This document shows positions 1-64,000 of a stretch of 64,000 nucleotides of DNA, piece by piece. Each line of letters starts with the position of its first letter. Within the stretch, counting starts at the first letter, position 1. Source of the stretch: an uncultured Rhodocyclaceae bacterium (GTDB lineage Bacteria > Pseudomonadota > Gammaproteobacteria > Burkholderiales > Rhodocyclaceae); NCBI GenBank assembly GCA_907163075.1, contig CAJQTY010000001.1:310001-374000 (forward strand), written 5' to 3'. Both the position numbers and the translations under genes were made by a program. The notes beneath the pieces were generated by a model. The model was not told where the DNA came from. It saw nothing but the letters and a program-made list of their open reading frames with translations, and ran no database searches.

Positions 1-320
1 CCGAGCACACGCACCGACTGCTTGTATTCCAATTCCCTGCCGATCAGGTCCTGAATGACCGTGGTCCATTCGGCCGGCACGTACTCGTAGCGCACGCCAA
101 TATGCTTGGCGAATAACTGGACAATATCGACATCCAGACCTTCGCCGTTACCCGTGTTGAATCTGGCGTAAGGCACACCAAGATGGCGGATCACGCCGCG
201 CTCGCGGATCTCGCCGAGATCCTGGGCGCTGCCGGGAATAAGCCAACTGGCGAGGATCAATGCCAGAAATGCGTTGAAGATCGCGCCAAGGCGTTTCAAC
301 TGATTCGCACCTGCCTTCAT
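1..320 (-). CDS. Transporter substrate-binding (family 3) protein, N-terminal part
   Basis: Runs off the left edge, so only the first ~106 residues are visible. The ATG lies at 320. An N-terminal hydrophobic stretch (about residues 13-30) ending near GSAQ looks like a signal peptide. It is followed by the opening of a bacterial periplasmic solute-binding fold: EIRERGVIRHLGVPYARF, then GEGLDVDIVQLFAKHIGV and YEYVPAEWT, the usual pattern of SBP_bac_3 (polar amino acid binding, or substrate-binding-like sensor) domains. It probably binds a small ligand in the periplasm. Whether it serves an ABC transporter or belongs to a larger sensor or lytic transglycosylase protein cannot be told from the fragment. 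It is divergent from nnr across a 249-bp gap. Confidence 0.7.
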   Translation of the reverse strand, partial: MKAGANQLKRLGAIFNAFLALILASWLIPGSAQDLGEIRERGVIRHLGVPYARFNTGNGEGLDVDIVQLFAKHIGVRYEYVPAEWTTVIQDLIGRELEYKQSVRVL

Positions 321-569
321 GTTCGACGGCTCCAAGGATGAGTGAACAGACGTCCCGGCAACTGCAAGGGCGAGTCTTGAATCCTATCACTATAGCATCT
401 GGAAAATCGTGCGAAAACCAGCTCGGGCCGAGGCCAATCAGATCGACGTCTGACGCCGCCGCGACGCGCTGTGCTTGCGGAGGCCGGAAATACGCTAACC
501 ATTGGACCCCTAGCGTGCTACTTCGTGGTTAAATCATCACTCCATCATCCAGCCGCGCTTCTTGCGAAC

Positions 570-2078
570 ATGAGTTCCATACCGCTCTACCGTGCAGCTG
601 ACCTGCGCCGCATCGAGGCCGGCGCCGACGATCAACCGCTCATGCAGCGCGCCGGCCATGCCGCGGCCGATCTTGCCATGGACATCTGTCCCGATTACGG
701 GGCTGCCGTCCTTATCCTGGCCGGCCCGGGCAACAACGGTGGCGACGCCTTCGTTGTTGCCAACCTGCTGCGTCAGCGCTTTTTCGATACGCATCTGGTA
801 TTTTCCGGCCAGACCAGCGCTCTGCCGCGCGATGCGGCCAACGCCTATCGGCGCTTCATCGATGCAGGCGGAATCACCCTGCCGGCGATCCCCGAGCACG
901 CGCGCTGGTCGCTGATCATCGACGGCCTGTTCGGCATTGGCCTCAAGCGCGAAGTCACCGGCGCCTACGGCGAGCTCATCGCACGCGCCAACGCGCTGGC
1001 TGTGCGCGATGGCTGCCCGCTGCTCGCCCTCGACTGCCCGAGCGGTCTCGACGCCGATACCGGCAAAGTGCGCGGCGCAACGATCCGTGCCAGCCACACG
1101 ATTTCGTTCATCGCCGGCAAGCCGGGGCTGTTCACCGCCGATGGCCCCGATCATTGCGGCGAGATTTCCATCGCCGCACTCGAACTCGATGCCGAGCGGA
1201 TAGTCCCGGCCGAAGGCCGCTGCATCGGCCGCGAGCTCTTTTCGACCCACTTGAACGCGCGTCCGCGCAACAGCCACAAGGGCAGCCACGGCAATGCCGG
1301 CGTCCTCGGCGGTGCGCGCAGCATGGTCGGCGCCGCGCTGCTGGCGGCGCGCGCCGCGCTGCGCCTGGGCAGCGGCCGTGTCTATGCCGGCCTGCTCGAT
1401 GAACACGCGCCGACGGTCGATGCGCAGCAGCCGGAACTGATGCTGCGCTCGCCGGCGAGACTGCTCGCCACCGAGCTTACGGTGCTGGCCTGCGGCCCCG
1501 GCATGGGCGTCAGCCACGACGCCTGCGTTTTGCTCGAAAAGGCGTGTCAACTTGACGTGCCGCTGCTCCTCGATGCCGATGCGCTCAATCTGGTCGCCGC
1601 GGAAGGCGAACTGCGCGTCGCGCTGGCCACGCGCAGCGCGCCCACGCTGCTCACACCGCATCCGGCCGAAGCGGCGCGCCTGCTCGACTGCGGCGTGGCG
1701 GCTGTCCAGGATGACCGGCTCGCCGCCGCGCTCGAACTTGCCGTGCGCTACAACGCATTCGTCGCACTGAAAGGGTGCGGCACGCTGGTCGCCGCACCAT
1801 CCGGCAAGTGGTTCGTCAACACCACAGGCAATCCGGGATTGGCCACGGCCGGCAGCGGCGACGTGCTCACCGGAATCGTCAGCGCCCTGCTGGCGCAAGG
1901 CTGGTCACCACGCGCAGCGCTACTCGGCGCCGTACATCTGCACGGCGCCGCCGCCGACCGTCTCGTCGCCCAGGGCTGCGGCCCGGTCGGCTTGACCGCC
2001 GGCGAACTGATCGACAGCGCCCGCTTTTGCCTGAATCAATGGATTTCGCTCGCCGTCAGTCGCCAGACCGGCGTCTAG
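570..2078 (+). CDS. nnr: Bifunctional NAD(P)H-hydrate epimerase / ADP-dependent NAD(P)H-hydrate dehydratase
   Basis: Repairs damaged NADH/NADPH hydrates in the cytoplasm. The N-terminal YjeF epimerase domain (about 1-215) carries the AGPGNNGGDA motif at ~52-60. The C-terminal dehydratase domain (about 225-490) has GSHGNAGVLGG and the nucleotide-binding NPGLATAGSGDVL region (GSGDVL at ~428-433). The 502-residue length fits the fused form. The start is placed at ATG 570 (MSSIPLYRAADLRR), because residues upstream in the same frame do not resemble the family. The TAG stop sits in the CTAG target of the IS1182-family element that follows immediately, so the last codons are intact but the native downstream region is displaced. 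Confidence 0.93.
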   Translation: MSSIPLYRAADLRRIEAGADDQPLMQRAGHAAADLAMDICPDYGAAVLILAGPGNNGGDAFVVANLLRQRFFDTHLVFSGQTSALPRDAANAYRRFIDAGGITLPAIPEHARWSLIIDGLFGIGLKREVTGAYGELIARANALAVRDGCPLLALDCPSGLDADTGKVRGATIRASHTISFIAGKPGLFTADGPDHCGEISIAALELDAERIVPAEGRCIGRELFSTHLNARPRNSHKGSHGNAGVLGGARSMVGAALLAARAALRLGSGRVYAGLLDEHAPTVDAQQPELMLRSPARLLATELTVLACGPGMGVSHDACVLLEKACQLDVPLLLDADALNLVAAEGELRVALATRSAPTLLTPHPAEAARLLDCGVAAVQDDRLAAALELAVRYNAFVALKGCGTLVAAPSGKWFVNTTGNPGLATAGSGDVLTGIVSALLAQGWSPRAALLGAVHLHGAAADRLVAQGCGPVGLTAGELIDSARFCLNQWISLAVSRQTGV

Positions 2079-2142
2079 CAGCCTGTCGGGCTTTGCCTGA
2101 TATATCCTATAATCATAACTCGTTGCTTTGACGGACAAGGTG

Positions 2143-3495
2143 ATGGCCTTTCAACCGATCGATCGAGATACCGACTACGTGTTACCGCCCTCGGTACAAG
2201 ACTGGTTACCGAAGGCGCACTTGGCACGCTACGTCGTTGATGTGGTTGAAGGCCTGGACCTATCTGCGTTGGAACGGGCGTATGCGGGCAAAGGGAGCGA
2301 TGCCTATCATCCGGCGACGCTGCTGTCGTTGCTGATCTACGGTTACGCCACGGGGACGTTCTCCAGCCGCAAGATCGAACGGGCGACCCACGACTCACTG
2401 GCGTTCCGGTATATCGCCTGCAACCGGCATCCGGATCACGACACGTTGGCGACATTCAGGATGCGCTTTGGCAAGGAATTCGAATCGGCGTTTGTTCAAG
2501 TGCTTCAGGTGGCCCGCGAAAACCAACTCTCGCGCTTTGGCACGGTGAGCCTGGACGGGACCAAGATTCACGCCAATGCCAGCCGGCACAGTGCGCTGTC
2601 GTACGCGCACGCCGAGAAGATCGAAGCCCATCTTAAAGCGGAGGTGCAGGAGTTGTTGGCACTGGCCGACGCGGCCGATCAGTCGACGGTGCCGGACGGC
2701 GTAAGTCTTCCCGAGGAGATCACGCGCCGGGAAGATCGTCTGGCCGCGATTGCCGCCGCCAAGGTCAAGATTGAGGCACGAGCCAAGGAGCGGTTCGAGG
2801 GCGAACAGGCCGAGTACGAGGCCAAGATGGCCGCTCGTGCGGCCAAGGTAGCGGCGTGCAAGAAACCCGGTGGCAAGATACCGAAGCCCCCCGAGGCCGG
2901 CCCACGAGCCACCGACCAGATCAACCTGACCGACGAGGAATCGCGGATCATGAAAGTGGCCGGCGGCGGCTTTGAGCAGTGCTTCAACGCCCAAGCGGTG
3001 GTCGACACCGAATCGATGCTGATCATCGCCACGGACGTCACCCAAGCCTGCAATGACAAGGAGCAGGTCGAGCCGATGGTGGCGAAAGTTCAAGCCAATC
3101 CCGACGGGCTAAATCAGCCGGAAATCTGGCTTGCCGACACCGGCTACTACAGCGCGAAGAATGTGGAGGTATGCCTGGCTGCGAAGATTGAGCCGCTGAT
3201 CGCCGTCAAGCGCGACGAACACCATCCCGACTGGCGAGACCGTTTTACGGAGACGCTACCCTTGGCGGACAACGCCTTGCCAGTCGAGATAATGAAACAC
3301 ACGCTCAAGACACGAACTGGGCGTGCCGCCTATGCGCTACGCAAGCAGACGGTCGAACCGGTGTTCGGCATCATCAAGTCGGTGATGGGCTTCCGTCAGT
3401 TTCTGCTGCGCGGTCTGGATAAGGTCAGGAGCCAATGGACCCTCGTTTGCCTGGCCTGGAATTTGAAGCGCATGGCTGTATTGCGTCCACAGTAA
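2143..3495 (+). CDS. IS1182-family transposase
   Basis: DDE transposase of about 450 residues. The N-terminal DUF772-like part (DWLPKAHLARYVVDVVE; YHPATLLSLLIYGYATGTFSSRKIE) is typical of IS1182/IS5-like elements. The catalytic core shows the first Asp in VSLDGTKIHANAS, the second in WLADTGYYS and the Glu in VEPVFGIIKSVMGFR. Between the first two acidic residues is a charged helical insert (about 170-260, rich in Ala, Glu and Lys). An in-frame TTG at 2128 could extend it by five residues. ATG 2143 (MAFQPIDRD) is preferred because family members begin close to this point. No frameshift or internal stop is seen, so it may be active. Confidence 0.9.
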   Translation: MAFQPIDRDTDYVLPPSVQDWLPKAHLARYVVDVVEGLDLSALERAYAGKGSDAYHPATLLSLLIYGYATGTFSSRKIERATHDSLAFRYIACNRHPDHDTLATFRMRFGKEFESAFVQVLQVARENQLSRFGTVSLDGTKIHANASRHSALSYAHAEKIEAHLKAEVQELLALADAADQSTVPDGVSLPEEITRREDRLAAIAAAKVKIEARAKERFEGEQAEYEAKMAARAAKVAACKKPGGKIPKPPEAGPRATDQINLTDEESRIMKVAGGGFEQCFNAQAVVDTESMLIIATDVTQACNDKEQVEPMVAKVQANPDGLNQPEIWLADTGYYSAKNVEVCLAAKIEPLIAVKRDEHHPDWRDRFTETLPLADNALPVEIMKHTLKTRTGRAAYALRKQTVEPVFGIIKSVMGFRQFLLRGLDKVRSQWTLVCLAWNLKRMAVLRPQ

Positions 3496-3582
3496 GTAAA
3501 TAGAACAGGAGCATTACAATCCCGTGAATAATCGACCTGCTTTCCGACAAAAGCGTGTCAATTTTTCCGGATCGTGAAAATA

Positions 3583-3612
3583 GCCCGTCGGGCAATCTTA
3601 AGTCCGACGGGC
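3583..3612. terminator. Hairpin in the right end of the IS1182 element
   Basis: GCCCGTCGG at 3583-3591 is complementary to CCGACGGGC at 3604-3612, with a 12-base loop. It overlaps the right terminal inverted repeat, so it may be an IS-end structure, may insulate transcription, or both. No T-run follows. Confidence 0.35.
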
Positions 3613-3614
3613 TG

Positions 3615-5000
<1,386 letters not shown>

Positions 5001-5018
5001 TTTTTTGATGTAAACCAA

Positions 5019-5050
5019 GGGACGTCAGGCCGGAACCGGCCGGACGTCCC
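5019..5050 (+). terminator. Hairpin downstream of ansB
   Basis: GGGACGTC (5019-5026) pairs exactly with GACGTCCC (5043-5050), and the intervening bases contain a further GGCCGG / CCGGCC pairing. There is only a weak T-tract, so intrinsic termination is plausible but not proven. Confidence 0.5.
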
Positions 5051-5436
5051 ATTCCGCTTTCCGATCATGGCCGGGGAAGGCGTATCCTGAAACCATGAAT
5101 GCCGATACCTTCCTCCTTGTTCTCGGTGGTGCACTGGCTCATGGCATGCGGAGTTATCCCGCCAAACGGGCGTCCGGCGGGCAGCCCTGCGCGTCACTGT
5201 AAAGCGTTGTCTCCCTGGATTTTGCCGGGCTGCTGTGCCTGTGCCGGAGCGCTTGAGTTCGACACTGCTGACGGCAACGCTGCTCGGCGCCAGTGACCGC
5301 GATGACGACTTGCGGTGCATAATAGGTGGAACGGGTCTGATTCCGATTGCCGAGCGACGACTACGCGCCGACGGGCGGCATGCAATCCCCTTGGGGGACA
5401 AAGTCAGTGTTGGTTTTGAACTATTGGGAGACGAAT
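5051..5436. other. Intergenic region without recognised gene
   Basis: About 390 bases between ansB and the small membrane protein. Short open frames here (for example 5099-5296) have no ribosome-binding site or recognisable protein character. I see no RNA gene or repeat. Confidence 0.4.
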
Positions 5437-5721
5437 ATGAAACTCATTATCTGGGTACTCTGGCCGGCGTTCATTGCGGCCGGCATCGCCGAAGTGATCT
5501 TCTTTACGGTGATTGATCCGCAGCAGCTCTACCTTTTTGGCCAACCGGTCGAGCTGCCGGCAATGACTACCTACTCGATCGGTTTTCTGATGTTCTGGCT
5601 GATTTGCGCCGGCGCCAGCCTGATGACCTGGTTCATGCTGCCGCAGGAGATTAAGAGCGCCCTTCAGCGCCATGCCGACGAGCATGAGGATCTGGCTCGC
5701 CGCAAGCGCTCGGTTGGCTGA
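5437..5721 (+). CDS. Small two-TM inner-membrane protein of unknown function
   Basis: 94 residues starting at ATG 5437, with GGGAG at 5426-5430 as ribosome-binding site. Two hydrophobic segments (about 3-25 and 46-68) are linked by a short loop containing DPQQLYLFGQPVEL. A charged, soluble C-terminus (EIKSALQRHADEHEDLARRKRS) probably faces the cytoplasm. I recognise it as the kind of short conserved protein found in many betaproteobacteria, but I know no function. It is convergent with metZ, whose stop is 26 bases away. Confidence 0.75.
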   Translation: MKLIIWVLWPAFIAAGIAEVIFFTVIDPQQLYLFGQPVELPAMTTYSIGFLMFWLICAGASLMTWFMLPQEIKSALQRHADEHEDLARRKRSVG

Positions 5722-5747
5722 ATGAAGGCGCGCAGCCCGTCGGGATA

Positions 5748-6923
5748 CTAGATCAGGGAAAGGCCCGAATCGAGGTCGCTCTGCAGATCGGCGACCGCCT
5801 CCAGCCCCGCCGCAACGCGCAACAGGCCTTCGGTAATCCCGCCCGCCGCGCGCTGCTCCGGCGTAATGCGGCCATGCGTCGTCGACGCCGGATGGGTCAG
5901 CGTGGTCTTGGTATCGCCGAGATTCGCCGTGATCGAGAGCAGGCGGCAATTGTCGACGACCTTCCAGGCCTCGGCGCGCGCGCCCTTGACTTCAAAGGCG
6001 ACAATGGCGCCGCCGCTTTTCTGCTGGCGGCTGGCCAGTTCGAACTGTGGGTGTGATTCGAGGCCGGGGTAATAGACACGCGCGACCTTGGGATGGGCTT
6101 CGAGCCAGCGCGCAAGTTCGAGGGCGTTGGCCGACTGCGCTTCGAGCCTGATCTTGAGCGTTTCAAGCCCCTTCAGCAAAACCCAGGCATTAAAGGCGGA
6201 GAGCGTCGGCCCAGCCGTGCGCAGGAACTTGAGCACTTCGTCGGTCAGCGTTTTGGCACCGCCAACGGCGCCGCCCAGCACCCGCCCCTGGCCGTCGAGG
6301 AACTTGGTCGCCGAATGAACGACGAGGTCGGCGCCAAGATCAAGCGGCCGTTGCAGGATTGGCGTGCAGAAGCAGTTATCAACGGCGACAAGGACGCCGC
6401 GTGCATGGGCAAGCGCGACCAGCGCCGAAATATCGGCGATTTCGGTGAGCGGGTTGGACGGCGTCTCGAGGAAAAACAGCTTGGTTTCGGGACGAATCGC
6501 CGCTTCCCAGGCGGCGACGCTGGTTTGTGAAACGAAGCTGGTGTGCACGCCGAAACGCGTCATGATATTGCCCAGCAGTTGCTGCGTTGCGCCAAACAAG
6601 CCGGTCGAGGCGACGATATGGTCGCCCGAACTGCACAAGGCCATGACCAGCGAGAGGATGGCCGACATGCCGGACGACGTGGCAACGCACGCCTCCGCCC
6701 CCTCAAGCACCGCCAGGCGCTCCTGGAAGGCGGCCACCGTCGGGTTGGTGAAGCGGGAATAGACGTTGCCCTCCTCCTCGCCTGAGAATCGCGCCGCAGC
6801 CTGGGCGGCGTTGTCGAAGACGTAGCTCGAGGTCAGGTAAAGCGCTTCCGAATGCTCGTTGAACTGGCTCCGCACCTGCCCCGCGCGCACGGCCAGCGTT
6901 TCAGGTTGATACTTTTTATCCAT
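5748..6923 (-). CDS. metZ: O-succinylhomoserine sulfhydrylase
   Basis: PLP-dependent Cys/Met-metabolism enzyme that makes homocysteine directly from O-succinylhomoserine and sulfide. The 391 residues match the family. YSRFTNPTVAAFQERLAVLEG, the SSGMSAI loop, FLETPSNP and the PLP-binding lysine in SATKFLDG (Lys ~207) are all visible. MetZ is favoured over cystathionine gamma-synthase/lyase because of the N-terminal ETLAVRAGQ and because metZ closes the purF cluster in beta- and gammaproteobacteria. Its ATG overlaps the purF coding end by 8 bases, so the two genes are co-transcribed. Confidence 0.92.
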   Translation of the reverse strand: MDKKYQPETLAVRAGQVRSQFNEHSEALYLTSSYVFDNAAQAAARFSGEEEGNVYSRFTNPTVAAFQERLAVLEGAEACVATSSGMSAILSLVMALCSSGDHIVASTGLFGATQQLLGNIMTRFGVHTSFVSQTSVAAWEAAIRPETKLFFLETPSNPLTEIADISALVALAHARGVLVAVDNCFCTPILQRPLDLGADLVVHSATKFLDGQGRVLGGAVGGAKTLTDEVLKFLRTAGPTLSAFNAWVLLKGLETLKIRLEAQSANALELARWLEAHPKVARVYYPGLESHPQFELASRQQKSGGAIVAFEVKGARAEAWKVVDNCRLLSITANLGDTKTTLTHPASTTHGRITPEQRAAGGITEGLLRVAAGLEAVADLQSDLDSGLSLI

Positions 6924-8454
6924 GGCTTGACTGCACCGAGTTGAGTTTTAGCTGTAATTGTCGCGCATCGCCGCGTTCCTTCTTGGACGATGCAATCTTT
7001 CCTTCACGCGCCTGTTCGATGGCATCGAGGTATTCCGGCGTCACATCGCCGGTCACATACTGGCCGTCAAAACACGAACTGTCAAAACAGGAGAGCGAAG
7101 GTTTCAAATCACGTACCGAGGCTTTAAGCGCCGCCAGATCCTGATACACCAGTGCATCGGCACCGATCTCGCGGGCGATTTCACCATCGGTGCGACCGGT
7201 CGCTATAAGTTCGCTGCGCGTCGGCATGTCGATACCGTAAACATTGGGATAGCGCACGGGCGGCGCGGCCGAGGCGAAGTAAACCTTGAGCGCTCCGGCG
7301 GCACGCGCCATATCGACGATCTCGCGGCTGGTCGTGCCGCGCACGATCGAATCGTCGACCAGCAGCACGCGCTTGCCCTTGAACTCCTGCGCCACGGTAT
7401 TGAGTTTCTGGCGAACCGAATTTTTCCGTGTCGATTGTCCCGGCATGATGAAGGTACGACCGATATAGCGGTTCTTCACATAGCCCTCGCGATACGGAAT
7501 GCCCAGGCGTTGCGCCAGTTGCATGGCGGATGGACGGCTCGAATCGGGAATCGGAATCACCACGTCGATCTCGCTGACGGGAATCTGTTTGGCCACCTTG
7601 TCGGCCAGGTATTCACCCATCCGCAACCGGGTTTCGTAAACCGATACGCCGTCGATCACCGAATCCGGGCGTGCCAGATAGACGTATTCGAAGATGCACG
7701 GGGAGAGCACCGGGTTTTGCGCGCACTGCCGATGGTGCATCTGACGCGCCATATCGACAAAAATCGCCTCGCCCGGCTGCACATCGCGCAGCACGCGGAA
7801 ACCCAGCGTATCGAGGGCGACCGATTCCGAGGCCAGAAGGTACTCGTTGCCGTTCGGTGTTTCGTTCACCCCGATCACCAGCGGGCGAATGCCAAACGGA
7901 TCACGGAAAGCGAGCAAGCCGTAGCCGGCAATCAGCATGACTACCGCGTAAGCGCCCTTGCAGCGACGGTGCACGCCGGCCACGGCGGCAAAAATGGTAT
8001 CCAGATCGAGGCGAAAGCCCTTGGCCGTTTCCTGCAGTTCGTGCGCCAGAACGTTGAGTAGCACTTCCGAGTCGGAATTGGTGTTGATGTGCCGCAGATC
8101 CTGCCGGAACATCTCTTCCTGCAACTGCTCGGTATTGGTCAGATTTCCGTTGTGCGCCAGCACCAGCCCGAAGGGCGAATTGACGTAGAACGGCTGCGAC
8201 TCAGCCGAATCCGAAGACGACCCGGCGGTCGGATAACGGCAATGGGCGATTCCCATGCTTCCCGGCAGGGCACGCATGTTGCGCGTCCGGAAAACATCGC
8301 GCACCAGTCCAGAACCCTTGTGCATGTGGAAGGCATCGCCTTCGCCGGTGGCAATCCCGGCAGCATCCTGGCCACGATGTTGCAGCACCATCAAGCCATC
8401 GTAGAGCAACTGATTTACCGGCGTAGTCGCGACAACCCCGAGAATACCGCACAT
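6916..8454 (-). CDS. purF: Amidophosphoribosyltransferase
   Basis: First committed enzyme of de novo purine synthesis: PRPP + glutamine to 5-phosphoribosylamine. It begins MCGILGVV, giving the N-terminal nucleophile Cys after Met removal. The class II glutaminase domain follows (HCRYPTAGSS, LAHNGNLTN), then the phosphoribosyltransferase domain with the PRPP motif VLLVDDSIVRGTTS. The 512 residues are close to the E. coli length of about 505. It lies 8 bases downstream of cvpA, as in E. coli cvpA-purF. Confidence 0.96.
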   Translation of the reverse strand: MCGILGVVATTPVNQLLYDGLMVLQHRGQDAAGIATGEGDAFHMHKGSGLVRDVFRTRNMRALPGSMGIAHCRYPTAGSSSDSAESQPFYVNSPFGLVLAHNGNLTNTEQLQEEMFRQDLRHINTNSDSEVLLNVLAHELQETAKGFRLDLDTIFAAVAGVHRRCKGAYAVVMLIAGYGLLAFRDPFGIRPLVIGVNETPNGNEYLLASESVALDTLGFRVLRDVQPGEAIFVDMARQMHHRQCAQNPVLSPCIFEYVYLARPDSVIDGVSVYETRLRMGEYLADKVAKQIPVSEIDVVIPIPDSSRPSAMQLAQRLGIPYREGYVKNRYIGRTFIMPGQSTRKNSVRQKLNTVAQEFKGKRVLLVDDSIVRGTTSREIVDMARAAGALKVYFASAAPPVRYPNVYGIDMPTRSELIATGRTDGEIAREIGADALVYQDLAALKASVRDLKPSLSCFDSSCFDGQYVTGDVTPEYLDAIEQAREGKIASSKKERGDARQLQLKLNSVQSSHG

Positions 8455-8462
8455 AGCTTTTC

Positions 8463-8954
8463 CTACCTGAAACGAATCCGTTTAGACACTTCCGGCGGCA
8501 GCCAAGGTCTGCACGCCAGCACAGCGGTTTCGAGCGGAGCTGAAAAGTAGGCCTCGCTCCACCACTTCTCTTTCGGCACCATCGTCATCCCGCCCACCGC
8601 AACCAGCGCCAGAACGATAAGCAGTCCGCGCGCCGCGCCAAAAACAAAACCCAACAGACGATCAGTCAGACTAAGCCCTAGCGCCTTGAGCAGGCCGTGC
8701 ACGGCCAGGCGCAGGATCGCCATCAACACCAGGACGGCGATGAACACGGCCACCCAGGCGGCAACCAGGCGCATCGCCGGGTCGGCAATGCCGGAAAACA
8801 CAAGCCGCGCCACCTCCGCGCCCCACCACTTGGCGGTAAAGAACGCCACGACCCAGGCCACCAGCGCAATGATCTCGCCGAGCACGCCGCGCCAGACACC
8901 GAGCACCATGGACGCCGCCAGAATGGCGATAACGAGGTAGTCGAAAATGGTCAT
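8463..8954 (-). CDS. cvpA: CvpA family inner-membrane protein
   Basis: 163 residues with four hydrophobic segments. It opens MTIFDYLVIAILAASMVLGVWRG and contains the AWVVAFFTAKWWG region typical of CvpA/colicin V production proteins. The family is linked to envelope stress tolerance and, in E. coli, to colicin V export. The biochemical role is unknown. The ATG overlaps the stop of the SPOR gene by 4 bases, and purF follows 8 bases after its stop. Confidence 0.9.
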   Translation of the reverse strand: MTIFDYLVIAILAASMVLGVWRGVLGEIIALVAWVVAFFTAKWWGAEVARLVFSGIADPAMRLVAAWVAVFIAVLVLMAILRLAVHGLLKALGLSLTDRLLGFVFGAARGLLIVLALVAVGGMTMVPKEKWWSEAYFSAPLETAVLACRPWLPPEVSKRIRFR

Positions 8955-9661
8955 TGCCCGGCCGCGACAACACCGTTGACACCGATCCGCTTCATCTTTT
9001 CGAGCGCCTTGTCAGCCGCTTCACGACTGGCGAAAGGTCCGGCGCGAACACGCGTCTTCTTGCCCTCGGGCGAATCGAGCGGCTCGGTAAACACCTTTAT
9101 GCCCATTTCGCCGATCTTGGTCTGCAATTGCTTGACGTTGGCGGGATTCGAAAAAGCGCCAATCAAAACGACATACCGCCCGCTACCGTTACCGGCCGGC
9201 GCAGCGGCTGCGCTATCCGCCGCCTTGCCGCCAAGAATCGCCGCCGCACGCTGTTGCTCGTTGTCGCCGGCTTTGGCCGGCTTTTCGGCAACTTTATCGG
9301 TCTTCTTCTCGGCTTTCTTTTCGCTTGGTTTCTCCGGCACCTTGTCCGCGGGCCGGCTCACCGCCGTTTCTGCCGGCTTGGCGGCGGGCTCGGCCGGCGG
9401 CGGAGCTAGCTCGGCTTTTTCCGGCAGCACCGGCTTTTCATCGCCGACCGGCGCCGCTACCGGCTTGCGGACCTTCGGATTGAAAGGCACCTGATCCTGG
9501 CCGGGAATGCGTATCTGAACGTCCTGAACCTGCTGCTTCGGCTCCTCGTCCATGACCATCGGCAAGATCACCGCGGCCAGGCCGGCAAAGGCAACGGCGC
9601 CAACCAGGCGCCGGCGTGCCCGCTTTTTCAACTGTAAATGCGTGTCGGGGGAATCGGACAT
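8951..9661 (-). CDS. dedD: SPOR-domain cell-division protein (DedD-like)
   Basis: 236 residues: short cytoplasmic N-terminus, one transmembrane helix (about 19-38, VGAVAFAGLAAVILPMV), a long low-complexity Pro/Ala/Lys/Glu linker (45-150), and a C-terminal SPOR domain from ~160 (GRYVVLIGAFSN ... RVRAGPFASREAADKALEKM). SPOR domains bind denuded glycan strands at the septum. Position between folC and cvpA is that of dedD. The linker KPSEKKAEKKTDKVAEKP is highly charged and probably disordered. Confidence 0.88.
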   Translation of the reverse strand: MSDSPDTHLQLKKRARRRLVGAVAFAGLAAVILPMVMDEEPKQQVQDVQIRIPGQDQVPFNPKVRKPVAAPVGDEKPVLPEKAELAPPPAEPAAKPAETAVSRPADKVPEKPSEKKAEKKTDKVAEKPAKAGDNEQQRAAAILGGKAADSAAAAPAGNGSGRYVVLIGAFSNPANVKQLQTKIGEMGIKVFTEPLDSPEGKKTRVRAGPFASREAADKALEKMKRIGVNGVVAAGQ

Positions 9662-9705
9662 CGGTATCTGTAGAGTCGAACGATTTCGGATGGTGGCAAA
9701 CGAGG

Positions 9706-11034
9706 TCAGTTGGATGAGGCACTGCGTTTCGTCGCACGCATGACGGCCGCCACCGTGTGGAACGACCCAAAGATGACAATTCTATCATTTTCCCCGGCCA
9801 GCTTGACAGCGCGCGTGAAGGCCTCGGTCGGCGCGGCGAAACACTCGACGCGACCGCCGAGATTGCCGTCGGCGACAACAGCGGCCAGCGCCTCGGCCGG
9901 TGCGCCGCGCGGCACGTCCAGTCCGGCCAGCAACCAGACATCGATCTTTCCTGACAAGGCCGCCAGCGCGCCGGCGATATCCTTGTCGCCAAGCATACCG
10001 ACGACGGCGATTGTTTTCTCAAAAAAGCCCATATCGCCGAGATTCTCGACCAGCCCGGTCACCGCCTGCGGATTATGCGCCACGTCGAGCACCACGGCCG
10101 GCCTTCCAGGCAGCACCTGAAAACGCCCCGGCACGTCGACTTCAAGCAAGCCGCGGCGAACAGCCTGCATCGATACCGGCAGCGGCTCCTTGATCGCGTC
10201 GACGGCGGCCAGTACCGCCGAGGCATTGCGCAACTGGCAGGCGCCGCGCAAGGCCGGGTTGGCCAGCCCGCCACGCCGGATCAGCGCCGGTTCGCCGCGA
10301 CGCGGCGCGCCGCGTCCCCAGTAGGTCCACTGCGTCTTGTCGCCGAAATAGCCGAAATCGCGTCCCAACAACTGCAGATCGGCGCCAATGGCGGCGGCAT
10401 GATCGAGCAGCGATTGCGGCGGCTCCGGGTCGGCGCAGATGGCCGTGCGCTGGCCGTCGTTCGCGGCGCGGTAGATGCCGGCCTTTTCGAATCCGATGGC
10501 CTCGCGTGTGGAGCCCAGCCAGTCGGTGTGATCGAGCGCAATGCCGGTAACGAGGGCGCAATCGGCATCGTAAATATTGACTGCGTCGAGTCGGCCACCA
10601 AGACCGACTTCAAGAATGAGCACCTCGACCTGGCTGCCGGCAAATACCTCCCAGGCGGCGAGCGTACCGAACTCGAAGTAGGTCAGCGCAATGTTGCCAG
10701 CGGCTTGCCGGGCCGCCTCGACGCTCGCGAAAGCCCGGCACAGCGTGGCGTCATCGACGGGCTGGCGATCCACGCGTACTCGTTCGTTGTACTCCAGCAA
10801 ATGCGGCGAGGTGTAGCAGCCGACACGATAACCGGCGAAGGCATAGATCGCTTCCAGGTACGCGCAGCTCGATCCCTTGCCGTTGGTGCCGCCAACGACG
10901 ATCAGCGGACAGTTTTGCGTTTGCCGCAAGGCGGCCTTGACACGGCCGACGCGCTCCAGACCAAGCTCGATACCGCCCTGCCCCTTCGGGTGGAGGCTTT
11001 CGAGGTGAGCCAGCCACTCAGGAAGTGAATTCAC
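9706..11034 (-). CDS. folC: Bifunctional folylpolyglutamate synthase / dihydrofolate synthase
   Basis: Adds glutamate to dihydropteroate and to folates in the cytoplasm. The Mur-ligase-like ATP site is VVGGTNGKGSSCAYLEAIY, followed by YTSPHLLEYNERVRV and the DALDHTDWLGST region. 442 residues. The start is a GTG at 11034 with AAAGAG a few bases upstream. The C-terminal domain has VLDVAHNPQAV. It sits between accD and dedD, the standard order in this group. Confidence 0.94.
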   Translation of the reverse strand: MNSLPEWLAHLESLHPKGQGGIELGLERVGRVKAALRQTQNCPLIVVGGTNGKGSSCAYLEAIYAFAGYRVGCYTSPHLLEYNERVRVDRQPVDDATLCRAFASVEAARQAAGNIALTYFEFGTLAAWEVFAGSQVEVLILEVGLGGRLDAVNIYDADCALVTGIALDHTDWLGSTREAIGFEKAGIYRAANDGQRTAICADPEPPQSLLDHAAAIGADLQLLGRDFGYFGDKTQWTYWGRGAPRRGEPALIRRGGLANPALRGACQLRNASAVLAAVDAIKEPLPVSMQAVRRGLLEVDVPGRFQVLPGRPAVVLDVAHNPQAVTGLVENLGDMGFFEKTIAVVGMLGDKDIAGALAALSGKIDVWLLAGLDVPRGAPAEALAAVVADGNLGGRVECFAAPTEAFTRAVKLAGENDRIVIFGSFHTVAAVMRATKRSASSN

Positions 11035-11058
11035 GAAAACTCTTTCGATACAAAAGAC

Positions 11059-11086
11059 GCAGGGATGCCCCGTAGGACATCCCTGC
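11059..11086 (-). terminator. Perfect hairpin between accD and folC
   Basis: GCAGGGATG (11059-11067) and CATCCCTGC (11078-11086) form a 9-bp stem with a 10-base loop, followed on the minus strand by a short T-containing stretch. It could attenuate read-through from the trp-accD genes into folC, or stabilise the upstream mRNA. Confidence 0.45.
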
Positions 11087-11112
11087 GCGGGCCAGCATTC
11101 ATGTATGGCGGT

Positions 11113-11985
11113 TCAAACGGCTGCCGGCAGTTTTTGCAGCATGGTCAAAATCTGTGCGAGCCGGTCTTTCAGTTCGCGACGATCGATGATCAGGTCGATC
11201 GCTCCCTTTTCGAGGAGGAATTCGGAACGCTGGAAACCTTCCGGCAGAGTCTGGCGAACGGTCTGTTCGATAACGCGCGGCCCGGCAAAACCGATCAGCG
11301 CACCCGGTTCAGCGATGACCACGTCGCCGATAAAGGCGAACGAGGCCGAGACGCCGCCCATGGTCGGATCGGTGAGGATCGAAATGAAGGGCAACCGTGC
11401 TTCCGATAGCTTGGTCAGAGCGGCTGATGTCTTGGCCATCTGCATCAGCGAGAACAAGCCTTCCTGCATACGCGCGCCACCCGAGGCCGTGATGCAGATG
11501 AAGGGAAAACCCTGCTCGACCGCTGTCTGCACGCCGCGCACGAAGCGCTCGCCAAGAACCGAGCCCATCGAGCCGCCCATGAAGTCGAACTCGAAGGCGG
11601 CGATGACCACCGGCACGGCCTTGATCGCCCCCTGCATGACCACCAGCGAGTCGGTTTCGCCGGTGCTCTCGGCGGCGTCGCTCAAACGCTCGGTGTAGCG
11701 CCGGCTATCCTTGAACTTCAGCGGGTCGACCGGCAATACCTCGGCGCCGATTTCAAAGCGTCCCTCGCCATCCAGGAGCAACTCGATCCGCGCGCGCGCA
11801 TCGAGACGGTTATGGTGAGCGCAGTTGGGACAGACATTGGCGTTCTTGGCCAGGTCGGTCGCATAAAGCACGGCCTCGCACGACGGGCATTTGCTCCACA
11901 GCCCTTCAGGCAGTGCCGACTTGCGTGCGACGCCGGAGTCGTTACGCTTGATCTTCGGCGGCAGCAGTTTATTCAACCAGCTCAT
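11113..11985 (-). CDS. accD: Acetyl-CoA carboxylase carboxyltransferase subunit beta
   Basis: Beta subunit of the carboxyltransferase that makes malonyl-CoA for fatty-acid synthesis. ATG 11985 ([10 protein letters not shown]) is chosen. It has GGAGGG just upstream and overlaps the trpA stop by 4 bases; the longer frame upstream is trpA shadow. An N-terminal four-Cys zinc ribbon (Cys ~33, 36, 52, 55) is followed by the crotonase-like core with [12 protein letters not shown] and [13 protein letters not shown]. 290 residues, the normal length. Confidence 0.96.
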
Positions 11986-12815
11986 GATGTCCCTCCGAAA
12001 CCCTGCCCGGCGCCCACCGCCGCATCGATCCCGCGGCGTAGTTCGGCGACCAGTGCGCGCACCCGCGGGCAAACATCCTCCGCCGTCGATTGCTCAATCT
12101 CTTCGATGATCCGGCTGCCGACGACGACGGCGTCGGCGATGCGGGCGACGGCGCCGGCCGTTTCCGCATCGCGAATGCCAAATCCGACGCCGACCGGCAC
12201 GCCGGTCGCCGCATGGATTTCGGGGATGCGCGCGGCGACCGCGGCGACATCGAGGCTGGCCGAACCGGTGACGCCCTTGAGCGAAACATAGTAGACGTAG
12301 CCGCTGGCCAGCCCCGCGACCTGCGAGATACGGGCGGCGGTCGAGGTCGGCGCGAGCAGGAAGATCGGATCGAGCGCGTTGGCATTCATGGCGCGGGCAA
12401 AGTCGACGCTCTCTTCTGGCGGATAATCGACGACCAACACGCCATCGACACCGGCGTCAAAGGCGGCGGCGGCAAAAACATCGACGCCCATGGCTTCGAT
12501 CGGATTAGCGTAGCCCATCAGGACGACCGGCGTCTCGTTATCGTCAGCGCGGAAGTTGGCGACCATGCCGAGTATCTGGCGCAGGCTGACGCCCTTGCGC
12601 AAAGCCCGTTCGGAAGCGCGCTGGATGGTCGGCCCGTCGGCCATCGGATCGGAAAACGGCACTCCGAGTTCGATGATGTCGGAGCCGGCGTCGACCAGAG
12701 TGTGCATCAAGGGCACGGTCAGTTCCGGGCCCGGATCGCCGGCGGTGATGAACGGGATCAGCGCCTTGCGTCCCTGCGCCTGCAGGCGCTCGAATGTAGC
12801 TTGTATTTTTGACAT
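11982..12815 (-). CDS. trpA: Tryptophan synthase alpha subunit
   Basis: Cleaves indole-3-glycerol phosphate and passes indole to TrpB. 277 residues. The FITAGDPG motif, the catalytic Glu in [16 protein letters not shown] and the phosphate-binding [12 protein letters not shown] region are present. It follows trpB after a 2-bp gap and overlaps accD by 4 bp, so translation is likely coupled through the three genes. Confidence 0.96.
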
Positions 12816-12817
12816 GA

Positions 12818-14023
12818 TCAGAACCTGATGCCCGATTTTTCGGCCACGGTGTGCATATCCTTGTCCCCCCGACCGGAGAGGTTGACCAGCAAAATCCTGT
12901 CTTTCGGCAGGGTCGGCGCCAGTTTGGTCGCGTAAGCGATGGCGTGGCTCGATTCAAGCGCCGGGATGATGCCCTCCAGACGGCACAGATTGTGGAACGC
13001 CTGCAAGGCCTCGGCGTCGGTGATTGTAACGTATTCGGCGCGACCGCTATCCTTGAGCCAGGCATGCTCGGGGCCGACGCCGGGATAGTCGAGGCCGGCC
13101 GAAATCGAATGCGTCTCGATGATCTGGCCGTTTTCGTCCTGTAGCAGGTAGGTCCGGTTGCCGTGCAGGACGCCGGGATGCCCGGCGGTCAACGAGGCGG
13201 CGTGGCGGCCGGTTTCGATCCCGTCGCCGGCGGCCTCGACACCGATCAGGCGGACGCCTTCAATCGGGATGTACGGATGAAAAATCCCCATGGCGTTTGA
13301 TCCGCCGCCGACGCAGGCGATCACCGCGTCGGGCTGACGCTGGCACTGCTCCTGCATCTGTCCGATGGCCTCCTTGCCGATCACCGACTGGAAATCACGC
13401 ACCATCATCGGATACGGGTGTGGACCGGCGACCGTACCAATGATGTAGAAAGTGCTGCTGACATTGGTGACCCAGTCGCGCATTGCCTCGTTCAAAGCGT
13501 CCTTGAGCGTCTTCGATCCGCTTTCGACGGGCACCACGGAAGCGCCGAGCAGCTTCATGCGATACACGTTGGCCGCCTGCCGCTTGATGTCCTCGGAACC
13601 CATGTAAACCACGCATTCCATGCCGTAACGCGCGGCTACCGTGGCCGTTGCCACGCCGTGCTGACCGGCGCCGGTTTCGGCGATTACCCGCTTCTTGCCC
13701 ATGCGCCGGGCAAGCATGGCCTGGCCGATGCAGTTGTTGACCTTGTGCGCCCCGGTATGATTCAGATCTTCGCGTTTCAGATAGATTTGCGCGCCGCCAA
13801 GCATTTCGGACCAGCGTTTGGCATGGTAGACAGGGCTCGGGCGGCCGACGTAATGCTTCAGATCGTACTCGAACTCTGCAATGAATACGGGATCGCGCTG
13901 GGCCAGCGCGTAGGCGTCCTTCAGTTCTTCGAGCGCCGGGATCAGCGTTTCGGCGACAAAAACGCCACCATAGCGGCCGAAGTGGCCAAGCGCGTCGGGC
14001 AGGTCGTAACGTGGGGCAAGCAT
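12818..14023 (-). CDS. trpB: Tryptophan synthase beta subunit
   Basis: PLP enzyme that condenses indole with serine. ATG 14023 ([10 protein letters not shown]) is preferred to the upstream in-frame codon because AAGGAGA lies just before it. The PLP lysine is Lys ~94 in [11 protein letters not shown], and the phosphate-binding GGGSNAMG loop is present. 401 residues. It is separated from trpF by about 170 bases in which I see no gene, so a local promoter there is possible. Confidence 0.96.
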
Positions 14024-14194
14024 GATTTCTCCTTGAGGCAAATGAATGGAATACTAACGGGCGATCACCAGGCGATCGCCGGCCTCAGGCATGATTGGCG
14101 AAAAAACGTCGCCAGCAGGTACGGGTACGTCCACCAGAACTCTTGCGCATCGGTAATCCTGTTGCGAATGAATTAATGTATTCGGCGTCTCGAT

Positions 14195-14827
14195 TCAGTC
14201 GATCGCCATCAATCCGGCCGCACGCACGGCGGCGACGAAAGAGCGAATCTTTTCCGCATCCTTGATTCCCCTGGCCACCTCGACACCCGAAGAGACATCG
14301 ACAGCCGCCGGTTGCACGCGGGCGATGGCCTCGCCCACATTGCCGGCATCCAGGCCGCCCGAGAGCACAATCGGACGGTTTAGTGCCGACGGTATCAGCG
14401 CCCAGTCGAAGACTTTGCCTCCGCCGCCGTAGCCATCGACAAAAGCATCAAGAAGAATCGCCTGCGCCGAGGGAAAACCAGCGGCGTATTGTACCAAATC
14501 CATCCCCGGCTTGACGCGCGCCGCCTTGATGTAGGGGCGATCGAACTGGCGGCAGTAGCGTTCGTCCTCGTCGCCGTGGAACTGCAGCAGGTGGATGGGC
14601 ACGGCGGCCAGCGTTTCCCGCACCAGCGCCGGATCGGCATTGACGAAAAGCCCGACGACGGTAACCAGCGGCGGAACGGCACGCGCTAGTTTGGCGGCGG
14701 TTTCCAGGTCGACACAACGCGGGCTCGGTGGATAGAAAACCAGGCCGATGGCATCGGCACCGGCGTCTACCGCGACCTGCAAATCCTCAAGCCGGGTCAG
14801 GCCACAAATTTTGATACGCGGTCTCAT
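14195..14827 (-). CDS. trpF: Phosphoribosylanthranilate isomerase
   Basis: Third step of tryptophan synthesis (Amadori rearrangement of PRA to CdRP). It is a TIM barrel of 210 residues starting at ATG 14827 (MRPRIKICGLTR), with the catalytic Cys in IKICGLT and the Asp in ILLDAFVDGYGGGGK. The C-terminal PIVLSGGLDAGNV and AVDVSSGVE phosphate-binding stretches are intact. The longer upstream frame overlaps truA and is not family-like. It starts 17 bases after truA stops. Confidence 0.95.
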   Translation of the reverse strand: MRPRIKICGLTRLEDLQVAVDAGADAIGLVFYPPSPRCVDLETAAKLARAVPPLVTVVGLFVNADPALVRETLAAVPIHLLQFHGDEDERYCRQFDRPYIKAARVKPGMDLVQYAAGFPSAQAILLDAFVDGYGGGGKVFDWALIPSALNRPIVLSGGLDAGNVGEAIARVQPAAVDVSSGVEVARGIKDAEKIRSFVAAVRAAGLMAID

Positions 14828-14844
14828 GGGCGGCTGCCGTCCTC

Positions 14845-15639
14845 TCACAAAGTGCCGGAAACGCACACCAGGAGGTTATCCTCGCCGGCGGGCAGCCCCC
14901 AGTGTTGCTCATACGTCACGCCAACCAGGTAGAGGCCGGCCGCGGAAAAAGTCGGTGCTGCCAGACGGCGATCCCGCGCCTTCAGCACCTGCGCCATCCA
15001 CTCCGGCGGATGTTTGCCCTGCCCGACATAAACCAGGCTGCCGACCAGGTTGCGCACCATGTGGTGCAGAAAGGCACCAGCTTCGAAATCGAAAGCGATC
15101 ATTTCCCCGAATCGCATCACGTTGGCTTGCCGGATCGTCTTGACCGGCGACCTGGCCTGGCAGCCCGCCGCGCGAAACGCTGAAAAATCGTGCTCGCCCA
15201 GCAGCATCGCTGCCGCTCGCCGCATGCTCTCGACGTCCAGGGGATGATGATACCAGCCGGCGCGCCCATGCCATACACCCGTACGCTGCGGCCGGTTGAT
15301 CAGGATGTATCGATAGCGGCGCCCGTAAGCCGAGAAACGGGCGTGGAAACCGTCAGCCACCGGATGCGCCCAACGCACCGAGACGGCGGCCGGAAGGTAG
15401 GTGTTGACGCCGCGCACCCAGGCGCTCAGTGGACGTTCAAGCGACGTATCGAAATGCACGACCTGGGCCGTCGCATGCACACCGGCATCGGTGCGGCCGG
15501 CGCACACGACATCCACCGCCCCTCCGGCAATCCGGCCCAGCGCGACCTCCAGCGCATCCTGCACCGTTCCGCCGCCGGGCTGCGTTTGCCAGCCACGGAA
15601 ACCGCTCCCGTCGTACTCCACGCCAAGGGCGACTCGCAT
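14845..15639 (-). CDS. truA: tRNA pseudouridine(38-40) synthase
   Basis: Modifies U38-U40 in the anticodon arm of tRNAs. ATG 15639 gives MRVALGVEYDGSGFRGWQ, the canonical N-terminus. Catalytic Asp ~51 lies in CAGRTDAGVHATAQVV. 264 residues. Its ATG shares one base with the TGA of the upstream EcfT-like gene. The truA-trpF linkage is common in proteobacteria. Confidence 0.95.
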   Translation of the reverse strand: MRVALGVEYDGSGFRGWQTQPGGGTVQDALEVALGRIAGGAVDVVCAGRTDAGVHATAQVVHFDTSLERPLSAWVRGVNTYLPAAVSVRWAHPVADGFHARFSAYGRRYRYILINRPQRTGVWHGRAGWYHHPLDVESMRRAAAMLLGEHDFSAFRAAGCQARSPVKTIRQANVMRFGEMIAFDFEAGAFLHHMVRNLVGSLVYVGQGKHPPEWMAQVLKARDRRLAAPTFSAAGLYLVGVTYEQHWGLPAGEDNLLVCVSGTL

Positions 15640-16250
15640 CAAAACACCGGGCGGAAGCACAAATACGCAACGACCAGGCCAAGGATCAGCGTAAGTGCAA
15701 AGTCCAGCCAGCGCAACGGCGGCTGATCCAACTCAAGCGACTCGCCGACGGTCGTACCCGGAACATCGAGCAAGCTGCGCCAGTCGCGCGGGCGCGGCAG
15801 CGTTTCGACATAGCGCAACACCAGCATCAGGCGAACGACGCCGCGGTCGGGGTCGAGCCCAATACGGCGCAATGGCTTGAGCAGGGTATGCGATGCCACC
15901 AGCAGATCGGCGAGAGGCGTGGCATCGAGGAAGGCGGAGACGGCGATCAGCACCAGCAACAAACGGCCGAGATGCGTTAGTGCTTTGCGCAAGCCCTCCA
16001 GCGTTGGCGCAGCAGCACCCTCCCACAGCGGTTCGCCAGCGACGCCCCAGGAAAAGACGACGAGGAGCGTAAGCAAGAGCCAGCGTACGCGCCAGACGAG
16101 CCGACCGGCACGCTGCAAACCACGTCTTCCGAGCGCCGGCAGCAACAGAAAGGCCGCCGCCAGCGCCAGACCGTTCAGGCACTGGACGGCGATCAGGAGA
16201 AGAAACCAGTTTACGACTCGCGTCGTCGGATGGACGGAAAAACTCGGCAT
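15639..16250 (-). CDS. EcfT/CbiQ-like energy-coupling-factor transmembrane protein, without visible partners
   Basis: 203 residues from ATG 16250 (MPSFSVHPTTRVVNW); an upstream in-frame start at 16277 is possible. The N-terminal helices (about 10-60) and the cytoplasmic stretch with LLKPLRRIGLDPDRGVVRLMLVLRYVETLP resemble the T component of ECF vitamin/metal transporters. A last hydrophobic segment closes the protein. No ATPase (EcfA) or S component is nearby, so it must work with distant partners or have another role. It is translationally coupled to truA. Confidence 0.7.
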   Translation of the reverse strand: MPSFSVHPTTRVVNWFLLLIAVQCLNGLALAAAFLLLPALGRRGLQRAGRLVWRVRWLLLTLLVVFSWGVAGEPLWEGAAAPTLEGLRKALTHLGRLLLVLIAVSAFLDATPLADLLVASHTLLKPLRRIGLDPDRGVVRLMLVLRYVETLPRPRDWRSLLDVPGTTVGESLELDQPPLRWLDFALTLILGLVVAYLCFRPVF

Positions 16251-16290
16251 GCGTTCGTCCCGGCGGGAAAGTGGCATAGCAGCAAAGGCA

Positions 16291-16318
16291 AGGCCGTAGC
16301 CCCTGCGAGCTACGGCCT
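16291..16318 (-). terminator. Terminator-like hairpin downstream of fimV
   Basis: AGGCCGTAGC (16291-16300) pairs exactly with GCTACGGCCT (16309-16318) across an 8-base loop, 21 bases past the fimV stop. On the minus strand it is followed by TTGCCTTTGC, a modest T-rich tail. Confidence 0.55.
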
Positions 16319-16339
16319 GCGTGCGACTTAGCCGTGCTC

Positions 16340-19300
16340 CTAATTACCTATTTTGTTAAGAATGGCCTGGGCGCTTTCACGTTGTGCGGCGTCACCCTCT
16401 TTCAGCACTTCCTGCAAGAGTTCGCGCGCCCCCTCAAAATCGCCCATTTCCTCGTAAGCGTTCGCCAGATCCAGCTTGGTTGCCACTTCCTCGTTGGCGC
16501 TGATATCGAACTCCGGCAACAGATCCGGCTCGGCCTCGACCTGAGGATTCACCACCGTTTCAGCCTGTAGCGTCGAGAAATTGTCGCCGACCAGGGTATC
16601 CTTCCCGACTGCAAACTGGGGATTGACGAACGTCTCGGCCTGCGCCGTCGAGAAGTCCTGATCCGGCAAAAGATCAGGATCGAGACCAAACTGCGGAATC
16701 ACGATCGTCTCGGATTGCTCGGTCTCAAAATCCGGATTGACCGCCGTCGCGATATGCAGCGTGTCGAAAGAAGACTCTGGCACGTCCGGTGAAGGGCTGG
16801 TTTCAAGGACCGGGAACGACGCCGGTGCCGGCTTCGGCTTCGGCAGTTCCGCCTCCTTGAGGTCCAGATCGATCGAGGACATATCGAAGGACGGGACATC
16901 GGGCGCGGGCCGACCCAGGAAAACTGAGTCGGTCAAGCTTAAGTCGAAGTCAAGGCCACCGGCATCAACATCGGCAGCTTCAGGAACGTCACCTGAAGCG
17001 ACCGGCGCGGCGGCGGCAGACTGTATTACTTTCGCTGAATCCGGCTCGATGCCAAGGTCAAAATCAAGACCCCCAGCCTCCTTGTTGCTTCCCGCATCCA
17101 ACGACGCGACTGCCGGGACGTCGTCCAGCAGATTGAAGTCAAGACCAAGAACGGTCTCGTCCGCCGCCGCCGTCGAGCGCGAAGAAGCGTCAGCAAGCGG
17201 ACGCGAAGGCGCCAGATCGAAATCCAGCGGCCCGGCATCAATCACCGGTTCTGATAGATCAAGCAGCGTTCCACCCGCACCTCCCTTGACCCCGTCGGAC
17301 GCCATCGAAGGCTTCTCGTCGTCCAGACCAAGATCAAAATCGAGGTCTCCAAGATCCGCCTTGATCGGCACCGCTGGACCGGCAGATGGCTCTGCGACAC
17401 TCGCCGTCGCGGCCAGTTGCGACAATTCCCCCGGCAAGGTAATGGTGCTCTTGATCGACTGCGGAGAAACAATCACGGTTGCATCCGCGTCGAATTCAGC
17501 CGGAACAGCATGCGCAGAAGCGCCGAAAAGCGGGTTGCCCGGATCAAGTTTGATCCCCATGGCGGCCGCTTTTTCCCAATCGGCACCAACACCGCTGGTC
17601 TCGGAATAAAGATCGGTGGCCAGCGTCTCGAATTGCTTCAGATCCTTACGGTTTGAATAGATTTCGAGCAACTTGAGCTGAATGGCATAACGCTTCGGAT
17701 CTTTCTGCTTGGCTTCCAGCAGAATTTCCTCGGCCTGCGCATCACGGCCATAAGCCATGTAAACATCAGCTTCGGCGACCGGATCAACCTCATCGGTATC
17801 AATGCTGCCCGGTCCGGCCTGACTAAAATCGGTTTGCACCGGGGTTTGTGACGTATCAACGTTCTGCCCTCCGGTGCTGCGGAAAACTGAATTCCCCGCC
17901 AAGCTGCTACTCTGCGGCAACACGGTGCTGTTCAACTCCAGAGGCACTTCTTCGCCCTTGGCGGCCCGGCGACGCCGTGCAACGAAGTACGCCGCAATGA
18001 GTGCCAGTATCCCGCCACCGCCGGCCAGTGTGAGCGGATTATCGAGCAACTCGTCCAAGAAACCCGGCGCTTCAGGCGGGGGTGGAGGCGGAGTTTTTGA
18101 CTTTGGCGCTACGGCCGGTTTCGGCGCGGGTGCCGGCTTAGGCTCGGATTTGGGTGCCTCGGGCTTGGCTGCTGGCTCTGCCGGTGTTGCTTCAGTTGGC
18201 TTTTCAGTCGCCGGCGCGGCCGGCTCGGGCTTGGCCTCGGGCAGCGCCGGAGCCGGCGTTGCCGCCGCCGTCGGAGCTACTGCAATTTGCGGCTTGGCTT
18301 CTTCCACCGGCTTCATGGCTACGAGCGGCGCCACGTTGGCGGCAGCCTGCTTTTGCAGTTCGGCCAGACTTTGATTTTTCAGCTCAAGCAGTTTCTGCAA
18401 GTCCGCGACATTTTTCTCCAGGGCGGCCAAACGCTCACTCGCTTCGGTCAGCGCTTTTTCCTTGGCGATCAGTTCTTCCTCGCCGCGCTTCGCCGTGCCA
18501 CCCGGCTTGGTCCCGGCCGCATCGGTCTTGGAAACCTTCAACTGGTCCCTGGACACGGTTTCCGGCGCAAGCACATCCTCAACCTTGGCCGTGATCTTGC
18601 CGCCCGCTTCCTGTTTGGCCACCTCTTCCTTTGACGGTGCCTGCGCCGCCACGCCCGCCAGCTTGCTTCGGTAGGAATTCCAGTCGGCAGATTGTGCAAC
18701 GACTATTTTCTTGGCATCCGCAGCGGAAACGGCTTCAACCGAAGATTTATCAGGTACGGAAAGAATCTTGCCGGCCTTCAGTCGGTTCATGTTGCCACCG
18801 TCAAAAGCCTCTTGATTTGCGTGCAACAAGCCGACCAGCATCTGCTCCAGCGAGACGCCCACCGGCTTGGATTCGCCGGCGATCTTGCGCAAGGTATCGC
18901 CACGCTTGACTTCACGAACGCCGCGACCGTCAGCGGGCGTGTCCACAGCTTCCGGCGCCCCTTCCTGGACACGCGCCTGACCGCGCGCCTGGGCGACCGC
19001 CTTGCGCCGTAGTTCATCGTCAATTGGCGCCGATGCGCGTACTGCCTCCGGCGGCTTGCTGGCCAAAGCCGGTTTGACGGCGGCCAGCGCCACCGGCGCC
19101 GAACCTTTTGCCATAAGCTCCGGCGGGTCAAGCAGGAAGGTGTATTCACGGATTAGGCGCCCGGCCGGCCAATTGAGTTCGAGCAGCAAATCGACGAAAG
19201 GATCGTTGATCGGCCGGTCCGAACTCAGCCTGATCACCGATTGACCGTTGGCGCGCTTGTCCATGCTGAAACGGATCCCGAGCAAGGTCGTCGCGTAATC

Positions 19301-19549
19301 CAGACCGGCTTGCTTGAACGTGTCGGGCGACGCGAGTTGCGCCTTCATGCCAGACAATTCATCGCGTGTCGCCGAGACTTCGATCTCGGCCCGCAGGGGC
19401 TGTCCAAGCGCCGAAAACACTACGATTTTTCCAAGACCCGCCGCATGCGCCGCGCGAGGCATTCCGGTGAAAAGAATACAGGAAGCAAGCGCGATTACCG
19501 AACTTCGCAGCCCGAACTTCATTAGCGACTGATTGAATTTTTCTGACAC
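16340..19549 (-). CDS. fimV: FimV-like polar hub / peptidoglycan-binding motility protein
   Basis: About 1069 residues. The N-terminus has a signal peptide ending AAHA, then a FimV N-terminal domain (GLGKIVVFSALGQPLRAEIEVSATRDEL). A LysM-like FimV core follows (VREVKRGDTLRKIAGESKP), then a coiled coil with ALTEASERLAALEKNVADLQ. A Pro/Ala/Glu-rich spacer leads to one TM helix (LTLAGGGGILALIAAYFVARRRR). The acidic cytoplasmic part carries tandem GLDFDL-type repeats and ends in a FimV C-terminal TPR-like domain (LDLANAYEEMGDFEGARELLQEVL). GTG 19549 is preferred because AGGG lies seven bases upstream; ATG 19522 is the alternative. In relatives FimV organises the cell pole, type IV pili and type II secretion. 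Confidence 0.88.
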   Translation of the reverse strand: MSEKFNQSLMKFGLRSSVIALASCILFTGMPRAAHAAGLGKIVVFSALGQPLRAEIEVSATRDELSGMKAQLASPDTFKQAGLDYATTLLGIRFSMDKRANGQSVIRLSSDRPINDPFVDLLLELNWPAGRLIREYTFLLDPPELMAKGSAPVALAAVKPALASKPPEAVRASAPIDDELRRKAVAQARGQARVQEGAPEAVDTPADGRGVREVKRGDTLRKIAGESKPVGVSLEQMLVGLLHANQEAFDGGNMNRLKAGKILSVPDKSSVEAVSAADAKKIVVAQSADWNSYRSKLAGVAAQAPSKEEVAKQEAGGKITAKVEDVLAPETVSRDQLKVSKTDAAGTKPGGTAKRGEEELIAKEKALTEASERLAALEKNVADLQKLLELKNQSLAELQKQAAANVAPLVAMKPVEEAKPQIAVAPTAAATPAPALPEAKPEPAAPATEKPTEATPAEPAAKPEAPKSEPKPAPAPKPAVAPKSKTPPPPPPEAPGFLDELLDNPLTLAGGGGILALIAAYFVARRRRAAKGEEVPLELNSTVLPQSSSLAGNSVFRSTGGQNVDTSQTPVQTDFSQAGPGSIDTDEVDPVAEADVYMAYGRDAQAEEILLEAKQKDPKRYAIQLKLLEIYSNRKDLKQFETLATDLYSETSGVGADWEKAAAMGIKLDPGNPLFGASAHAVPAEFDADATVIVSPQSIKSTITLPGELSQLAATASVAEPSAGPAVPIKADLGDLDFDLGLDDEKPSMASDGVKGGAGGTLLDLSEPVIDAGPLDFDLAPSRPLADASSRSTAAADETVLGLDFNLLDDVPAVASLDAGSNKEAGGLDFDLGIEPDSAKVIQSAAAAPVASGDVPEAADVDAGGLDFDLSLTDSVFLGRPAPDVPSFDMSSIDLDLKEAELPKPKPAPASFPVLETSPSPDVPESSFDTLHIATAVNPDFETEQSETIVIPQFGLDPDLLPDQDFSTAQAETFVNPQFAVGKDTLVGDNFSTLQAETVVNPQVEAEPDLLPEFDISANEEVATKLDLANAYEEMGDFEGARELLQEVLKEGDAAQRESAQAILNKIGN

Positions 19550-19691
19550 AGCGCCACCCTGAACGTCCAAACAGGATTATTAAAGTAACATCATGGGGTT
19601 AGCGATGCAAGCTAAACATGCTTGTGATGTTGCGGGCACCTCGAGAAGCGGCGCGCCCGCCGACTAGCTTCTATTTTTGTATAAAAATCAA

Positions 19692-20822
19692 TCAGTTGTC
19701 GATCAGGATGCGCAGCATGCGGCGCAGCGGTTCGGCGGCACCCCACAACAACTGGTCGCCGACCGTAAAGGCACCGAGGTACTCCGGCCCCATGGCCAAC
19801 TTGTGCAGACGGCCAACCGGGACGGCCAGCGTTCCCGTTACAGCGGCCGGCGTCAAGTCGCGCTCGCTGGCCTCACGCTCGTTTGGCACGACTTTCGCCC
19901 ATGGGTTACCGTTGGCGATGATAGCTGACACCTCGTCGATCGGTACATCCTTCCTGAGCTTGATCGTCAATCCCTGCGAATGGCAGCGCATGGCGCCGAT
20001 GCGGACGCACAACCCGTCAATCGGAATACTGCCGGGTGTGCGAAACGCCGGGCGTCCGAGAATCTTGTTGCATTCGGCACCGCCTTTCCACTCTTCCTTC
20101 GACTGTCCTTGGTCGACCGGGACGTCGATCCACGGGATCAGGCTACCCGCCAGCGCGGTATTGCGGAAGTTCTTGGTCGGAAAGCTCGACGCGCGCATGG
20201 TTTCGGCAACCTTGCGGTCGATGTCGAGAATAGCCGATGCCGGATCGGCCAGGTCGGCCTTGACCGCGTCATGCAGCGCGCCCATCTGGGAGAGCAGTTC
20301 GCGCATGTTTTGCGCACCGGCCCCGGACGCCGCCTGGTAGGTCATCGCTGAAACCCACTCGATGAGGTCTTTCTGGAACAAGCCGCCCAAGCCCATCAGC
20401 ATCAGGGAAACCGTGCAATTGCCTCCGATCCAGTTCTTACCGCCCTTGGCTAGAGCATCCTTGATGACGTTGAGGTTAACCGGGTCGAGAATGATTACGG
20501 CATCCTTCTCCATGCGCAGCGACGAAGCCGCATCGATCCAGTGGCCGGCCCAGCCCGTGGCGCGCAGCTTGGGGAAGACTTCCTTGGTGTAATCACCGCC
20601 CTGGCAGGTAATCACGATATCCATCTGCTTGAGGACATCGATCGACATGGCGTCATGCAGCACGCCCCCCTCCTTGCCGCCCAGCGTCGGCGCCTGGCCG
20701 CCAATCGACGAAGTCGAGAAATACGCGGGTTCGATGTGGGCGAAATCACCCTCCTCGACCATGCGCTGCATGAGCACCGAACCCACCATCCCACGCCAAC
20801 CAACCAGACCGACCTTCTTCAT
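19692..20822 (-). CDS. asd: Aspartate-semialdehyde dehydrogenase
   Basis: Reduces aspartyl phosphate to aspartate semialdehyde, the branch point to lysine/diaminopimelate, methionine and threonine. 376 residues. It begins [21 protein letters not shown] (NADP-binding), with active-site Cys ~136 in [17 protein letters not shown], and belongs to the Gram-negative subclass. It follows leuB by 41 bases, as in many beta- and gammaproteobacteria. Confidence 0.95.
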
Positions 20823-20863
20823 CTCACTCGCCTCAAAAAAACAAACTGCCTTAACTGTTCAGA

Positions 20864-21928
20864 TCAAAGTGCCGCCAGAACGGCGTCGCCCATCGCCTTG
20901 GTGCCGACCCGGTTGGTACCGGGCTCGAAGATGTCGCCAGTGCGATAACCCTGCGCCAGTACTTTCTTCACCGCGCCTTCAATGCGCTGCGCGACATCTT
21001 CCATGGCAAAGGTATAGCGCATCATCATGGCCACCGACAGGATCGTCGCCAATGGATTGGCCACGCCCTTGCCGGCGATATCCGGCGCCGAACCGTGACA
21101 CGGCTCGTACATCCCCTTGTTGTTCTCGTCGAGCGAAGCCGAGGGCAGCATGCCAATCGAACCGGTCAGCATCGAGGCCTCATCCGAAAGGATGTCGCCG
21201 AACATATTGCCGGTAACCATCACGTCGAACTGCTTGGGCGCCTTCACCAGTTGCATCGCGGCGTTATCAACCAGCAAGTGCGACAGTTCGATGTCCGGAT
21301 ACTCGGGCGCCAGTTCGTTCATCACGTCGCGCCACAACTGCGTCGTTTCCAGGACGTTCATCTTGTCCACCGAACACACCTTCTTGTTGCGCTTGCGCGC
21401 GGCTTCGAAGGCGACCCGGCCGATGCGGCGAATCTCGCTTTCGCTGTAATGCATGGTGTTGAAGCCGAAGCGCTGCTTTTTGCCATCCACTTCACGCACC
21501 TCGATACCACGTGGCTGACCGAAGTAAATGTCGCCGGTCAGCTCGCGAACGATCAGGATGTCGAGACCGGCAACGACATCCGGTTTGAGCGTCGAGGCGT
21601 TGGCGAGTTCCGGGTAAAGAATGGCCGGGCGCAGATTGGCAAAGAGCCCAAGCTGCTTGCGGATGCCGAGCAAGCCCCGCTCCGGACGCTGTTCACGCGG
21701 CAACACGTCCCACTTCGGCCCGCCGACGGCGCCGAGCAGCACGGCATCAGCAGCCTGCGCGAGTTTCTGGGTCGCTTCGGGGAACGGACTTCCCGTGGCG
21801 TCGACGGCGCAGCCGCCGAGAAGCGCCTCTTCCGTCTCGAACTTCAGGTCGAGCGCATTAAGAACCCGCACGGCCTCGGCCATAATTTCAAGTCCAATAC
21901 CGTCACCCGGCAAAATACAAACTTTCAT
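20864..21928 (-). CDS. leuB: 3-isopropylmalate dehydrogenase
   Basis: Oxidative decarboxylation step of leucine synthesis (NAD-dependent). ATG 21928 ([15 protein letters not shown]) is chosen because AGAGGA is spaced six bases before it; the in-frame ATG at 21934 overlaps that site. The substrate loop [15 protein letters not shown] and the Mg/substrate site with Asp in [14 protein letters not shown] and [13 protein letters not shown] are intact. 354 residues. The stop-to-start gap from leuD is 11 bases. Confidence 0.95.
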
Positions 21929-21939
21929 GCTCATTCCTC

Positions 21940-22578
21940 TTAAGCGAACAACCAGGGTTGTTCGACACGGCGCTTTTCTTCGAACACTCTAATCTCGTCG
22001 GCGTGGCGCAGCGTCAAACCGATATCGTCCCAACCGTTCATCAGACATTCCTTGCGGAAAGGATCAACGTTAAAGGAATACGTTTTGCCGTCGGGACTCA
22101 CCAACTGCTGCTTTTCAAGATCGACCGTCAGCGTGTAACCCGGCGCGGCTTCGACCTGCTTGAACAGTGTTTCGAGCGTCTCGGCCGGAAGTTCAATCGG
22201 CAAAATGCCGTTCTTGAAGCAGTTATTGAAAAAAATGTCGGCAAAGCTTTCGGCAAGAATCACCCTGAAGCCAAAATCGAGCAAAGCCCACGGCGCGTGC
22301 TCACGCGAGCTGCCGCAACCGAAATTCTTTCGTGTCAGAAGTATCTGGGCACCCTGATAACGCGGCAGATTGAGCAAAAACTCAGGATTTCGCGGACGGT
22401 TGGTGCAGTCCTCTCCGGGTTGTCCAGTATCCGTGTAGCGCCACTCGTCGAACAGGTTCGGCCCGAAACCCGAACGCTTGATCGACTTCAGAAACTGCTT
22501 CGGAATGATCGCGTCGGTATCGACATTGTCGCGATCAAGCGGTGCAACCAGCCCTTCCAGGCGAACAAACTTATCCAT
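21940..22578 (-). CDS. leuD: 3-isopropylmalate dehydratase small subunit
   Basis: Swivelling domain that completes the LeuC [4Fe-4S] isomerase. 212 residues with [18 protein letters not shown] at the start and [15 protein letters not shown] near residue 85, the standard signatures. It is separated from leuC only by the entericidin gene. Confidence 0.95.
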
Positions 22579-22598
22579 ATTTTTCCTTGTAAACCGCC

Positions 22599-22727
22599 TT
22601 ACTTGGCAGCCCTTTCGATGGCCTGACCGCCCTTTTCAATATCCTTGCCCACACCCTGCACGGTGTTGCAGGCGGACAGCGACATTGCAGAAACGATGGC
22701 AAAAAGAACGATAGCGAGTCGATTCAC
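22599..22727 (-). CDS. ecnA: Entericidin A/B family small lipoprotein
   Basis: A 42-residue product with a GTG start at 22727, and AAGGAG seven bases before it. The hydrophobic signal ([14 protein letters not shown]) ends in lipobox LSAC, followed by [18 protein letters not shown], the entericidin pattern. It is predicted to be a lipidated, envelope-anchored peptide with an amphipathic helix. E. coli EcnA/EcnB form an antidote/toxin pair; here there is a single copy with no partner visible. Its place between leuC and leuD means it is transcribed with leucine genes. Confidence 0.85.
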
Positions 22728-22738
22728 GTCTATTCTCC

Positions 22739-24145
22739 TTAAAGCAAGTCACGAACATCGGCAAAGTGCCCGGCAATCGCCGCCGCGGCGGCCATTGCCG
22801 GACTGACGAGGTGCGTCCGCCCGCCAGCCCCCTGCCGGCCCTCGAAGTTGCGATTCGAGGTCGAGGCGCAACGCTCTCCGGCCTCCAGACGGTCGGCATT
22901 CATCGCCAGGCACATCGAACACCCGGCTTCGCGCCATTCGAAACCGGCCGCAACGAATATCTTGTCCAGCCCTTCGCGCTCGGCCTGCTGCTTGACCAGG
23001 CCCGAACCCGGAACGACCAGCGCCAGCTTGACGCCGGACGACACCTTGCGCCCCTTGATCACGTTGGCCGCGGCGCGCAGATCCTCGATACGCGAATTGG
23101 TGCACGAACCGATGAACACCTTGTCGATCACAATCTCGCTGATCGGCGTATTGGCCGTCAGCCCCATGTATTTGAGCGCCCGCTCCATGCCTTCGCGACG
23201 GGCCTGATCCTTTTCACCGGCCGGATCGGGAACCTTGTCGCCGATGGCCACGACCATTTCGGGCGAGGTACCCCAGGTGACCTGCGGCTGGATATCCTCG
23301 GCGCGCATGTCGAGAACGCAGTCGAAGCTGGCGCCTTCGTCGCTGCGCAGGGTGCGCCAGTAGGCGACAGCCGCTTCCCATTGCTCGGCCTTCGGGGCAA
23401 ACGGGCGCCCCTTGAGGTAATCGATGGTCACCTCATCGACCGCGATGAAGCCCATGCGCGCCCCGGCCTCGATGGTCATGTTGCACAGCGTCATGCGGGC
23501 TTCCATCGACAGGCCGCGGATCGTGCTGCCGCCAAACTCGATGGCGTAGCCCGTGCCGCCGGCCGTACCAATGCGGCCGATGACGGCCAGTGCGATATCC
23601 TTGGCCGTCACGCCCTTGCCAAGTTCGCCGTCGACACGCAGCAGCATGGTCTTCGACTTTTTCTGCAACAGACATTGCGTGGCCAGCACGTGCTCGACTT
23701 CCGAGGTGCCGATGCCCAGCGCCATGCAGCCAAAAGCGCCGTGCGTACTGGTGTGCGAATCGCCGCAAACGACCGTCATGCCGGGCAGCGTCGCGCCATT
23801 TTCAGGCCCGATGACGTGAATGACGCCCTGACGCAGATCCTTGAACGGGAAATAGGCCAGCGCCCCGGTTTCGCGAATGTTGGCGTCAAGCGTTTCGACC
23901 TGCAGACGCGACACCGGATCCTCGATGCCGCGTTCCCAGTGATTGGTCGGAGTGTTATGGTCGACCGTGGCGACAATCGATGAATTTCGCCACGGCTTGC
24001 GACCAGCCAGCTTCAACCCCTCGAAGGCCTGCGGGCTGGTTACTTCATGCACCAGGTGGCGGTCGATGTAAATCAGCGCAGTCCCGTCGGCTTGTTCATG
24101 CACCACATGGTTCTGCCAGAGTTTGTCGTATAGATTTTGCGGCAT
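22739..24145 (-). CDS. leuC: 3-isopropylmalate dehydratase large subunit
   Basis: Catalytic [4Fe-4S] subunit of isopropylmalate isomerase. ATG 24145 ([15 protein letters not shown]) matches family starts; the longer frame is not supported. The cluster-binding cysteines lie in the SCTNSR and CSMCLAMN motifs, with [12 protein letters not shown] earlier. 468 residues. It is the first gene of the leu block and has a good promoter about 50 bases upstream. Confidence 0.96.
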
Positions 24146-24195
24146 ATGTCGGCAATCCGAAAAGTCAGGCACCAAGCGGCCTGTTCAAGCCTTTC

Positions 24196-24224
24196 ATTAT
24201 CTCACGGCTCGTCCGGACTGTCAG
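24196..24224 (-). promoter_or_regulatory. Sigma-70 promoter for leuC
   Basis: On the minus strand CTGACA (24219-24224) and GATAAT (24196-24201) are separated by exactly 17 bases. Transcription would begin near 24190, leaving a leader of roughly 45 nt before leuC. No obvious leucine-codon leader peptide is seen in that space. Confidence 0.6.
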
Positions 24225-24244
24225 CCGGGGCAAACCGAAAGAAA

Positions 24245-25084
24245 TCAGCGGCCCTTGCGCGCAGCCAGGTAGAGCGGCTGGACGCGATCCGCGTAGGTAC
24301 GCAGATCGGCAATTCGGGAATCGTGCGAGGGGTGCGTCGACAGCCACTGCGGCGCCCCGCTGCCGGATACGCGCATCATTTTCTCCCACAGCGAGATGGC
24401 GGCATGCGGTTCATAACCCGCACGGGCAGCCAGTTCGACGCCGATGCGATCCGCCTCCTGCTCCATCCCGCGCGAATTCGGCCGCATGAAAGCGAACTCG
24501 CCGGCGGCGCCCAGGACATTCTGACCGATACCTGAATCAATCCCGAAGTAGGAACCGATGAGCACGCCGCCAATAGCCGCCGCAACGCCCATTCCCGCGG
24601 CCTGTCCGGCCTTTTCGCGTCCGTGCTCGCGCAGCGCATGGGCGATTTCATGCCCCATCACGGCCGCCAGTTCGTCGTCGGACAGCCCCAGGCGCTGCAT
24701 CAACCCGCTATAAACGGCCATCTTGCCACCCGGCATGCACCAGGCGTTGAGTTCGCTGGAGCTGATGACGTTGACTTCCCAGCGCCAGCTCGGCGCATCG
24801 TTGCGAAATGAAGCCGTTGCCGGGATCAGCCGCGCGGCGACGAAACGCACCCGCTGCAGTTCCGCCGGGTCGCGATTCAGGAGATTCTTGCCTTGCGCCT
24901 CGCGCAGGGTCTGCTGATAGGCCTTCTCCGCCGAGCGGTTGACCTCGGCCGACGAAACCAGCATGGTCTGCCCGCGATCGACGCCAACCGCCCCGCCGGA
25001 CGTGGTTTGCGTCGACGCGCATCCGGCGGCCAGCGCTGTCGCCAGCAGAATCGACAAAACGAGCTTTAAACGCGAACGGGCCAT
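24245..25084 (-). CDS. M48-family metalloprotease lipoprotein (LoiP/YggG-like)
   Basis: Zinc protease probably anchored in the envelope. Signal sequence with lipobox LAAGC (lipidated Cys ~22). Catalytic HEIAH at ~145-149 in VMGHEIAHALREHG, with the third zinc ligand Glu in MEQEADRIG. Glycine-rich GMGVAAAIGGVLIG follows the HExxH helix. 279 residues. Relatives such as LoiP and BepA take part in outer-membrane protein quality control. It lies 8 bases after the MFS gene and is probably co-transcribed with it. Confidence 0.88.
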   Translation of the reverse strand: MARSRLKLVLSILLATALAAGCASTQTTSGGAVGVDRGQTMLVSSAEVNRSAEKAYQQTLREAQGKNLLNRDPAELQRVRFVAARLIPATASFRNDAPSWRWEVNVISSSELNAWCMPGGKMAVYSGLMQRLGLSDDELAAVMGHEIAHALREHGREKAGQAAGMGVAAAIGGVLIGSYFGIDSGIGQNVLGAAGEFAFMRPNSRGMEQEADRIGVELAARAGYEPHAAISLWEKMMRVSGSGAPQWLSTHPSHDSRIADLRTYADRVQPLYLAARKGR

Positions 25085-25092
25085 GACAATCC

Positions 25093-26283
25093 TTAAAGTG
25101 GGTCAGCCGGGTCTACAACGCTCGAGACCTTCGCTTCGCCGACATCATTTTCCCGCACCCAGCCGCTCACCAGCACCAGGCCGACAAGCGCGTAGATCGA
25201 ACTGAGCGCAAAGGTCAGTTCGCCGCCCAGGTAATCCCAGGCCCAGCCGCTGATCAAGCCGCCGGCCAGGCCACCGGCGCCAAACGACACGCTCGAATAC
25301 AGCGCCTGTCCGCGCGAGCGCGTGCGCCCGGGAAACCAGCGATTGACGGCGGCGATCGCCGCCGCGTGACACGAACCAAAAGTCAGTCCATGCATGAGCT
25401 GGGTCAGGACGAGCACAAGCGGAGACTCCACGCCCCATCCGATCATCACGAAACGCAGCACGGCCGCGGCAAAGCTCGCCAGCAGAATCCGCCGCAGGGA
25501 GAAGCGCCGCATTACCCGCGACATGACGAGAAAGACCGCGATTTCGGCCAGCACTCCCAACGAATACAGGCCACCGACGACCGACTTGCTGTAGCCGTGA
25601 TCGGACAGGAAGATCGAATAGAAGATGTTCAGCGCGCCATGCGCCGCGGTCATGGCAAAGCAAGCCGCCAGCAGCGCCATGACGCGGGGCTGGCGCAGGA
25701 TCTCGCCGACCGGCGGCGGATCGTCCTCCGTCTGGTGCAACGGTGCCTCGGGAATGAGCACGGAAAACAGCACAATCCCGCCGAGCGCGGCAAGGCTGGC
25801 CCAGAGCATGGTGGACAGGGGCAACAAATCGAGCAGGGCGCCGGTTACCGTTACGGCGACGATGAAGCCGATCGACCCCCACAGGCGGATACGGCTGTAA
25901 CGCGATGGATTCTCGCGCAGATGGTCGAAAGTCAGGGCTTCGACGAGTGGCAGCGACGCCGACCAGAAAAAGGCCAGCACGGCCATGGCCGTCAGAAACG
26001 CCGCAAAACGACTGACCAGGAAAAAGGCGGAGAAGACGAGCAGCGCCATCAGACCGGTCAAGCGGATGATCGACAGGCGCGGCGCGCCACGATCGGCGAG
26101 CAGGCCCCAGAGATACGGCGCGAACAGGCGCATCAGTTGCATCTGGGACATCAGCAGGCCGATGTCCCAGGCGGAAAATGAAAGCGACTGCAGGTAGAGT
26201 CCGAAATAGGGCGTAAAGGCGCCGACGAAGGCGAAATAGGCGAAGTAGTAGGCGGAAAGCCGCCAGTAGGGGAGGCGATGCAT
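25093..26283 (-). CDS. MFS transporter (HcaT / MFS_1-like)
   Basis: 396 residues with about twelve hydrophobic helices. It opens LPYWRLSAYYFAYFAFVGAFTPYFGLYLQ and contains SASLPLVEALTFDHL and RLWGSIGFIVAV, signatures of the MFS_1_like/HcaT group (nucleoside-proton-symporter-like). The substrate is unknown. The gene downstream is the M48 protease. Neighbouring genes do not suggest a pathway. Confidence 0.82.
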   Translation of the reverse strand: MHRLPYWRLSAYYFAYFAFVGAFTPYFGLYLQSLSFSAWDIGLLMSQMQLMRLFAPYLWGLLADRGAPRLSIIRLTGLMALLVFSAFFLVSRFAAFLTAMAVLAFFWSASLPLVEALTFDHLRENPSRYSRIRLWGSIGFIVAVTVTGALLDLLPLSTMLWASLAALGGIVLFSVLIPEAPLHQTEDDPPPVGEILRQPRVMALLAACFAMTAAHGALNIFYSIFLSDHGYSKSVVGGLYSLGVLAEIAVFLVMSRVMRRFSLRRILLASFAAAVLRFVMIGWGVESPLVLVLTQLMHGLTFGSCHAAAIAAVNRWFPGRTRSRGQALYSSVSFGAGGLAGGLISGWAWDYLGGELTFALSSIYALVGLVLVSGWVRENDVGEAKVSSVVDPADPL

Positions 26284-26321
26284 CCGACAATTTTACCGGA
26301 TGCATCAGGCCCAGCAGAAAC

Positions 26322-26573
26322 TCAGTTGCTGTCCTTGTGCGCGACCAGCATCTTGTACATCTTGTCCTTGAGCCTGGCGCGCTTCTTTTTCATTTCTTCG
26401 ATCGTAAAATCATCGACCGGCACGTCTTCTTCCTCGAGATGCTCGACCTCGCTGGTCAGGTTGTGATACTCGTTAAACATCTGGCAGAAAAAACTATCCG
26501 AGGTTCTCAATACTTGCATTACATCCAGAAACTCTGGGAACTCGCGGTGAAGCTCGTGATGCTCAACTTGCAT
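26322..26573 (-). CDS. YdcH family (DUF465) small protein
   Basis: 83-residue, highly charged helical hairpin. MQVEHHELHREFPEF at the start and HLEEEDVPVDDFTIEEMKKKRARLKDKMYKML match DUF465. It is predicted cytoplasmic with coiled-coil character and unknown function. The gene is monocistronic-looking, with 140 bases before aroC ends. Confidence 0.82.
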   Translation of the reverse strand: MQVEHHELHREFPEFLDVMQVLRTSDSFFCQMFNEYHNLTSEVEHLEEEDVPVDDFTIEEMKKKRARLKDKMYKMLVAHKDSN

Positions 26574-26713
26574 GATCGTGCCCTCTCACTGTTCCTGGCT
26601 CGCCGAAAGTGCGGCCAGATGTGGTTGAAAAATACGGGCCTGACGGCCTGTCTTGCTACTGTAACTCCTGAGTGACATACAGTTTAGCGGCCTCATCAAG
26701 GACGTCAATAGCG

Positions 26714-27799
26714 TCAAATGCGTGGTGTCGCGCACACCACGTCGGCGCATTGTGCACGCTGGCGCAAGGCATGATCGATCAACACCAGGGCCAGCATGGC
26801 CTCGGCAATCGGCGTCGCGCGAATCCCTACGCACGGGTCGTGACGGCCGTGCGTCGCCACCATCACCGGCTGACCGGCGAGATCCACCGAGCGGCGCGGC
26901 AGGCGAATGCTTGACGTCGGCTTGATCGCAATATGGACCAGGATGTCCTGTCCAGTGGAAATCCCCCCAAGCACACCGCCTGCATTGTTGGACAGGAAAC
27001 CCTGCGGCGTCATCTCGTCGCCGTGTTCGCTGCCCTTCTGCTCGATGCTGGCGAAACCGGCGCCGATCTCGACGCCTTTCACCGCGTTGATGCCCATCAT
27101 GGCGTAGGCGATTTCGGCATCAAGGCGGTCATAGACCGGCTCGCCCCAGCCCGGCGGCACGCCGCTGGCGGCGACGCTGATTCGGGCGCCCACCGAATCG
27201 CCCGACTTGCGCAGTTCGTCCATGAACGCCTCGAGTTGCGGAACAATCGAAGCATCCGGTGCAAAAAAAGGATTCTGAGCGATCTGGGCGGCATCGGCGA
27301 AGGGAATGCGGAGCGGCCCGAGCTGGCTCATCCAGCCCTGAATCGATACGCCATGGCGTTCCTTCAGCCATTTCCGGGCAATCGCTCCCGCCGCCACGCG
27401 CACCGCGGTTTCGCGCGCCGACGAGCGGCCACCGCCGCGATAATCGCGAAAGCCATACTTTTGGGTATACGCATAGTCGGCATGCCCAGGACGAAAGGTT
27501 TCGGCGATATCTCCGTAGTCCTTGCTGCGCTGGTCCTGATTGCGGATCAGCAGTCCGATCGGCGTCCCCGTCGTCCGGCCTTCGAAAACGCCAGAGAGGA
27601 TTTCAACCGTATCCGGCTCGCGGCGCTGCGTCACGTGGCGCGAGGTTCCCGGCTTGCGTCGATCGAGCTCGGCCTGAATGTCATCGGCACAAATCTCCAG
27701 CCCCGGCGGGCATCCGTCGACGATGCAGCCAATCGCCGGCCCGTGCGACTCGCCGAAAGAAGTAACGGTAAACAGAGTGCCAATCGTATTGCCGGACAT
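26714..27799 (-). CDS. aroC: Chorismate synthase
   Basis: Final step of the shikimate pathway, FMN-dependent. [29 protein letters not shown] is the standard N-terminal FMN-site region (16-residue core [16 protein letters not shown]). [20 protein letters not shown] and the C-terminal [10 protein letters not shown] motif are also present. 361 residues, normal length. Confidence 0.96.
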
Positions 27800-27890
27800 G
27801 GATTTCTCGGGAGCGATAGAATTGCCAGAAAGTCTATCATAGGCACATCAGCCGGCGCCCCGCCCACTTCAATTTCACGGTAACGATGTC

Positions 27891-28052
27891 ATGAACGCCA
27901 AGCCCAAGCCACATGCCAGACCGGCGCCGAAACCGAAGGCGCCGGAAAACCGCCAGCCCGCCGCCAATCCACTGCGTCAGGCGGATAGCCGCTGGCAGCG
28001 GACGGTACGCTTCGGCTGGGACAAAGGCGGTTCGCAGGGCGGGCGGAAATAG
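27891..28052 (+). CDS. Possible 53-residue basic protein
   Basis: ATG 27891 to TAG 28052. The predicted peptide is rich in Lys, Pro, Arg and Ala at its start (MNAKPKPHARPAPKPKAP) and ends RWQRTVRFGWDKGGSQGGRK. It fills the gap between divergently read aroC and the Do protease, with a GC-rich hairpin after its stop. The ribosome-binding site is weak. I cannot name a family, and it may be chance in GC-rich DNA. Confidence 0.35.
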   Translation: MNAKPKPHARPAPKPKAPENRQPAANPLRQADSRWQRTVRFGWDKGGSQGGRK

Positions 28053-28081
28053 GCGGCGGGCAGCCTGCCGCCCGCCCTTTC
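28051..28081. terminator. GC-rich hairpin between convergent genes
   Basis: GCGGGC pairs with GCCCGC around an inner GGCAG/CTGCC pairing, just past the small ORF stop and just past the end of the Do protease gene. It could terminate from either side. There is only a short T-run (CTTTCC). Confidence 0.35.
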
Positions 28082-28088
28082 CCGCGTG

Positions 28089-29576
28089 TCAGCCGACATC
28101 GACGGGCACGAAAAGCTTGGCGTCTTGACGCTGGATCAACAGCGCCACCCGCTTGCCGGCCTTGCTCACCAGTCCGCGCAACTGCTCGACGCTGCTCACC
28201 GGTTCGCCATTCACCGAGAGCACGACGTCTCCAGGCCGAATTCCGGCGCGTGCGGCAGCGCCCGCCACATCCTCGACCAGCAAGCCGGTCTTGCCATCCA
28301 GCTGACGGCGTTCCTCCGCCGTCAGCGGCCGCAACGCGAGGCCGAGACGCCCCTGGCTGGCCTCCTTGTCCTCGGCGCTGGCGACCTTGGCTTCCTTCTG
28401 CTCGCCAACCTTCACTTCGATCTCACGCGTCTTGCCCTTGCGCCAGACCTGCAGCTTGGCCGGCTCGCCGGGACGGATATCGGCAACCAGCAGCGGCAGT
28501 TCCTTCGAAGACGAGACCTCCTTGCCATTCAGTGACAGGATCACGTCGCCGGGTTCAAGCCCGGCCTTGGCGGCGGGGCTACCGTTCTCGACCGAGCTGA
28601 CCAGCGCCCCGGTCGGTTTGCTCATACCGAACGATTCAGCGAGCGACTGGTTCATTTCCTGGATGGCTATCCCGAGCCGGCCGCGCTGCACCTTCCCATG
28701 CTTGACGATCTGCTCCTCGACCTTCATCACCACCTCGATCGGGATGGCGAACGAAAGCCCCTGGTAGCCGCCGGTGCGGCTGTAGATCTGCGAGTTGATG
28801 CCGATCACCTCGCCCGCCATGTTGAACAGCGGGCCGCCCGAGTTGCCAGGGTTGACCGCGACGTCGGTCTGGATGAAGGGAACGTAATTGTCGTCCGGCA
28901 GCGAGCGCGACTTGGCCGAAACGATACCGGCCGTGGCGCTGTTCTCGAAGCCGAACGGCGAACCGATGGCCAGCACCCATTCGCCGACGCGCGTATTGGC
29001 CGAACTGCCGATCTTCAGCGTCGGCAGGTTCTTCGCGTCGATCCTGAGCACCGCCACGTCGCTGGCCTTGTCGACACCGAGCACCTTGGCCTTGAACTCG
29101 CGCTTGTCGATCAGCTTGACCATCACCTCGTCGGCGCCGTCGACGACATGGGCGTTGGTCAGGACGATGCCGTCGTCGCGCAGAATGAATCCGGAACCCT
29201 GGCCGCGCACCGGCGCTTCACCGCGTTGCTGCGGAACGCGGAAGCGGCGGAAGAATTCATAAAACGGATCATTCGGATCGAGCTGTGGAAAGTCCAGCGA
29301 CGTCGCTGCGTTCTTGGCCGTACCGGACACGCTGATGTTCACCACCGCCGCACCGTTACGCGCCACGATGGCGCTCATGTCCGGCAAAGTGGTCACCGCT
29401 GCCGACACCGTCGCCGCCGGAGCGGCAGCCGCGGGAGCCGCGGGAGCCGCCTGTACCGCCTGCGCGGCGGCATTGGCAGGCCACAACGGATAGCCGCTGC
29501 CGTAGGAGTAGGCACCGGTCACAGCCGTTGCAATGGCAACGGCAATCACGCTTCTTTTCAAGGTCCTGCTAGTCAT
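28089..29576 (-). CDS. degQ: Do-family periplasmic serine endoprotease (DegP/DegQ/MucD-like)
   Basis: 495 residues from ATG 29576, with AAGGAG seven bases upstream; the longer frame is not protein-like. An N-terminal signal/anchor and an Ala/Pro-rich linker (38-60) lead into the trypsin-like domain. The catalytic triad is His ~143 (LTNAHVV), Asp ~173 (ASDVAVLRI) and Ser ~247 (NPGNSGGPLF). Two PDZ domains follow (GRLGIAIQEMNQ ... and QGRLGLALRPL ...). It degrades or chaperones misfolded envelope proteins. The upstream region carries a PmrA/QseB-type box, suggesting control by an OmpR-family regulator. The degP/degQ/mucD label is by fold, not exact orthology. Confidence 0.92.
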   Translation of the reverse strand: MTSRTLKRSVIAVAIATAVTGAYSYGSGYPLWPANAAAQAVQAAPAAPAAAAPAATVSAAVTTLPDMSAIVARNGAAVVNISVSGTAKNAATSLDFPQLDPNDPFYEFFRRFRVPQQRGEAPVRGQGSGFILRDDGIVLTNAHVVDGADEVMVKLIDKREFKAKVLGVDKASDVAVLRIDAKNLPTLKIGSSANTRVGEWVLAIGSPFGFENSATAGIVSAKSRSLPDDNYVPFIQTDVAVNPGNSGGPLFNMAGEVIGINSQIYSRTGGYQGLSFAIPIEVVMKVEEQIVKHGKVQRGRLGIAIQEMNQSLAESFGMSKPTGALVSSVENGSPAAKAGLEPGDVILSLNGKEVSSSKELPLLVADIRPGEPAKLQVWRKGKTREIEVKVGEQKEAKVASAEDKEASQGRLGLALRPLTAEERRQLDGKTGLLVEDVAGAAARAGIRPGDVVLSVNGEPVSSVEQLRGLVSKAGKRVALLIQRQDAKLFVPVDVG

Positions 29577-29684
29577 GGTCGTTCTCCTTTTGTTCCAAAG
29601 GCGCAGGCAAATCGCCTGACGATGGAAAAAGAGTACGGCATGAAAACTTAAGAATGACTTAAGAAAGTTGAGTCGGACGCGCTC
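29577..29684 (-). promoter_or_regulatory. Upstream region of the Do protease
   Basis: Holds the ribosome-binding site, a leader of about 70 bases and the direct-repeat regulator box at 29647-29663. I do not see a strong -35/-10 pair, as expected for an activator-dependent promoter. Confidence 0.4.
29647..29663 (-). promoter_or_regulatory. PmrA/QseB-type response-regulator box
   Basis: CTTAAG-N5-CTTAAG, a perfect tandem hexamer with 11-bp periodicity, about 70 bases before the protease ATG. It matches the known PmrA/BasR consensus (C/T)TTAA(G/T)-N5-(C/T)TTAA(G/T). A QseBC/PmrAB-like pair is encoded 5 kb away in this window. Confidence 0.6.
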
Positions 29685-29914
29685 GTGTGGTGTTGCATGC
29701 TGTCTGGGACTTATGCCAACAGCCTGTCGGAAAAGCGCGGCGCATTCCGACACCGTGCTTGCGATACCTCCACCGCCGAATGTCGGAAGGCGCCTTCGGC
29801 TTTTCCGACCTACGCCAGACTCCGGGCGAACGAACCCTAAACGCGAGTGCAGTGCGGTAGGGTGGAAAAGCGCAGCGCATTCCACCGTATAAGCGCCATT
29901 CGGCGGATAACGCA
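29685..29914 (-). repeat. Dispersed intergenic repeat, copy A (~230 bp)
   Basis: When reverse-complemented it aligns almost end to end with 38689-38916: GCGTTATCCGC.GAATGGCGCT.ATACGGTGGAA, then GTCTGGCGTAGGTCGGAAAAGC, CGAAGGCGCCTTCCGACATTCGGC and TTCCGACAGGCTG. It contains several internal hairpins built on GGTCGGAAAAGC / GCTTTTCCGACC. No protein is supported in it. Confidence 0.85.
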
Positions 29915-29938
29915 CGCCATCAAGAACGAAGCACTGCA

Positions 29939-31087
29939 CTAGAAAGGAAACTCCGACTGGCTGCCGACGGCAGTCGATTGCTCGTCCGCGGCAGGCACCA
30001 GACCGCTGGCCCGGACGCCGAGCAGCCGGATTTTCTGGGTCAGCGGGACGCGCTTCAGGCATTCTCCGGCGGCCCTGCGAATCTGCACGCCATCGCTGAC
30101 CCGGACCGGCACCGTCAGGTCGCGGGTAACCGCCCGAAAATCCGCGTAGCGCAGCTTGATGCCGATCGTCTGGCTGGCGTAGCCCTTGCGTTTCAGGTCA
30201 TCGGCAAGGCGCATGCACAGCGCGGTAAATATCTCGGAGAGTTCCGCCCTGTCCTGCCGGGCGTGCAGATCGCGTTCGAAAGTGCTTTCACGGCTGATCG
30301 ACTTGGGCTCCGATTCGGTAACGATCCGCCGTTCATCAATGCCATTCGCCACCTGGTGAAGCCAGACGCCGGTGGAGCGGCCAAAGTGTTTGACGAGGAA
30401 TGCGACGGGCACTGCCGCCAGGTCGCCGATGCTGACGATTCCGAGCCTGGCGAGCTTCTCCGAGGACTTCGGGCCGATCCCATTGATCTTCTTCGCCGGC
30501 AGTGGCCAGATCCGTGCCGGGATATCGTCGAGGCCCAGGATGGTGATGCCATCCGGTTTTTGCAGGTCGGAGCCGATCTTCGCGAGCAGCTTGTTCGGGC
30601 TGACACCGATCGAGCAAGTCAGGCCGGTTGCATTGAAGACGGCCTCTTTGATGCGCCGCGCCAGCGCCTCGGTATCTTCCGCGATGTCGCTCAGATCAAG
30701 GTAGATTTCGTCGATCCCGCGATCCTCGATCTTTGCTGCGATGCCGGCGACCGCGGCCTTGAACATGCGGGAATACTTGCGGTAAGCGTCGAAATTGGCC
30801 GGGAGCAGGATCGCCTGCGGCGCCAGGCGCGCCGACTTCATCAGACCCATCCCGGAAAACACGCCCAGGGCCCGCGCTTCATAGGTCGAGGTGGTGATCA
30901 CGCCGCGCCCGGCATAGTCCCGCAACCGGGCAAAACGCCGGGTGCCGCCGGGCTGTTCGAGCGGTTGATGCGCGCTGCGCCCGCCGACCACCACCGCCTG
31001 CCCGCGAAGCTCGGGGTAGCGCAGTAGTTCGACCGAGGCGAAGAAAGCGTCCATGTCGAGGTGAGCAATGCGTCGAATACTGTTCAT
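29939..31087 (-). CDS. dinB: DNA polymerase IV (Y-family translesion polymerase)
   Basis: SOS-induced error-prone polymerase. ATG 31087 gives MNSIRRIAHLDMDAFFASVE, with metal-binding Asp in HLDMDAFF and the second acidic pair in EDRGIDEIYLDLSD. Finger-palm motifs TSTYEARALGVFSGM and SIGVSPNKLLAKIGSDLQKPDG are present. 382 residues, a little longer than E. coli DinB (351). The extra residues come from an insert near position 30 (VVGGRSAHQPLEQPGGTRRF) and the C-terminal tail. It lacks a recognisable terminal beta-clamp pentapeptide, but the end QSEFPF could serve. A LexA box covers the start codon. Confidence 0.94.
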   Translation of the reverse strand: MNSIRRIAHLDMDAFFASVELLRYPELRGQAVVVGGRSAHQPLEQPGGTRRFARLRDYAGRGVITTSTYEARALGVFSGMGLMKSARLAPQAILLPANFDAYRKYSRMFKAAVAGIAAKIEDRGIDEIYLDLSDIAEDTEALARRIKEAVFNATGLTCSIGVSPNKLLAKIGSDLQKPDGITILGLDDIPARIWPLPAKKINGIGPKSSEKLARLGIVSIGDLAAVPVAFLVKHFGRSTGVWLHQVANGIDERRIVTESEPKSISRESTFERDLHARQDRAELSEIFTALCMRLADDLKRKGYASQTIGIKLRYADFRAVTRDLTVPVRVSDGVQIRRAAGECLKRVPLTQKIRLLGVRASGLVPAADEQSTAVGSQSEFPF

Positions 31088-31097
31088 AAATACAGTA
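31078..31097 (-). promoter_or_regulatory. LexA (SOS) box on the dinB start codon
   Basis: TACTGTATTTATGAACAGTA, that is CTG-N10-CAG with flanking TA...TA, an excellent match to the proteobacterial SOS box. The ATG of dinB lies inside it, so repression would occur at or just after the transcription start, and the mRNA leader must be very short. Confidence 0.85.
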
Positions 31098-31281
31098 TAT
31101 GGGATTATCGTCAAAAAAGCAGTCAAGTACGGCAGACATAACCACAACCTTTGGCCACTGCGGTTCTCGCGATGCACCTGCCGGGCGCTTGATCGAGGCC
31201 ATGAAGGACTTTGCTTTTTCCCCGTGTCCGCCGTGCCCGCCGTGGTTAAATTGCGTTTTCCAGGCCACCTGCCGAAACACC

Positions 31282-31815
31282 ATGAGACTGTTCTTTGCCC
31301 TTTGGCTGCCAAGTGATGCGGCCGCACGACTTGCCGGAATCGCCCGCGCCAACGCCGGTCAATTCGGCGGCCGACCGACCCGGCAGGAAGCCATCCACCT
31401 GACGCTGGCCTTTCTCGGCGAAGTGCCCGAGGAAAACCTGCCGTTGCCGGTACGGACGGCGCAACTCGTCCACTCCACGCCGTTCGCACTCGACATTGAT
31501 CGCCTTGGTCATTGGGCGCGCCAGCGTGTGCTGTGGGCTGGCCCGGCCTCGCCGTGCCCGGCGCTCGACGCGCTGGTCGGCAACTTACGCCGTGCCCTGG
31601 TCGACGCCGGTTTCGCCGTTGACGACTGGAATCGCGGTTTCACCGCGCACATCACCCTGATCCGCAAGCTTCCCGGGGTGCCGACAAGCCTTGCGCTGCC
31701 GGCCATCGAGCCGATCAACTCGCTCTGTTCCAGCTTTGCGCTGGTTCACTCGCAAACGTCCGACGCCGGCTCCAATTATCGGACTGTTGCCGACTTCCCG
31801 CTGAGCCGGCGCTGA
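31282..31815 (+). CDS. thpR: RNA 2',3'-cyclic phosphodiesterase (2H superfamily)
   Basis: 177 residues from ATG 31282 (MRLFFALWLPSDAAARL). The two HxT motifs that define the 2H active site are HLTLAFLG (His ~39) and AHITLIRK (His ~123). It probably opens 2',3'-cyclic phosphates on RNA to 2'-phosphomonoesters; the family was once called 2'-5' RNA ligase. It is divergent from dinB, with about 190 bases between the starts, and is not obviously SOS-controlled. Confidence 0.9.
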   Translation: MRLFFALWLPSDAAARLAGIARANAGQFGGRPTRQEAIHLTLAFLGEVPEENLPLPVRTAQLVHSTPFALDIDRLGHWARQRVLWAGPASPCPALDALVGNLRRALVDAGFAVDDWNRGFTAHITLIRKLPGVPTSLALPAIEPINSLCSSFALVHSQTSDAGSNYRTVADFPLSRR

Positions 31816-31835
31816 GGTGCGGCGCGACCCGGATA

Positions 31836-33251
31836 TCAGCGCCGTTCGGCAAGGAAGGGGAAGTACTCGCGGTCGGCACCGAGCATGTGCCGGGCAACCA
31901 CATCGTGAGCGATGAACTGGAACAACTCGCCGATAGCCAGTGTGCCCGCGCGAAAGCAGCCGAACAGCGCGACGGCTCTGTCCGTGAGCTGGCGATGGAT
32001 CACGGCATGTTCCGCCGCGCCCGGAAAACCGGCGACCGCGATGATTTCCTCCTCGTCCTTGAAGTGCTGGACGATGTCAGCGATCAGGATGTCGATCAGT
32101 GCGGCCACCTCTTCGATCGGACGCTCGGAGAGAATGGCGGTAAACAGCTTGTTGGCGTCGCCGAACAAGGCGCGGTGCTGCTCGTCAACCAGCGCATTGC
32201 CGCATTCGTAGGCCGAATGCCAGGCCAATTGCACGAAATTGGCCGAGACATTTTCGCCGATCCCCAGTCGCTGCGGCGTTTCAGGGGCAATCTGAACCTG
32301 GTTTCGGCCGCACGCCTTGGCCCGGTAAAGTGCGGCATCGGCGCGTTTGAACCACGACTCCCAGCTCTCCCCGGATATGCATTCGGCGACCCCGAGGCTC
32401 ACCGTGATACTCCCTGTCCCAGGGAAAGCGCATCGGGAAACCTTTTCACGCAAACGCTCGGCCAGCATGGACATGGTCGACAGGGTGGTGTTGGGGCTCA
32501 ACACGACGAACTCTTCGCCGCCCCATCGCGTGAGCGAGTCCGTGGCGCGAAGGGTTGACTGAACCACCGCCGCCAGTTCCGCCAGAACCTGGTCGCCAAC
32601 GGCATGGCCGTGATGATCGTTAACATCCTTGAAAAAATCGATGTCCATGATCAGCAGGCTCAACGGGTGATCGTAGCGCTTCAGTCGATCCATCTCGTTG
32701 CTTACGGTCTCTTCGAAGCGCCGCCGGTTCCAGGCGCCTGTGAGCTTGTCGGTACTTGCCAGACGATCCAGTTCGACCATCGTCTGTTGCAGCTCCATGT
32801 TGGACTGTTGCAGACGTTCCAGGGATTGCCGCATTTCCGCGACGTTGTCCTGCCCGGAAATATCGAGCATTACGGCGCCGATGGAAAGCACTCTCCCCTC
32901 CGGCCCCAGCACCGGGAACTTGAGCCACAGGCAGCGTTTGCGCCCGCCGTTGATCGACAACTCAAGTTCGTCGCTCGCCGCTGCCGCGCCATCGCCGATC
33001 TGCCGGTCGGAGCACCGGAGCTGCTCGGCGATCGGCGGCGGAAACAGATCACTGTCGGTCATCCCGGCGATCTGTTCGGCACTCTTGCCGAACAGTGTTT
33101 CCATCGCCTTGTTGGCCAGCAGATAGCGACCGTCGAGGCCCTTTATCCCGATGCCGACGCCGGAGGCCTGCGGCATCAAAAGCGATAACAGACCCGAAGC
33201 GCGGATCACGTGCTCACTGGCAAAACTGTGAATGAATTCGTTTTCAGTCAT
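31836..33251 (-). CDS. PAS - GGDEF diguanylate cyclase - bacteriohemerythrin sensor
   Basis: 471 residues from ATG 33251 (MTENEFIHSF). A PAS domain (~25-130, GLDGRYLLANKAMETLFGKS) leads into a coiled coil (~135-165). The GGDEF cyclase domain (~165-322) carries GGEEF at 244-248 and an inhibitory RxxD site (RATD) five residues before it. The C-terminal hemerythrin domain (~335-471) has the di-iron ligands in VDEQHRALF, QHFKDEEE, AEH...IHR and ARHMLGAD. It is probably a c-di-GMP synthase gated by oxygen, nitric oxide or redox state. The gene lies 8 bases after the FIST gene and is surely co-transcribed. Confidence 0.9.
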   Translation of the reverse strand: MTENEFIHSFASEHVIRASGLLSLLMPQASGVGIGIKGLDGRYLLANKAMETLFGKSAEQIAGMTDSDLFPPPIAEQLRCSDRQIGDGAAAASDELELSINGGRKRCLWLKFPVLGPEGRVLSIGAVMLDISGQDNVAEMRQSLERLQQSNMELQQTMVELDRLASTDKLTGAWNRRRFEETVSNEMDRLKRYDHPLSLLIMDIDFFKDVNDHHGHAVGDQVLAELAAVVQSTLRATDSLTRWGGEEFVVLSPNTTLSTMSMLAERLREKVSRCAFPGTGSITVSLGVAECISGESWESWFKRADAALYRAKACGRNQVQIAPETPQRLGIGENVSANFVQLAWHSAYECGNALVDEQHRALFGDANKLFTAILSERPIEEVAALIDILIADIVQHFKDEEEIIAVAGFPGAAEHAVIHRQLTDRAVALFGCFRAGTLAIGELFQFIAHDVVARHMLGADREYFPFLAERR

Positions 33252-33259
33252 GTTGAACT

Positions 33260-34393
33260 CTACTGTGAAACACAAACAAGCGCCGCGTTGTGAAATCTTG
33301 GGAAGCCAAGTTCCTTGTCCTGGTCGAATTCCCCAAGCGAGAGTGCTCCAAAAATCACGGACGCCTCGGTGAGATACCTGAGCTGCATGACCTCCCTGCC
33401 AGCGTCGTCGCCGAAATGCATGCGCCGGCCCGCGCAATAGAAGGTCAGCAGCGGCTGAGCGCGCACCCTTCTCTTTGCCACCTTCAGGCTCCTTACAATC
33501 TCGCTGACGCAAGCGCTGGTTTGGAAATCAGGCGCCTTCAGCAGACGCAGCAGCGAGCAGTCAGGCACCTCGCCGACGCAATAGAGGGAGCCATCGTCGT
33601 TGAAACCGACAGGAATCCGGACCAGCACATCGAGCGCTGTCACCACGCCAAACGGAAAATGGACGGCGAATTCGTAGAAGTTTTCGCGGGTCAGGGTGAT
33701 CCCGTATTCTGCATTCATCACATCCTGGTAAACCTCGAAGGCCACCCGATGGTTGATCGTGTCGATCCGATTGCCCTCGCCCGAGGTCGCCATCATGATT
33801 TTCTTCGAGACCGGGTAGCCGTGCCGAACGACGACGAGAGTCTCCTCGGGAAGCAGCATGCCAAGGACGCCATTGCTCACCGATTTTTCAGCGTCGAACA
33901 AACAGGGGATCGGCTGAAAGGTCTCGCTGCCCGCATTGACTCCGGCATACTCGACGCGAGCACCCAGGTCTCCGCGCAACTCGTGCAGCAGGGTGGCGAC
34001 ATTGGGAATCATCGCATCGAAGATCATGAACAAGGTCGGCGTCCCGCCATCGGCGACGGTCCGGTCGAGCATCGCGGCGGCGGCCTGCTCCAGTTTCGCT
34101 GATCCGGCCTCGCCCATATCGGCCACCACGAACGATGATGGCATCCGTTCGAAGCACAAAAGCCACGCTCCGGCGGTAACAAAACCATCGTCGGTGACAA
34201 GTGCAGGGAAGACGGCGCCGAGCAGCGGGATTTTCTGCGCACTGAAAAGTACCTGCATGGCGGGTATGCATTGTCTCTCGGCTTCGGGCAGAAGCATCAT
34301 TACGCCCATCTGCGGCCAGCGACCTTTCCACTCCCGCAGAATGCCATCGATAACCGCAGTTTCGATTGGCGCGAGTTTTTGACTAGAGAACAC
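33260..34393 (-). CDS. FIST-domain small-ligand sensor protein
   Basis: 377 residues with a GTG start at 34393 and GGAG upstream. It has no TM segment, so is predicted cytoplasmic. FIST N-type features (MGVMMLLPEAERQCIPAM; YAGVNAGSETFQPIPCLFD) are followed by a FIST C-type half with PLLTFYCAGRRMHFGDDAG and ASVIFGALSLGEF. FIST domains are thought to bind small ligands such as amino acids and pass the signal to partners. Here the partner is the adjacent GGDEF-hemerythrin protein. Confidence 0.82.
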   Translation of the reverse strand: MFSSQKLAPIETAVIDGILREWKGRWPQMGVMMLLPEAERQCIPAMQVLFSAQKIPLLGAVFPALVTDDGFVTAGAWLLCFERMPSSFVVADMGEAGSAKLEQAAAAMLDRTVADGGTPTLFMIFDAMIPNVATLLHELRGDLGARVEYAGVNAGSETFQPIPCLFDAEKSVSNGVLGMLLPEETLVVVRHGYPVSKKIMMATSGEGNRIDTINHRVAFEVYQDVMNAEYGITLTRENFYEFAVHFPFGVVTALDVLVRIPVGFNDDGSLYCVGEVPDCSLLRLLKAPDFQTSACVSEIVRSLKVAKRRVRAQPLLTFYCAGRRMHFGDDAGREVMQLRYLTEASVIFGALSLGEFDQDKELGFPRFHNAALVCVSQ

Positions 34394-34613
34394 GAGAGAT
34401 GCTCCGGAATCCAGATCGTCCGGTCAGTTTAGCACGATGTTTCCATACTCCGCTTCGACAGCGACAAGATCAAACGAAAAAGTACCCTTATGCCATGAGG
34501 AAGGTCCGCGATCCCGCCCATCGGCCGCTGACCCGGGAACCGAAACATCGAAAATGTCCAAAAAACTGGCCGCCTGTCGGACTTGACCAAGTCGGTTAGC
34601 GTAAAACCCGCGA

Positions 34614-35933
34614 TCAGCTCGCTGGCGCGTTCCGGGCGGGTGCGAACAGGACGCACACCAGCAGTCCGCCGGAATCCGAATCGCCAAGGCTGACCTGGGC
34701 GTCATGCCGATCGGCAATCGCGCGCACGATCGATAGCCCGAGGCCGCTCCCGGCCTCGTTGTCACCGCCGCGACGATAGAAGCGATCGAAAACACGCTCG
34801 CGGTCGGCGGCAGGAATGCCCGGCCCGCTGTCGGCGACATCAAGAAAGGCGCGCCCGCCCCGGAGGCCGCACGAGACGTCGACGCGCCCGCCGCCGGGAG
34901 TATGGCGCAAGGCATTGCCCACCAGGTTGGCAAGCAGGATGCGCAGGGCATCGGCATCCCCCGCGACCAGCGCCGCTTCGTCGGCGTGCGTGACGCCAAG
35001 GTCGATGCCGCTGGATTCGGCAAGCCGGGAATGCTCGATCACCGATTGCCGGACCAGTTCAGCGAGATTCACCGTTGCGAACCGGTACTCGGCGGCGCCC
35101 GGTTCCTGCCGCGCCAGCGTCAGCAGTTGCTGGACGGCGTGGGCGGTTCGCTGCAGCCCGCTTTTCAGTTCGCCCAGGGCGGCTGCACGAGCGCTCTCCG
35201 ATTCGGCACGCTCGACGAGCTGCACCTGCAACTGCAACGCCGTCAGCGGCGTGCGCAGCTCGTGCGCGGCATCGGCGACAAAGGCCCGCTGCGCGTCCAG
35301 CGCGGCCTTGAGGCGGGCCAGCAGATCGTTCAGCGAGAAGACCAGCGGCTTGGCTTCTTCCGGCACGCCGCCGGCTTCGAGCGGAACCAGTGAATCGGGC
35401 GTGCGCGCCTTGAGCGCGCGGGCGATCCGGGCCAGCGGCTGCAGGCCTCGACTGACCAGAATCCAGATCAGCAGCCCGAACACCGGGAGCAGGACAAAAA
35501 ACGGTTTCAAGGTGCTCCAGGCGGCATTGGCGGCCAACTGATTACGGACGCGCATCGGCTGTGCCACCGCAATCGTCAGCCCATGGTACTGGATGGCGAA
35601 CACCCGCCACTCGCCTTCGCGCGAATCGGCCGTCGAGTAGCCTAGCCGGGTGAGTTCGGGCAGGGTCTGGTGCGGCTTTGAAAAATAGATGGTCAGGCCG
35701 CTGCGGTCCCAGACGCGGATCACGTAATCCAGGCTTTCGTCGCTTGCCAGTGCTTCGGCCTGGCCCTGGAACGTCTGGTCGCGCAGCGACAGCGCGATCT
35801 GCTGCAGATGGTAGTCGAACAGCGTGCCGGCCTCGTCGCGCGCCGCACGATAGGTAGCCCAGCCGCCGAGCAGCATGAGCACGCACATGGCGCCAAGCAG
35901 CGCGACGAGCAGATTGTGCCGGATTGATTTCAT
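34614..35933 (-). CDS. Sensor histidine kinase (QseC/PmrB-like)
   Basis: 439 residues from ATG 35933 (MKSIRHNLLVALLG). TM1 at ~9-29, a periplasmic sensor region (~30-144), TM2 at ~145-162 (FVLLPVFGLLIWILVS), a short HAMP-like linker, then HisKA with phospho-His ~224 in FVADAAHELRTPLTAL. The HATPase domain has the N box NLVGNALRHTPGGGRV and GSGLGLSIVRAIADRH. It overlaps the response-regulator stop by 4 bases. The periplasmic segment is of the QseC type; the signal is unknown. Confidence 0.9.
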   Translation of the reverse strand: MKSIRHNLLVALLGAMCVLMLLGGWATYRAARDEAGTLFDYHLQQIALSLRDQTFQGQAEALASDESLDYVIRVWDRSGLTIYFSKPHQTLPELTRLGYSTADSREGEWRVFAIQYHGLTIAVAQPMRVRNQLAANAAWSTLKPFFVLLPVFGLLIWILVSRGLQPLARIARALKARTPDSLVPLEAGGVPEEAKPLVFSLNDLLARLKAALDAQRAFVADAAHELRTPLTALQLQVQLVERAESESARAAALGELKSGLQRTAHAVQQLLTLARQEPGAAEYRFATVNLAELVRQSVIEHSRLAESSGIDLGVTHADEAALVAGDADALRILLANLVGNALRHTPGGGRVDVSCGLRGGRAFLDVADSGPGIPAADRERVFDRFYRRGGDNEAGSGLGLSIVRAIADRHDAQVSLGDSDSGGLLVCVLFAPARNAPAS

Positions 35934-36592
35934 GAAATTTCCGGAACGCGATAGCCGACGCCGCGCACGTTGCGTATCCATTCGGCGCCCAGCTTGCGGC
36001 GCAGCGAATGGATGTATACCTCGACCGCGTTGCTCTCGATTTCCTCGTCCCAGCCGTACAGGCGTTCCTCGATCTGGGCGCGTGAAAGCGGCACGCCGGG
36101 CTGTTCGAGCAGCGCCTGCAGCAAGGCGAATTCACGGCCGGAGAGATTCACCGGCGAGCCGTTCAGCGAAACTTCATGCGTCGCCGGGTTGAGCGCCAGC
36201 GGGCCATGCTCGATCACCGGCGTGGCGCGCCCCGCCTGCCGCCGCATCAGGGCGCGGATACGCGCGGACAGTTCATCAAGATCGAAGGGTTTGACCAGGT
36301 AATCGTCGGCGCCGGCATCTAGGCCCTTGACCCGATCGGCGACCGAATCGCGCGCCGTAATCACCAGGACCGGCAGGGCCACGCCTTTCCGGCGCAGACC
36401 AGCGAGCAGTTCAAGGCCGGTCTTTCGCGGCAGGCCAAGGTCGAGCAGGATCAGTTCATAGACGCCGTTGGCAATCGCCAGTTCGGCGGCGGCACCGTCG
36501 CGCACCCAGTCCACCGAGTGGCCTTCCTGGCGCAAGCCGCTGTGCACACTGGCGCCAATCATCGGGTCATCCTCGACCAGCAGCAAACGCAT
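35930..36592 (-). CDS. OmpR-family response regulator (QseB/PmrA-like)
   Basis: 220 residues from ATG 36592, with AAGGAG five bases upstream. Receiver domain: acidic pocket in LLLVEDDPMIG, phospho-acceptor Asp ~51 in LILLDLGLP, Lys in YLVKPFDLDEL. The winged-helix domain ends GAEWIRNVRGVGYRVPE. It is a plausible regulator of the CTTAAG-N5-CTTAAG box before the Do protease, because QseB/PmrA proteins bind such repeats. I see no such box in its own upstream region. Confidence 0.92.
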   Translation of the reverse strand: MRLLLVEDDPMIGASVHSGLRQEGHSVDWVRDGAAAELAIANGVYELILLDLGLPRKTGLELLAGLRRKGVALPVLVITARDSVADRVKGLDAGADDYLVKPFDLDELSARIRALMRRQAGRATPVIEHGPLALNPATHEVSLNGSPVNLSGREFALLQALLEQPGVPLSRAQIEERLYGWDEEIESNAVEVYIHSLRRKLGAEWIRNVRGVGYRVPEIS

Positions 36593-36748
36593 CCACACTC
36601 CTTCGCCAGACAACAATCGTACGCATCCGCCGTGCATGGTATAGCGTTTCTTCCCGCCACTCAAAATACCGGCCGAGAGCAAGAATCGGGTGGCCGGCGG
36701 TGTTCGCCAAGGCGACAATGACGGCCTGCATCGTGAAGAAGGATCGCC

Positions 36749-36943
36749 ATGGACAGCGCAAGGCAGTTTCCACTTTTCCCGCTGGCCGCCATATGGGGCG
36801 GGTCGTTTCTGTTCCTGCGTATCGCCGCCCTCTGGCTGCGCACGCCGATGACGCGCATGCTTGCGCTGGTGCTGTCGTGCGTCCTCACCGGAATCAGCCT
36901 GACGACGGGGCTGGCGAGGCGGCCGGCGAGAATTCGCCGATGA
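36749..36943 (+). pseudogene. Internally deleted EamA/DMT transporter relic
   Basis: 64 codons. The first ~27 residues (FPLFPLAAIWGGSFLFLRIAA) are the usual first helix of an EamA-family drug/metabolite exporter. The remainder (MLALVLSCVLTGISLTTG, then a basic tail) resembles the last helix and C-terminus of the same family. The whole middle (roughly 230 residues) is missing. A good ribosome-binding site (AAGGA) is kept, and the TGA overlaps the ATG of the Ada-like gene by 4 bases, so the relic may now act as a translated leader. Confidence 0.6.
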
Positions 36944-37779
36944 ACGGGATGGCCGAACGCTGCCAGGCTTACGCGACCGTCGCCGAGGCGATCCGTTTTA
37001 TCCGGCGCCACTGCGGGGAGCAGCCGAAGCTTGAGGCGGTCGCCGCGCATGTCGGCCTGAGTCCGTTTCATCTGCAACGGGTATTCAGCACCTGGGCCGG
37101 CATCTCGCCCAAGCGCTTTCTGCAAGCGCTGACGCGCGACCACGCGAAAACCCTGCTGCGTCAGAGCCACGATGTCCTTTCCGCCGCCCACGCCGCCGGT
37201 CTCTCCGGCCCTGGCCGGCTGCACGACCTGATGGTCGCCTGCGACGCGGTGACGCCCGGCGAAGTGCGCGCCCTGGGCGACGGGCTGGAAATCACCTACG
37301 GCTTCGGCCCGACGCCTTTCGGACGCGTCTTCATGGCCAGCACGCCGCGCGGCGTCTGCCATCTGCAGTTCACCGACGGCGACATCGCCGCCAGCGCGGC
37401 GCTGCGCGAGGACTGGCCTCAGGCGCGGCTGGTACGCGACGACACGGCACTGGCCGAAAGCATCGCCCGCCTGTTTTCCGGTAGTGCCCGGCAACAGCCG
37501 CTGCACCTTCTGCTGCGCGGAACGAATTTCCAGATCAAGGTCTGGGAAGCGCTGCTCGCGATTCCGGCCGGCCAGGTCGCGTCCTATCAAACCGTCGCCG
37601 GAATGGTCGGGCGCCCGCGTGCCCAGCGCGCCGTCGGCGCGGCGCTGGCGCACAACCGCATCGCGCTGCTCATCCCCTGCCACCGCGTCATCCGCGAAAG
37701 CGGCGAAATCGGCCAATACCGCTGGGGAAACGAACGCAAGGACGCCCTGCTCGCTTTCGAATCCGCAGCAAATGTTTAA
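36940..37779 (+). CDS. AraC-type regulator / O6-methylguanine-DNA methyltransferase fusion (Ada-like)
   Basis: 279 residues. The N-terminal AraC helix-turn-helix pair (~10-108, LEAVAAHVGLSPFHLQRVFSTWAGISPKRF) is joined to an MGMT domain (~115-275). Acceptor Cys ~247 lies in IPCHRVIRESGEIGQYRWG. It lacks the zinc-binding methylphosphotriester domain of full-length Ada, so it can repair O6-methylguanine but may not be activated by phosphotriester transfer. It is coupled to the EamA relic. An alternative ATG at 36949 exists. Confidence 0.88.
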   Translation: MNGMAERCQAYATVAEAIRFIRRHCGEQPKLEAVAAHVGLSPFHLQRVFSTWAGISPKRFLQALTRDHAKTLLRQSHDVLSAAHAAGLSGPGRLHDLMVACDAVTPGEVRALGDGLEITYGFGPTPFGRVFMASTPRGVCHLQFTDGDIAASAALREDWPQARLVRDDTALAESIARLFSGSARQQPLHLLLRGTNFQIKVWEALLAIPAGQVASYQTVAGMVGRPRAQRAVGAALAHNRIALLIPCHRVIRESGEIGQYRWGNERKDALLAFESAANV

Positions 37780-37829
37780 TGCGTTCATCGCCGTTATACG
37801 CCCACAAATACGGTGATAGTGACCCGCGC

Positions 37830-37924
37830 CGTAGGTCGGAAAAGCCGAAGGCGCCTTCCGACAGACGGTAGCCAAGGGTATCTCGTCGCCCGCGTCGGAA
37901 GGTGCTGCGCTTTTCCGACCTACG
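37830..37924. repeat. Short dispersed palindromic repeat (95 bp)
   Basis: Bounded by perfect 16-bp inverted repeats CGTAGGTCGGAAAAGC (37830-37845) and GCTTTTCCGACCTACG (37909-37924), with a further CGCCTTCCGAC / GTCGGAAGG pairing inside. It has the same core as the larger copies at 29.7 and 38.7 kb and the copy at 51.87 kb. Confidence 0.85.
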
Positions 37925-38057
37925 ACATTTCCAATTGGTGTAACTTCAGGTCAAACTGCAGTTGTTCGGGGAACTCCGTTCATCGCCGTTTTCCACACAC
38001 GAATACGGTGATAATCATCCGTTCGTCGGAAAGCATCAAAGAGTTCACGGAGGCTTC

Positions 38058-38609
38058 ATGAAAATCAAAGCGGCACCGTCGGTGCTATGGTTAGCCGGAA
38101 TGCTGACGAGTGTTTCGGGGATGGCGGCTCCGGTCGCTCTTGCGTGTTATGAACTGGAACTCGGCGTCGATAGCGTCGAACAGCATGGGCCCTGCACGCC
38201 TGGCGGTCACAACTCCCAGGTATTCGGATGCATAAAGGCCGGCGACGTGTTTTCAGGGCGCTTTGCGGTTGACGCCACGATCCTTGCCGAGAATGGCATG
38301 GTCAGCAACGCACCGCTGGCTGACTTCGAGCTAGCGTTTGGCAGCGCCCTGTATTCGACCGGCACCGACAACCTGACTCTCAGAGGATTCAGAAATCCCG
38401 AACTCGGGGCGCTCGCGCCGGGATTTCTAATCGAAGGAAGACAAGTCGTAGACCTTGTCGGCGGCATTTACGGCGCCGGCGATTTGCCCTTCATCGACAT
38501 GCACTCCTCCGACATCCCGAGGAACCGGTTTGTCGCTTACGACGGAGTTACACGCGCCAAAGGCAGTCTGGCAGTGCGCCGGGTACGGCAATCCGGCGCG
38601 TGCCCTTAG
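38058..38609 (+). CDS. Secreted protein of unknown function
   Basis: 183 residues from ATG 38058, with ACGGAGG upstream. The signal peptide (about 1-24, ending MAAP or VALA) is followed by a small, probably beta-rich domain. Four or more Cys (ACYELELG, GPCTPGG, FGCIKAGD, SGACP) suggest disulfides and a periplasmic or extracellular location. Motif CIKAGDVFSGRFAVDATIL recalls PEP-CTERM-associated surface proteins, but no sorting tail is present. I cannot assign a function. Confidence 0.65.
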   Translation: MKIKAAPSVLWLAGMLTSVSGMAAPVALACYELELGVDSVEQHGPCTPGGHNSQVFGCIKAGDVFSGRFAVDATILAENGMVSNAPLADFELAFGSALYSTGTDNLTLRGFRNPELGALAPGFLIEGRQVVDLVGGIYGAGDLPFIDMHSSDIPRNRFVAYDGVTRAKGSLAVRRVRQSGACP

Positions 38610-38688
38610 CGTGGTGATGCGATCTTGATGACGGTTATTTGAAGGCTACGCAGGTTCGGCCTTAACCTGTGCAAGGCGGATGAGCGTC

Positions 38689-38916
38689 GCGTTATCCGCT
38701 GAATGGCGCTCATACGGTGGAATGCGCTGCGCTTTTCCGCGTACGACACAGCACTTGCGCGCAGGGCTCGTTTGCCCGAAGTCTGGCGTAGGTCGGAAAA
38801 GCCGAAGGCGCCTTCCGACATTCGGCTGGGGAGGTATCGCCAGCATGGCGTCGGAATGCGCAGTGCGTTTCCGACAGGCTGCTTGCAGAAGTTCCAGACA
38901 GCGCGCAACACTGCAC
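38689..38916 (+). repeat. Dispersed intergenic repeat, copy B (~230 bp)
   Basis: Inverted relative to copy A at 29685-29914 and alignable over nearly its full length, with scattered substitutions. The same hairpin-forming GTAGGTCGGAAAAGC core is present at 38785-38800. Open frames here are repeat-derived and not counted as genes. Confidence 0.85.
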
Positions 38917-38940
38917 TGGCGCAGTGCTTTCGGGGAGGGT

Positions 38941-39365
38941 ATGGAGCGTCTGTCCAGTGACCTGGGAAGATCTTCTGGCGACGGCTATCTGTCATGCAGC
39001 ATTGACTCTCTGACGGAGCCACTTCGTCATGTCGTTGCCTCGGAACTCAACGCCGAAATCGTCGAGGCAACACTGTCAGGAACCCTCGGGAATTATTCCG
39101 CTGTGGTTTCGGACGAATACGTCAGACGGGTTACGTCCTCTCTTCTCGGAGCGTTGCACCAGATCTACAACAGGACAGCCAAGAATTCTTCGTGGCAGGT
39201 GGCTCTGGCGGCCAGTCTGGCGAGCACCTGGCACATTCAACCGGGTGAGTTACGAGTTAATCGCGCTAGTGCCGAGTTCCGTCTTCGATCGTGCTCCACT
39301 GCCTGTAATCGGTATGGAAGCGATAGAGGATGGTGCAACAATGGCCCTCCAGCGCGGCAACAACG
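38941..39365 (+). pseudogene. Possible decayed ORF of unknown type
   Basis: From ATG 38941 one frame reads protein-like text (TEPLRHVVASELNAEIVEA; SDEYVRRVTSSLLGALHQI) to about 39240. The next frame then continues with plausible text (SYELIALVPSSVFDRAPLPV; GATMALQRGNNVSVAAPE) until it runs into the tail of the CHAT gene. This pattern suggests a frameshifted remnant. I recognise no family, and it may not be coding. Confidence 0.25.
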
Positions 39366-42002
39366 TCAGCGTGGCTGCTCCCGAGCCGAGTCCGCAAACA
39401 CCACGAAGCCTCCCCAGTGGTAGGGGTGGGCATACGGGCGCTGACCGCCAGCGCGATGATCGAGCACGGCCAGTTGGGCTGAGCGCAGCGCCCGGGCGGT
39501 GGAGGTAGCCCGGTCGGCGCTGAGCGCGCGATAAAAAGCTGCCATCAGCAGCGGCGTACTGAGGTCGTTAGCGTGCCATTGGCTGGCCACCACCTGGCGC
39601 ACGCCCCGGCTACGGGCGTAAGCCGCGAAACCTTGAAACTGCGATCCGCCCGGCACCTTTGCAGTGTCACAAGCAGATAGCGTCAGCGTATCCACGCCCG
39701 CGAAATCGGCATGACGCAGGCGGTCAAGGCCGAACCGGGTGTCGCGATCAAGCACCAGGAAGGACTGCGAATCGTTTGCGCCCAATGCGAAATGCGTGGC
39801 GATATGCAGAAAACGCGCCGTGTTGCGCCCGTTCGCCGCAGCGAGAAGCTTCCCTTCGGTGAAGGTCTCGTTCAGGTAGCCCTCGCCATCAACTGCTCCG
39901 CGGGATTCGCCAGAACCTCCGGTGCACTGGCGTTCCATACCCTCGCCGTGAATCGGGCCGCGTACGATGCCACACATTTCGGCCACTACGCCGGGAAGTG
40001 CGTGCATCCCGGCCGAAGCGCGTGTGAGGCCAAAACCGAGCAACCCCTTGGTGCGCGGCGCCGCTGCGGGGCTACCGTTTGCGACGCCTGGAGCGTAGGT
40101 TTGAAATGTATACCGACGAATCAAGTAATCGTTACCATCGTGCAGCGCCGCGAAAGGTACGTAGCGCACATCATCCACCGGTGCCAGCACGATATTGTGG
40201 GCGTGTATCCGGCCTTCGATTGGCTGGAACAGGGCGCGATAAAGCTCATTCAATACAAGCTCAGGGTTCTTTCCCGAAGGCTTCTCCACCGACTGATTGA
40301 GTTCCAGCAGGCGAGTACCCAGCCACTGGCGGGTAACGGGCAACTCCAGCACTTGCGTATCGGCTCCTTCGTTCCAGTAGACCCAGGTGCGGCCCTCCGA
40401 CACCACGTAGCCGAGGAATGCCGTATCTTTAGGCAAGTCAACCGGTGGCACGACCGGCGCGGCAGCGCCCGCGGTGCGTGCCGGGAATGACCAACTGGCG
40501 AGCCGACCATAGATCTTCTCGCGGGTGGTAACCAGAACTGCCGACAAGTCTGCAAGATCCTTTCGTTCGGCCTCGGACAGGGAACGCCCCTTGGCGAGAC
40601 GCCTAAGCTTGTCCAGTCGGGCTTCGTCCTGAGCTAGCGCGCCTGCCGCCGTGGCGAAGCTGTTCAGCAATGCCTGCTCGGGCGCGCTGCGCGCCAGCGT
40701 CCGACCAGGGACTGCCGCAGTACGTTCGCTGTAATCCAACGCCTCTTCTTCGCGCAACAGATCCAGGACCTGCAAGGCCTCGGTGGTGCGTCCTTCGGCG
40801 ACCAGCAAATCGGCGACGAGGCGGTAGGTTTTGTACTTGTCCTGCATGAAATCCTGGCTGAAGCTCCCGTTCAATGAACCGAGAGAATCGCGCATCTGCT
40901 GAGTCAATTCGATGGCACGCTTACCGAAAACGATCGCCGAAGTGGTTTGGCCGCGGATCTGAAAGTGCTTGAGCAGGTTGCTGTTGGCCAGCCAGGACTG
41001 GGCCGGACGCTGCGAAGCCTCGGCCAGGACCACGGCGCGGGTCAGCAACGCGCCGCTTTGCTCAGGATGACCCAGCTGACGATGACTCTCGGCCAGGTTG
41101 GACAGGAAACTCGGCAGGTTAACACTCCGGGAACCGGCCGACTGCTCTTCGAGTTGCAGTGCTTCGACACAAAGCGGAAGCGCCACATCCGGTCTGTTGG
41201 TGTTGTTGTGGATAAAACAGTACGAATTGAGGATGCGCGCAAGGGTCGTCGGGTTGCCACCGATGCGCCTCATCAGGGCAAGGGCCTGGTCTAGCACCAG
41301 GCCACCTTCCTCGTAGCGACCAGTCCGGTTGAGTACCACGGCCTTGCCCAACAGGGCACGGGCAACCAACGGGTCATCCGGAATGACCTGCTGCCGCACG
41401 CGTATAGCCTCGCTCCAGTGCGCAATCGCTTCTGCGTTGCGATTCATTCGGCCCAGGATATCGCCCAGATTGTGATGCAGCGTGGCGATGGCGACCTGAT
41501 CCGCCCGAATAGCACCCGGGGGAGCCACCCTGGACCAGCACCGAATCACCAGGCTATCCGGCCAGGCATCCGTGAGCTTCAGCGCCTCCTGGTAGAGCTT
41601 GAGCGCCTCGCCCAATCTGCCCAGATCATCCAGGACCGCGGCAAGGTTCTGGCGGACTGTGACGTGCAACAAGTGATCGGCTGGAAGGCGATCGCGGGCG
41701 ATTTTTTCGGCCTGCTCAATAGGCTCAAGCGCATCGGGGCTACGGTTCTTTTCTTTCAGTTCAAGGCCGAGACCGTTCAGGCGGCTAATCTCATGGATAG
41801 CCTCGTTGTCAGCGGCGATTCGGGATCCGAGTGCATTAAAGTCCCGTTCGTCGCATTTGGCACCCGCCGGCGGGGCAGCCAGCAGGGCAAGCATGGCGAT
41901 GCCCATCCCTCGGATCAGCCAGAACCGCAGGAAGTCGGGCGGACAAGACTGTACTGTCGTCTGCGTTGCCGCCGAAGCTTGTTCGTGCCTGCTCTTGTGC
42001 AT
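39366..42002 (-). CDS. Exported TPR - CHAT caspase-like protease
   Basis: 878 residues. A hydrophobic segment at ~28-48 ending PPAGA-KC suggests a signal peptide, so the protein is probably exported. Residues ~60-420 are tetratricopeptide repeats (LHHNLGDILGRMNRNAEAIAHW; LLGKAVVLNRTGRYEEGG). A linker follows, and then the CHAT peptidase domain from ~560, with catalytic His ~737 (HIATHFALG) and Cys ~778 (LSACDTAK) intact. The closing HPYHWGGFVVF motif is typical. Family members are caspase-like Cys proteases. It is the last gene of a three-gene unit with an ECF sigma factor and a membrane protein; its ATG lies 8 bases after that gene's stop. Confidence 0.88.
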   Translation of the reverse strand: MHKSRHEQASAATQTTVQSCPPDFLRFWLIRGMGIAMLALLAAPPAGAKCDERDFNALGSRIAADNEAIHEISRLNGLGLELKEKNRSPDALEPIEQAEKIARDRLPADHLLHVTVRQNLAAVLDDLGRLGEALKLYQEALKLTDAWPDSLVIRCWSRVAPPGAIRADQVAIATLHHNLGDILGRMNRNAEAIAHWSEAIRVRQQVIPDDPLVARALLGKAVVLNRTGRYEEGGLVLDQALALMRRIGGNPTTLARILNSYCFIHNNTNRPDVALPLCVEALQLEEQSAGSRSVNLPSFLSNLAESHRQLGHPEQSGALLTRAVVLAEASQRPAQSWLANSNLLKHFQIRGQTTSAIVFGKRAIELTQQMRDSLGSLNGSFSQDFMQDKYKTYRLVADLLVAEGRTTEALQVLDLLREEEALDYSERTAAVPGRTLARSAPEQALLNSFATAAGALAQDEARLDKLRRLAKGRSLSEAERKDLADLSAVLVTTREKIYGRLASWSFPARTAGAAAPVVPPVDLPKDTAFLGYVVSEGRTWVYWNEGADTQVLELPVTRQWLGTRLLELNQSVEKPSGKNPELVLNELYRALFQPIEGRIHAHNIVLAPVDDVRYVPFAALHDGNDYLIRRYTFQTYAPGVANGSPAAAPRTKGLLGFGLTRASAGMHALPGVVAEMCGIVRGPIHGEGMERQCTGGSGESRGAVDGEGYLNETFTEGKLLAAANGRNTARFLHIATHFALGANDSQSFLVLDRDTRFGLDRLRHADFAGVDTLTLSACDTAKVPGGSQFQGFAAYARSRGVRQVVASQWHANDLSTPLLMAAFYRALSADRATSTARALRSAQLAVLDHRAGGQRPYAHPYHWGGFVVFADSAREQPR

Positions 42003-42010
42003 TCGATGGC

Positions 42011-42637
42011 TCAGGGTTTTCCGACGAACACGGCCCGGAGGTCCCCATCGACCGGTTCGGCGAGGCCATAGCGGCGTAACAAATTTGATAGTCGCTCGTC
42101 GGCTGGTTGCGGCAAGACGGCATCGACGAACCAGAATCGGCCGTTCTGTCGCACGGCAGGCTTCACTCCCAGGTGACGTAATTCGGCGGCGAGATTGGCG
42201 GCGACCCCCGCCGGATCGGAGACTTGTACCGGTTCGCCATGGTTATCGGCGCCACGTTCGATCTCGACCCGCGGTGGTTCGGCCTGCTGGCTGACTCCAA
42301 TCACAATGGCCATTACCAGCAGCACGCTGGCGAAGGCGGCGGCCGGACCAAAAGCTCCCCGGTAGCGCAGTTTCTCCCACAGTTTGCTCATCCATCCCAC
42401 CGCCACGACAGGCGCACGGGGCACCTCGAACGCTTGCGTAGCCTCACCGTAGGCTATGAGCTTGCGTAAGCCCTGTTCGGTCTGGTCGGCGGTGACTTCC
42501 ATGTTTTCCACGGATTCGCGACGTAGTTCGAGCGCTTCGCGCATGGCGTTTGCCTGGCGACACAACTGCTCGCTAGCGCCGGGAACTTCGCGCCCGGCCA
42601 GCAGTTCACACCAGGTATCGACATCGGATTCATGCAT
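42011..42637 (-). CDS. Single-TM protein, probable anti-sigma factor
   Basis: 208 residues from ATG 42637, with GGGAG seven bases upstream. The acidic N-terminal region (1-95; WCELLAGREVPGASEQL, RKLIAYGEATQAFEV) is predicted cytoplasmic. One TM helix lies at ~97-116 (GPAAAFASVLLVMAIVIGV). The C-terminal domain (~120-208) is predicted periplasmic and resembles a small folded sensor (AAELRHLGVKPAVRQNGRF). It has no HxxxCxxC zinc anti-sigma motif. The anti-sigma role is inferred from topology and from its place between the sigma factor and the CHAT gene. Confidence 0.6.
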   Translation of the reverse strand: MHESDVDTWCELLAGREVPGASEQLCRQANAMREALELRRESVENMEVTADQTEQGLRKLIAYGEATQAFEVPRAPVVAVGWMSKLWEKLRYRGAFGPAAAFASVLLVMAIVIGVSQQAEPPRVEIERGADNHGEPVQVSDPAGVAANLAAELRHLGVKPAVRQNGRFWFVDAVLPQPADERLSNLLRRYGLAEPVDGDLRAVFVGKP

Positions 42638-42650
42638 CAGAATTCTCCCA

Positions 42651-43301
42651 CTACCCGGCTGAATGGCCGCCAGGCAACATATCGTAACAGGGGCGCAGGA
42701 TGGCTTGCAGGCGCTTGCTGCACTCGTAGATGAGCTGCCGCGTGGCACCGGGTGAGCGCCCGACAATCTGCGCGATCTCTGCCGGCTTGAGGCCATCCGC
42801 ATGGATCATATGAACCACAGTCTGATAGGCAACAGGCAGCTTATCCAGTTCGGGTTGACGTTGCTGAAGGCATTCCCGCAACTGGCGCCGCATCAGTTGC
42901 CGCTCCGGTTCGTCAGGTTCTTCGTCGAATGATCTGTTTGAGATTGAATCGAGGTGATCCAGCCAACCGCCTTCACCATCAGGTCGAGCTTGCTCGAATG
43001 CGGGCTCGCGCAATTGACTGCGCAGATGGTCGTGAGCCAGATTACGCAGAATGCTGAACAGGTAGCCAGCGGGCTCCACATCCCCGCGGTATTGGTGGCG
43101 ACGGTCAACTAGTCGCTCGAAGGCTCGTTGCACAAGGTCTTCAGCAAGATTTCGATCGCGGACCATTTGCGTGGCCTTGCGCAGCAGCCTCGCATAACTG
43201 GCGCGGTAGAGTGTAGACAGCACAGTTTGAAAAACCTTGCCGCCGCTGTTTATGGCTTGAAGTAACTGCTGCGAACTGATTTCCGGGGCAGTTCGATCCA
43301 T
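42651..43301 (-). CDS. ECF-type sigma-70 family RNA polymerase sigma factor
   Basis: 216 residues from ATG 43301, with AGGAGAGG seven bases upstream. Region sigma2: LYRASYARLLRKATQMVRDRNLAEDLVQ, FERLVDRRHQY and LFSILRNLAHDHLRSQ. Region sigma4: LDKLPVAYQTVVHMIHADGL, then KPAEIAQIVGRSPGATRQLIYECSKRL. Sigma3 is absent, as in ECF factors. It starts the operon with the membrane protein and the CHAT protease. It probably autoregulates its own promoter, which I could not identify. A small TTGTTG-N5-CAACAA inverted repeat lies at 43330-43346. Confidence 0.88.
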   Translation of the reverse strand: MDRTAPEISSQQLLQAINSGGKVFQTVLSTLYRASYARLLRKATQMVRDRNLAEDLVQRAFERLVDRRHQYRGDVEPAGYLFSILRNLAHDHLRSQLREPAFEQARPDGEGGWLDHLDSISNRSFDEEPDEPERQLMRRQLRECLQQRQPELDKLPVAYQTVVHMIHADGLKPAEIAQIVGRSPGATRQLIYECSKRLQAILRPCYDMLPGGHSAG

Positions 43302-43897
43302 TGCTGAACCTCTCCTGAGTTGCCAACGCTTGTTGCGAAACAACAATGACGCGAGAATTGAACCACTAATACAGCGCGAGTTGCAAATTCTAGGCAGGAT
43401 CGCAGCCTCATCACACTTCAACGAGTGACGGCGTGAGCAGCGTTGTTGCGGGTCACGACCAGAATGGTTTGTAGCCAGTACATCCTTGGTCTTGCTCCAC
43501 TTTTTGGATGTCGTCTCGCCTCCTCACACACCACCGGTCTTGCTTCGTCGAGTTTCCAGTAAGACAGGTCGAACGAGACAACTCGATAGGATGGTCGCGC
43601 GTGGTAAGAAAAAGGGCTTTGCGATCCCTGACATTCCTCGATCGGAGACGTCATAAGAGTGGTAGCAGTCCCGGCAATACGGCTGAACGGGCATAGACGT
43701 GTGAAAAAGGCTCAAGGAATGAAATCGCCAGCCCCGCACGCTCAGAGTGGGTTGTCGAACGAATCATGCCACACTACTCGCATACTCTTCGGCACGGCAG
43801 GAACATAGGACCGCTTCAACGATCGGGTAGCCCATGTTTTTACTCGGTGACCAGAGGAAATTCCTTAGCGTGACTATTGAAGAATGAGGGCGATATT
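43302..43897. other. Divergent intergenic region upstream of the ECF operon
   Basis: About 600 bases, visibly less GC-rich than the core genome. Frames here (for example 43524-43739 minus) lack ribosome-binding sites and protein character. It contains the inverted repeat TTGTTG-CGAAA-CAACAA at 43330-43346, close to the sigma-factor ATG, and must hold the promoters of both flanking genes. Nothing else is recognised. Confidence 0.4.
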
Positions 43898-45184
43898 ATG
43901 TCAATGATTTACAAAGGCTTTGGCTCTGATCGGGCTACCGTCGCACGGTTAGCTGTAGTTCTTGCGGCAGCGGTAGCTTTTCTCCCCGATCTGGCGGCCG
44001 GCGGCAATCTTCCCCCGAGTCAGCGTTCAGGAGATCTGATACTCGGTGCTGAGAGTTCTGCGATCGTTGATCGGCTGCCCGAGCCGAAAGTAGACGCGGC
44101 GGCACTATCGCTTCCGTGTGTTCATTCAGAGTGGAAGTTTTCTGATCAGGACGCTCAGGTGGACTGGAAGAAATATGCCGGCCTCGACAACCAGTACGGC
44201 TTCATAATGAACCAGCTCATGCATTGGGCTCGCGCACATATTCCGCGTGAGCGATTCTGGATTGACGGCCGCCGAGCAAGCCATGGCCCGCGAGAAAAGC
44301 AATGTCTGGATACTGATTTCGTGGTTCGCACATGGCAAGCCACGTTCGGATTCCAGATCACCGGGGTTTTGACTCGGCAGGACGTACAACCGTTTGCCGA
44401 AACGGTCGCGATCGTCGCGACTTTGCCGAGCCCGGACTCCCCTGTTCGGCCCCGCCCCCTTAGGGAAATTACCACGTTTCGTTTCGGCATGACGATAGAT
44501 GAACTTAGGCCATCGCTCCAGCCTTGGTGTCATGCCGACAACGAAAATCCCTCCGACATGCTCTGTCTTGAAAGCAAGTTCCCTTGTCTAGGCTATGAAA
44601 CGCAAGTAGCCAATCACGAAAAGGACATAAAGACTCTGAATGCGCGAATGCAGAGTCGGGATCGCACTCTGGCAACACTCGACCCCAGGCAGCGGTTTAC
44701 GCAGAGTACTCGCGGTTCACTCAACTATGAAATGCAGATCGATGTAAAGCGTTTGCAGGATACACAGGCCTCGTTGCAGGAAGTGCTGCGAAAACACCAC
44801 GCCTGCGAGATGGCTCAGTCCAGTGTCCAGAAGTATGCCATTGAAGGCGAGGCCATAGCGGCGATTCGCTTTGTATTCGAACAACGGCGGCTGGTCAAGT
44901 TACGGATATCCCCAGACGACCCAGACACTGTGCGGTCGTCCTTTCGGGCTCGGTATGGCACCCCTGAAATGCGCGATGAAACGACCACGGAGAAAACGTC
45001 GTATCAGACAACTGAATTTGATCCCTGGGGTATGGTTATCACTACCCATCGAGACCTCGTCCCGAGGCAATGGAGACTTGGCACTTGGTATGGGTCGGGC
45101 ATTAAAATTGTTGAGCAACCCTATGGTCTCTTTGAGTTGCTTCAGGAAAATCGCCGCGCTCCAGCTCGCGTGCGTTACAAATAG
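43898..45184 (+). CDS. Secreted or periplasmic protein with a peptidoglycan-binding-like segment
   Basis: 428 residues from ATG 43898, with GAGGG seven bases upstream. The signal peptide (about 17-39, RLAVVLAAAVAFLPDLAAGG) is followed by an unknown domain. Residues ~130-165 (DTDFVVRTWQATFGFQITGVLTRQDVQ) resemble a PG_binding_1 helix bundle. A coiled stretch lies around 250-320 (HEKDIKTLNARMQSR; VKRLQDTQASLQEVLRKHH). The C-terminal ~100 residues (AIRFVFEQRRLVKLRI ... SSFRARYGTPE) look like a folded domain seen in other unknown periplasmic proteins. It is divergent from the ECF sigma operon. Confidence 0.65.
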   Translation: MSMIYKGFGSDRATVARLAVVLAAAVAFLPDLAAGGNLPPSQRSGDLILGAESSAIVDRLPEPKVDAAALSLPCVHSEWKFSDQDAQVDWKKYAGLDNQYGFIMNQLMHWARAHIPRERFWIDGRRASHGPREKQCLDTDFVVRTWQATFGFQITGVLTRQDVQPFAETVAIVATLPSPDSPVRPRPLREITTFRFGMTIDELRPSLQPWCHADNENPSDMLCLESKFPCLGYETQVANHEKDIKTLNARMQSRDRTLATLDPRQRFTQSTRGSLNYEMQIDVKRLQDTQASLQEVLRKHHACEMAQSSVQKYAIEGEAIAAIRFVFEQRRLVKLRISPDDPDTVRSSFRARYGTPEMRDETTTEKTSYQTTEFDPWGMVITTHRDLVPRQWRLGTWYGSGIKIVEQPYGLFELLQENRRAPARVRYK

Positions 45185-45186
45185 CG

Positions 45187-45210
45187 CTGTTGATCTGTTG
45201 ATTTGTTGAT
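45187..45210. repeat. 8-bp tandem repeat, three units
   Basis: CTGTTGAT twice, then TTGTTGAT, starting three bases after the stop codon of the preceding gene. Confidence 0.7.
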
Positions 45211-45312
45211 CCTCGAATAACGCCTCTTCCACATCAAGGTTCGGTCCCTGGCCGATGCGCCCCGTTGGCAAGCGATGTTCTCAGCTTGCTTTTCCGGAAC
45301 CACAGGCTGTGA

Positions 45313-45339
45313 CGACTAAATCGACTAAATCGACTAAAT
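45313..45339. repeat. 9-bp tandem repeat, three units
   Basis: Three perfect copies of CGACTAAAT, followed by CG. Possible slippage product; no function seen. Confidence 0.75.
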
Positions 45340-45596
45340 CGCGATTGAATACCCTGATGATTTCGCTTGCCTCGCGTCTAAGCAAGTAGCACCCAAGCAA
45401 CTACGGAGATGTTCAGATTTGCCGATGCTTCACTAACAGGCGAGCACCTAGTTTCATATGACCAACCAAGGAGTATATCCAATGAGGAAGCTGTCATTAG
45501 CCCGAGTTTAACGACTTTCCCCCGGTTTTCGCTGATTTTGGTGTGGAGCCACCCCGCAAGACCGCATGGTTGCTAGGGGTGGTCGGCGAAATCGTT

Positions 45597-47490
45597 GTGT
45601 AGTGCCATAATATTTTTAATTAAGTGGTCCAAACGTTTTGACTTCGGCTATCCTTGCCGAATGTATATCCGCCGTGTGATCACCCGCCGAACGGGCGGCG
45701 AAGCCTACTACAGCGTTCGCCTGGTCGAATCCCGGCGCGAGGGCGGTCGCATCCGGCAGGTGACCCTGCTCAATCTTGGCAGTCATTTTGAATTGCCGGA
45801 GAACCAGTGGACCGCGCTCTGCCTTCGCCTGAATCAACTGCTCGGCCAGCAGGGCGTGCTGATTCCTTCCGAACTGCCCGAGGCCGTCGAAACGACCGCC
45901 CAGGCGCTGGCGGCGCGGCTGGTGGCCCGTACGCCGACTGAGGTGACGCAAGCGGAATTCGTCGAAGTCGATGTGGCGTCGCTCGAACTGCTTCAACCAC
46001 GCTCGGTCGGGGTTGAACATGTCGGGTTGTACGCCCTGGCACAACTGGAGTTCGAGCCCCTGCTTCAGACGCTGGGGATCAACGCGACCACGCGCGCGAT
46101 GATCATGGCCCAGGTGATCGGCCGCATGGCGGCACCGGGCTCGGAACGGGCCACATGGGGATGGTTCAACGAGCGTAGCGCCCTGGACGAATTGCTCGAT
46201 CTGTCGCGGCCCGACGGGTCGATCATGCGCCTGTATCGAGCGGCGGACGTGCTGGTCAAGCACCAGGCGGCGATAGAATCTCATCTCTTCGCTCGGGTGC
46301 AGGATCTCTTCGACCTGCCGGCCACCGTCTCCCTCTACGACCTGACCAACACCTATTTCGAGGGCGCGGCGGAGGCGAACCCAAAGGCTCGACGGGGTCA
46401 CTCGAAGGAGAAACGGACGGACTGCCCGTTGCTGACCTTGGGACTGGTTCTCGACAGCAGCGGCTTTGTCAGGCGTTCGCGCGTCCTGGCCGGCAACGCT
46501 GTGGAATCTCGTACGCTCGCCGGGATGCTTGAGGACCTTGACGCGCCAGTGGGTGCCCTGGTCGTTATGGATGGCGGCATTGCGACCGAAGCCAATCTGG
46601 TCTGGTTGCGTGAGCAGGGCTACCGCTATCTGGTCGTCAGTCGCGAGCGGACGCGCGTGGCGCCGCAGGGCGATGCGACGGTAACGACGGCGGGCGGCGA
46701 AGCGATCCGGGTCGAGAAGGTGGTCGACGCCGCCGCGGGCGAAGTCAGGCTCTATTGCCATTCGCCGGGGCGAGAACTGAAGGAAGTCGGCATCAGCGGG
46801 CGTTTCTCAGCACGCTTCGAATCGGGTTTGCAGAAACTGGCCGACGGCTTGGCTAGCCCTCGCGGCGCCAAGCGTCCCGAGGTCATCCATGAGCGGATCG
46901 GCAAGCTCAAGCAGCGCAGTTTCGGCGCGGCCCAGCATTATGCGGTCACCGTCCAGACCGATCCCGGACAGACCAAAGTCACCCGGATTTCTTGGGAGAA
47001 GAAGCCGGTGGCCGGAACGATGCTGACCGACCCCGGCGTCTATTGCCTGCGCAGCAACGAGACGGACTGGGACGAGGAGCGCCTGTGGCGGACCTACATG
47101 ATGCTGACCGACCTGGAGTCCGTCTTCCGGAGCCTGAAGTCGGAACTCGGGCTGCGCCCGGTCTATCACTTCAAGGAAGGGCGCGGCGACAGTCACCTGT
47201 TCATCAGTGTGCTGGCCTACCAGTGCGTGCAACTCCTCCGCCGGCAACTCAAGGGCAAAGGCATCGACTTGGGTTGGCGGAACCTGCGCGACATCCTGTC
47301 CGTGCAGCAACGCGTTACCGCCCGTTTTACGCAAAAGGATGGCCGCACGCTGCTTGTCCGCAAAGCGACTCAGCCCGAACCGAAGCTCAAGGCAATCTAC
47401 GACGCGCTCGGACTTGGATACCTGCCCGGGGGAACGAAAAAACGCGTCAACTGAGAACTCTCTCGTTCCTGAACAGCACGTGTAGTGCCA
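45597..47490 (+). mobile_element. IS1634-family insertion sequence, ends uncertain
   Basis: Contains a full-length IS1634-type transposase. The 11-bp word GTGTAGTGCCA occurs at 45597-45607 and again, in the same orientation, at 47480-47490, just outside the ORF. A direct rather than inverted arrangement could be a target duplication or part of the ends, so the true boundaries are not fixed. The right end may reach about 47528, just before a lipoprotein gene that lacks its start. Confidence 0.6.
45661..47454 (+). CDS. IS1634-family transposase
   Basis: 597 residues from ATG 45661 (MYIRRVITRRTGGEAYYSVRLVES). The N-terminal part QVTLLNLGSHFELP, the conserved WFNERSALDELLD and the DDE core (LYDLTNTYFEG with first Asp; VVMDGGIATEANLVWL with second; TDLESVFRSLKSELGLRPVYH with Glu) identify IS1634. 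The frame is intact, so the element may be active. Confidence 0.9.
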   Translation: MYIRRVITRRTGGEAYYSVRLVESRREGGRIRQVTLLNLGSHFELPENQWTALCLRLNQLLGQQGVLIPSELPEAVETTAQALAARLVARTPTEVTQAEFVEVDVASLELLQPRSVGVEHVGLYALAQLEFEPLLQTLGINATTRAMIMAQVIGRMAAPGSERATWGWFNERSALDELLDLSRPDGSIMRLYRAADVLVKHQAAIESHLFARVQDLFDLPATVSLYDLTNTYFEGAAEANPKARRGHSKEKRTDCPLLTLGLVLDSSGFVRRSRVLAGNAVESRTLAGMLEDLDAPVGALVVMDGGIATEANLVWLREQGYRYLVVSRERTRVAPQGDATVTTAGGEAIRVEKVVDAAAGEVRLYCHSPGRELKEVGISGRFSARFESGLQKLADGLASPRGAKRPEVIHERIGKLKQRSFGAAQHYAVTVQTDPGQTKVTRISWEKKPVAGTMLTDPGVYCLRSNETDWDEERLWRTYMMLTDLESVFRSLKSELGLRPVYHFKEGRGDSHLFISVLAYQCVQLLRRQLKGKGIDLGWRNLRDILSVQQRVTARFTQKDGRTLLVRKATQPEPKLKAIYDALGLGYLPGGTKKRVN

Positions 47491-47528
47491 CTTGGGAATT
47501 TCTTAAACCGCAACCTTCTGGTTTATAA

Positions 47529-47825
47529 GGTATCTTTGAACCGCGCGTTAAACTCGGGTTAGCATGTTGCGTTCTTCTGTTGACCGCATGCGGATCCAAG
47601 CTTGACGGAACGTATTCGGATCAAATGGGCGTATCGAAGTACACATTCAAGTCAAACGGAAAAGTCATCGTGGACACTGTCGGATTCGCATCGGAGTTGT
47701 CATACGAAGTTGACGACAAGAACGTAAAGATTAGCGGCCCGCAGGGCAACTTGATCATGACCATAAAGGATGACAAATCTATAGAAGGTCCGCTGGGTCT
47801 CTTACTTACCAAGAAACCCAAGTGA
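47529..47825 (+). pseudogene. Small lipoprotein gene that has lost its start codon
   Basis: In frame after a TAA at 47526-47528 the DNA reads a lipoprotein signal core (VKLGLACCVLLLTAC) and then a mature domain (GSKLDGTYSD; KYTFKSNGKVIVDT; NVKISGPQGNLIMTIKDD) ending KKPK. No ATG or GTG is available upstream of the hydrophobic core; the first TTG (47580) would fall inside the lipobox. The mature part resembles a widespread family of ~100-residue lipoproteins. The start was probably removed when the IS1634 element arrived. Confidence 0.6.
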
Positions 47826-47933
47826 GTTCCTTTCTAGCGGTTTGAAAACGCGTCCTATGGACGTGGTCGTTCTGTGGTGGCGACATCTTTTTTTGGATGG
47901 CAGACATGAATCTCGCTGCTGAAACCGGGCTGT

Positions 47934-48163
47934 CGAGGCTACCCGGTTCAGAAGTTCCATTCCGACACCGAGCGCCTGTTGGCCGGTGTTCTGGAGCGCG
48001 ATGCACAACGCTCGTTCCGGCCGGTGGCGGGGCCGTTCAATAGAACGTCAGCGAGTATTCACAGGCGCAGGGCGGCAAGCCATGGAAATACCTGCTAGTG
48101 CCCCATGATGCCGTTGCCCATAACGCGACCATTTCGGCCTTGGCGGGCCGGTTCTCTGCATAG
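47934..48163 (+). pseudogene. Remnant of a type III restriction enzyme Res subunit C-terminus
   Basis: One frame encodes YPVQKFHSDTERLLAGVLER and then SFRPVAGPF, matching the conserved C-terminal part of type III restriction / DEAD-box Res proteins (KFDSD-E...A-LE, FRPA-G-F). About 40 bases on, a different frame continues EYSQAQGGKPWKYLLVPHDA and ends SALAGRFSA-stop, matching the very C-terminus of the same proteins (GGKPWRYLLIPHD). The segment between is deleted and shifted. No modification (Mod) gene remains nearby. Confidence 0.55.
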
Positions 48164-48299
48164 TTGCAGCCGCGCGGCGAGCGAACAACAGCGTCCGCTC
48201 AGCCACGTTGAAGTCAGGTTACAGAGCACCAGCGCATCACCGGCCAGATGTTCCCTTGCCCTATCCAGGTCGTGGCCGTTTTCGCAGCCAAAGTTCCAA

Positions 48300-48608
48300 C
48301 TAACGGAAAAACTCCTCCAGCCGTTCGAACACCTCATGCTCGGCGCCGTGCCGGCGGACGGCCAGGACGTCTTCGAGTTTCTCGATCTGCTTCACCATCT
48401 GTTCCAGCCGGGCGTCCTCGTTGACCATCAGCCAGATGCGACTGGTGTCGCCTCTTCCCACCGGCATGCAGAGGATGCCTTCGACGTTGTAGGCGCGCCG
48501 CGAGAACATGCCGACGACGTGCGACATCACACCGGCGTGGTTATTCACATCAAGCTCCAGCACCGTGCGGGCGAGCGCGTGTTGTTCCGATTTTGTAATT
48601 GAATTCAT
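48300..48608 (-). CDS. ilvN: Acetolactate synthase small (regulatory) subunit
   Basis: 102-residue ACT-domain protein (TVLELDVNNHAGVMSHVVGMFSRRAYNVEGILC) that confers valine feedback on the catalytic subunit. The short length matches E. coli IlvN (about 96) rather than IlvH (about 163). It follows ilvB after 2 bases. Confidence 0.92.
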   Translation of the reverse strand: MNSITKSEQHALARTVLELDVNNHAGVMSHVVGMFSRRAYNVEGILCMPVGRGDTSRIWLMVNEDARLEQMVKQIEKLEDVLAVRRHGAEHEVFERLEEFFR

Positions 48609-48610
48609 GT

Positions 48611-50293
48611 TCAGCCTCCGATCATGTCTTTGTTGGCCGCACCAGGCGCCACCATGGGTAAAACCTGCTCGTTCAAATCAATGCGGGCGTGGATCAGCAC
48701 CGGGCCGCGCGCCGACAGCGCCTTGCCAAGCGCCGCCTGCGGGTCGTCCGCCTGGTCGAGCTCCAGCGTCTGCCAGCCGAAACCTTCGGCGACCTTGATG
48801 AAATCGGGCATGCCCTTGAATTTCGACGAGAACGTGCGCTCGCCGTAGAACATCGTCTGCTGCTGGAAAACCAGGCCCAGCGTGGCGTTGTTCATGAGCA
48901 CGACTTTCACGTTGACGCCTTCTTCCGCTGCCGAGGCGAACTCCTGAACGTTCATCAGGATGCTGCCATCGCCCGAGAAGCAGACGACCGTGCGTTCGGG
49001 CTCGGCCAGCGCCGCTCCGATCGCTGCCGGCAGCCCGAAACCCATCGTCCCCAGCCCGCCCGAGGTCAGCCACTGGCGCGGCCGGCGCAGCGGATACGCT
49101 TGCGCCGCCCACATCTGGTGCTGGCCGACGTCGGTGGTGATCGTTGCTTCGTCGTCGAGGCAGTCGGCAACAGCGCGGATCAGGCCGTACGGCGTGCGCG
49201 GGTCGTCAATGCCCGGCATGCGCAGCGGGTGCGCGGCCTTCAGTTCGGCGACGCGCGACAGCCAGTTCTGGCGAAGATTGGCCCTGACCTGCGGCACCAA
49301 TTGTTCGAGCACCGCCTGCACGTCGCCCTGAATTCCGACATGCGCCGTCTTGATCTTGTCGAGTTCCGAGGGGTCGATGTCGATGTGGATGATCTTCGCC
49401 TGCGGACAGAAGGCCGCCACCTTGCCCGTCGCCCGGTCGTCGAAGCGGGCGCCGACGGCGATCAGCAGATCGCATTCGTCGAGCAGAAAGTTGGTGTAGC
49501 GCGCGCCGTGCATGCCGAGCATGCCGAGTGACAGCGAATGATCGACCGGCATCGCACCGAGCGCCATCAGCGTCATCACGGTTGGCAGGCTGGACTTCTC
49601 GGCAAATTCGACGGCCAGCGCCGAGGCGCCCGAATGCACGACGCCACCGCCCAGATAGAGCATCGGGTGCGTGGCTTCGTTGATCATCGCCGCCGCGCGC
49701 GCCAGCAGATCGGCGGCCGGCGCCGGCACCACATCGGCCACGCCCGGCGCCGGCCATTCTCTGATTTCGACGCGCTGGTTCTGCACGTCCTTGGGAATAT
49801 CCACCAGCACCGGGCCGGGGCGCCCGGAAACGGCCAGGCGGAAGGCGCGCGGAATGACCTCAAGCAATTCCTCGGCCGATCCGACCAGGAAATTGTGCTT
49901 GGTGATCGGTATCGTCAGGCCGTAGGTATCGACCTCCTGGAAGGCGTCGGTGCCGATCATCGACTTCGGCACCTGGCCGGTAATCGCGACCAGCGGAATC
50001 GAGTCGAGCTTGGCGTCGGCGATCGCCGTCAGCAGATTGGTCGCGCCGGGTCCGGAGGACGCCAGGCACACCGCCGGCTGGCCGGTCGCCCGCGCCATGC
50101 CCTGCGCCATGAAGCCGGCGCCCTGCTCGTGGCGGGCCAGCACGTGGTGAATCAGGCTCGACTGCGACAGGGCGTCGTAGATCGGCAGGATGGCGCCGCC
50201 GGGGATGCCGGCCAGCGTTCGCACGCCCTGCCTTTCGAGCAGGCGCACAACGAGTTGTGCCCCGGTGAGGGTTTCGGTCTGGGGACTGGTCAT
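48611..50293 (-). CDS. ilvB: Acetolactate synthase large (catalytic) subunit
   Basis: ThDP- and FAD-dependent enzyme that makes acetolactate or acetohydroxybutyrate for valine, leucine and isoleucine. ATG 50293 (MTSPQTETLTG) is chosen because AAGGAG is six bases upstream. GIPGGAILPIYDAL at the N-terminus, catalytic Glu in RHEQGAGFMAQGMAR and the ThDP motif GDGSILMNVQEFASAAE are seen. 560 residues, IlvB-type. It is preceded by a leader-peptide attenuator and followed by ilvN. Confidence 0.95.
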   Translation of the reverse strand: MTSPQTETLTGAQLVVRLLERQGVRTLAGIPGGAILPIYDALSQSSLIHHVLARHEQGAGFMAQGMARATGQPAVCLASSGPGATNLLTAIADAKLDSIPLVAITGQVPKSMIGTDAFQEVDTYGLTIPITKHNFLVGSAEELLEVIPRAFRLAVSGRPGPVLVDIPKDVQNQRVEIREWPAPGVADVVPAPAADLLARAAAMINEATHPMLYLGGGVVHSGASALAVEFAEKSSLPTVMTLMALGAMPVDHSLSLGMLGMHGARYTNFLLDECDLLIAVGARFDDRATGKVAAFCPQAKIIHIDIDPSELDKIKTAHVGIQGDVQAVLEQLVPQVRANLRQNWLSRVAELKAAHPLRMPGIDDPRTPYGLIRAVADCLDDEATITTDVGQHQMWAAQAYPLRRPRQWLTSGGLGTMGFGLPAAIGAALAEPERTVVCFSGDGSILMNVQEFASAAEEGVNVKVVLMNNATLGLVFQQQTMFYGERTFSSKFKGMPDFIKVAEGFGWQTLELDQADDPQAALGKALSARGPVLIHARIDLNEQVLPMVAPGAANKDMIGG

Positions 50294-50346
50294 GAACATC
50301 TCCTTCAAGGAACTACGGTGGTTGGCGGCTTGGGCAGGCGGGAATC

Positions 50347-50385
50347 CAAAAACAAAAACCCCCGCCCGGTTGGCACCGGCGGGGG
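50347..50385 (-). terminator. Rho-independent attenuator of ilvBN
   Basis: On the minus strand CCCCCGCCGGT pairs with ACCGGGCGGGGG across a 4-base loop, immediately followed by TTTTTGTTTTT. It lies between the stop of the Val-rich leader (50415) and ilvB (50293), the correct geometry for transcription attenuation. Confidence 0.85.
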
Positions 50386-50414
50386 TTTGGGAATCTGTCG
50401 TTTTACGTTTCGAC

Positions 50415-50570
50415 TTAGCTTCTTCTGGCCCTCGACGGTGCAGCGCGTACTACCCGTACTACGCTGACTACACGTACTACAGGTACCGCACCGATCGAAA
50501 TGACGAGCGCCGCCGTGGCCATCGCTGCGGCGATGATCATTGCAAGGGCGTTTGCGTCAAAAGAAGGCAT
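50415..50570 (-). CDS. ivbL: ilvB leader peptide (valine-rich attenuator peptide)
   Basis: 51 codons from ATG 50570. The hydrophobic start (MPSFDANALAMIIAAAMATAALVISIG split over ~27 residues) is followed by AVPVVRVVSVVRVVRAAP, nine valines of which eight are in adjacent pairs, mostly GTA codons. Ribosome stalling at these when Val-tRNA is scarce would favour an antiterminator over the hairpin at 50347-50385. It is analogous to E. coli IvbL (VVVVRVVVVVG). The ribosome-binding site is weak, and a shorter start at an internal Met is possible. Confidence 0.75.
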   Translation of the reverse strand: MPSFDANALAMIIAAAMATAALVISIGAVPVVRVVSVVRVVRAAPSRARRS

Positions 50571-50606
50571 GGTCGTAAGGTCGAAGCAAAAAAAACGTGA
50601 AGTGCG

Positions 50607-50635
50607 ATTAGAAACGAGCTGGAGAAAAAATACAA
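50607..50635 (-). promoter_or_regulatory. Promoter of the ilvB leader transcript
   Basis: Minus strand TTGTAT (50630-50635), 17 bases, TCTAAT (50607-50612). Predicted start near 50600, about 30 nt before the leader-peptide ATG. Confidence 0.65.
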
Positions 50636-50849
50636 CCCCTGGCGCGGCATGGACATGCCATTGCCAGGAAAAATACGGCTGCTTCGCATCGTCGTTACAC
50701 ATTCGCTTACATTTTCAAGCGATCCGTGGCGGCTGGGCGACTAAACTGAAAATATGAAGTTTGACAGGGTTGTCAACTTGCGCAAGCATGACCCGTTGAT
50801 CAGGAATCGTGTTGACCGTTCCGCCGTGGTGGAACCAGGAGTATCTATC

Positions 50850-51248
50850 ATGAAGACAGACAAATCGTTCAATTGGCGCAGCGCCGGGGCCGGCGCGCTG
50901 CTGCTGGCTAGCACCCTGGCCGGCAATGCCTGGGCCGATCGCGTACGTCCCGGCGGCGGGTACCACGGCGGATATCGCGGTTCCAGCCACATCGGCGTCG
51001 TCATTGGTGGCCCGTTCTGGAATCCCTGGTATTTTCCATCGCCCTACTATTACCCGCAGTATCCGCCGGTGGTAATCGAACGCGCCCCGCCCATATACAT
51101 CGAGCAAGCAGACCCGCTGCCGGCAGCGCAGGAGAGCCCGGGCAATTACTGGTATTACTGCGGCGCCTCGAAGGCGTACTACCCCTATGTGAACGAGTGT
51201 CCCAGCGGCTGGCAAAGGGTGTCGCCACGGCCCCCGAATCAGCCTTGA
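50850..51248 (+). CDS. Small periplasmic protein of unknown function
   Basis: 132 residues from ATG 50850, with AGGAG upstream. Signal peptide ~12-30 (AGALLLASTLAGNAWA). The mature part is rich in Gly, Pro and Tyr (GGGYHGGYRG; PWYFPSPYYYPQYPP), with a C-terminal YYCGASKAYYPYVNECPSGWQRV motif. I know this motif from many unknown proteobacterial exported proteins. The two Cys could form a disulfide. It is 52 bases upstream of the glycine-zipper lipoprotein and may form a pair with it. Confidence 0.75.
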   Translation: MKTDKSFNWRSAGAGALLLASTLAGNAWADRVRPGGGYHGGYRGSSHIGVVIGGPFWNPWYFPSPYYYPQYPPVVIERAPPIYIEQADPLPAAQESPGNYWYYCGASKAYYPYVNECPSGWQRVSPRPPNQP

Positions 51249-51300
51249 GGCGAAAAACGGACTGGCGGGAGTTTGCGAAAGTTTTTGAGGATTTTTTGAC

Positions 51301-51852
51301 ATGAAAACACTTACGACAGCGATTGCCGCATCGGCTCTGCTGCTGCTTGGCGGCTGTGCGAGCATGCCAACCGGGCCCAGCGTGCTGGTGTTGCCAGGCA
51401 CCAACAGGAACTTCGACGATTTCCGCCGCGATGACATGCAGTGCCGTCAGTACGCCTTGCAACAGGTCGGAGGCGGTTCGCCCACCGACCCGGCGGTGCG
51501 CAGCGCGGTGGTTGGAACCGCGGTCGGCGCCGCTGCCGGTGCGGCCATTGGTGGGCAGCAGGGCGCCGCTGTCGGTGCCGGCACCGGGCTGCTGCTTGGC
51601 GGCGCGGTCGGCGCGGGAAACGCGCAGAACTATGCCTACGGCTCGCAGCGCTATTACGATAACGCCTATATCCAGTGCATGTACGGCAAGGGGCACCGGG
51701 TTCCCGTTCCCGCCTCGCTCGCCAAAAACTACAACCAGGCTCCGGCCGCACCGGCCGTGGACGGGAATTATCCGCCGTCACCCCCGCCATCGTTCAATCC
51801 GCCGAGCTCGCCGCCTCCGGATTATTTCCCGCCGCCACCCGCTGCGCGCTAG
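51301..51852 (+). CDS. Glycine-zipper outer-membrane lipoprotein
   Basis: 183 residues. The signal peptide ends in lipobox LLGGC (Cys ~19). It is followed by a soluble part (DDFRRDDMQCRQYALQQV) and a glycine zipper (~70-105, GTAVGAAAGAAIGGQQGAAVGAG). The C-terminal tail is rich in Pro and Ser (PPSPPPSFNPPSSPPPDYFPPP). Glycine-zipper lipoproteins sit in the outer membrane; function is unknown. It follows the previous gene in the same direction. Confidence 0.82.
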   Translation: MKTLTTAIAASALLLLGGCASMPTGPSVLVLPGTNRNFDDFRRDDMQCRQYALQQVGGGSPTDPAVRSAVVGTAVGAAAGAAIGGQQGAAVGAGTGLLLGGAVGAGNAQNYAYGSQRYYDNAYIQCMYGKGHRVPVPASLAKNYNQAPAAPAVDGNYPPSPPPSFNPPSSPPPDYFPPPPAAR

Positions 51853-51867
51853 CGGCGAAGCCAGTGT

Positions 51868-51959
51868 CGTAAGTCGGAAAAACGGAACGCCGCCCGACGT
51901 TGCGTCGTGATCACGCGTCTTCCCACAGCGTCGGAAGGCGCTGCGCTTTTCCGACCTAC
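51868..51959. repeat. Short dispersed palindromic repeat (92 bp)
   Basis: Starts CGTAAGTCGGAAAA and ends CTTTTCCGACCTAC, with GCGTCGGAAGGCGCTGCG near the right end. It has the same layout as the 95-bp copy at 37830-37924, with the left arm slightly diverged. It lies between convergent genes. Confidence 0.8.
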
Positions 51960-51984
51960 AGGCGAGACGCCCGGCTGGAGGCGC

Positions 51985-54621
51985 TTAACCCAGGGCCTTG
52001 TCCACCACTTCAAAGACGTCCCGCGACAGTCCCGCTTGCTGCCTAAGCGATTCCAGCGCGGCGCGGGCGTGCTCCTGACGCCCTTCATCGAAACGTTTCC
52101 AGCGGTCAAAGCAGCGCGCCAGGCGCGAGGCCACCTGCGGATTCATTGGGTCGAGCACGGTGATCTGTGCGGCTATAAAGCGGTATCCGCCGCCGTCTGC
52201 GGCGTGGAAATGGCGATGATTGGCGCCGAAAGTGCGTAGCAGGGCGTAGATTTTGTTGGGATTCTTCAAATCGAATGCCGGGTGCCGGGTCAGGCGTTCG
52301 ACCCGCGCCAGCGTTCCCGGCAGGCGGCTGCCGGCCTGCACCGAAAGCCACTTGTCAACGACCAGCGCTTCGTTCTGCCAGCGCGTGTAGAACGCCTCCA
52401 GCACCGCCTCGCCTTCCGCGCCGGGTGCATTGGCCAACACCGATAATGCGGCGAACTGGTCCGTCATGTTGTCGGCGCCGTCGAACTGCTGCCGCGCCAT
52501 GGCCCGGTAGTCGCTTGAATCCAGTTCGTTCAGATAGCCCAGACAGAGATTGCGCAGGCGACGGCGCCCGGCCGCCGCGGTTTCCGGCTGATACGGTCCG
52601 CTCGGCGCCAGCGCGTCATAGAGGCGCACCAGTTCGCCCTCCAGGCGGCTCGCCAAGTAACGCGCGAGAGCTGTTCTGGCGCCGTGCAGCACTTCCGGAT
52701 CGACGATCTCCATCTGCTCGGCCAGTGTCGCTTCGCCGGGCAAGGTCAGCGCTTCGGCGATGAAGGCCGGATCGCCGGCAGCAAGCAGAACCTGGCGCGC
52801 GGCGTCAAGCACGCTGTCCGGCCACTGCGGGCTTTCGCCGCAGGCAATCCGCGCGACGGCCTGACGGATCAGGTGGCCAAAGAGCCGCTGCCCGGCGTCC
52901 CAGCGGTTGAAAGGGTCGCTGTCGTGCGCCAGCAGGTGGGCAAGTTCGGCTTGCGAATAGGCATGGTCGAGCACCACCGGTGCCGAGAAGTTGCGCAGCA
53001 GGGACGGCACCGGCGCGACCGGGATGTTCTCGAAGACAAAGGTCTGCTCGGGCTCACTGAAGTGCAGAATGCGCGTTGTCCGGCTCGCCCCGGCGTCGGC
53101 GCCGAGATTGATGTCACCGCCCTCCGGGCCGATCAGGCCGACGGCGACGGGAATCAGGTACGGCTCCTTTTCCGCCTGTCCCGGCGATGGCGCGCAGCTC
53201 TGCGTCAGCGTCAGCACGTAGCGCTGCGCGATCGCGTCATAGTCGCCCCGCGTCGAGACTTTTGGCGTTCCGGCCTGGCGGTACCAGGTCATGAACGGCG
53301 CGAAGTCGAAGCCAGCGGCATCGGCCATGGCCGCGACGAAGTCATCGCAGGTCACCGCCTGCCCGTCATGGCGCATGAAGTACAGATCCATCCCGCGCCT
53401 GAAGGCTTCCCGGCCGATCAGCGTCCGTATCATGCGCACAAGCTCGGCGCCCTTTTCATAGACTGTGGAGGTATAGAAGTTGTTGATTTCGAGGTAGCTC
53501 GCCGGCCGCACCGGGTGCGCCATCGGGCCGGCGTCTTCCGGGAACTGGGCGGCGCGCAGGCCGCGCACTTCGCGGATGCGGGCCGTCTCGCGGCTATGCA
53601 TGTCGGCGCCGAATTCCTGGTCGCGGAAGACGGTCAGCCCTTCCTTGAGCGAAAGCTGGAACCAGTCGCGGCAGGTCACGCGGTTGCCCGTCCAGTTGTG
53701 GAAGTATTCGTGCGCGACGACGCGGTCGATGTTCTCGAAATCGACATCGGTGGCGACGTCGGCACGCGCCAGCACGTACTTGGTGTTGAAGATGTTGAGC
53801 CCCTTGTTTTCCATCGCCCCCATGTTGAAGTCGCCGACGGCGACGATCATGTAGTGGTCGAGGTCACATTCGAGGCCGAAGCTGTCTTCATCCCAGCGCA
53901 TCGATTTCTTGAGCGCGGCCATGGCGTGTGCGCACTGGTCGAGCTTGCCCGGCTCGACGTAGATGGCCAATTGCACGTCGCGGCCGGACACGGTGCGGTA
54001 GCTGTCGCGCAGTACGTCGAGCTTGCCGGCGACCAGCGCAAAGAGGTAGCTGGGCTTCTTGAAGGGGTCTTCCCAGGTGGCGAAATGCCGGCCATCTGCC
54101 TCGTCGCCGCTGGCCGTCGGGTTGCCGTTGGCAAGCAGGAAGGGAAACGCCGCCTTGTCGGCGTGAAGTGTGACGGTGTAGCACGCCATCACGTCCGGCC
54201 GGTCGATGAACCAGGTGATGCGGCGAAAGCCCTGCGGCTCGCACTGGGTGAAGTAGCCGTCGCGGCTGCGGTAGAGGCCGGAGAGCTGCGTGTTGCTGTC
54301 CGGCTGCAGGCGTACTCGCGTTTGCAGGGTGCAGCGCGGCGGCAGCGCGTCGATGACAAGCTGACTTTCCGTAAGGGTATAAGCCGCCGCCGGCAGCACG
54401 CGGCCGTCGATAGCGACCGACAGGGTTTCAATGTCCTCGCCATCGAGGCGCAGTGGGTGCTCACCGGCAACGACGGGATTGCGCGCGCAGTCCAGCGTGG
54501 CGGTAAGCAGCGTTTCCTGCGCGTGGATATCGACATCCAGGTGTACGGTGTTCACCAGCCAGGGCGGTGGCGTATAGTCTTTCAGATGAACCGGGACGGG
54601 CGCGGGAGTATCGTTGTGCAT
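51985..54621 (-). CDS. pepN: Aminopeptidase N (M1 family)
   Basis: 878 residues from ATG 54621; the longer upstream frame is not family-like. The cytoplasmic zinc exopeptidase contains the GAMEN motif (MGAMENKGLN) and HEYFHNWTGNRVTCRDWFQL, with HExxH and the distal Glu in LKEGLTVF. The C-terminal helical DUF3458 domain follows. Length is close to E. coli PepN (870). It is divergent from tpx. Confidence 0.95.
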   Translation of the reverse strand: MHNDTPAPVPVHLKDYTPPPWLVNTVHLDVDIHAQETLLTATLDCARNPVVAGEHPLRLDGEDIETLSVAIDGRVLPAAAYTLTESQLVIDALPPRCTLQTRVRLQPDSNTQLSGLYRSRDGYFTQCEPQGFRRITWFIDRPDVMACYTVTLHADKAAFPFLLANGNPTASGDEADGRHFATWEDPFKKPSYLFALVAGKLDVLRDSYRTVSGRDVQLAIYVEPGKLDQCAHAMAALKKSMRWDEDSFGLECDLDHYMIVAVGDFNMGAMENKGLNIFNTKYVLARADVATDVDFENIDRVVAHEYFHNWTGNRVTCRDWFQLSLKEGLTVFRDQEFGADMHSRETARIREVRGLRAAQFPEDAGPMAHPVRPASYLEINNFYTSTVYEKGAELVRMIRTLIGREAFRRGMDLYFMRHDGQAVTCDDFVAAMADAAGFDFAPFMTWYRQAGTPKVSTRGDYDAIAQRYVLTLTQSCAPSPGQAEKEPYLIPVAVGLIGPEGGDINLGADAGASRTTRILHFSEPEQTFVFENIPVAPVPSLLRNFSAPVVLDHAYSQAELAHLLAHDSDPFNRWDAGQRLFGHLIRQAVARIACGESPQWPDSVLDAARQVLLAAGDPAFIAEALTLPGEATLAEQMEIVDPEVLHGARTALARYLASRLEGELVRLYDALAPSGPYQPETAAAGRRRLRNLCLGYLNELDSSDYRAMARQQFDGADNMTDQFAALSVLANAPGAEGEAVLEAFYTRWQNEALVVDKWLSVQAGSRLPGTLARVERLTRHPAFDLKNPNKIYALLRTFGANHRHFHAADGGGYRFIAAQITVLDPMNPQVASRLARCFDRWKRFDEGRQEHARAALESLRQQAGLSRDVFEVVDKALG

Positions 54622-54786
54622 AATTTTTGGTTCCAGATGACGGGCAGCCGCGATGATAACGGAGAAGCCGGCACAGTGGCGCGCGAAAGGGCGTGCCGAA
54701 CTTTTCCCGCCGCCTGCTGACAAAGAAGCGCTTACCCCGTAGCACGTCCAACAGCTTTTCAAACCCAGACACGATAAGGAAACACC

Positions 54787-55290
54787 ATGGCAAACACAGT
54801 CACGCTCGGCGGCAACCCGGTTCAGGTTGCAGGCTCGTTCCCGCAAAAGGGTCAGGCCGCTCCGGCGTTCTCGCTGGTCGGCAAGGACCTGGCCGACGTT
54901 TCGCTGGCCAGCCTGGCCGGCAAGCGCAAAGTGCTGAATATTTTCCCGAGCATCGATACGCCGACCTGCGCCACCTCGGTGCGCAAGTTCAACCAAACCG
55001 CCAACAACCTGGCCAATACGGTCGTGCTGTGCATCTCGGCCGATCTGCCCTTCGCGCAGAACCGCTTCTGCGGCGCCGAAGGACTGGCCAACGTGGTCAC
55101 CCTGTCGACCATGCGCGGCGGCGATTTCCTCCAGGCCTACGGCGTGGCCTTGACGAGCGGTCCGCTGGCCGGCGTCGCGGCGCGTGCCGTCGTTGTCCTC
55201 GACGAGAACAACAAGGTTCTGCATAGCGAACTGGTTCCCGAGATCAAGAACGAACCCGACTACGACGCCGCCATCAAGGCGCTCGCCTGA
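54787..55290 (+). CDS. tpx: Thiol peroxidase (atypical 2-Cys peroxiredoxin)
   Basis: 167 residues from ATG 54787, with AAGGA upstream. It reduces peroxides using thioredoxin. Peroxidatic Cys ~61 in [11 protein letters not shown] and resolving Cys ~95 in [10 protein letters not shown] match Tpx spacing. It is monocistronic, with a strong hairpin after the stop. Confidence 0.94.
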
Positions 55291-55312
55291 TTTCGCCTTC
55301 CCGCGTGCACTT

Positions 55313-55332
55313 GCGGGCGCCGAGGCGCCCGC
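55313..55332 (+). terminator. Hairpin downstream of tpx
   Basis: GCGGGCGC pairs with GCGCCCGC around a CGAG loop, 22 bases after the tpx stop. There is no T-run, so termination would be weak or Rho-assisted. Confidence 0.4.
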
Positions 55333-55383
55333 ATGGCTTCATCCCTCACCTCGCCGGCCCTGGCCGGTCATTGCAAGAATCGT

Positions 55384-55453
55384 CGTCCCGGCGCAAGCCG
55401 GGACCCGGTTTGCGCTCCAGGAATCTGGATTCCGGCGTGCGCCGGAATGACGG
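55384..55453. repeat. Palindromic intergenic repeat (double stem)
   Basis: Two adjacent hairpins: GTCCCGGC (55384-55391) with GCCGGGAC (55396-55403), and ATTCCGGCG (55429-55437) with CGCCGGAAT (55440-55448), ending in ATGACGG. This type of ATTCCGGCG-CGCCGGAAT palindrome is common as an extragenic repeat in many proteobacteria. It lies between convergent tpx and the carbamate kinase gene. Confidence 0.75.
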
Positions 55454-55509
55454 CGTTTGAATCTGCAGCCAGCGCGCCGCCAGCCAGGTCCGCCGCCCGG
55501 CTCCAGCGC

Positions 55510-56478
55510 TCAGGCAATGCGTGTTCCCGCCTTTCCGGCCAGCGCCGCGCCCATGTGCGGGATGTCGGTAACGATGCCCTCGGCGCCCGGGTTATCGCGC
55601 AAGTAGCCGAGGATCGCTTCGATTTTCGGCCCCATCGAACCTTTGCCGAAGTGCCCTTCCGCCATGTAGCGCCCGGCTTCGGCAATCGACAGCGTGTCCA
55701 GCCAGCGCTGCCGCGGCGTGCCGAAATTGATCGCGACCTGTGGCACGGCCGTGGCAATGAGCAGGCGCTGTGCGTGCAACTGGCGAGCCAGCAAGGCCGA
55801 TGCGAGATCCTTGTCGATCACCGCTTCGCGATTGCTCAGACGGCCGTCCACACCGCGCGTGACCGGAATCCCGCCGCCGCCGCAGGCAATGACAATGTGA
55901 TTGCAGGCGAGCAACTCGCGGATGGTGTCGATTTCGATCACCGCTTTCGGCTTCGGCGAGGCCACGCTGCGCCGCCATCCGCGTCCGGTCTCTTCCATGA
56001 TCGCCCAGCCGTTGTCCTGCGCCAGACGGCGCGCTGTCGGCTCGTCCATGGTTGAGCCGATCGGTTTGCTCGGCGCGTCGAACGCGGGATCGCCGGCGTC
56101 CACGACGACCTGCGTGACGACCGTGGCGACGCGCCTATCCAGCTTGCGCGCCAGCAACTCGTTGAACAGGCTGCGCTGGAACATCACCCCGATGGCGCCT
56201 TGCGTGTCGGCGGTAGCGTAATCCATCGGAACCGGCGGCACCTCGGCGATCGCCAACTCGGATCGGCGCAGAATATAGCCCACCTGCGGCCCGTTGCCGT
56301 GCGTGAGCACCACGCGCCACCCCTGCGCGGCAACGTCGACCACGTATTGCGCGGTACGCGCCGCCGCCGCCGCCTGATCCGGGAGCGACGTACCGCCGCC
56401 TTCGGGGGCGAGCGCATTGCCGCCGACGGCGATGACCAGGGTCGGATAGTCGCCCGCAGGCTGGGGTAAAACAGGCAT
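55510..56478 (-). CDS. arcC: Carbamate kinase
   Basis: 322 residues from ATG 56478, with GGAGGAGA upstream. It converts carbamoyl phosphate + ADP to ATP, CO2 and ammonia. Signatures: VIAVGGNALAPEGGG, LTHGNGPQVGYIL, VACGGGGIPV-type text (IVIACGGGGIPVTRG) and MGPKIEAILGYL. It is the last gene of the carbamoyltransferase operon, 1 base after the DUF1116 stop, so its role is most like AllK (YbcF) of E. coli allantoin fermentation, or ArcC more generally. Confidence 0.94.
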   Translation of the reverse strand: MPVLPQPAGDYPTLVIAVGGNALAPEGGGTSLPDQAAAAARTAQYVVDVAAQGWRVVLTHGNGPQVGYILRRSELAIAEVPPVPMDYATADTQGAIGVMFQRSLFNELLARKLDRRVATVVTQVVVDAGDPAFDAPSKPIGSTMDEPTARRLAQDNGWAIMEETGRGWRRSVASPKPKAVIEIDTIRELLACNHIVIACGGGGIPVTRGVDGRLSNREAVIDKDLASALLARQLHAQRLLIATAVPQVAINFGTPRQRWLDTLSIAEAGRYMAEGHFGKGSMGPKIEAILGYLRDNPGAEGIVTDIPHMGAALAGKAGTRIA

Positions 56479-56479
56479 G

Positions 56480-57907
56480 TCAGTTCTCCTCCGGCAGGTT
56501 TCTGGCCACCGCCAGCACCGCTTTGGCGAAGCAGGCAAGCGGCGCGTGGGTGATGCCGGCGCCAACCTGGCCGACGCCGGCTTCCTTGTGTGCGATACCG
56601 GTATTGATCACCGGCCGGATGCCGCTGTCGAGGACGCGGCGGGCGTCGATTCCCGCCGGCGTACCGGTGAAATCGAGCGCCGGCAGGGTGAACGCGCCGT
56701 TCTGCCCGAGCGTGACGTGCAGCATGCGCCGGGTGTTGGCCAGCGCATCGCGCGCGCTGCCGCCGACAAACTGGACGATCGCCGGTGATGCCGCCATGGC
56801 GAAGCCGCCCACACCCGCCGTCTCGGTAATGGCGCTGTCGCCCAGGTCGCGGGCGGCGTCGGCCGGCCCGTAGCCGGGGAAGAAGAGGCCGTCGACGAAC
56901 GGTGCCGGGGCGGTAAACCAGTCGTCCGAGCCGGCCAGCCGGATACCGAACTCGACGCCATTGCGCGCCATGGCCGTGAGCAGCGTCGAATGCGGAACGC
57001 CCTGCGCGGCATCGAGCATCGCTTTGCAGGCCGCCATGCTGAGATTCAGGAAAAAGTGGTCGTTGGCGGCGATGAAGGACAGCGTTTCGGCGAGCGCCCC
57101 GCGTTCCAGCCGCGTCGAGCGCAGCCCCGCCGTGCTCAGTTTGCGCAGCAGCAGCATGCTGGCGGCGACGTTGCGGTTGTGCACTTCGTCGCCCATGTGC
57201 AGCGCCTGCGCCATGAGCGGCTTGAGGTCGAGTCCGCCCAGTTCGTCTATGATCAAGGCCAGGGTCGGCGCCAGCGTTTTGGCCATCCAGCGCAACCGGT
57301 CGATGACTTCCGCGTCGTTGGCACCGAAGCGGAGCACGCGTCCGAGTCCTTCGTTCATGTTGCAATAGGCGACGTTGCCGCCCGCCGTATTGCTGACGAT
57401 CCACACCGGCATCGACGGGCTGATGATGCCGGCCATCGGGCCGACAGCGGCGTGATGGTGGCACGGTTCGAGGCGAACCTCGCCGCTCTCGATCAAGCGG
57501 CGCGCGGCGCCGATATCGCTGGCCCAGGCTTCGAACAGAACAGCGCCGAGTATGGCGCCCTGCTGCGGGCCGCACATGTCTGGCCAGGCGATCGGCGGGC
57601 CGGAATGGAGGATGATCCGGCCGCTCATGCCGGGGATCACATCGCCCGCCACCCCGACGCCGGTCAGCACCGGCTGCGACGCCAGGTAACGTCCATACGC
57701 CGTGCGGTTGGCGGCGTCGATGCGTTCGTCGGCGATCAGCCTCGCCAAGGCCCAACCGGCTTCGGCATCGCCCTCGGCCGGCGGCTGCCAGCGCAGATCG
57801 CAGGCGCTGCCGCCGCAATCGCGGATAGTCTGGCCGAATCCCGACAAACCGATGTTGATGACGGAAAGCGGCTGTTGTGTGAGCGCAGGAACGGGCTTCG
57901 CGGACAT
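56480..57907 (-). CDS. allG: DUF1116 protein, AllG (YlbE)-like carbamoyltransferase subunit
   Basis: 475 residues from ATG 57907. DUF1116 signatures include NRTAYGRYLASQPVLTGVG, LHSGPPIAWPDMCGPQQGA, EPCHHHAAVGPMAGIISPS and AMARNGVEFGIRLAG. AllG is one of three subunits (AllF, AllG, AllH) of E. coli oxamate carbamoyltransferase, which phosphorolyses oxalurate to oxamate and carbamoyl phosphate. Assignment rests on my knowledge of that complex plus adjacency to FdrA and DUF2877 genes. The actual substrate here is unknown. It is 5 bases after the fdrA stop. Confidence 0.82.
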   Translation of the reverse strand: MSAKPVPALTQQPLSVINIGLSGFGQTIRDCGGSACDLRWQPPAEGDAEAGWALARLIADERIDAANRTAYGRYLASQPVLTGVGVAGDVIPGMSGRIILHSGPPIAWPDMCGPQQGAILGAVLFEAWASDIGAARRLIESGEVRLEPCHHHAAVGPMAGIISPSMPVWIVSNTAGGNVAYCNMNEGLGRVLRFGANDAEVIDRLRWMAKTLAPTLALIIDELGGLDLKPLMAQALHMGDEVHNRNVAASMLLLRKLSTAGLRSTRLERGALAETLSFIAANDHFFLNLSMAACKAMLDAAQGVPHSTLLTAMARNGVEFGIRLAGSDDWFTAPAPFVDGLFFPGYGPADAARDLGDSAITETAGVGGFAMAASPAIVQFVGGSARDALANTRRMLHVTLGQNGAFTLPALDFTGTPAGIDARRVLDSGIRPVINTGIAHKEAGVGQVGAGITHAPLACFAKAVLAVARNLPEEN

Positions 57908-57912
57908 GGGTT

Positions 57913-59517
57913 TCAGTCTCCGGAACGGGGGGCGCGGGCGGCTTCGAGAACGGCGCGGCAGAGCGCCACCGCCCCGGCATTGCTGGCGGCCAGTTCGACG
58001 CCGGCGGCGGCGAGCGTCTGGCATTGTTCGCTGAGTCCTTGCGGGTCACCGTCGGTGCCGCAGACATGGCCGATGAAGAGGACCGTGCGTCCGGCTTGCG
58101 ACGCCGCCTGACGTGCCGCTCGCAGGGCGGGAACGATCTGCCCGGCGGGGTCGGGGTGGGCGCCGTAGCCGAGCACGAAGTCGAGCAGGACGATGGCCAC
58201 GCCGGGATCCGCGGCTTCGGCCAGCAGCCGCTCGTTGCGCAGGCCGGGGTCGATCATCGGGTGCGGACGCCCGCGCGTGAATTCGTCGTCGCCGAGGTCC
58301 AGGAGGGTGTCGCTGTGGCTCGTCCACACGTCCGCGATGCGCCCGACGCTGCCCGCCGGCGTGTTCGAGCGTAGCCCGGGCAGCGCCTCCTGCAGCATGA
58401 GCACGGCTTCGTAGCAGAACGTACCGCCGGTGTACAGGCCGCGCAAATGGCGCTGTTCGGGCCTGAGCTGCGCGGCCAGACGGCGCGCGCGCTGCGCCCG
58501 GTCCGAAGCCTCGGGCGCGTCGGCGCCGGCCATGGCGGACGCCGATGGCGACAGGCGCACGGCCTGGCGCGCGGCATCTTCGAGGGTATCGGCCGGGGTC
58601 AGGGCGAAGGCCCGGATGCTGTCGGCGGAGGCGCCGAGGAAGCAGACGACGACCGGCTTCCCGCAATGCTGCGCGGCGCGCAGCAGCGTTTCGGCGACAA
58701 CCGCCGCCGGCGGCTTGGAGACGAGTACGATGACGCGGGTCGCCGGGTCGCCGGCAAGCTGTTCGAACGCGGTCAGCATCGTCAGGCCGCCGACGGCCGC
58801 GGACAGATCATGCCCGCCGGTGCCGATGGCGTGCGTAATGCCGCCGCCGTAGTGGTCGATCAGGCAGCTTACCTGCTGCAGGCCGGTGCCGGAGGCGCCG
58901 ATCAGTCCGATGTCGCCGCGCTTGACGACGTTGGCGAACGCCAGCGGAATGCCGTTGATGATCGAGGTGCCGCAATCGGGCCCCATGACCAGGAGATTGC
59001 GCTCGCGGGCGTATCGTTTCAGCGCGACTTCCGCCTCGACGCTGACATTGTCGGAAAAGATCATGACGTTGAGGCCCAGGCGCAGCGCTTTCATCGCTTC
59101 GGCAGCGGCATAGTCGCCCGGCGTCGAGATGAGGGCGAGATTGGCTGCCTGGCCCTCCGTTTCGCCTTCGTTCGCGCCGGCCCGCTCGATCGCCATCTGG
59201 ATGCTGCGCAATGGCTCCTGCTGCGCTTCTTCGTCGCCCCGCGCGGCTTTTTCATCAAGCCAGCCCGCGGCCGTGCGCAGGGCGTCGTCCACGGCGTCGG
59301 CCTCGCCGCTCAGGACCAGGAAGATATCGTTGGGCCGCGGCTCGGGCACGGAATCGAGCACGCCGGCGCTCTTCATCAGCTCAAGGTTGGCGCGTGTCGC
59401 CATCTGCGCCGAGGCTTGCGCGACGCCCGGCAGCCGGGCCAGCCGGGCCGACAATTGCATCAGCGCTACCGAGTCGCGATAAAGGTTGGGGAAGAACCGG
59501 GTCACTACGTCAGTCAT
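57913..59517 (-). CDS. fdrA: FdrA (AllF)-like carbamoyltransferase subunit, acyl-CoA-synthetase fold
   Basis: 534 residues. The Rossmann-like fold of succinyl-CoA synthetase alpha subunits is seen in LISTPGDYAAAEAMKALRLG, VMGPDCGTSIINGIPLAFAN, IGLIGASGTGLQQVSCL and HAIGTGGHDLSAAVGG. The C-terminal half has VVCFLGA and TLLDLGDDEFTRGRPHPMIDP. This is FdrA, the AllF subunit of oxamate carbamoyltransferase in E. coli. The start overlaps the DUF2877 stop by 4 bases, indicating coupled translation and probably a stable complex. Confidence 0.9.
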   Translation of the reverse strand: MTDVVTRFFPNLYRDSVALMQLSARLARLPGVAQASAQMATRANLELMKSAGVLDSVPEPRPNDIFLVLSGEADAVDDALRTAAGWLDEKAARGDEEAQQEPLRSIQMAIERAGANEGETEGQAANLALISTPGDYAAAEAMKALRLGLNVMIFSDNVSVEAEVALKRYARERNLLVMGPDCGTSIINGIPLAFANVVKRGDIGLIGASGTGLQQVSCLIDHYGGGITHAIGTGGHDLSAAVGGLTMLTAFEQLAGDPATRVIVLVSKPPAAVVAETLLRAAQHCGKPVVVCFLGASADSIRAFALTPADTLEDAARQAVRLSPSASAMAGADAPEASDRAQRARRLAAQLRPEQRHLRGLYTGGTFCYEAVLMLQEALPGLRSNTPAGSVGRIADVWTSHSDTLLDLGDDEFTRGRPHPMIDPGLRNERLLAEAADPGVAIVLLDFVLGYGAHPDPAGQIVPALRAARQAASQAGRTVLFIGHVCGTDGDPQGLSEQCQTLAAAGVELAASNAGAVALCRAVLEAARAPRSGD

Positions 59518-60488
59518 GGCTGAAGATTCCTTTGTCGATCGCGTGTTGGCGGGCGGCCTTCCCGCGTGCCGACGGCCAGCGCCAGGCCGTCGAGCAGGCC
59601 GATCAGGCTGTCCGTGCCCGAATGCCCGCCGACAGACGCTTGCGCCCGCAGCGCGCCGCTCAGGGGGTCCGCGCTTGCACCAGCGGCGGCAGGCCGGCCG
59701 AGGGCGTCAAGCACAGCGGCCAGAGGTGCGCTCAGCCAGCCGCGACAGGCTTGATCGAGTCCATCGCGGCTAGCTCGCGTGGTCAACGATGCGTCGCGCA
59801 CATGCCCGAGCACGGCGGCACGAAGCCGCTGCCGGCGGGCGACATCGCCGCCGCCGGCGAGACCAAGCAAGAGCCCGCCCAGCATGTCGTCGCCGCTGGG
59901 CGTCAAGCCCGGACCCAGGCCGAGAGTGGCGTAAACGGCGGCGTCGAAGGCGACGGCGGACGCCTCGAACGCCGCCAGCACGGCACGATATCGGCAATGC
60001 GCCGCGTGCCAGCTCGCTAGGGGCGGCGGCCGCCCTCCCGTGAGTTCGTCGTCCAGCCAGCGGCGAGCCTGTCCCAGTCTGGCGCGCAGGATGGACGGCG
60101 GGCGCCGGCCGGCGGCGAGCGGCGGACTGTGCCAGGCTTCGCCTCGCGCCAGGTCGATCCGGGAGCCGCCGAGGACGATGCCGGCACTGTCGACGGCAAC
60201 GGACGATCCGGGAACGAGCAGCGCGTGCAGCGGCGGCCAGTCGTCCGGGTTCAGGTTGACGGTGCGCATGCCGCGCTGCGCATCGCCCGACAGCAGGGTC
60301 AGCAGTCGCCCGTCATCGAGGCCGAGATGCGCCGCGTGCGCATAGCGCGCCGCCACCCGCCCGGCGAGAGTTCGCCCCGACGGTGGACGGACGTCGCCGC
60401 CGATGCAACGCGCCGCGATCATTGGCCTGTTCCCGGGTGGCAAGCCGTTTGGTAACGCATCGACAGACTCGTCAGCGTGTCCCGGCAT
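59514..60488 (-). CDS. allH: DUF2877 protein, AllH (YlbF)-like carbamoyltransferase subunit
   Basis: 324 residues from ATG 60488; an internal Met at ~60422 is an alternative. The DUF2877 hallmark GLGPGLTPSGDDMLGG lies near residue 195, and GHSGTDSLIGLLDGLALAV near the end. DUF2877 proteins accompany FdrA and DUF1116 in gene clusters, and AllH is the third subunit of the E. coli oxamate carbamoyltransferase. It lies 6 bases after the hydrolase gene. Less conserved than its partners, so the symbol is by analogy. Confidence 0.8.
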   Translation of the reverse strand: MPGHADESVDALPNGLPPGNRPMIAARCIGGDVRPPSGRTLAGRVAARYAHAAHLGLDDGRLLTLLSGDAQRGMRTVNLNPDDWPPLHALLVPGSSVAVDSAGIVLGGSRIDLARGEAWHSPPLAAGRRPPSILRARLGQARRWLDDELTGGRPPPLASWHAAHCRYRAVLAAFEASAVAFDAAVYATLGLGPGLTPSGDDMLGGLLLGLAGGGDVARRQRLRAAVLGHVRDASLTTRASRDGLDQACRGWLSAPLAAVLDALGRPAAAGASADPLSGALRAQASVGGHSGTDSLIGLLDGLALAVGTREGRPPTRDRQRNLQP

Positions 60489-60494
60489 GATCGT

Positions 60495-61166
60495 CTACTC
60501 GCCGGCGAGCGCCGCGACGACCGCGGCCGAAGGCGCGACCCATCCGAAAATGCCGCCCTGCGCCTTGATCAGCTCCAGCCCGAGGCGCTGGTATTCGGGA
60601 AAATACGATCCGGTGGCGTCGGACACGACAAGGCATTCGAAACCCCGGTCGTTGGCTTCGCGGACCGTGGTATTGACGCAAACTTCGGTGGTGACGCCGC
60701 AGACGATCAGCGTTCTGATGCCCTTGTTGCGCAGTTTGAGTTCCAGGTCCGTGGCGAAGAAGGCACCCTTGCCCGGCTTGTCGATGATCGGCTCGCCGGC
60801 GCTCGGGTAGAGCTCGGGGATGATGTCGTGCCCCGCTTCGCCGCGAATGAGGATGCGCCCCATCGGCCCCATGTCGCCGATGCCCGTCTCCAGCCGGCCG
60901 CGCGCCAGTTTGCTCGGCGGACAGTCGGCCAGGTCCGGCGCGTGTCCTTCACGCGTATGCAGCACGAACAGGCCGCTGGCGCGCGCGGCGTCGAGTACCG
61001 CCCGGCACGGGGCGATCGCCGAGCGCAGAAGCGATACGTCGTTGCCGAGCATGGCGCCGAAGCCTCCGGGCTCAAGGAAATCGCGCTGCATGTCGATGAT
61101 GATCAGCGCCGTTTGCGCCGGATCAAACGGCAGGTCGTAAGGCTCGGCCGTGAAAGATTTGCTCAT
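60495..61166 (-). CDS. Isochorismatase-family cysteine hydrolase, biuret-amidohydrolase-like
   Basis: 223 residues from ATG 61166; the longer upstream frame overlaps the permease and is not real. The catalytic triad is Asp ~25 (IIIDMQRDF), Lys ~133 (DKPGKGAFFATD) and Cys ~163 (GVTTEVCVNTT). LEPGGFGAMLGND, HTREGHAPDLADCPPSKLARG and GPMGRILIRGEAGHDIIPEL are the pattern I associate with biuret hydrolases (BiuH) and related amidases acting on ureido compounds. It is in the carbamoyltransferase operon, so it may release or prepare a carbamoyl-bearing substrate. The exact reaction is not known. Confidence 0.8.
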   Translation of the reverse strand: MSKSFTAEPYDLPFDPAQTALIIIDMQRDFLEPGGFGAMLGNDVSLLRSAIAPCRAVLDAARASGLFVLHTREGHAPDLADCPPSKLARGRLETGIGDMGPMGRILIRGEAGHDIIPELYPSAGEPIIDKPGKGAFFATDLELKLRNKGIRTLIVCGVTTEVCVNTTVREANDRGFECLVVSDATGSYFPEYQRLGLELIKAQGGIFGWVAPSAAVVAALAGE

Positions 61167-61225
61167 GACAGACTCCAGTAAGGGTGATGACGGGCAGGCT
61201 CCATCGACTCCGAACACGACGGAGT

Positions 61226-61609
61226 TCAGCGTGTCCGGCTCTTGCTCGCCATGTATCCGCGCCAGCCATTGAACGGCGAGATGTCGACGTGTTCGGGCCG
61301 GATTTTTTCCTTCGGGTACAGTATCCCGTCGACGACGCGGCCGTCCTCCAGCCTGACCGGGCCGCAATACAGATGCGGCGGTTCCCCTGCTTCGACGCGC
61401 GCCCAGGTTTCGTCGCTCAAGGCGTAGAGTTCGCCGTCGACCGTCACGCCGCCCTGGTCGACTTCGTACATGCCGGGATGCACGTCGCCGATGCTGAACA
61501 CGCGATAGCGCGGCTCGGTGCGGAAGGAACCAAGGTACTGCGCGCCTTCCAGGTTCCCGTGCAGCACGAAGCCGCGCATCAATGTGCCGTTCACAAACAG
61601 TGTTTTCAT
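61226..61609 (-). CDS. Gamma-glutamylcyclotransferase-like (AIG2) protein
   Basis: 127 residues. It begins MKTLFVNGTLMRGFVLHGNL, the YGTL-type entry of the GGCT fold, and continues GSFRTEPRYRVFSIGDVHPGM and VDGELYALSDETWARVEAGE; the usual acid in the active site is plausibly the Glu in ALSDETW or RVEAGEP. GGCT-like domains also form the C-terminal part of allophanate hydrolases, which fits a ureide/biuret-type pathway. It lies 51 bases after the permease and 59 before the hydrolase. Confidence 0.78.
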   Translation of the reverse strand: MKTLFVNGTLMRGFVLHGNLEGAQYLGSFRTEPRYRVFSIGDVHPGMYEVDQGGVTVDGELYALSDETWARVEAGEPPHLYCGPVRLEDGRVVDGILYPKEKIRPEHVDISPFNGWRGYMASKSRTR

Positions 61610-61660
61610 TCGACTCTCCTCCTCGTTGCCGGGATTGATCGATTGCCGCGCGCGGCGTCC

Positions 61661-63262
61661 TTAGTCCATGGTTTCGCTGCCGTTGTCGATCGGCGACCAG
61701 TCGGTCTTGCCCGTTTCGCGCGCTTGCTGGTACGCGAGATAGATGAAAAGCAGCGTCGCCATCGCGTAACCGAGGCTGACCAGCGGCGAAGCATTGATCG
61801 CCAGGCGCGCGCCGTGGATGAAGCCGAAGAAGGACAGCGCCGTCGCCGCCGCGGCATACGCCGCCGCCCAGTTGAAGCGGCGGTCGATGATGAAAACGGC
61901 GATGGCGCTGATCATCAGGCCGGCGAGGACGGCGCCGCCGCCGGTCGTTTCCATGCCGTGATAGAGCACCCCGTTCTGGGCCATGCTGGCGATCAGCTCG
62001 GGCGGCAGCGCCACGGTGTTGACGCCGGCCGCCGCCAGAGCGCCGTCGATCTGCGTTTTCGCCCATTCGGCGATATTCGGCACCAACGCCAGAACGATCG
62101 CCGGCGCATGACGCTTGGGCGAGGCCTGGAAAGCCTGCGCACCGATGACGAGGCCGATGAAGAGCAGGATCGGAACGATCGAAACGAGCGGAATCACGGA
62201 CAGCAGGAAAGCGGTCAGCCCGAGGAAGCACATCAGCGCCACGCTGACGCCGGTGGCCAGCGAGTAGCCGATGCGGCCACCCATCGCCTTCCAGCCCGGA
62301 TGGCCGATATAGACGGCGGGCGGGAACGGCGAGCCAAGCAGGGCGCCGACGATGGCGCCGATCCCGTCGGCGGCCAGCACCGCGCGCAGGTTGTACTCGT
62401 CACCGCCGGCGGCGGCCGATTCGACGTTGTTGATCGCCTCGGTGAAGTTGTAGATACCGAGCGGGATCGCCGTTACCAGAAGCGGCCAGACCTTGTCCAT
62501 GGGGACCGAGAAGACATCGCCGCTAAGATAGGGCAGATGCAGTGAAAACTGCTTGAGCGCCTCGCCGACGGCGGAAGCGTGCATCATGTCGCTCATGCCG
62601 AGTGCGACGGCGCTCCAGGCGAGGACCGAACCGACGATGACGACGGCCAGGCCGCCGGGGACGCCAAACGGCAGACGCACCTGGCCGACCCAGTTGAGCA
62701 GGATGATCATGAAGCAGATCAGGCCGATCCAAGCGCCGTCGAACATCTGGTAGGCGGGACGCATCGAGATGAAGGCGATGGAAATTCCGGCCAGTGTTCC
62801 CAGCATGGCGGCGCGCGGCGTGTATTTGCGGATGGCCGGGCCGACGAACGCCCCCGCCAGAACGATCAGGCCGACGATGAAGGCCCACACCAGGCCGAGC
62901 TTCCAGGCCAGGATGGGGTCCTTGGTGATGAGCAGCGTCGGCAGCATGACCACGAACACCACGATGAACATGTGCGGCACGCTGGGACCGTACGGTAGCG
63001 CCGTCACCGTGCCGCGCCCGGCACCCTGTCTGGCGAGTTTCCAGGCCAGGTAGGCGTAGAACAGGTTGCCCAGCGGCAAGGCGACGCCCAGGGCCGGCAG
63101 GATGCGGCCGTAGACGGTATCGCCCGGTAACTGCACGACGAACAGGGTGAGGCCCGACAATACCAGCACGTTGAGCAGCACATTGGTGAAGAGACCGAAA
63201 AAGGCGTTCAGGTCGCCCGCTACCCAGAGTCTGGGATGATCGGCAGAGTGGGTTGCGTTCAC
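61661..63262 (-). CDS. NCS2/AzgA-like nucleobase-type permease
   Basis: 533 residues with about 12-14 TM helices. The start is a GTG at 63262, with AGGAG seven bases upstream, overlapping the GntR stop by 4 bases. WVAGDLNAFFGLFTNVLLNVLVL, GNLFYAYLAWKLAR, TALPYGPSVPHMFIVV and NFTEAINNVESAAAGGDEYN are characteristic of the xanthine/uracil permease superfamily. It probably imports the substrate of the downstream pathway; nucleobase or ureide are candidates. Confidence 0.85.
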   Translation of the reverse strand: MNATHSADHPRLWVAGDLNAFFGLFTNVLLNVLVLSGLTLFVVQLPGDTVYGRILPALGVALPLGNLFYAYLAWKLARQGAGRGTVTALPYGPSVPHMFIVVFVVMLPTLLITKDPILAWKLGLVWAFIVGLIVLAGAFVGPAIRKYTPRAAMLGTLAGISIAFISMRPAYQMFDGAWIGLICFMIILLNWVGQVRLPFGVPGGLAVVIVGSVLAWSAVALGMSDMMHASAVGEALKQFSLHLPYLSGDVFSVPMDKVWPLLVTAIPLGIYNFTEAINNVESAAAGGDEYNLRAVLAADGIGAIVGALLGSPFPPAVYIGHPGWKAMGGRIGYSLATGVSVALMCFLGLTAFLLSVIPLVSIVPILLFIGLVIGAQAFQASPKRHAPAIVLALVPNIAEWAKTQIDGALAAAGVNTVALPPELIASMAQNGVLYHGMETTGGGAVLAGLMISAIAVFIIDRRFNWAAAYAAAATALSFFGFIHGARLAINASPLVSLGYAMATLLFIYLAYQQARETGKTDWSPIDNGSETMD

Positions 63263-63960
63263 GGCGTATCTCCTGTCAGGGCTGGGTTAAGATAGGAACG
63301 GGCTACGAGCTGGACGACGACTTCTTCAACATTGCTCAGTGCGCTGTTGATGTTTCGTTGAAGAAATTTGCCAGCCAGCGCCGCGTCGCGCGCAACGATC
63401 GCGTGCACGATGCTGTTGTGTTCGTCGCAGGTGGTATCGAGACGCGAGCGCTGCTGGAAGTCGATTTCGCGAAAGGCGAGCAGACGTTCGTTGATCGCCG
63501 CCAGGTGCTTCATGATTAGGCGGTTGCCGTGCGCCTGCGCCAGGCTGCCATGGAATTCCTCGTCGAGCATGGCGAGTTCGGCGATGGACTTGGCCGCCAG
63601 CGACGACGGATCGTGCCACATCGCCTCCAGCGGAACGAGATCCTTCTCCGCCATGCCCTTGTCGGCCAGCGCCTGGACGACCTGCAGTTCCAGCGCCAGG
63701 CGGTACTCATACAGCTCCTTGACGTCGCGCAAGTGCAGCTGGCGTACGCGGAAACCCCGGCGCGGCAAGCGGTCGAGCAGGCCTTCGGCGGCCAGATGGG
63801 TCATCGCCTGGCGGATCGGGCTGCGGCTGACGCCGAATTCCTGCACCAGATTCTCTTCGACAAGCTGGAATTGCGGCGGATACTCCCAGGCGACGATACG
63901 GCTACGCAAGGTGCGCACCAGTCGGCGAACGCAATCCATATCATTTTCGGTGTCGGCCAT
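63259..63960 (-). CDS. GntR-family (FadR/FCD) transcriptional regulator
   Basis: 233 residues from ATG 63960. The winged helix (~15-75, QLVEENLVQEFGVSRSPIRQAMTHLAAEGLLDRLPRRGF) is joined to a helical FCD ligand-binding domain with ELYEYRLALELQVVQALA, LDEEFHGSLAQAHGN and CDEHNSIVHAIVARD (metal/ligand-site acids and His). It is the first gene of the operon, so it probably senses a pathway intermediate and represses its own promoter, which lies past the right window edge or in the last 40 bases. Confidence 0.92.
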   Translation of the reverse strand: MADTENDMDCVRRLVRTLRSRIVAWEYPPQFQLVEENLVQEFGVSRSPIRQAMTHLAAEGLLDRLPRRGFRVRQLHLRDVKELYEYRLALELQVVQALADKGMAEKDLVPLEAMWHDPSSLAAKSIAELAMLDEEFHGSLAQAHGNRLIMKHLAAINERLLAFREIDFQQRSRLDTTCDEHNSIVHAIVARDAALAGKFLQRNINSALSNVEEVVVQLVARSYLNPALTGDTP

Positions 63961-64000
63961 GGCACGAGACTCTGCGTGTTAGCTGAACGAAAAGTTCAAG

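Follow-up and report, generated by a model that had tools for sequence, protein, structure and literature searches.

Linkage of a TrtA-like hydrolase with AllFGHK-type proteins and an AH_C protein in a candidate operon for phosphorolytic triuret catabolism

Eight genes and their genomic setting

The window (the whole 64,000-nt stretch of DNA analysed, from an uncultured Rhodocyclaceae bacterium) carries eight tightly packed minus-strand genes at 55510-63960, all intact and with boundaries exactly as the earlier note had placed them. The operon begins with a GntR/FCD regulator (63259..63960; 233 amino acids; PF00392 and PF07729), followed by a membrane permease of an unclassified family, a candidate triuret transporter (61661..63262; 533 amino acids, GTG start), by a protein of the allophanate hydrolase C-domain family consisting of AH_C only, without the AtzF amidase domain (61226..61609; 127 amino acids; PF21986), and by a TrtA-like isochorismatase-fold cysteine hydrolase, predicted to hydrolyse triuret (60495..61166; 223 amino acids). 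The remaining genes encode an AllH-like subunit (DUF2877; 59514..60488; 324 amino acids; PF11392, 59.9 bits), an AllF-like subunit (FdrA; 57913..59517; 534 amino acids; NF004760, 482 bits, cut-off 433), an AllG-like subunit (DUF1116; 56480..57907; 475 amino acids; PF06545, 309 bits, and a tree) and a carbamate kinase in the role of AllK (55510..56478; 322 amino acids; NF009007, 337 bits, cut-off 266). Pfam and NCBIfam matches thus bear out the joint presence of the AllF/AllG/AllH/AllK-like set and of the regulator, both named previously. FdrA also matches the CoA-ligase domains of Pfam, and the further Pfam hits are AA_kinase, Isochorismatase and GntR-FCD. Gaps are of 1 nt (AllK/AllG), 5 nt (AllG/AllF) and 6 nt (AllH/hydrolase), with wider ones of 59 nt (hydrolase/AH_C) and 51 nt (AH_C/permease), and AllF/AllH and permease/GntR overlap by 4 nt.

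A search for this neighbourhood in other genomes, which the earlier note had suggested, found the full set of eight, in unchanged order, in a MAG from the Alphaproteobacteria (L060), where the regulator is likewise the first gene and 50% identical, and a shared core in many other loci. The arrangement is therefore beyond chance. The permease had been called NCS2-like, which is unproven: it had no Pfam, NCBIfam or PDB match, none of 28 relatives had an NCS2 match in Pfam, and a profile alignment with a xanthine permease was weak and non-significant. Relatives of it were present in the fetched stretch of 58 of the 80 loci with a TrtA-like gene.

In family searches of the host genome nothing scored above cut-off as allophanate hydrolase, AtzE, BiuH or AllD (the best AllD score was 122 bits, cut-off 496), so that triuret could not be hydrolysed to completion in the known way and the route from allantoin would likewise be incomplete. 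By eye, no allantoin genes were recognised among open reading frames of at least 150 amino acids in 19 kb of sequence outside the window. The absence of allantoin enzymes claimed earlier stands, then, for AllD genome-wide and, as judged by eye, for these flanks. The genome has one hydrolase of TrtA/BiuH size and a single AH_C, and so no full AtzF; its only amidase-signature protein is GatA. It has a urease and no AtzD.

A TrtA-type hydrolase

The best PDB match of the operon's hydrolase, at 57% identity, is 6xix, the triuret hydrolase TrtA of Herbaspirillum, which acts on triuret with a kcat/KM of about 6e5 per M per s (PMC7948467). The catalytic triad Asp24, Lys129 and Cys162 is kept in 91/91 rows of the hydrolase family, the operon's own included, and the operon's enzyme has all five TrtA-type second-shell residues: Phe35, Asn41, Val157, Glu160 and Ile205. 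At these five positions, four of them taken from PMC7948467 and position 157 from our alignment, the TrtA letter occurs in 89-91 of the 91 rows and a different letter in 22/22 BiuH rows. The earlier description as biuret-hydrolase-like was dropped on these residues and on score (283 bits, BiuH equivalog cut-off 370); the evidence points to triuret instead.

In the tree, characterised TrtA clusters with the TrtA rows of loci L040 and L041 (98*), and the operon's hydrolase family falls outside this group. Since L040 and L041 also hold the operon-type hydrolase next to a TrtA and a BiuH, another substrate is conceivable, and the operon might serve a different ureide amide, for example one yielding oxalurate or one derived from pyrimidines. 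The E. coli version of the operon, with its CodB-like permease, would fit such a role, as would the published interpretation of the E. coli genomic region GR29 as RutB-like pyrimidine degradation (PMC12928451, accessible text). We nevertheless consider this very unlikely, because the active-site and second-shell residues are those of TrtA, the RutB cut-off was missed (111 vs 378 bits), and AtzE, AtzH, BiuH or AtzF are partners of the hydrolase at other loci.

The operon thus resembles the TrtA-BiuH-AtzF pathway of Herbaspirillum sp. BH-1 (PMC7948467) in its first enzyme, with equal catalytic and second-shell residues, and in its predicted substrate and first product. It differs in that BiuH and AtzF were not found, AllFGHK and AH_C stand in their place, and a gain of ATP is predicted.

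AllFGHK, AH_C and a proposed pathway

In E. coli K-12 AllFGH is an oxamate transcarbamylase (PMC11326118, accessible text). The operon shares with K-12 AllFGHK (PMC11326118; PMC9843812, both in their accessible parts) the four families and the logic of passing from carbamoyl phosphate to ATP, but the AllG tree places K-12 AllG with L039, L042 and L044 (100/100), apart from the operon's AllG. Together with the lack of AllD above cut-off, this led us to reject a plain allantoin operon. Unlike the K-12 genes, those studied here have a TrtA-like hydrolase and AH_C as neighbours, and carboxybiuret is the predicted substrate. Carboxybiuret (H2N-CO-NH-CO-NH-COO-) is an aza-analogue of oxalurate, from which it differs by one additional NH. 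The scan of 37 loci gave no AllH in 8, a point against the pathway proposed below.

Judging from sequence comparisons, we think it somewhat more probable than otherwise that the operon serves triuret catabolism with substrate-level phosphorylation, in a phosphorolytic rather than a simply hydrolytic manner. The permease would import triuret, and the hydrolase, to judge by its residues, kinship and gene context, would convert it to 1-carboxybiuret and one ammonia. The AllFGH complex would then split carboxybiuret with Pi into carbamoyl phosphate and allophanate, and the carbamate kinase would turn carbamoyl phosphate and ADP into ATP, ammonia and CO2. In the least certain step, AH_C would handle the leftover allophanate, most simply by decarboxylation to urea, which would go to the genome's urease. 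Both the order of these steps and their substrates are what we infer. By this scheme AllFGHK and AH_C would take the place of either hydrolytic set, TrtB/BiuH/AtzF or AtzE/AtzH/AtzF. The idea of the earlier note, an energy-conserving ureide route that does not start from allantoin, is well supported by the AllD result, the AllG tree and the TrtA-like entry enzyme; that note had named no substrate.

The AH_C protein had been taken for GGCT-like. It scores above cut-off with both models, but higher with AH_C (PF21986, 99.4 bits) than with GGACT (46.3 bits), and a plain GGCT identity was rejected. It has a GTLM motif and Glu76, and a solved relative, 5c5z, which we take to be the protein known as c4763; we found no statement of function for 5c5z. 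The motif is GTL in 22/22 aligned AH_C rows, against GAH in 10/10 aligned AtzF C-domains. The histidine of the latter, invariant there, corresponds to K. lactis His492 (5i8i numbering) and has a catalytic role. It is missing from the AH_C rows, so that the reaction proposed for AH_C is tentative.

At two loci (L033 and L070) AH_C lies in one open frame with the TrtA-like hydrolase and at two others (L094 and L125) with carbamate kinase; these fusions tie the parts into one pathway. Given the fusions to the hydrolase, carboxybiuret is no worse a candidate substrate of AH_C than allophanate, and may be a better one, as would be expected if the two catalysed consecutive steps. AH_C could thus act first, giving biuret and CO2, after which AllFGH would convert biuret to carbamoyl phosphate and urea. 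This order also agrees with the decarboxylation of an N-carboxy compound thought to be performed by the AtzF C-domain, and with the urease of the genome. We regard it as rather unlikely: an intact AtzF takes the place of AH_C in seven AllFGHK loci and would be idle if the products were urea and carbamoyl phosphate, and oxalurate, the known substrate, has a carboxylate that biuret does not.

Partner genes across genomes and wider occurrence

The module of TrtA-like hydrolase, AllFGHK and AH_C was found in Pseudomonadota, Chloroflexota, Myxococcota and Bacillota. AllF/AllG accompanied amidase-free AH_C in 17/17 such loci, against 3/63 loci without it. Genomes with a TrtA-like gene mostly had either allophanate hydrolase or AllFGHK: AtzF was above cut-off genome-wide in 29 of the 30 searched hydrolase-bearing genomes without AllFG nearby, and in 6/19 with AllFG, in four of which (L060, L106, L111 and L135) it lies elsewhere. 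These four, and six AllFG genomes with BiuH, tell against the proposed scheme. The contrast in AtzF appears only in the genome-wide count, since local AtzF and local AllFG were not significantly exclusive in the 80 loci (p 0.33). On the hydrolase tree, moreover, AllFG presence switches just four times, so that the Fisher values are inflated, and the two to four independent pairs are too few for significance.

AllFGHK is adjoined either by AH_C (22 loci, with L113 and L140 taken as one) or by AtzF (nine loci, of which seven have an intact gene and L037 and L041 just remnants), but at no locus by both. The pairing with AtzF suggests that allophanate is what AllFGH releases. Among the 80 TrtA-like loci, AtzE occurred in 9 (none of them with BiuH), AtzH in 13 and BiuH in 19; these neighbours count for the triuret reading, because they act on carboxybiuret or later compounds. 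At locus L046 a single gene run contains AllF/AllG together with a ring-opening amidohydrolase that scores above the cyanuric acid hydrolase cut-off. As the opening of cyanuric acid also yields carboxybiuret, this locus counts for that compound, whereas the nearest PDB entry of the amidohydrolase, a barbiturase, counts against. AtzD was found in 8 of the 27 genomes of the order with AllG (in G180 as a partial match) and in 1 of the 16 without, G000, which has no AtzD, being kept apart; only in G010 did it lie on the AllFG contig. It was absent from G059, G103, G211 and G271, which have AllFGHK and AtzF and no hydrolase in the fetched stretch, a point against the proposed scheme. With the AtzDGEHF cyanuric acid pathway of Pseudomonas sp. 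ADP (PMC6219798) the proposed route has carboxybiuret and allophanate in common as intermediates, but AtzDGEHF uses AtzE/AtzH hydrolysis and decarboxylation, not phosphorolysis, and begins with the AtzD not found in our genome.

Two loci (L071 and L096) have BiuH next to AH_C and the TrtA-like hydrolase, which is compatible with another order of steps. AllFGH might be an allophanate phosphorylase (allophanate and Pi to carbamoyl phosphate and carbamate) supplied by biuret hydrolysis, which would explain BiuH beside AllG without AtzF at these loci, as well as the joint occurrence of biuH and allFGHK on archaeal contigs (PMC12625717, accessible text). However, 9/19 AllFG genomes had neither BiuH nor AtzF above cut-off, and an AtzF adjoining AllFGHK would be redundant; this reading therefore seems distinctly unlikely. 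In 7/19 AllFG genomes no urease was above cut-off, and urea would be lost there.

Published accounts already contain the collocation. On nitrifier contigs biuH, trtA or both occur together with allFGHK, and comammox contigs with allFGHK are reported to lack trtB, in favour of the scheme proposed here (PMC12625717); in GR29 of extraintestinal pathogenic E. coli (PMC12928451) the hydrolase, AllF, AllG and carbamate kinase are of the families found in the operon. What would be new is one joined phosphorolytic pathway, which the accessible text of neither account contains; to that extent only does the earlier description "possibly undescribed" hold. The nitrifier collocation was read there as separate triuret and oxalurate pathways, that is, with the hydrolase acting on triuret or biuret and AllFGHK on imported oxalurate, in keeping with the K-12 transcarbamylase. 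For the operon we find such independence unlikely, given the AllD and AllG results, the AtzF contrast between genomes with and without AllFGHK, and the fusion of AH_C to both hydrolase and kinase; triuret hydrolysis would, besides, halt at carboxybiuret or biuret, BiuH and AtzF being lacking.

If the phosphorolytic triuret pathway is correct, it would be an ATP-conserving way of splitting a polyurea, and a specific reaction would become testable by coupled assay. It would also assign a function to the solved protein 5c5z, as well as to gene clusters known from comammox bacteria and from ammonia-oxidising archaea. Triuret is an impurity of urea fertiliser. Another source is the reaction of urate with peroxynitrite (a citation in the accessible text of PMC12625717), and the pathway would connect the chemistry of urate oxidation with the nitrogen and energy supply of bacteria, for example in urine and birds. 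More tentatively, as a possibility we would not call probable, AllFGH may form a general phosphorylase class for carbamoyl-NH-CO-X-COO- compounds (oxalurate, carboxybiuret, perhaps ureidomalonate), by which diverse bacteria including E. coli gain ATP and nitrogen from urate-derived triuret, with an AH_C of new chemistry and the unclassified permease as further new parts.

The pathway would also provide a role for the E. coli version of the operon: of 5426 complete genomes examined, 1542, more than one in four, had at least 80% of it. The genes of a uropathogenic E. coli transcriptome (PMC7439467, accessible text), considered as a match, are K-12-type all genes and not this operon. In extraintestinal and poultry E. 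coli the operon was seen on chromosomes and on conjugative plasmids.

The operon and its TrtA-like hydrolase

All eight genes of the minus-strand operon (55510-63960; the window, G000:C1:310001-374000, comes from a four-contig genome of 5.2 Mb, completeness 98%) are intact and closely spaced. From the 5' end they encode a GntR regulator, a permease, an AH_C protein (allophanate hydrolase C-domain without the amidase domain), a TrtA-like hydrolase, AllH, AllF, AllG and carbamate kinase; we refer to the last four as AllFGHK and to AllFGH as the presumed carbamoyltransferase complex. By eye, we take the neighbours to include a DUF1343-like protein, a thiolase, a transposase-like pair and an assimilatory nitrate reductase; no allantoin genes were recognised by eye among ORFs of at least 150 aa in the 19 kb past the window's upstream end. 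The operon seen in the earlier note is sound, but two of its labels had to be corrected: the GGCT-like protein is the AH_C protein, and the biuret-hydrolase-like enzyme is TrtA-like and fails the biuret hydrolase (BiuH) equivalog cut-off (283 versus 370 bits). The suggested energy-conserving ureide catabolism with a different entry reaction was right in direction and is now specific. What the analysis shows directly is which genes are present, their residue patterns, which families went unfound in searches of the genome, and the conserved linkage and gene fusions. We infer that triuret is imported and hydrolysed to 1-carboxybiuret, which AllFGH would convert to carbamoyl phosphate and allophanate, with a gain of ATP.

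The hydrolase shares 57% identity with a crystallised triuret hydrolase, TrtA (6xix), and 54-56% with two crystallised biuret hydrolases. According to PMC7948467, TrtA and BiuH have nearly all active-site residues in common, differ at TrtA positions 35, 41, 160 and 205 and in how Gln202 is placed, and carboxybiuret is the product of triuret hydrolysis. In our alignment, 89-91 of the 91 rows scoring best to the window's hydrolase match TrtA at position 157 and at the four positions just named; all 22 BiuH rows have other letters there. The window's hydrolase family falls outside the characterised TrtA group, and L040 and L041 each carry a window-type hydrolase gene alongside one TrtA and one BiuH. 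We scanned species genomes with the hydrolase alignment and kept 80 loci, the best of at least 576 confirmed matches. BiuH shares the locus in 19 of these, AtzH in 13 and AtzE in nine, none of the nine having BiuH as well. AtzE acts on 1-carboxybiuret and AtzH probably on the AtzE product (PMC6219798); such partners are expected if the hydrolase makes carboxybiuret.

The NCS2 label of the permease is unproven. The membrane protein at 61661-63262 belongs to a family conserved in 58 of the 80 loci; this family, which had no match in Pfam, NCBIfam or PDB, is a candidate for a new permease family for polyureas.

Missing enzymes and the AH_C protein

Family searches of the window's own genome found one AllG, one AH_C protein and a urease alpha subunit. 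There were also four isochorismatase matches: the one in the operon alone is of TrtA/BiuH type, another reaches 69 bits to BiuH, and the other two are weaker. Allophanate hydrolase, AtzE and BiuH were not found in these searches; the single amidase-signature protein clears the GatA cut-off at 609 bits. Cyanuric acid hydrolase (AtzD) was not found either, and AllD was below cut-off (122 versus 496 bits). On known pathways this genome could take triuret no further than carboxybiuret or biuret, and AllD would not be available to make oxalurate.

AllF or AllG is present at 20 of the best 80 hydrolase loci and lacking at 60. Amidase-less AH_C occurs at 17 loci, all with AllF or AllG; among the other 63, AllF or AllG occurs at three. 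Whole-genome searches covered the genomes behind 49 loci (30 hand-chosen ones among the 60 lacking AllFG, and 19 of the 20 with it; genome completeness not given). Allophanate hydrolase (AtzF) was above cut-off in 29/30 genomes without local AllFG versus 6/19 with it, BiuH in 17/30 versus 6/19, urease in 28/30 versus 12/19, and AllG in 2/30 versus 19/19. Nine of the 19 AllFG genomes have neither BiuH nor AtzF, as in the window's genome. Taken as raw counts, AtzF separates the two sets strongly (Fisher p about 1e-6, kinship ignored); AllFG changes four times on the hydrolase tree, giving two to four independent pairs, too few for significance, and in no pairing of these did AtzF and AllFG go in the same direction.

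Membership of the AH_C family is clear (99.4 bits). There is a solved relative, 5c5z, and the L113 protein from E. coli is by eye near-identical to it. GTLM is present in 22/22 aligned AH_C proteins, and GAH stands at the same place in 10/10 aligned AtzF C-domains, its histidine (K. lactis residue 492, numbering of 5i8i) presumably being catalytic. A Glu-Pro pair (Glu76 in the window) is found in all 22 AH_C proteins, and Glu there in 0/10 AtzF C-domains. AH_C is thus more than a detached AtzF C-domain. A profile alignment to GGACT, non-significant at an E-value of 0.6, stops opposite Glu76 at GGACT residue 82, which we take to be the catalytic Glu. Our best guess, and the weakest step of the route, is that AH_C would decarboxylate allophanate to urea; urease above cut-off is absent from 7/19 AllFG genomes.

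The substrate of AllFGH

We pooled the hydrolase-locus and order-survey sets, counting L113 and L140 (both E. coli) as one and excluding loci of other AllG groups (L039, L042, L044, L049-L052). AH_C adjoins AllFGHK in 22 loci and AtzF does so in nine (L034, L036, L037, L038, L040, L041, L048, L062, L063), L037 and L041 having remnants only; no locus has both, and L035, L046 and L064 have neither. At L041:5157-5660 the allophanate hydrolase gene beside AllFGHK has lost most of its middle, and its near relative L040 has the whole gene. Allophanate is favoured as the AllFGH product, since a neighbouring intact AtzF would be idle if the product were urea or carbamate only; carboxybiuret would hence be the substrate. 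L062, L063 and L048, which combine a TrtA-like hydrolase, AllFGHK and full AtzF with no separate AH_C, are natural test cases for this product. At L034, L036, L037 and L038, AllFGHK adjoins allophanate hydrolase, of which L037 keeps only a remnant; a TrtA-like gene was not found in the locus stretch examined, nor AtzD in the genome.

In 18 of the 22 loci AH_C stands as a gene of its own. In the other four it is fused in one open frame to the TrtA-like hydrolase behind it (L033:6176-7261, L070:9602-10660) or to a carbamate kinase before it (L094:3910-5310, L125:7312-9261), which ties AH_C to both pathway ends. The two fusions with the hydrolase would also suit decarboxylation of carboxybiuret by AH_C. 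The chemistry agrees with carboxybiuret as the AllFGH substrate, given the likeness of carboxybiuret (H2N-CO-NH-CO-NH-COO-) to oxalurate (H2N-CO-NH-CO-COO-). The two compounds are paired likewise among hydrolytic enzymes: AtzE acts on carboxybiuret, and HpxY, a relative of AtzE, on oxalurate (so named in PMC12625717). That paper reports comammox contigs with allFGHK and without trtB, and has carboxybiuret decarboxylated spontaneously or by an enzyme yet to be identified. Phosphorolysis of triuret-derived compounds was not found proposed in the literature searched, most subscription papers lying outside the search.

At L046:9142-19900, AllF and AllG lie in a run of genes that also encodes an ABC transporter and a ring-opening amidohydrolase above the cyanuric acid hydrolase cut-off (448 versus 360), whose nearest solved relative is a barbiturase. 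This run, an AllFG context without a TrtA-like hydrolase, also holds two relatives of caprolactamase subunits.

Distribution and plasmid carriage

Of the 300 genomes in the order-wide survey, 28 have AllG above cut-off, the window's own included; the eight listed from the same family all lack it, and the operon is thus patchy. L060 repeats the full eight-gene order. With a five-sequence profile, AllH was not found in 8 of 37 loci scanned (L033, L036, L037, L038, L046, L071, L094, L111), where it may be divergent, elsewhere or dispensable.

On the AllG tree, the window's protein groups with L033 and L060 (100/99) within 18 rows, all from hydrolase loci (support 90/93). L039, L042 and L044 join K-12 AllG, and L096 and L136 join YahG. 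Presence of the hydrolase takes four changes on this tree, L071 being a very long branch. Identity to the window's AllG is about 60% for the LF82-type E. coli operon, 43% for K-12 AllG and 49% for YahG.

In LF82 the order is hydrolase-AllH-FdrA-AllG-ArcC-AH_C-cytosine permease-LysR, next to ysgA and udp. PMC12928451 names the chromosomal E. coli region GR29 and suggests that it supplies nitrogen much as pyrimidine degradation does. The six-gene stretch (at least 80% present) occurs in 1542 of 5426 complete E. coli genomes, with 127 places on plasmids. The core itself (hydrolase, AllH, AllF, AllG, carbamate kinase, AH_C) is carried by 82 PLSDB plasmids, all typed conjugative (78 Escherichia, four Klebsiella); of the 60 plasmids listed (H33-H92), 30 give birds and five give human urine as their source, counts that have no baseline. 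In the E. coli locus L140 this core lies at L140:9001-14965.
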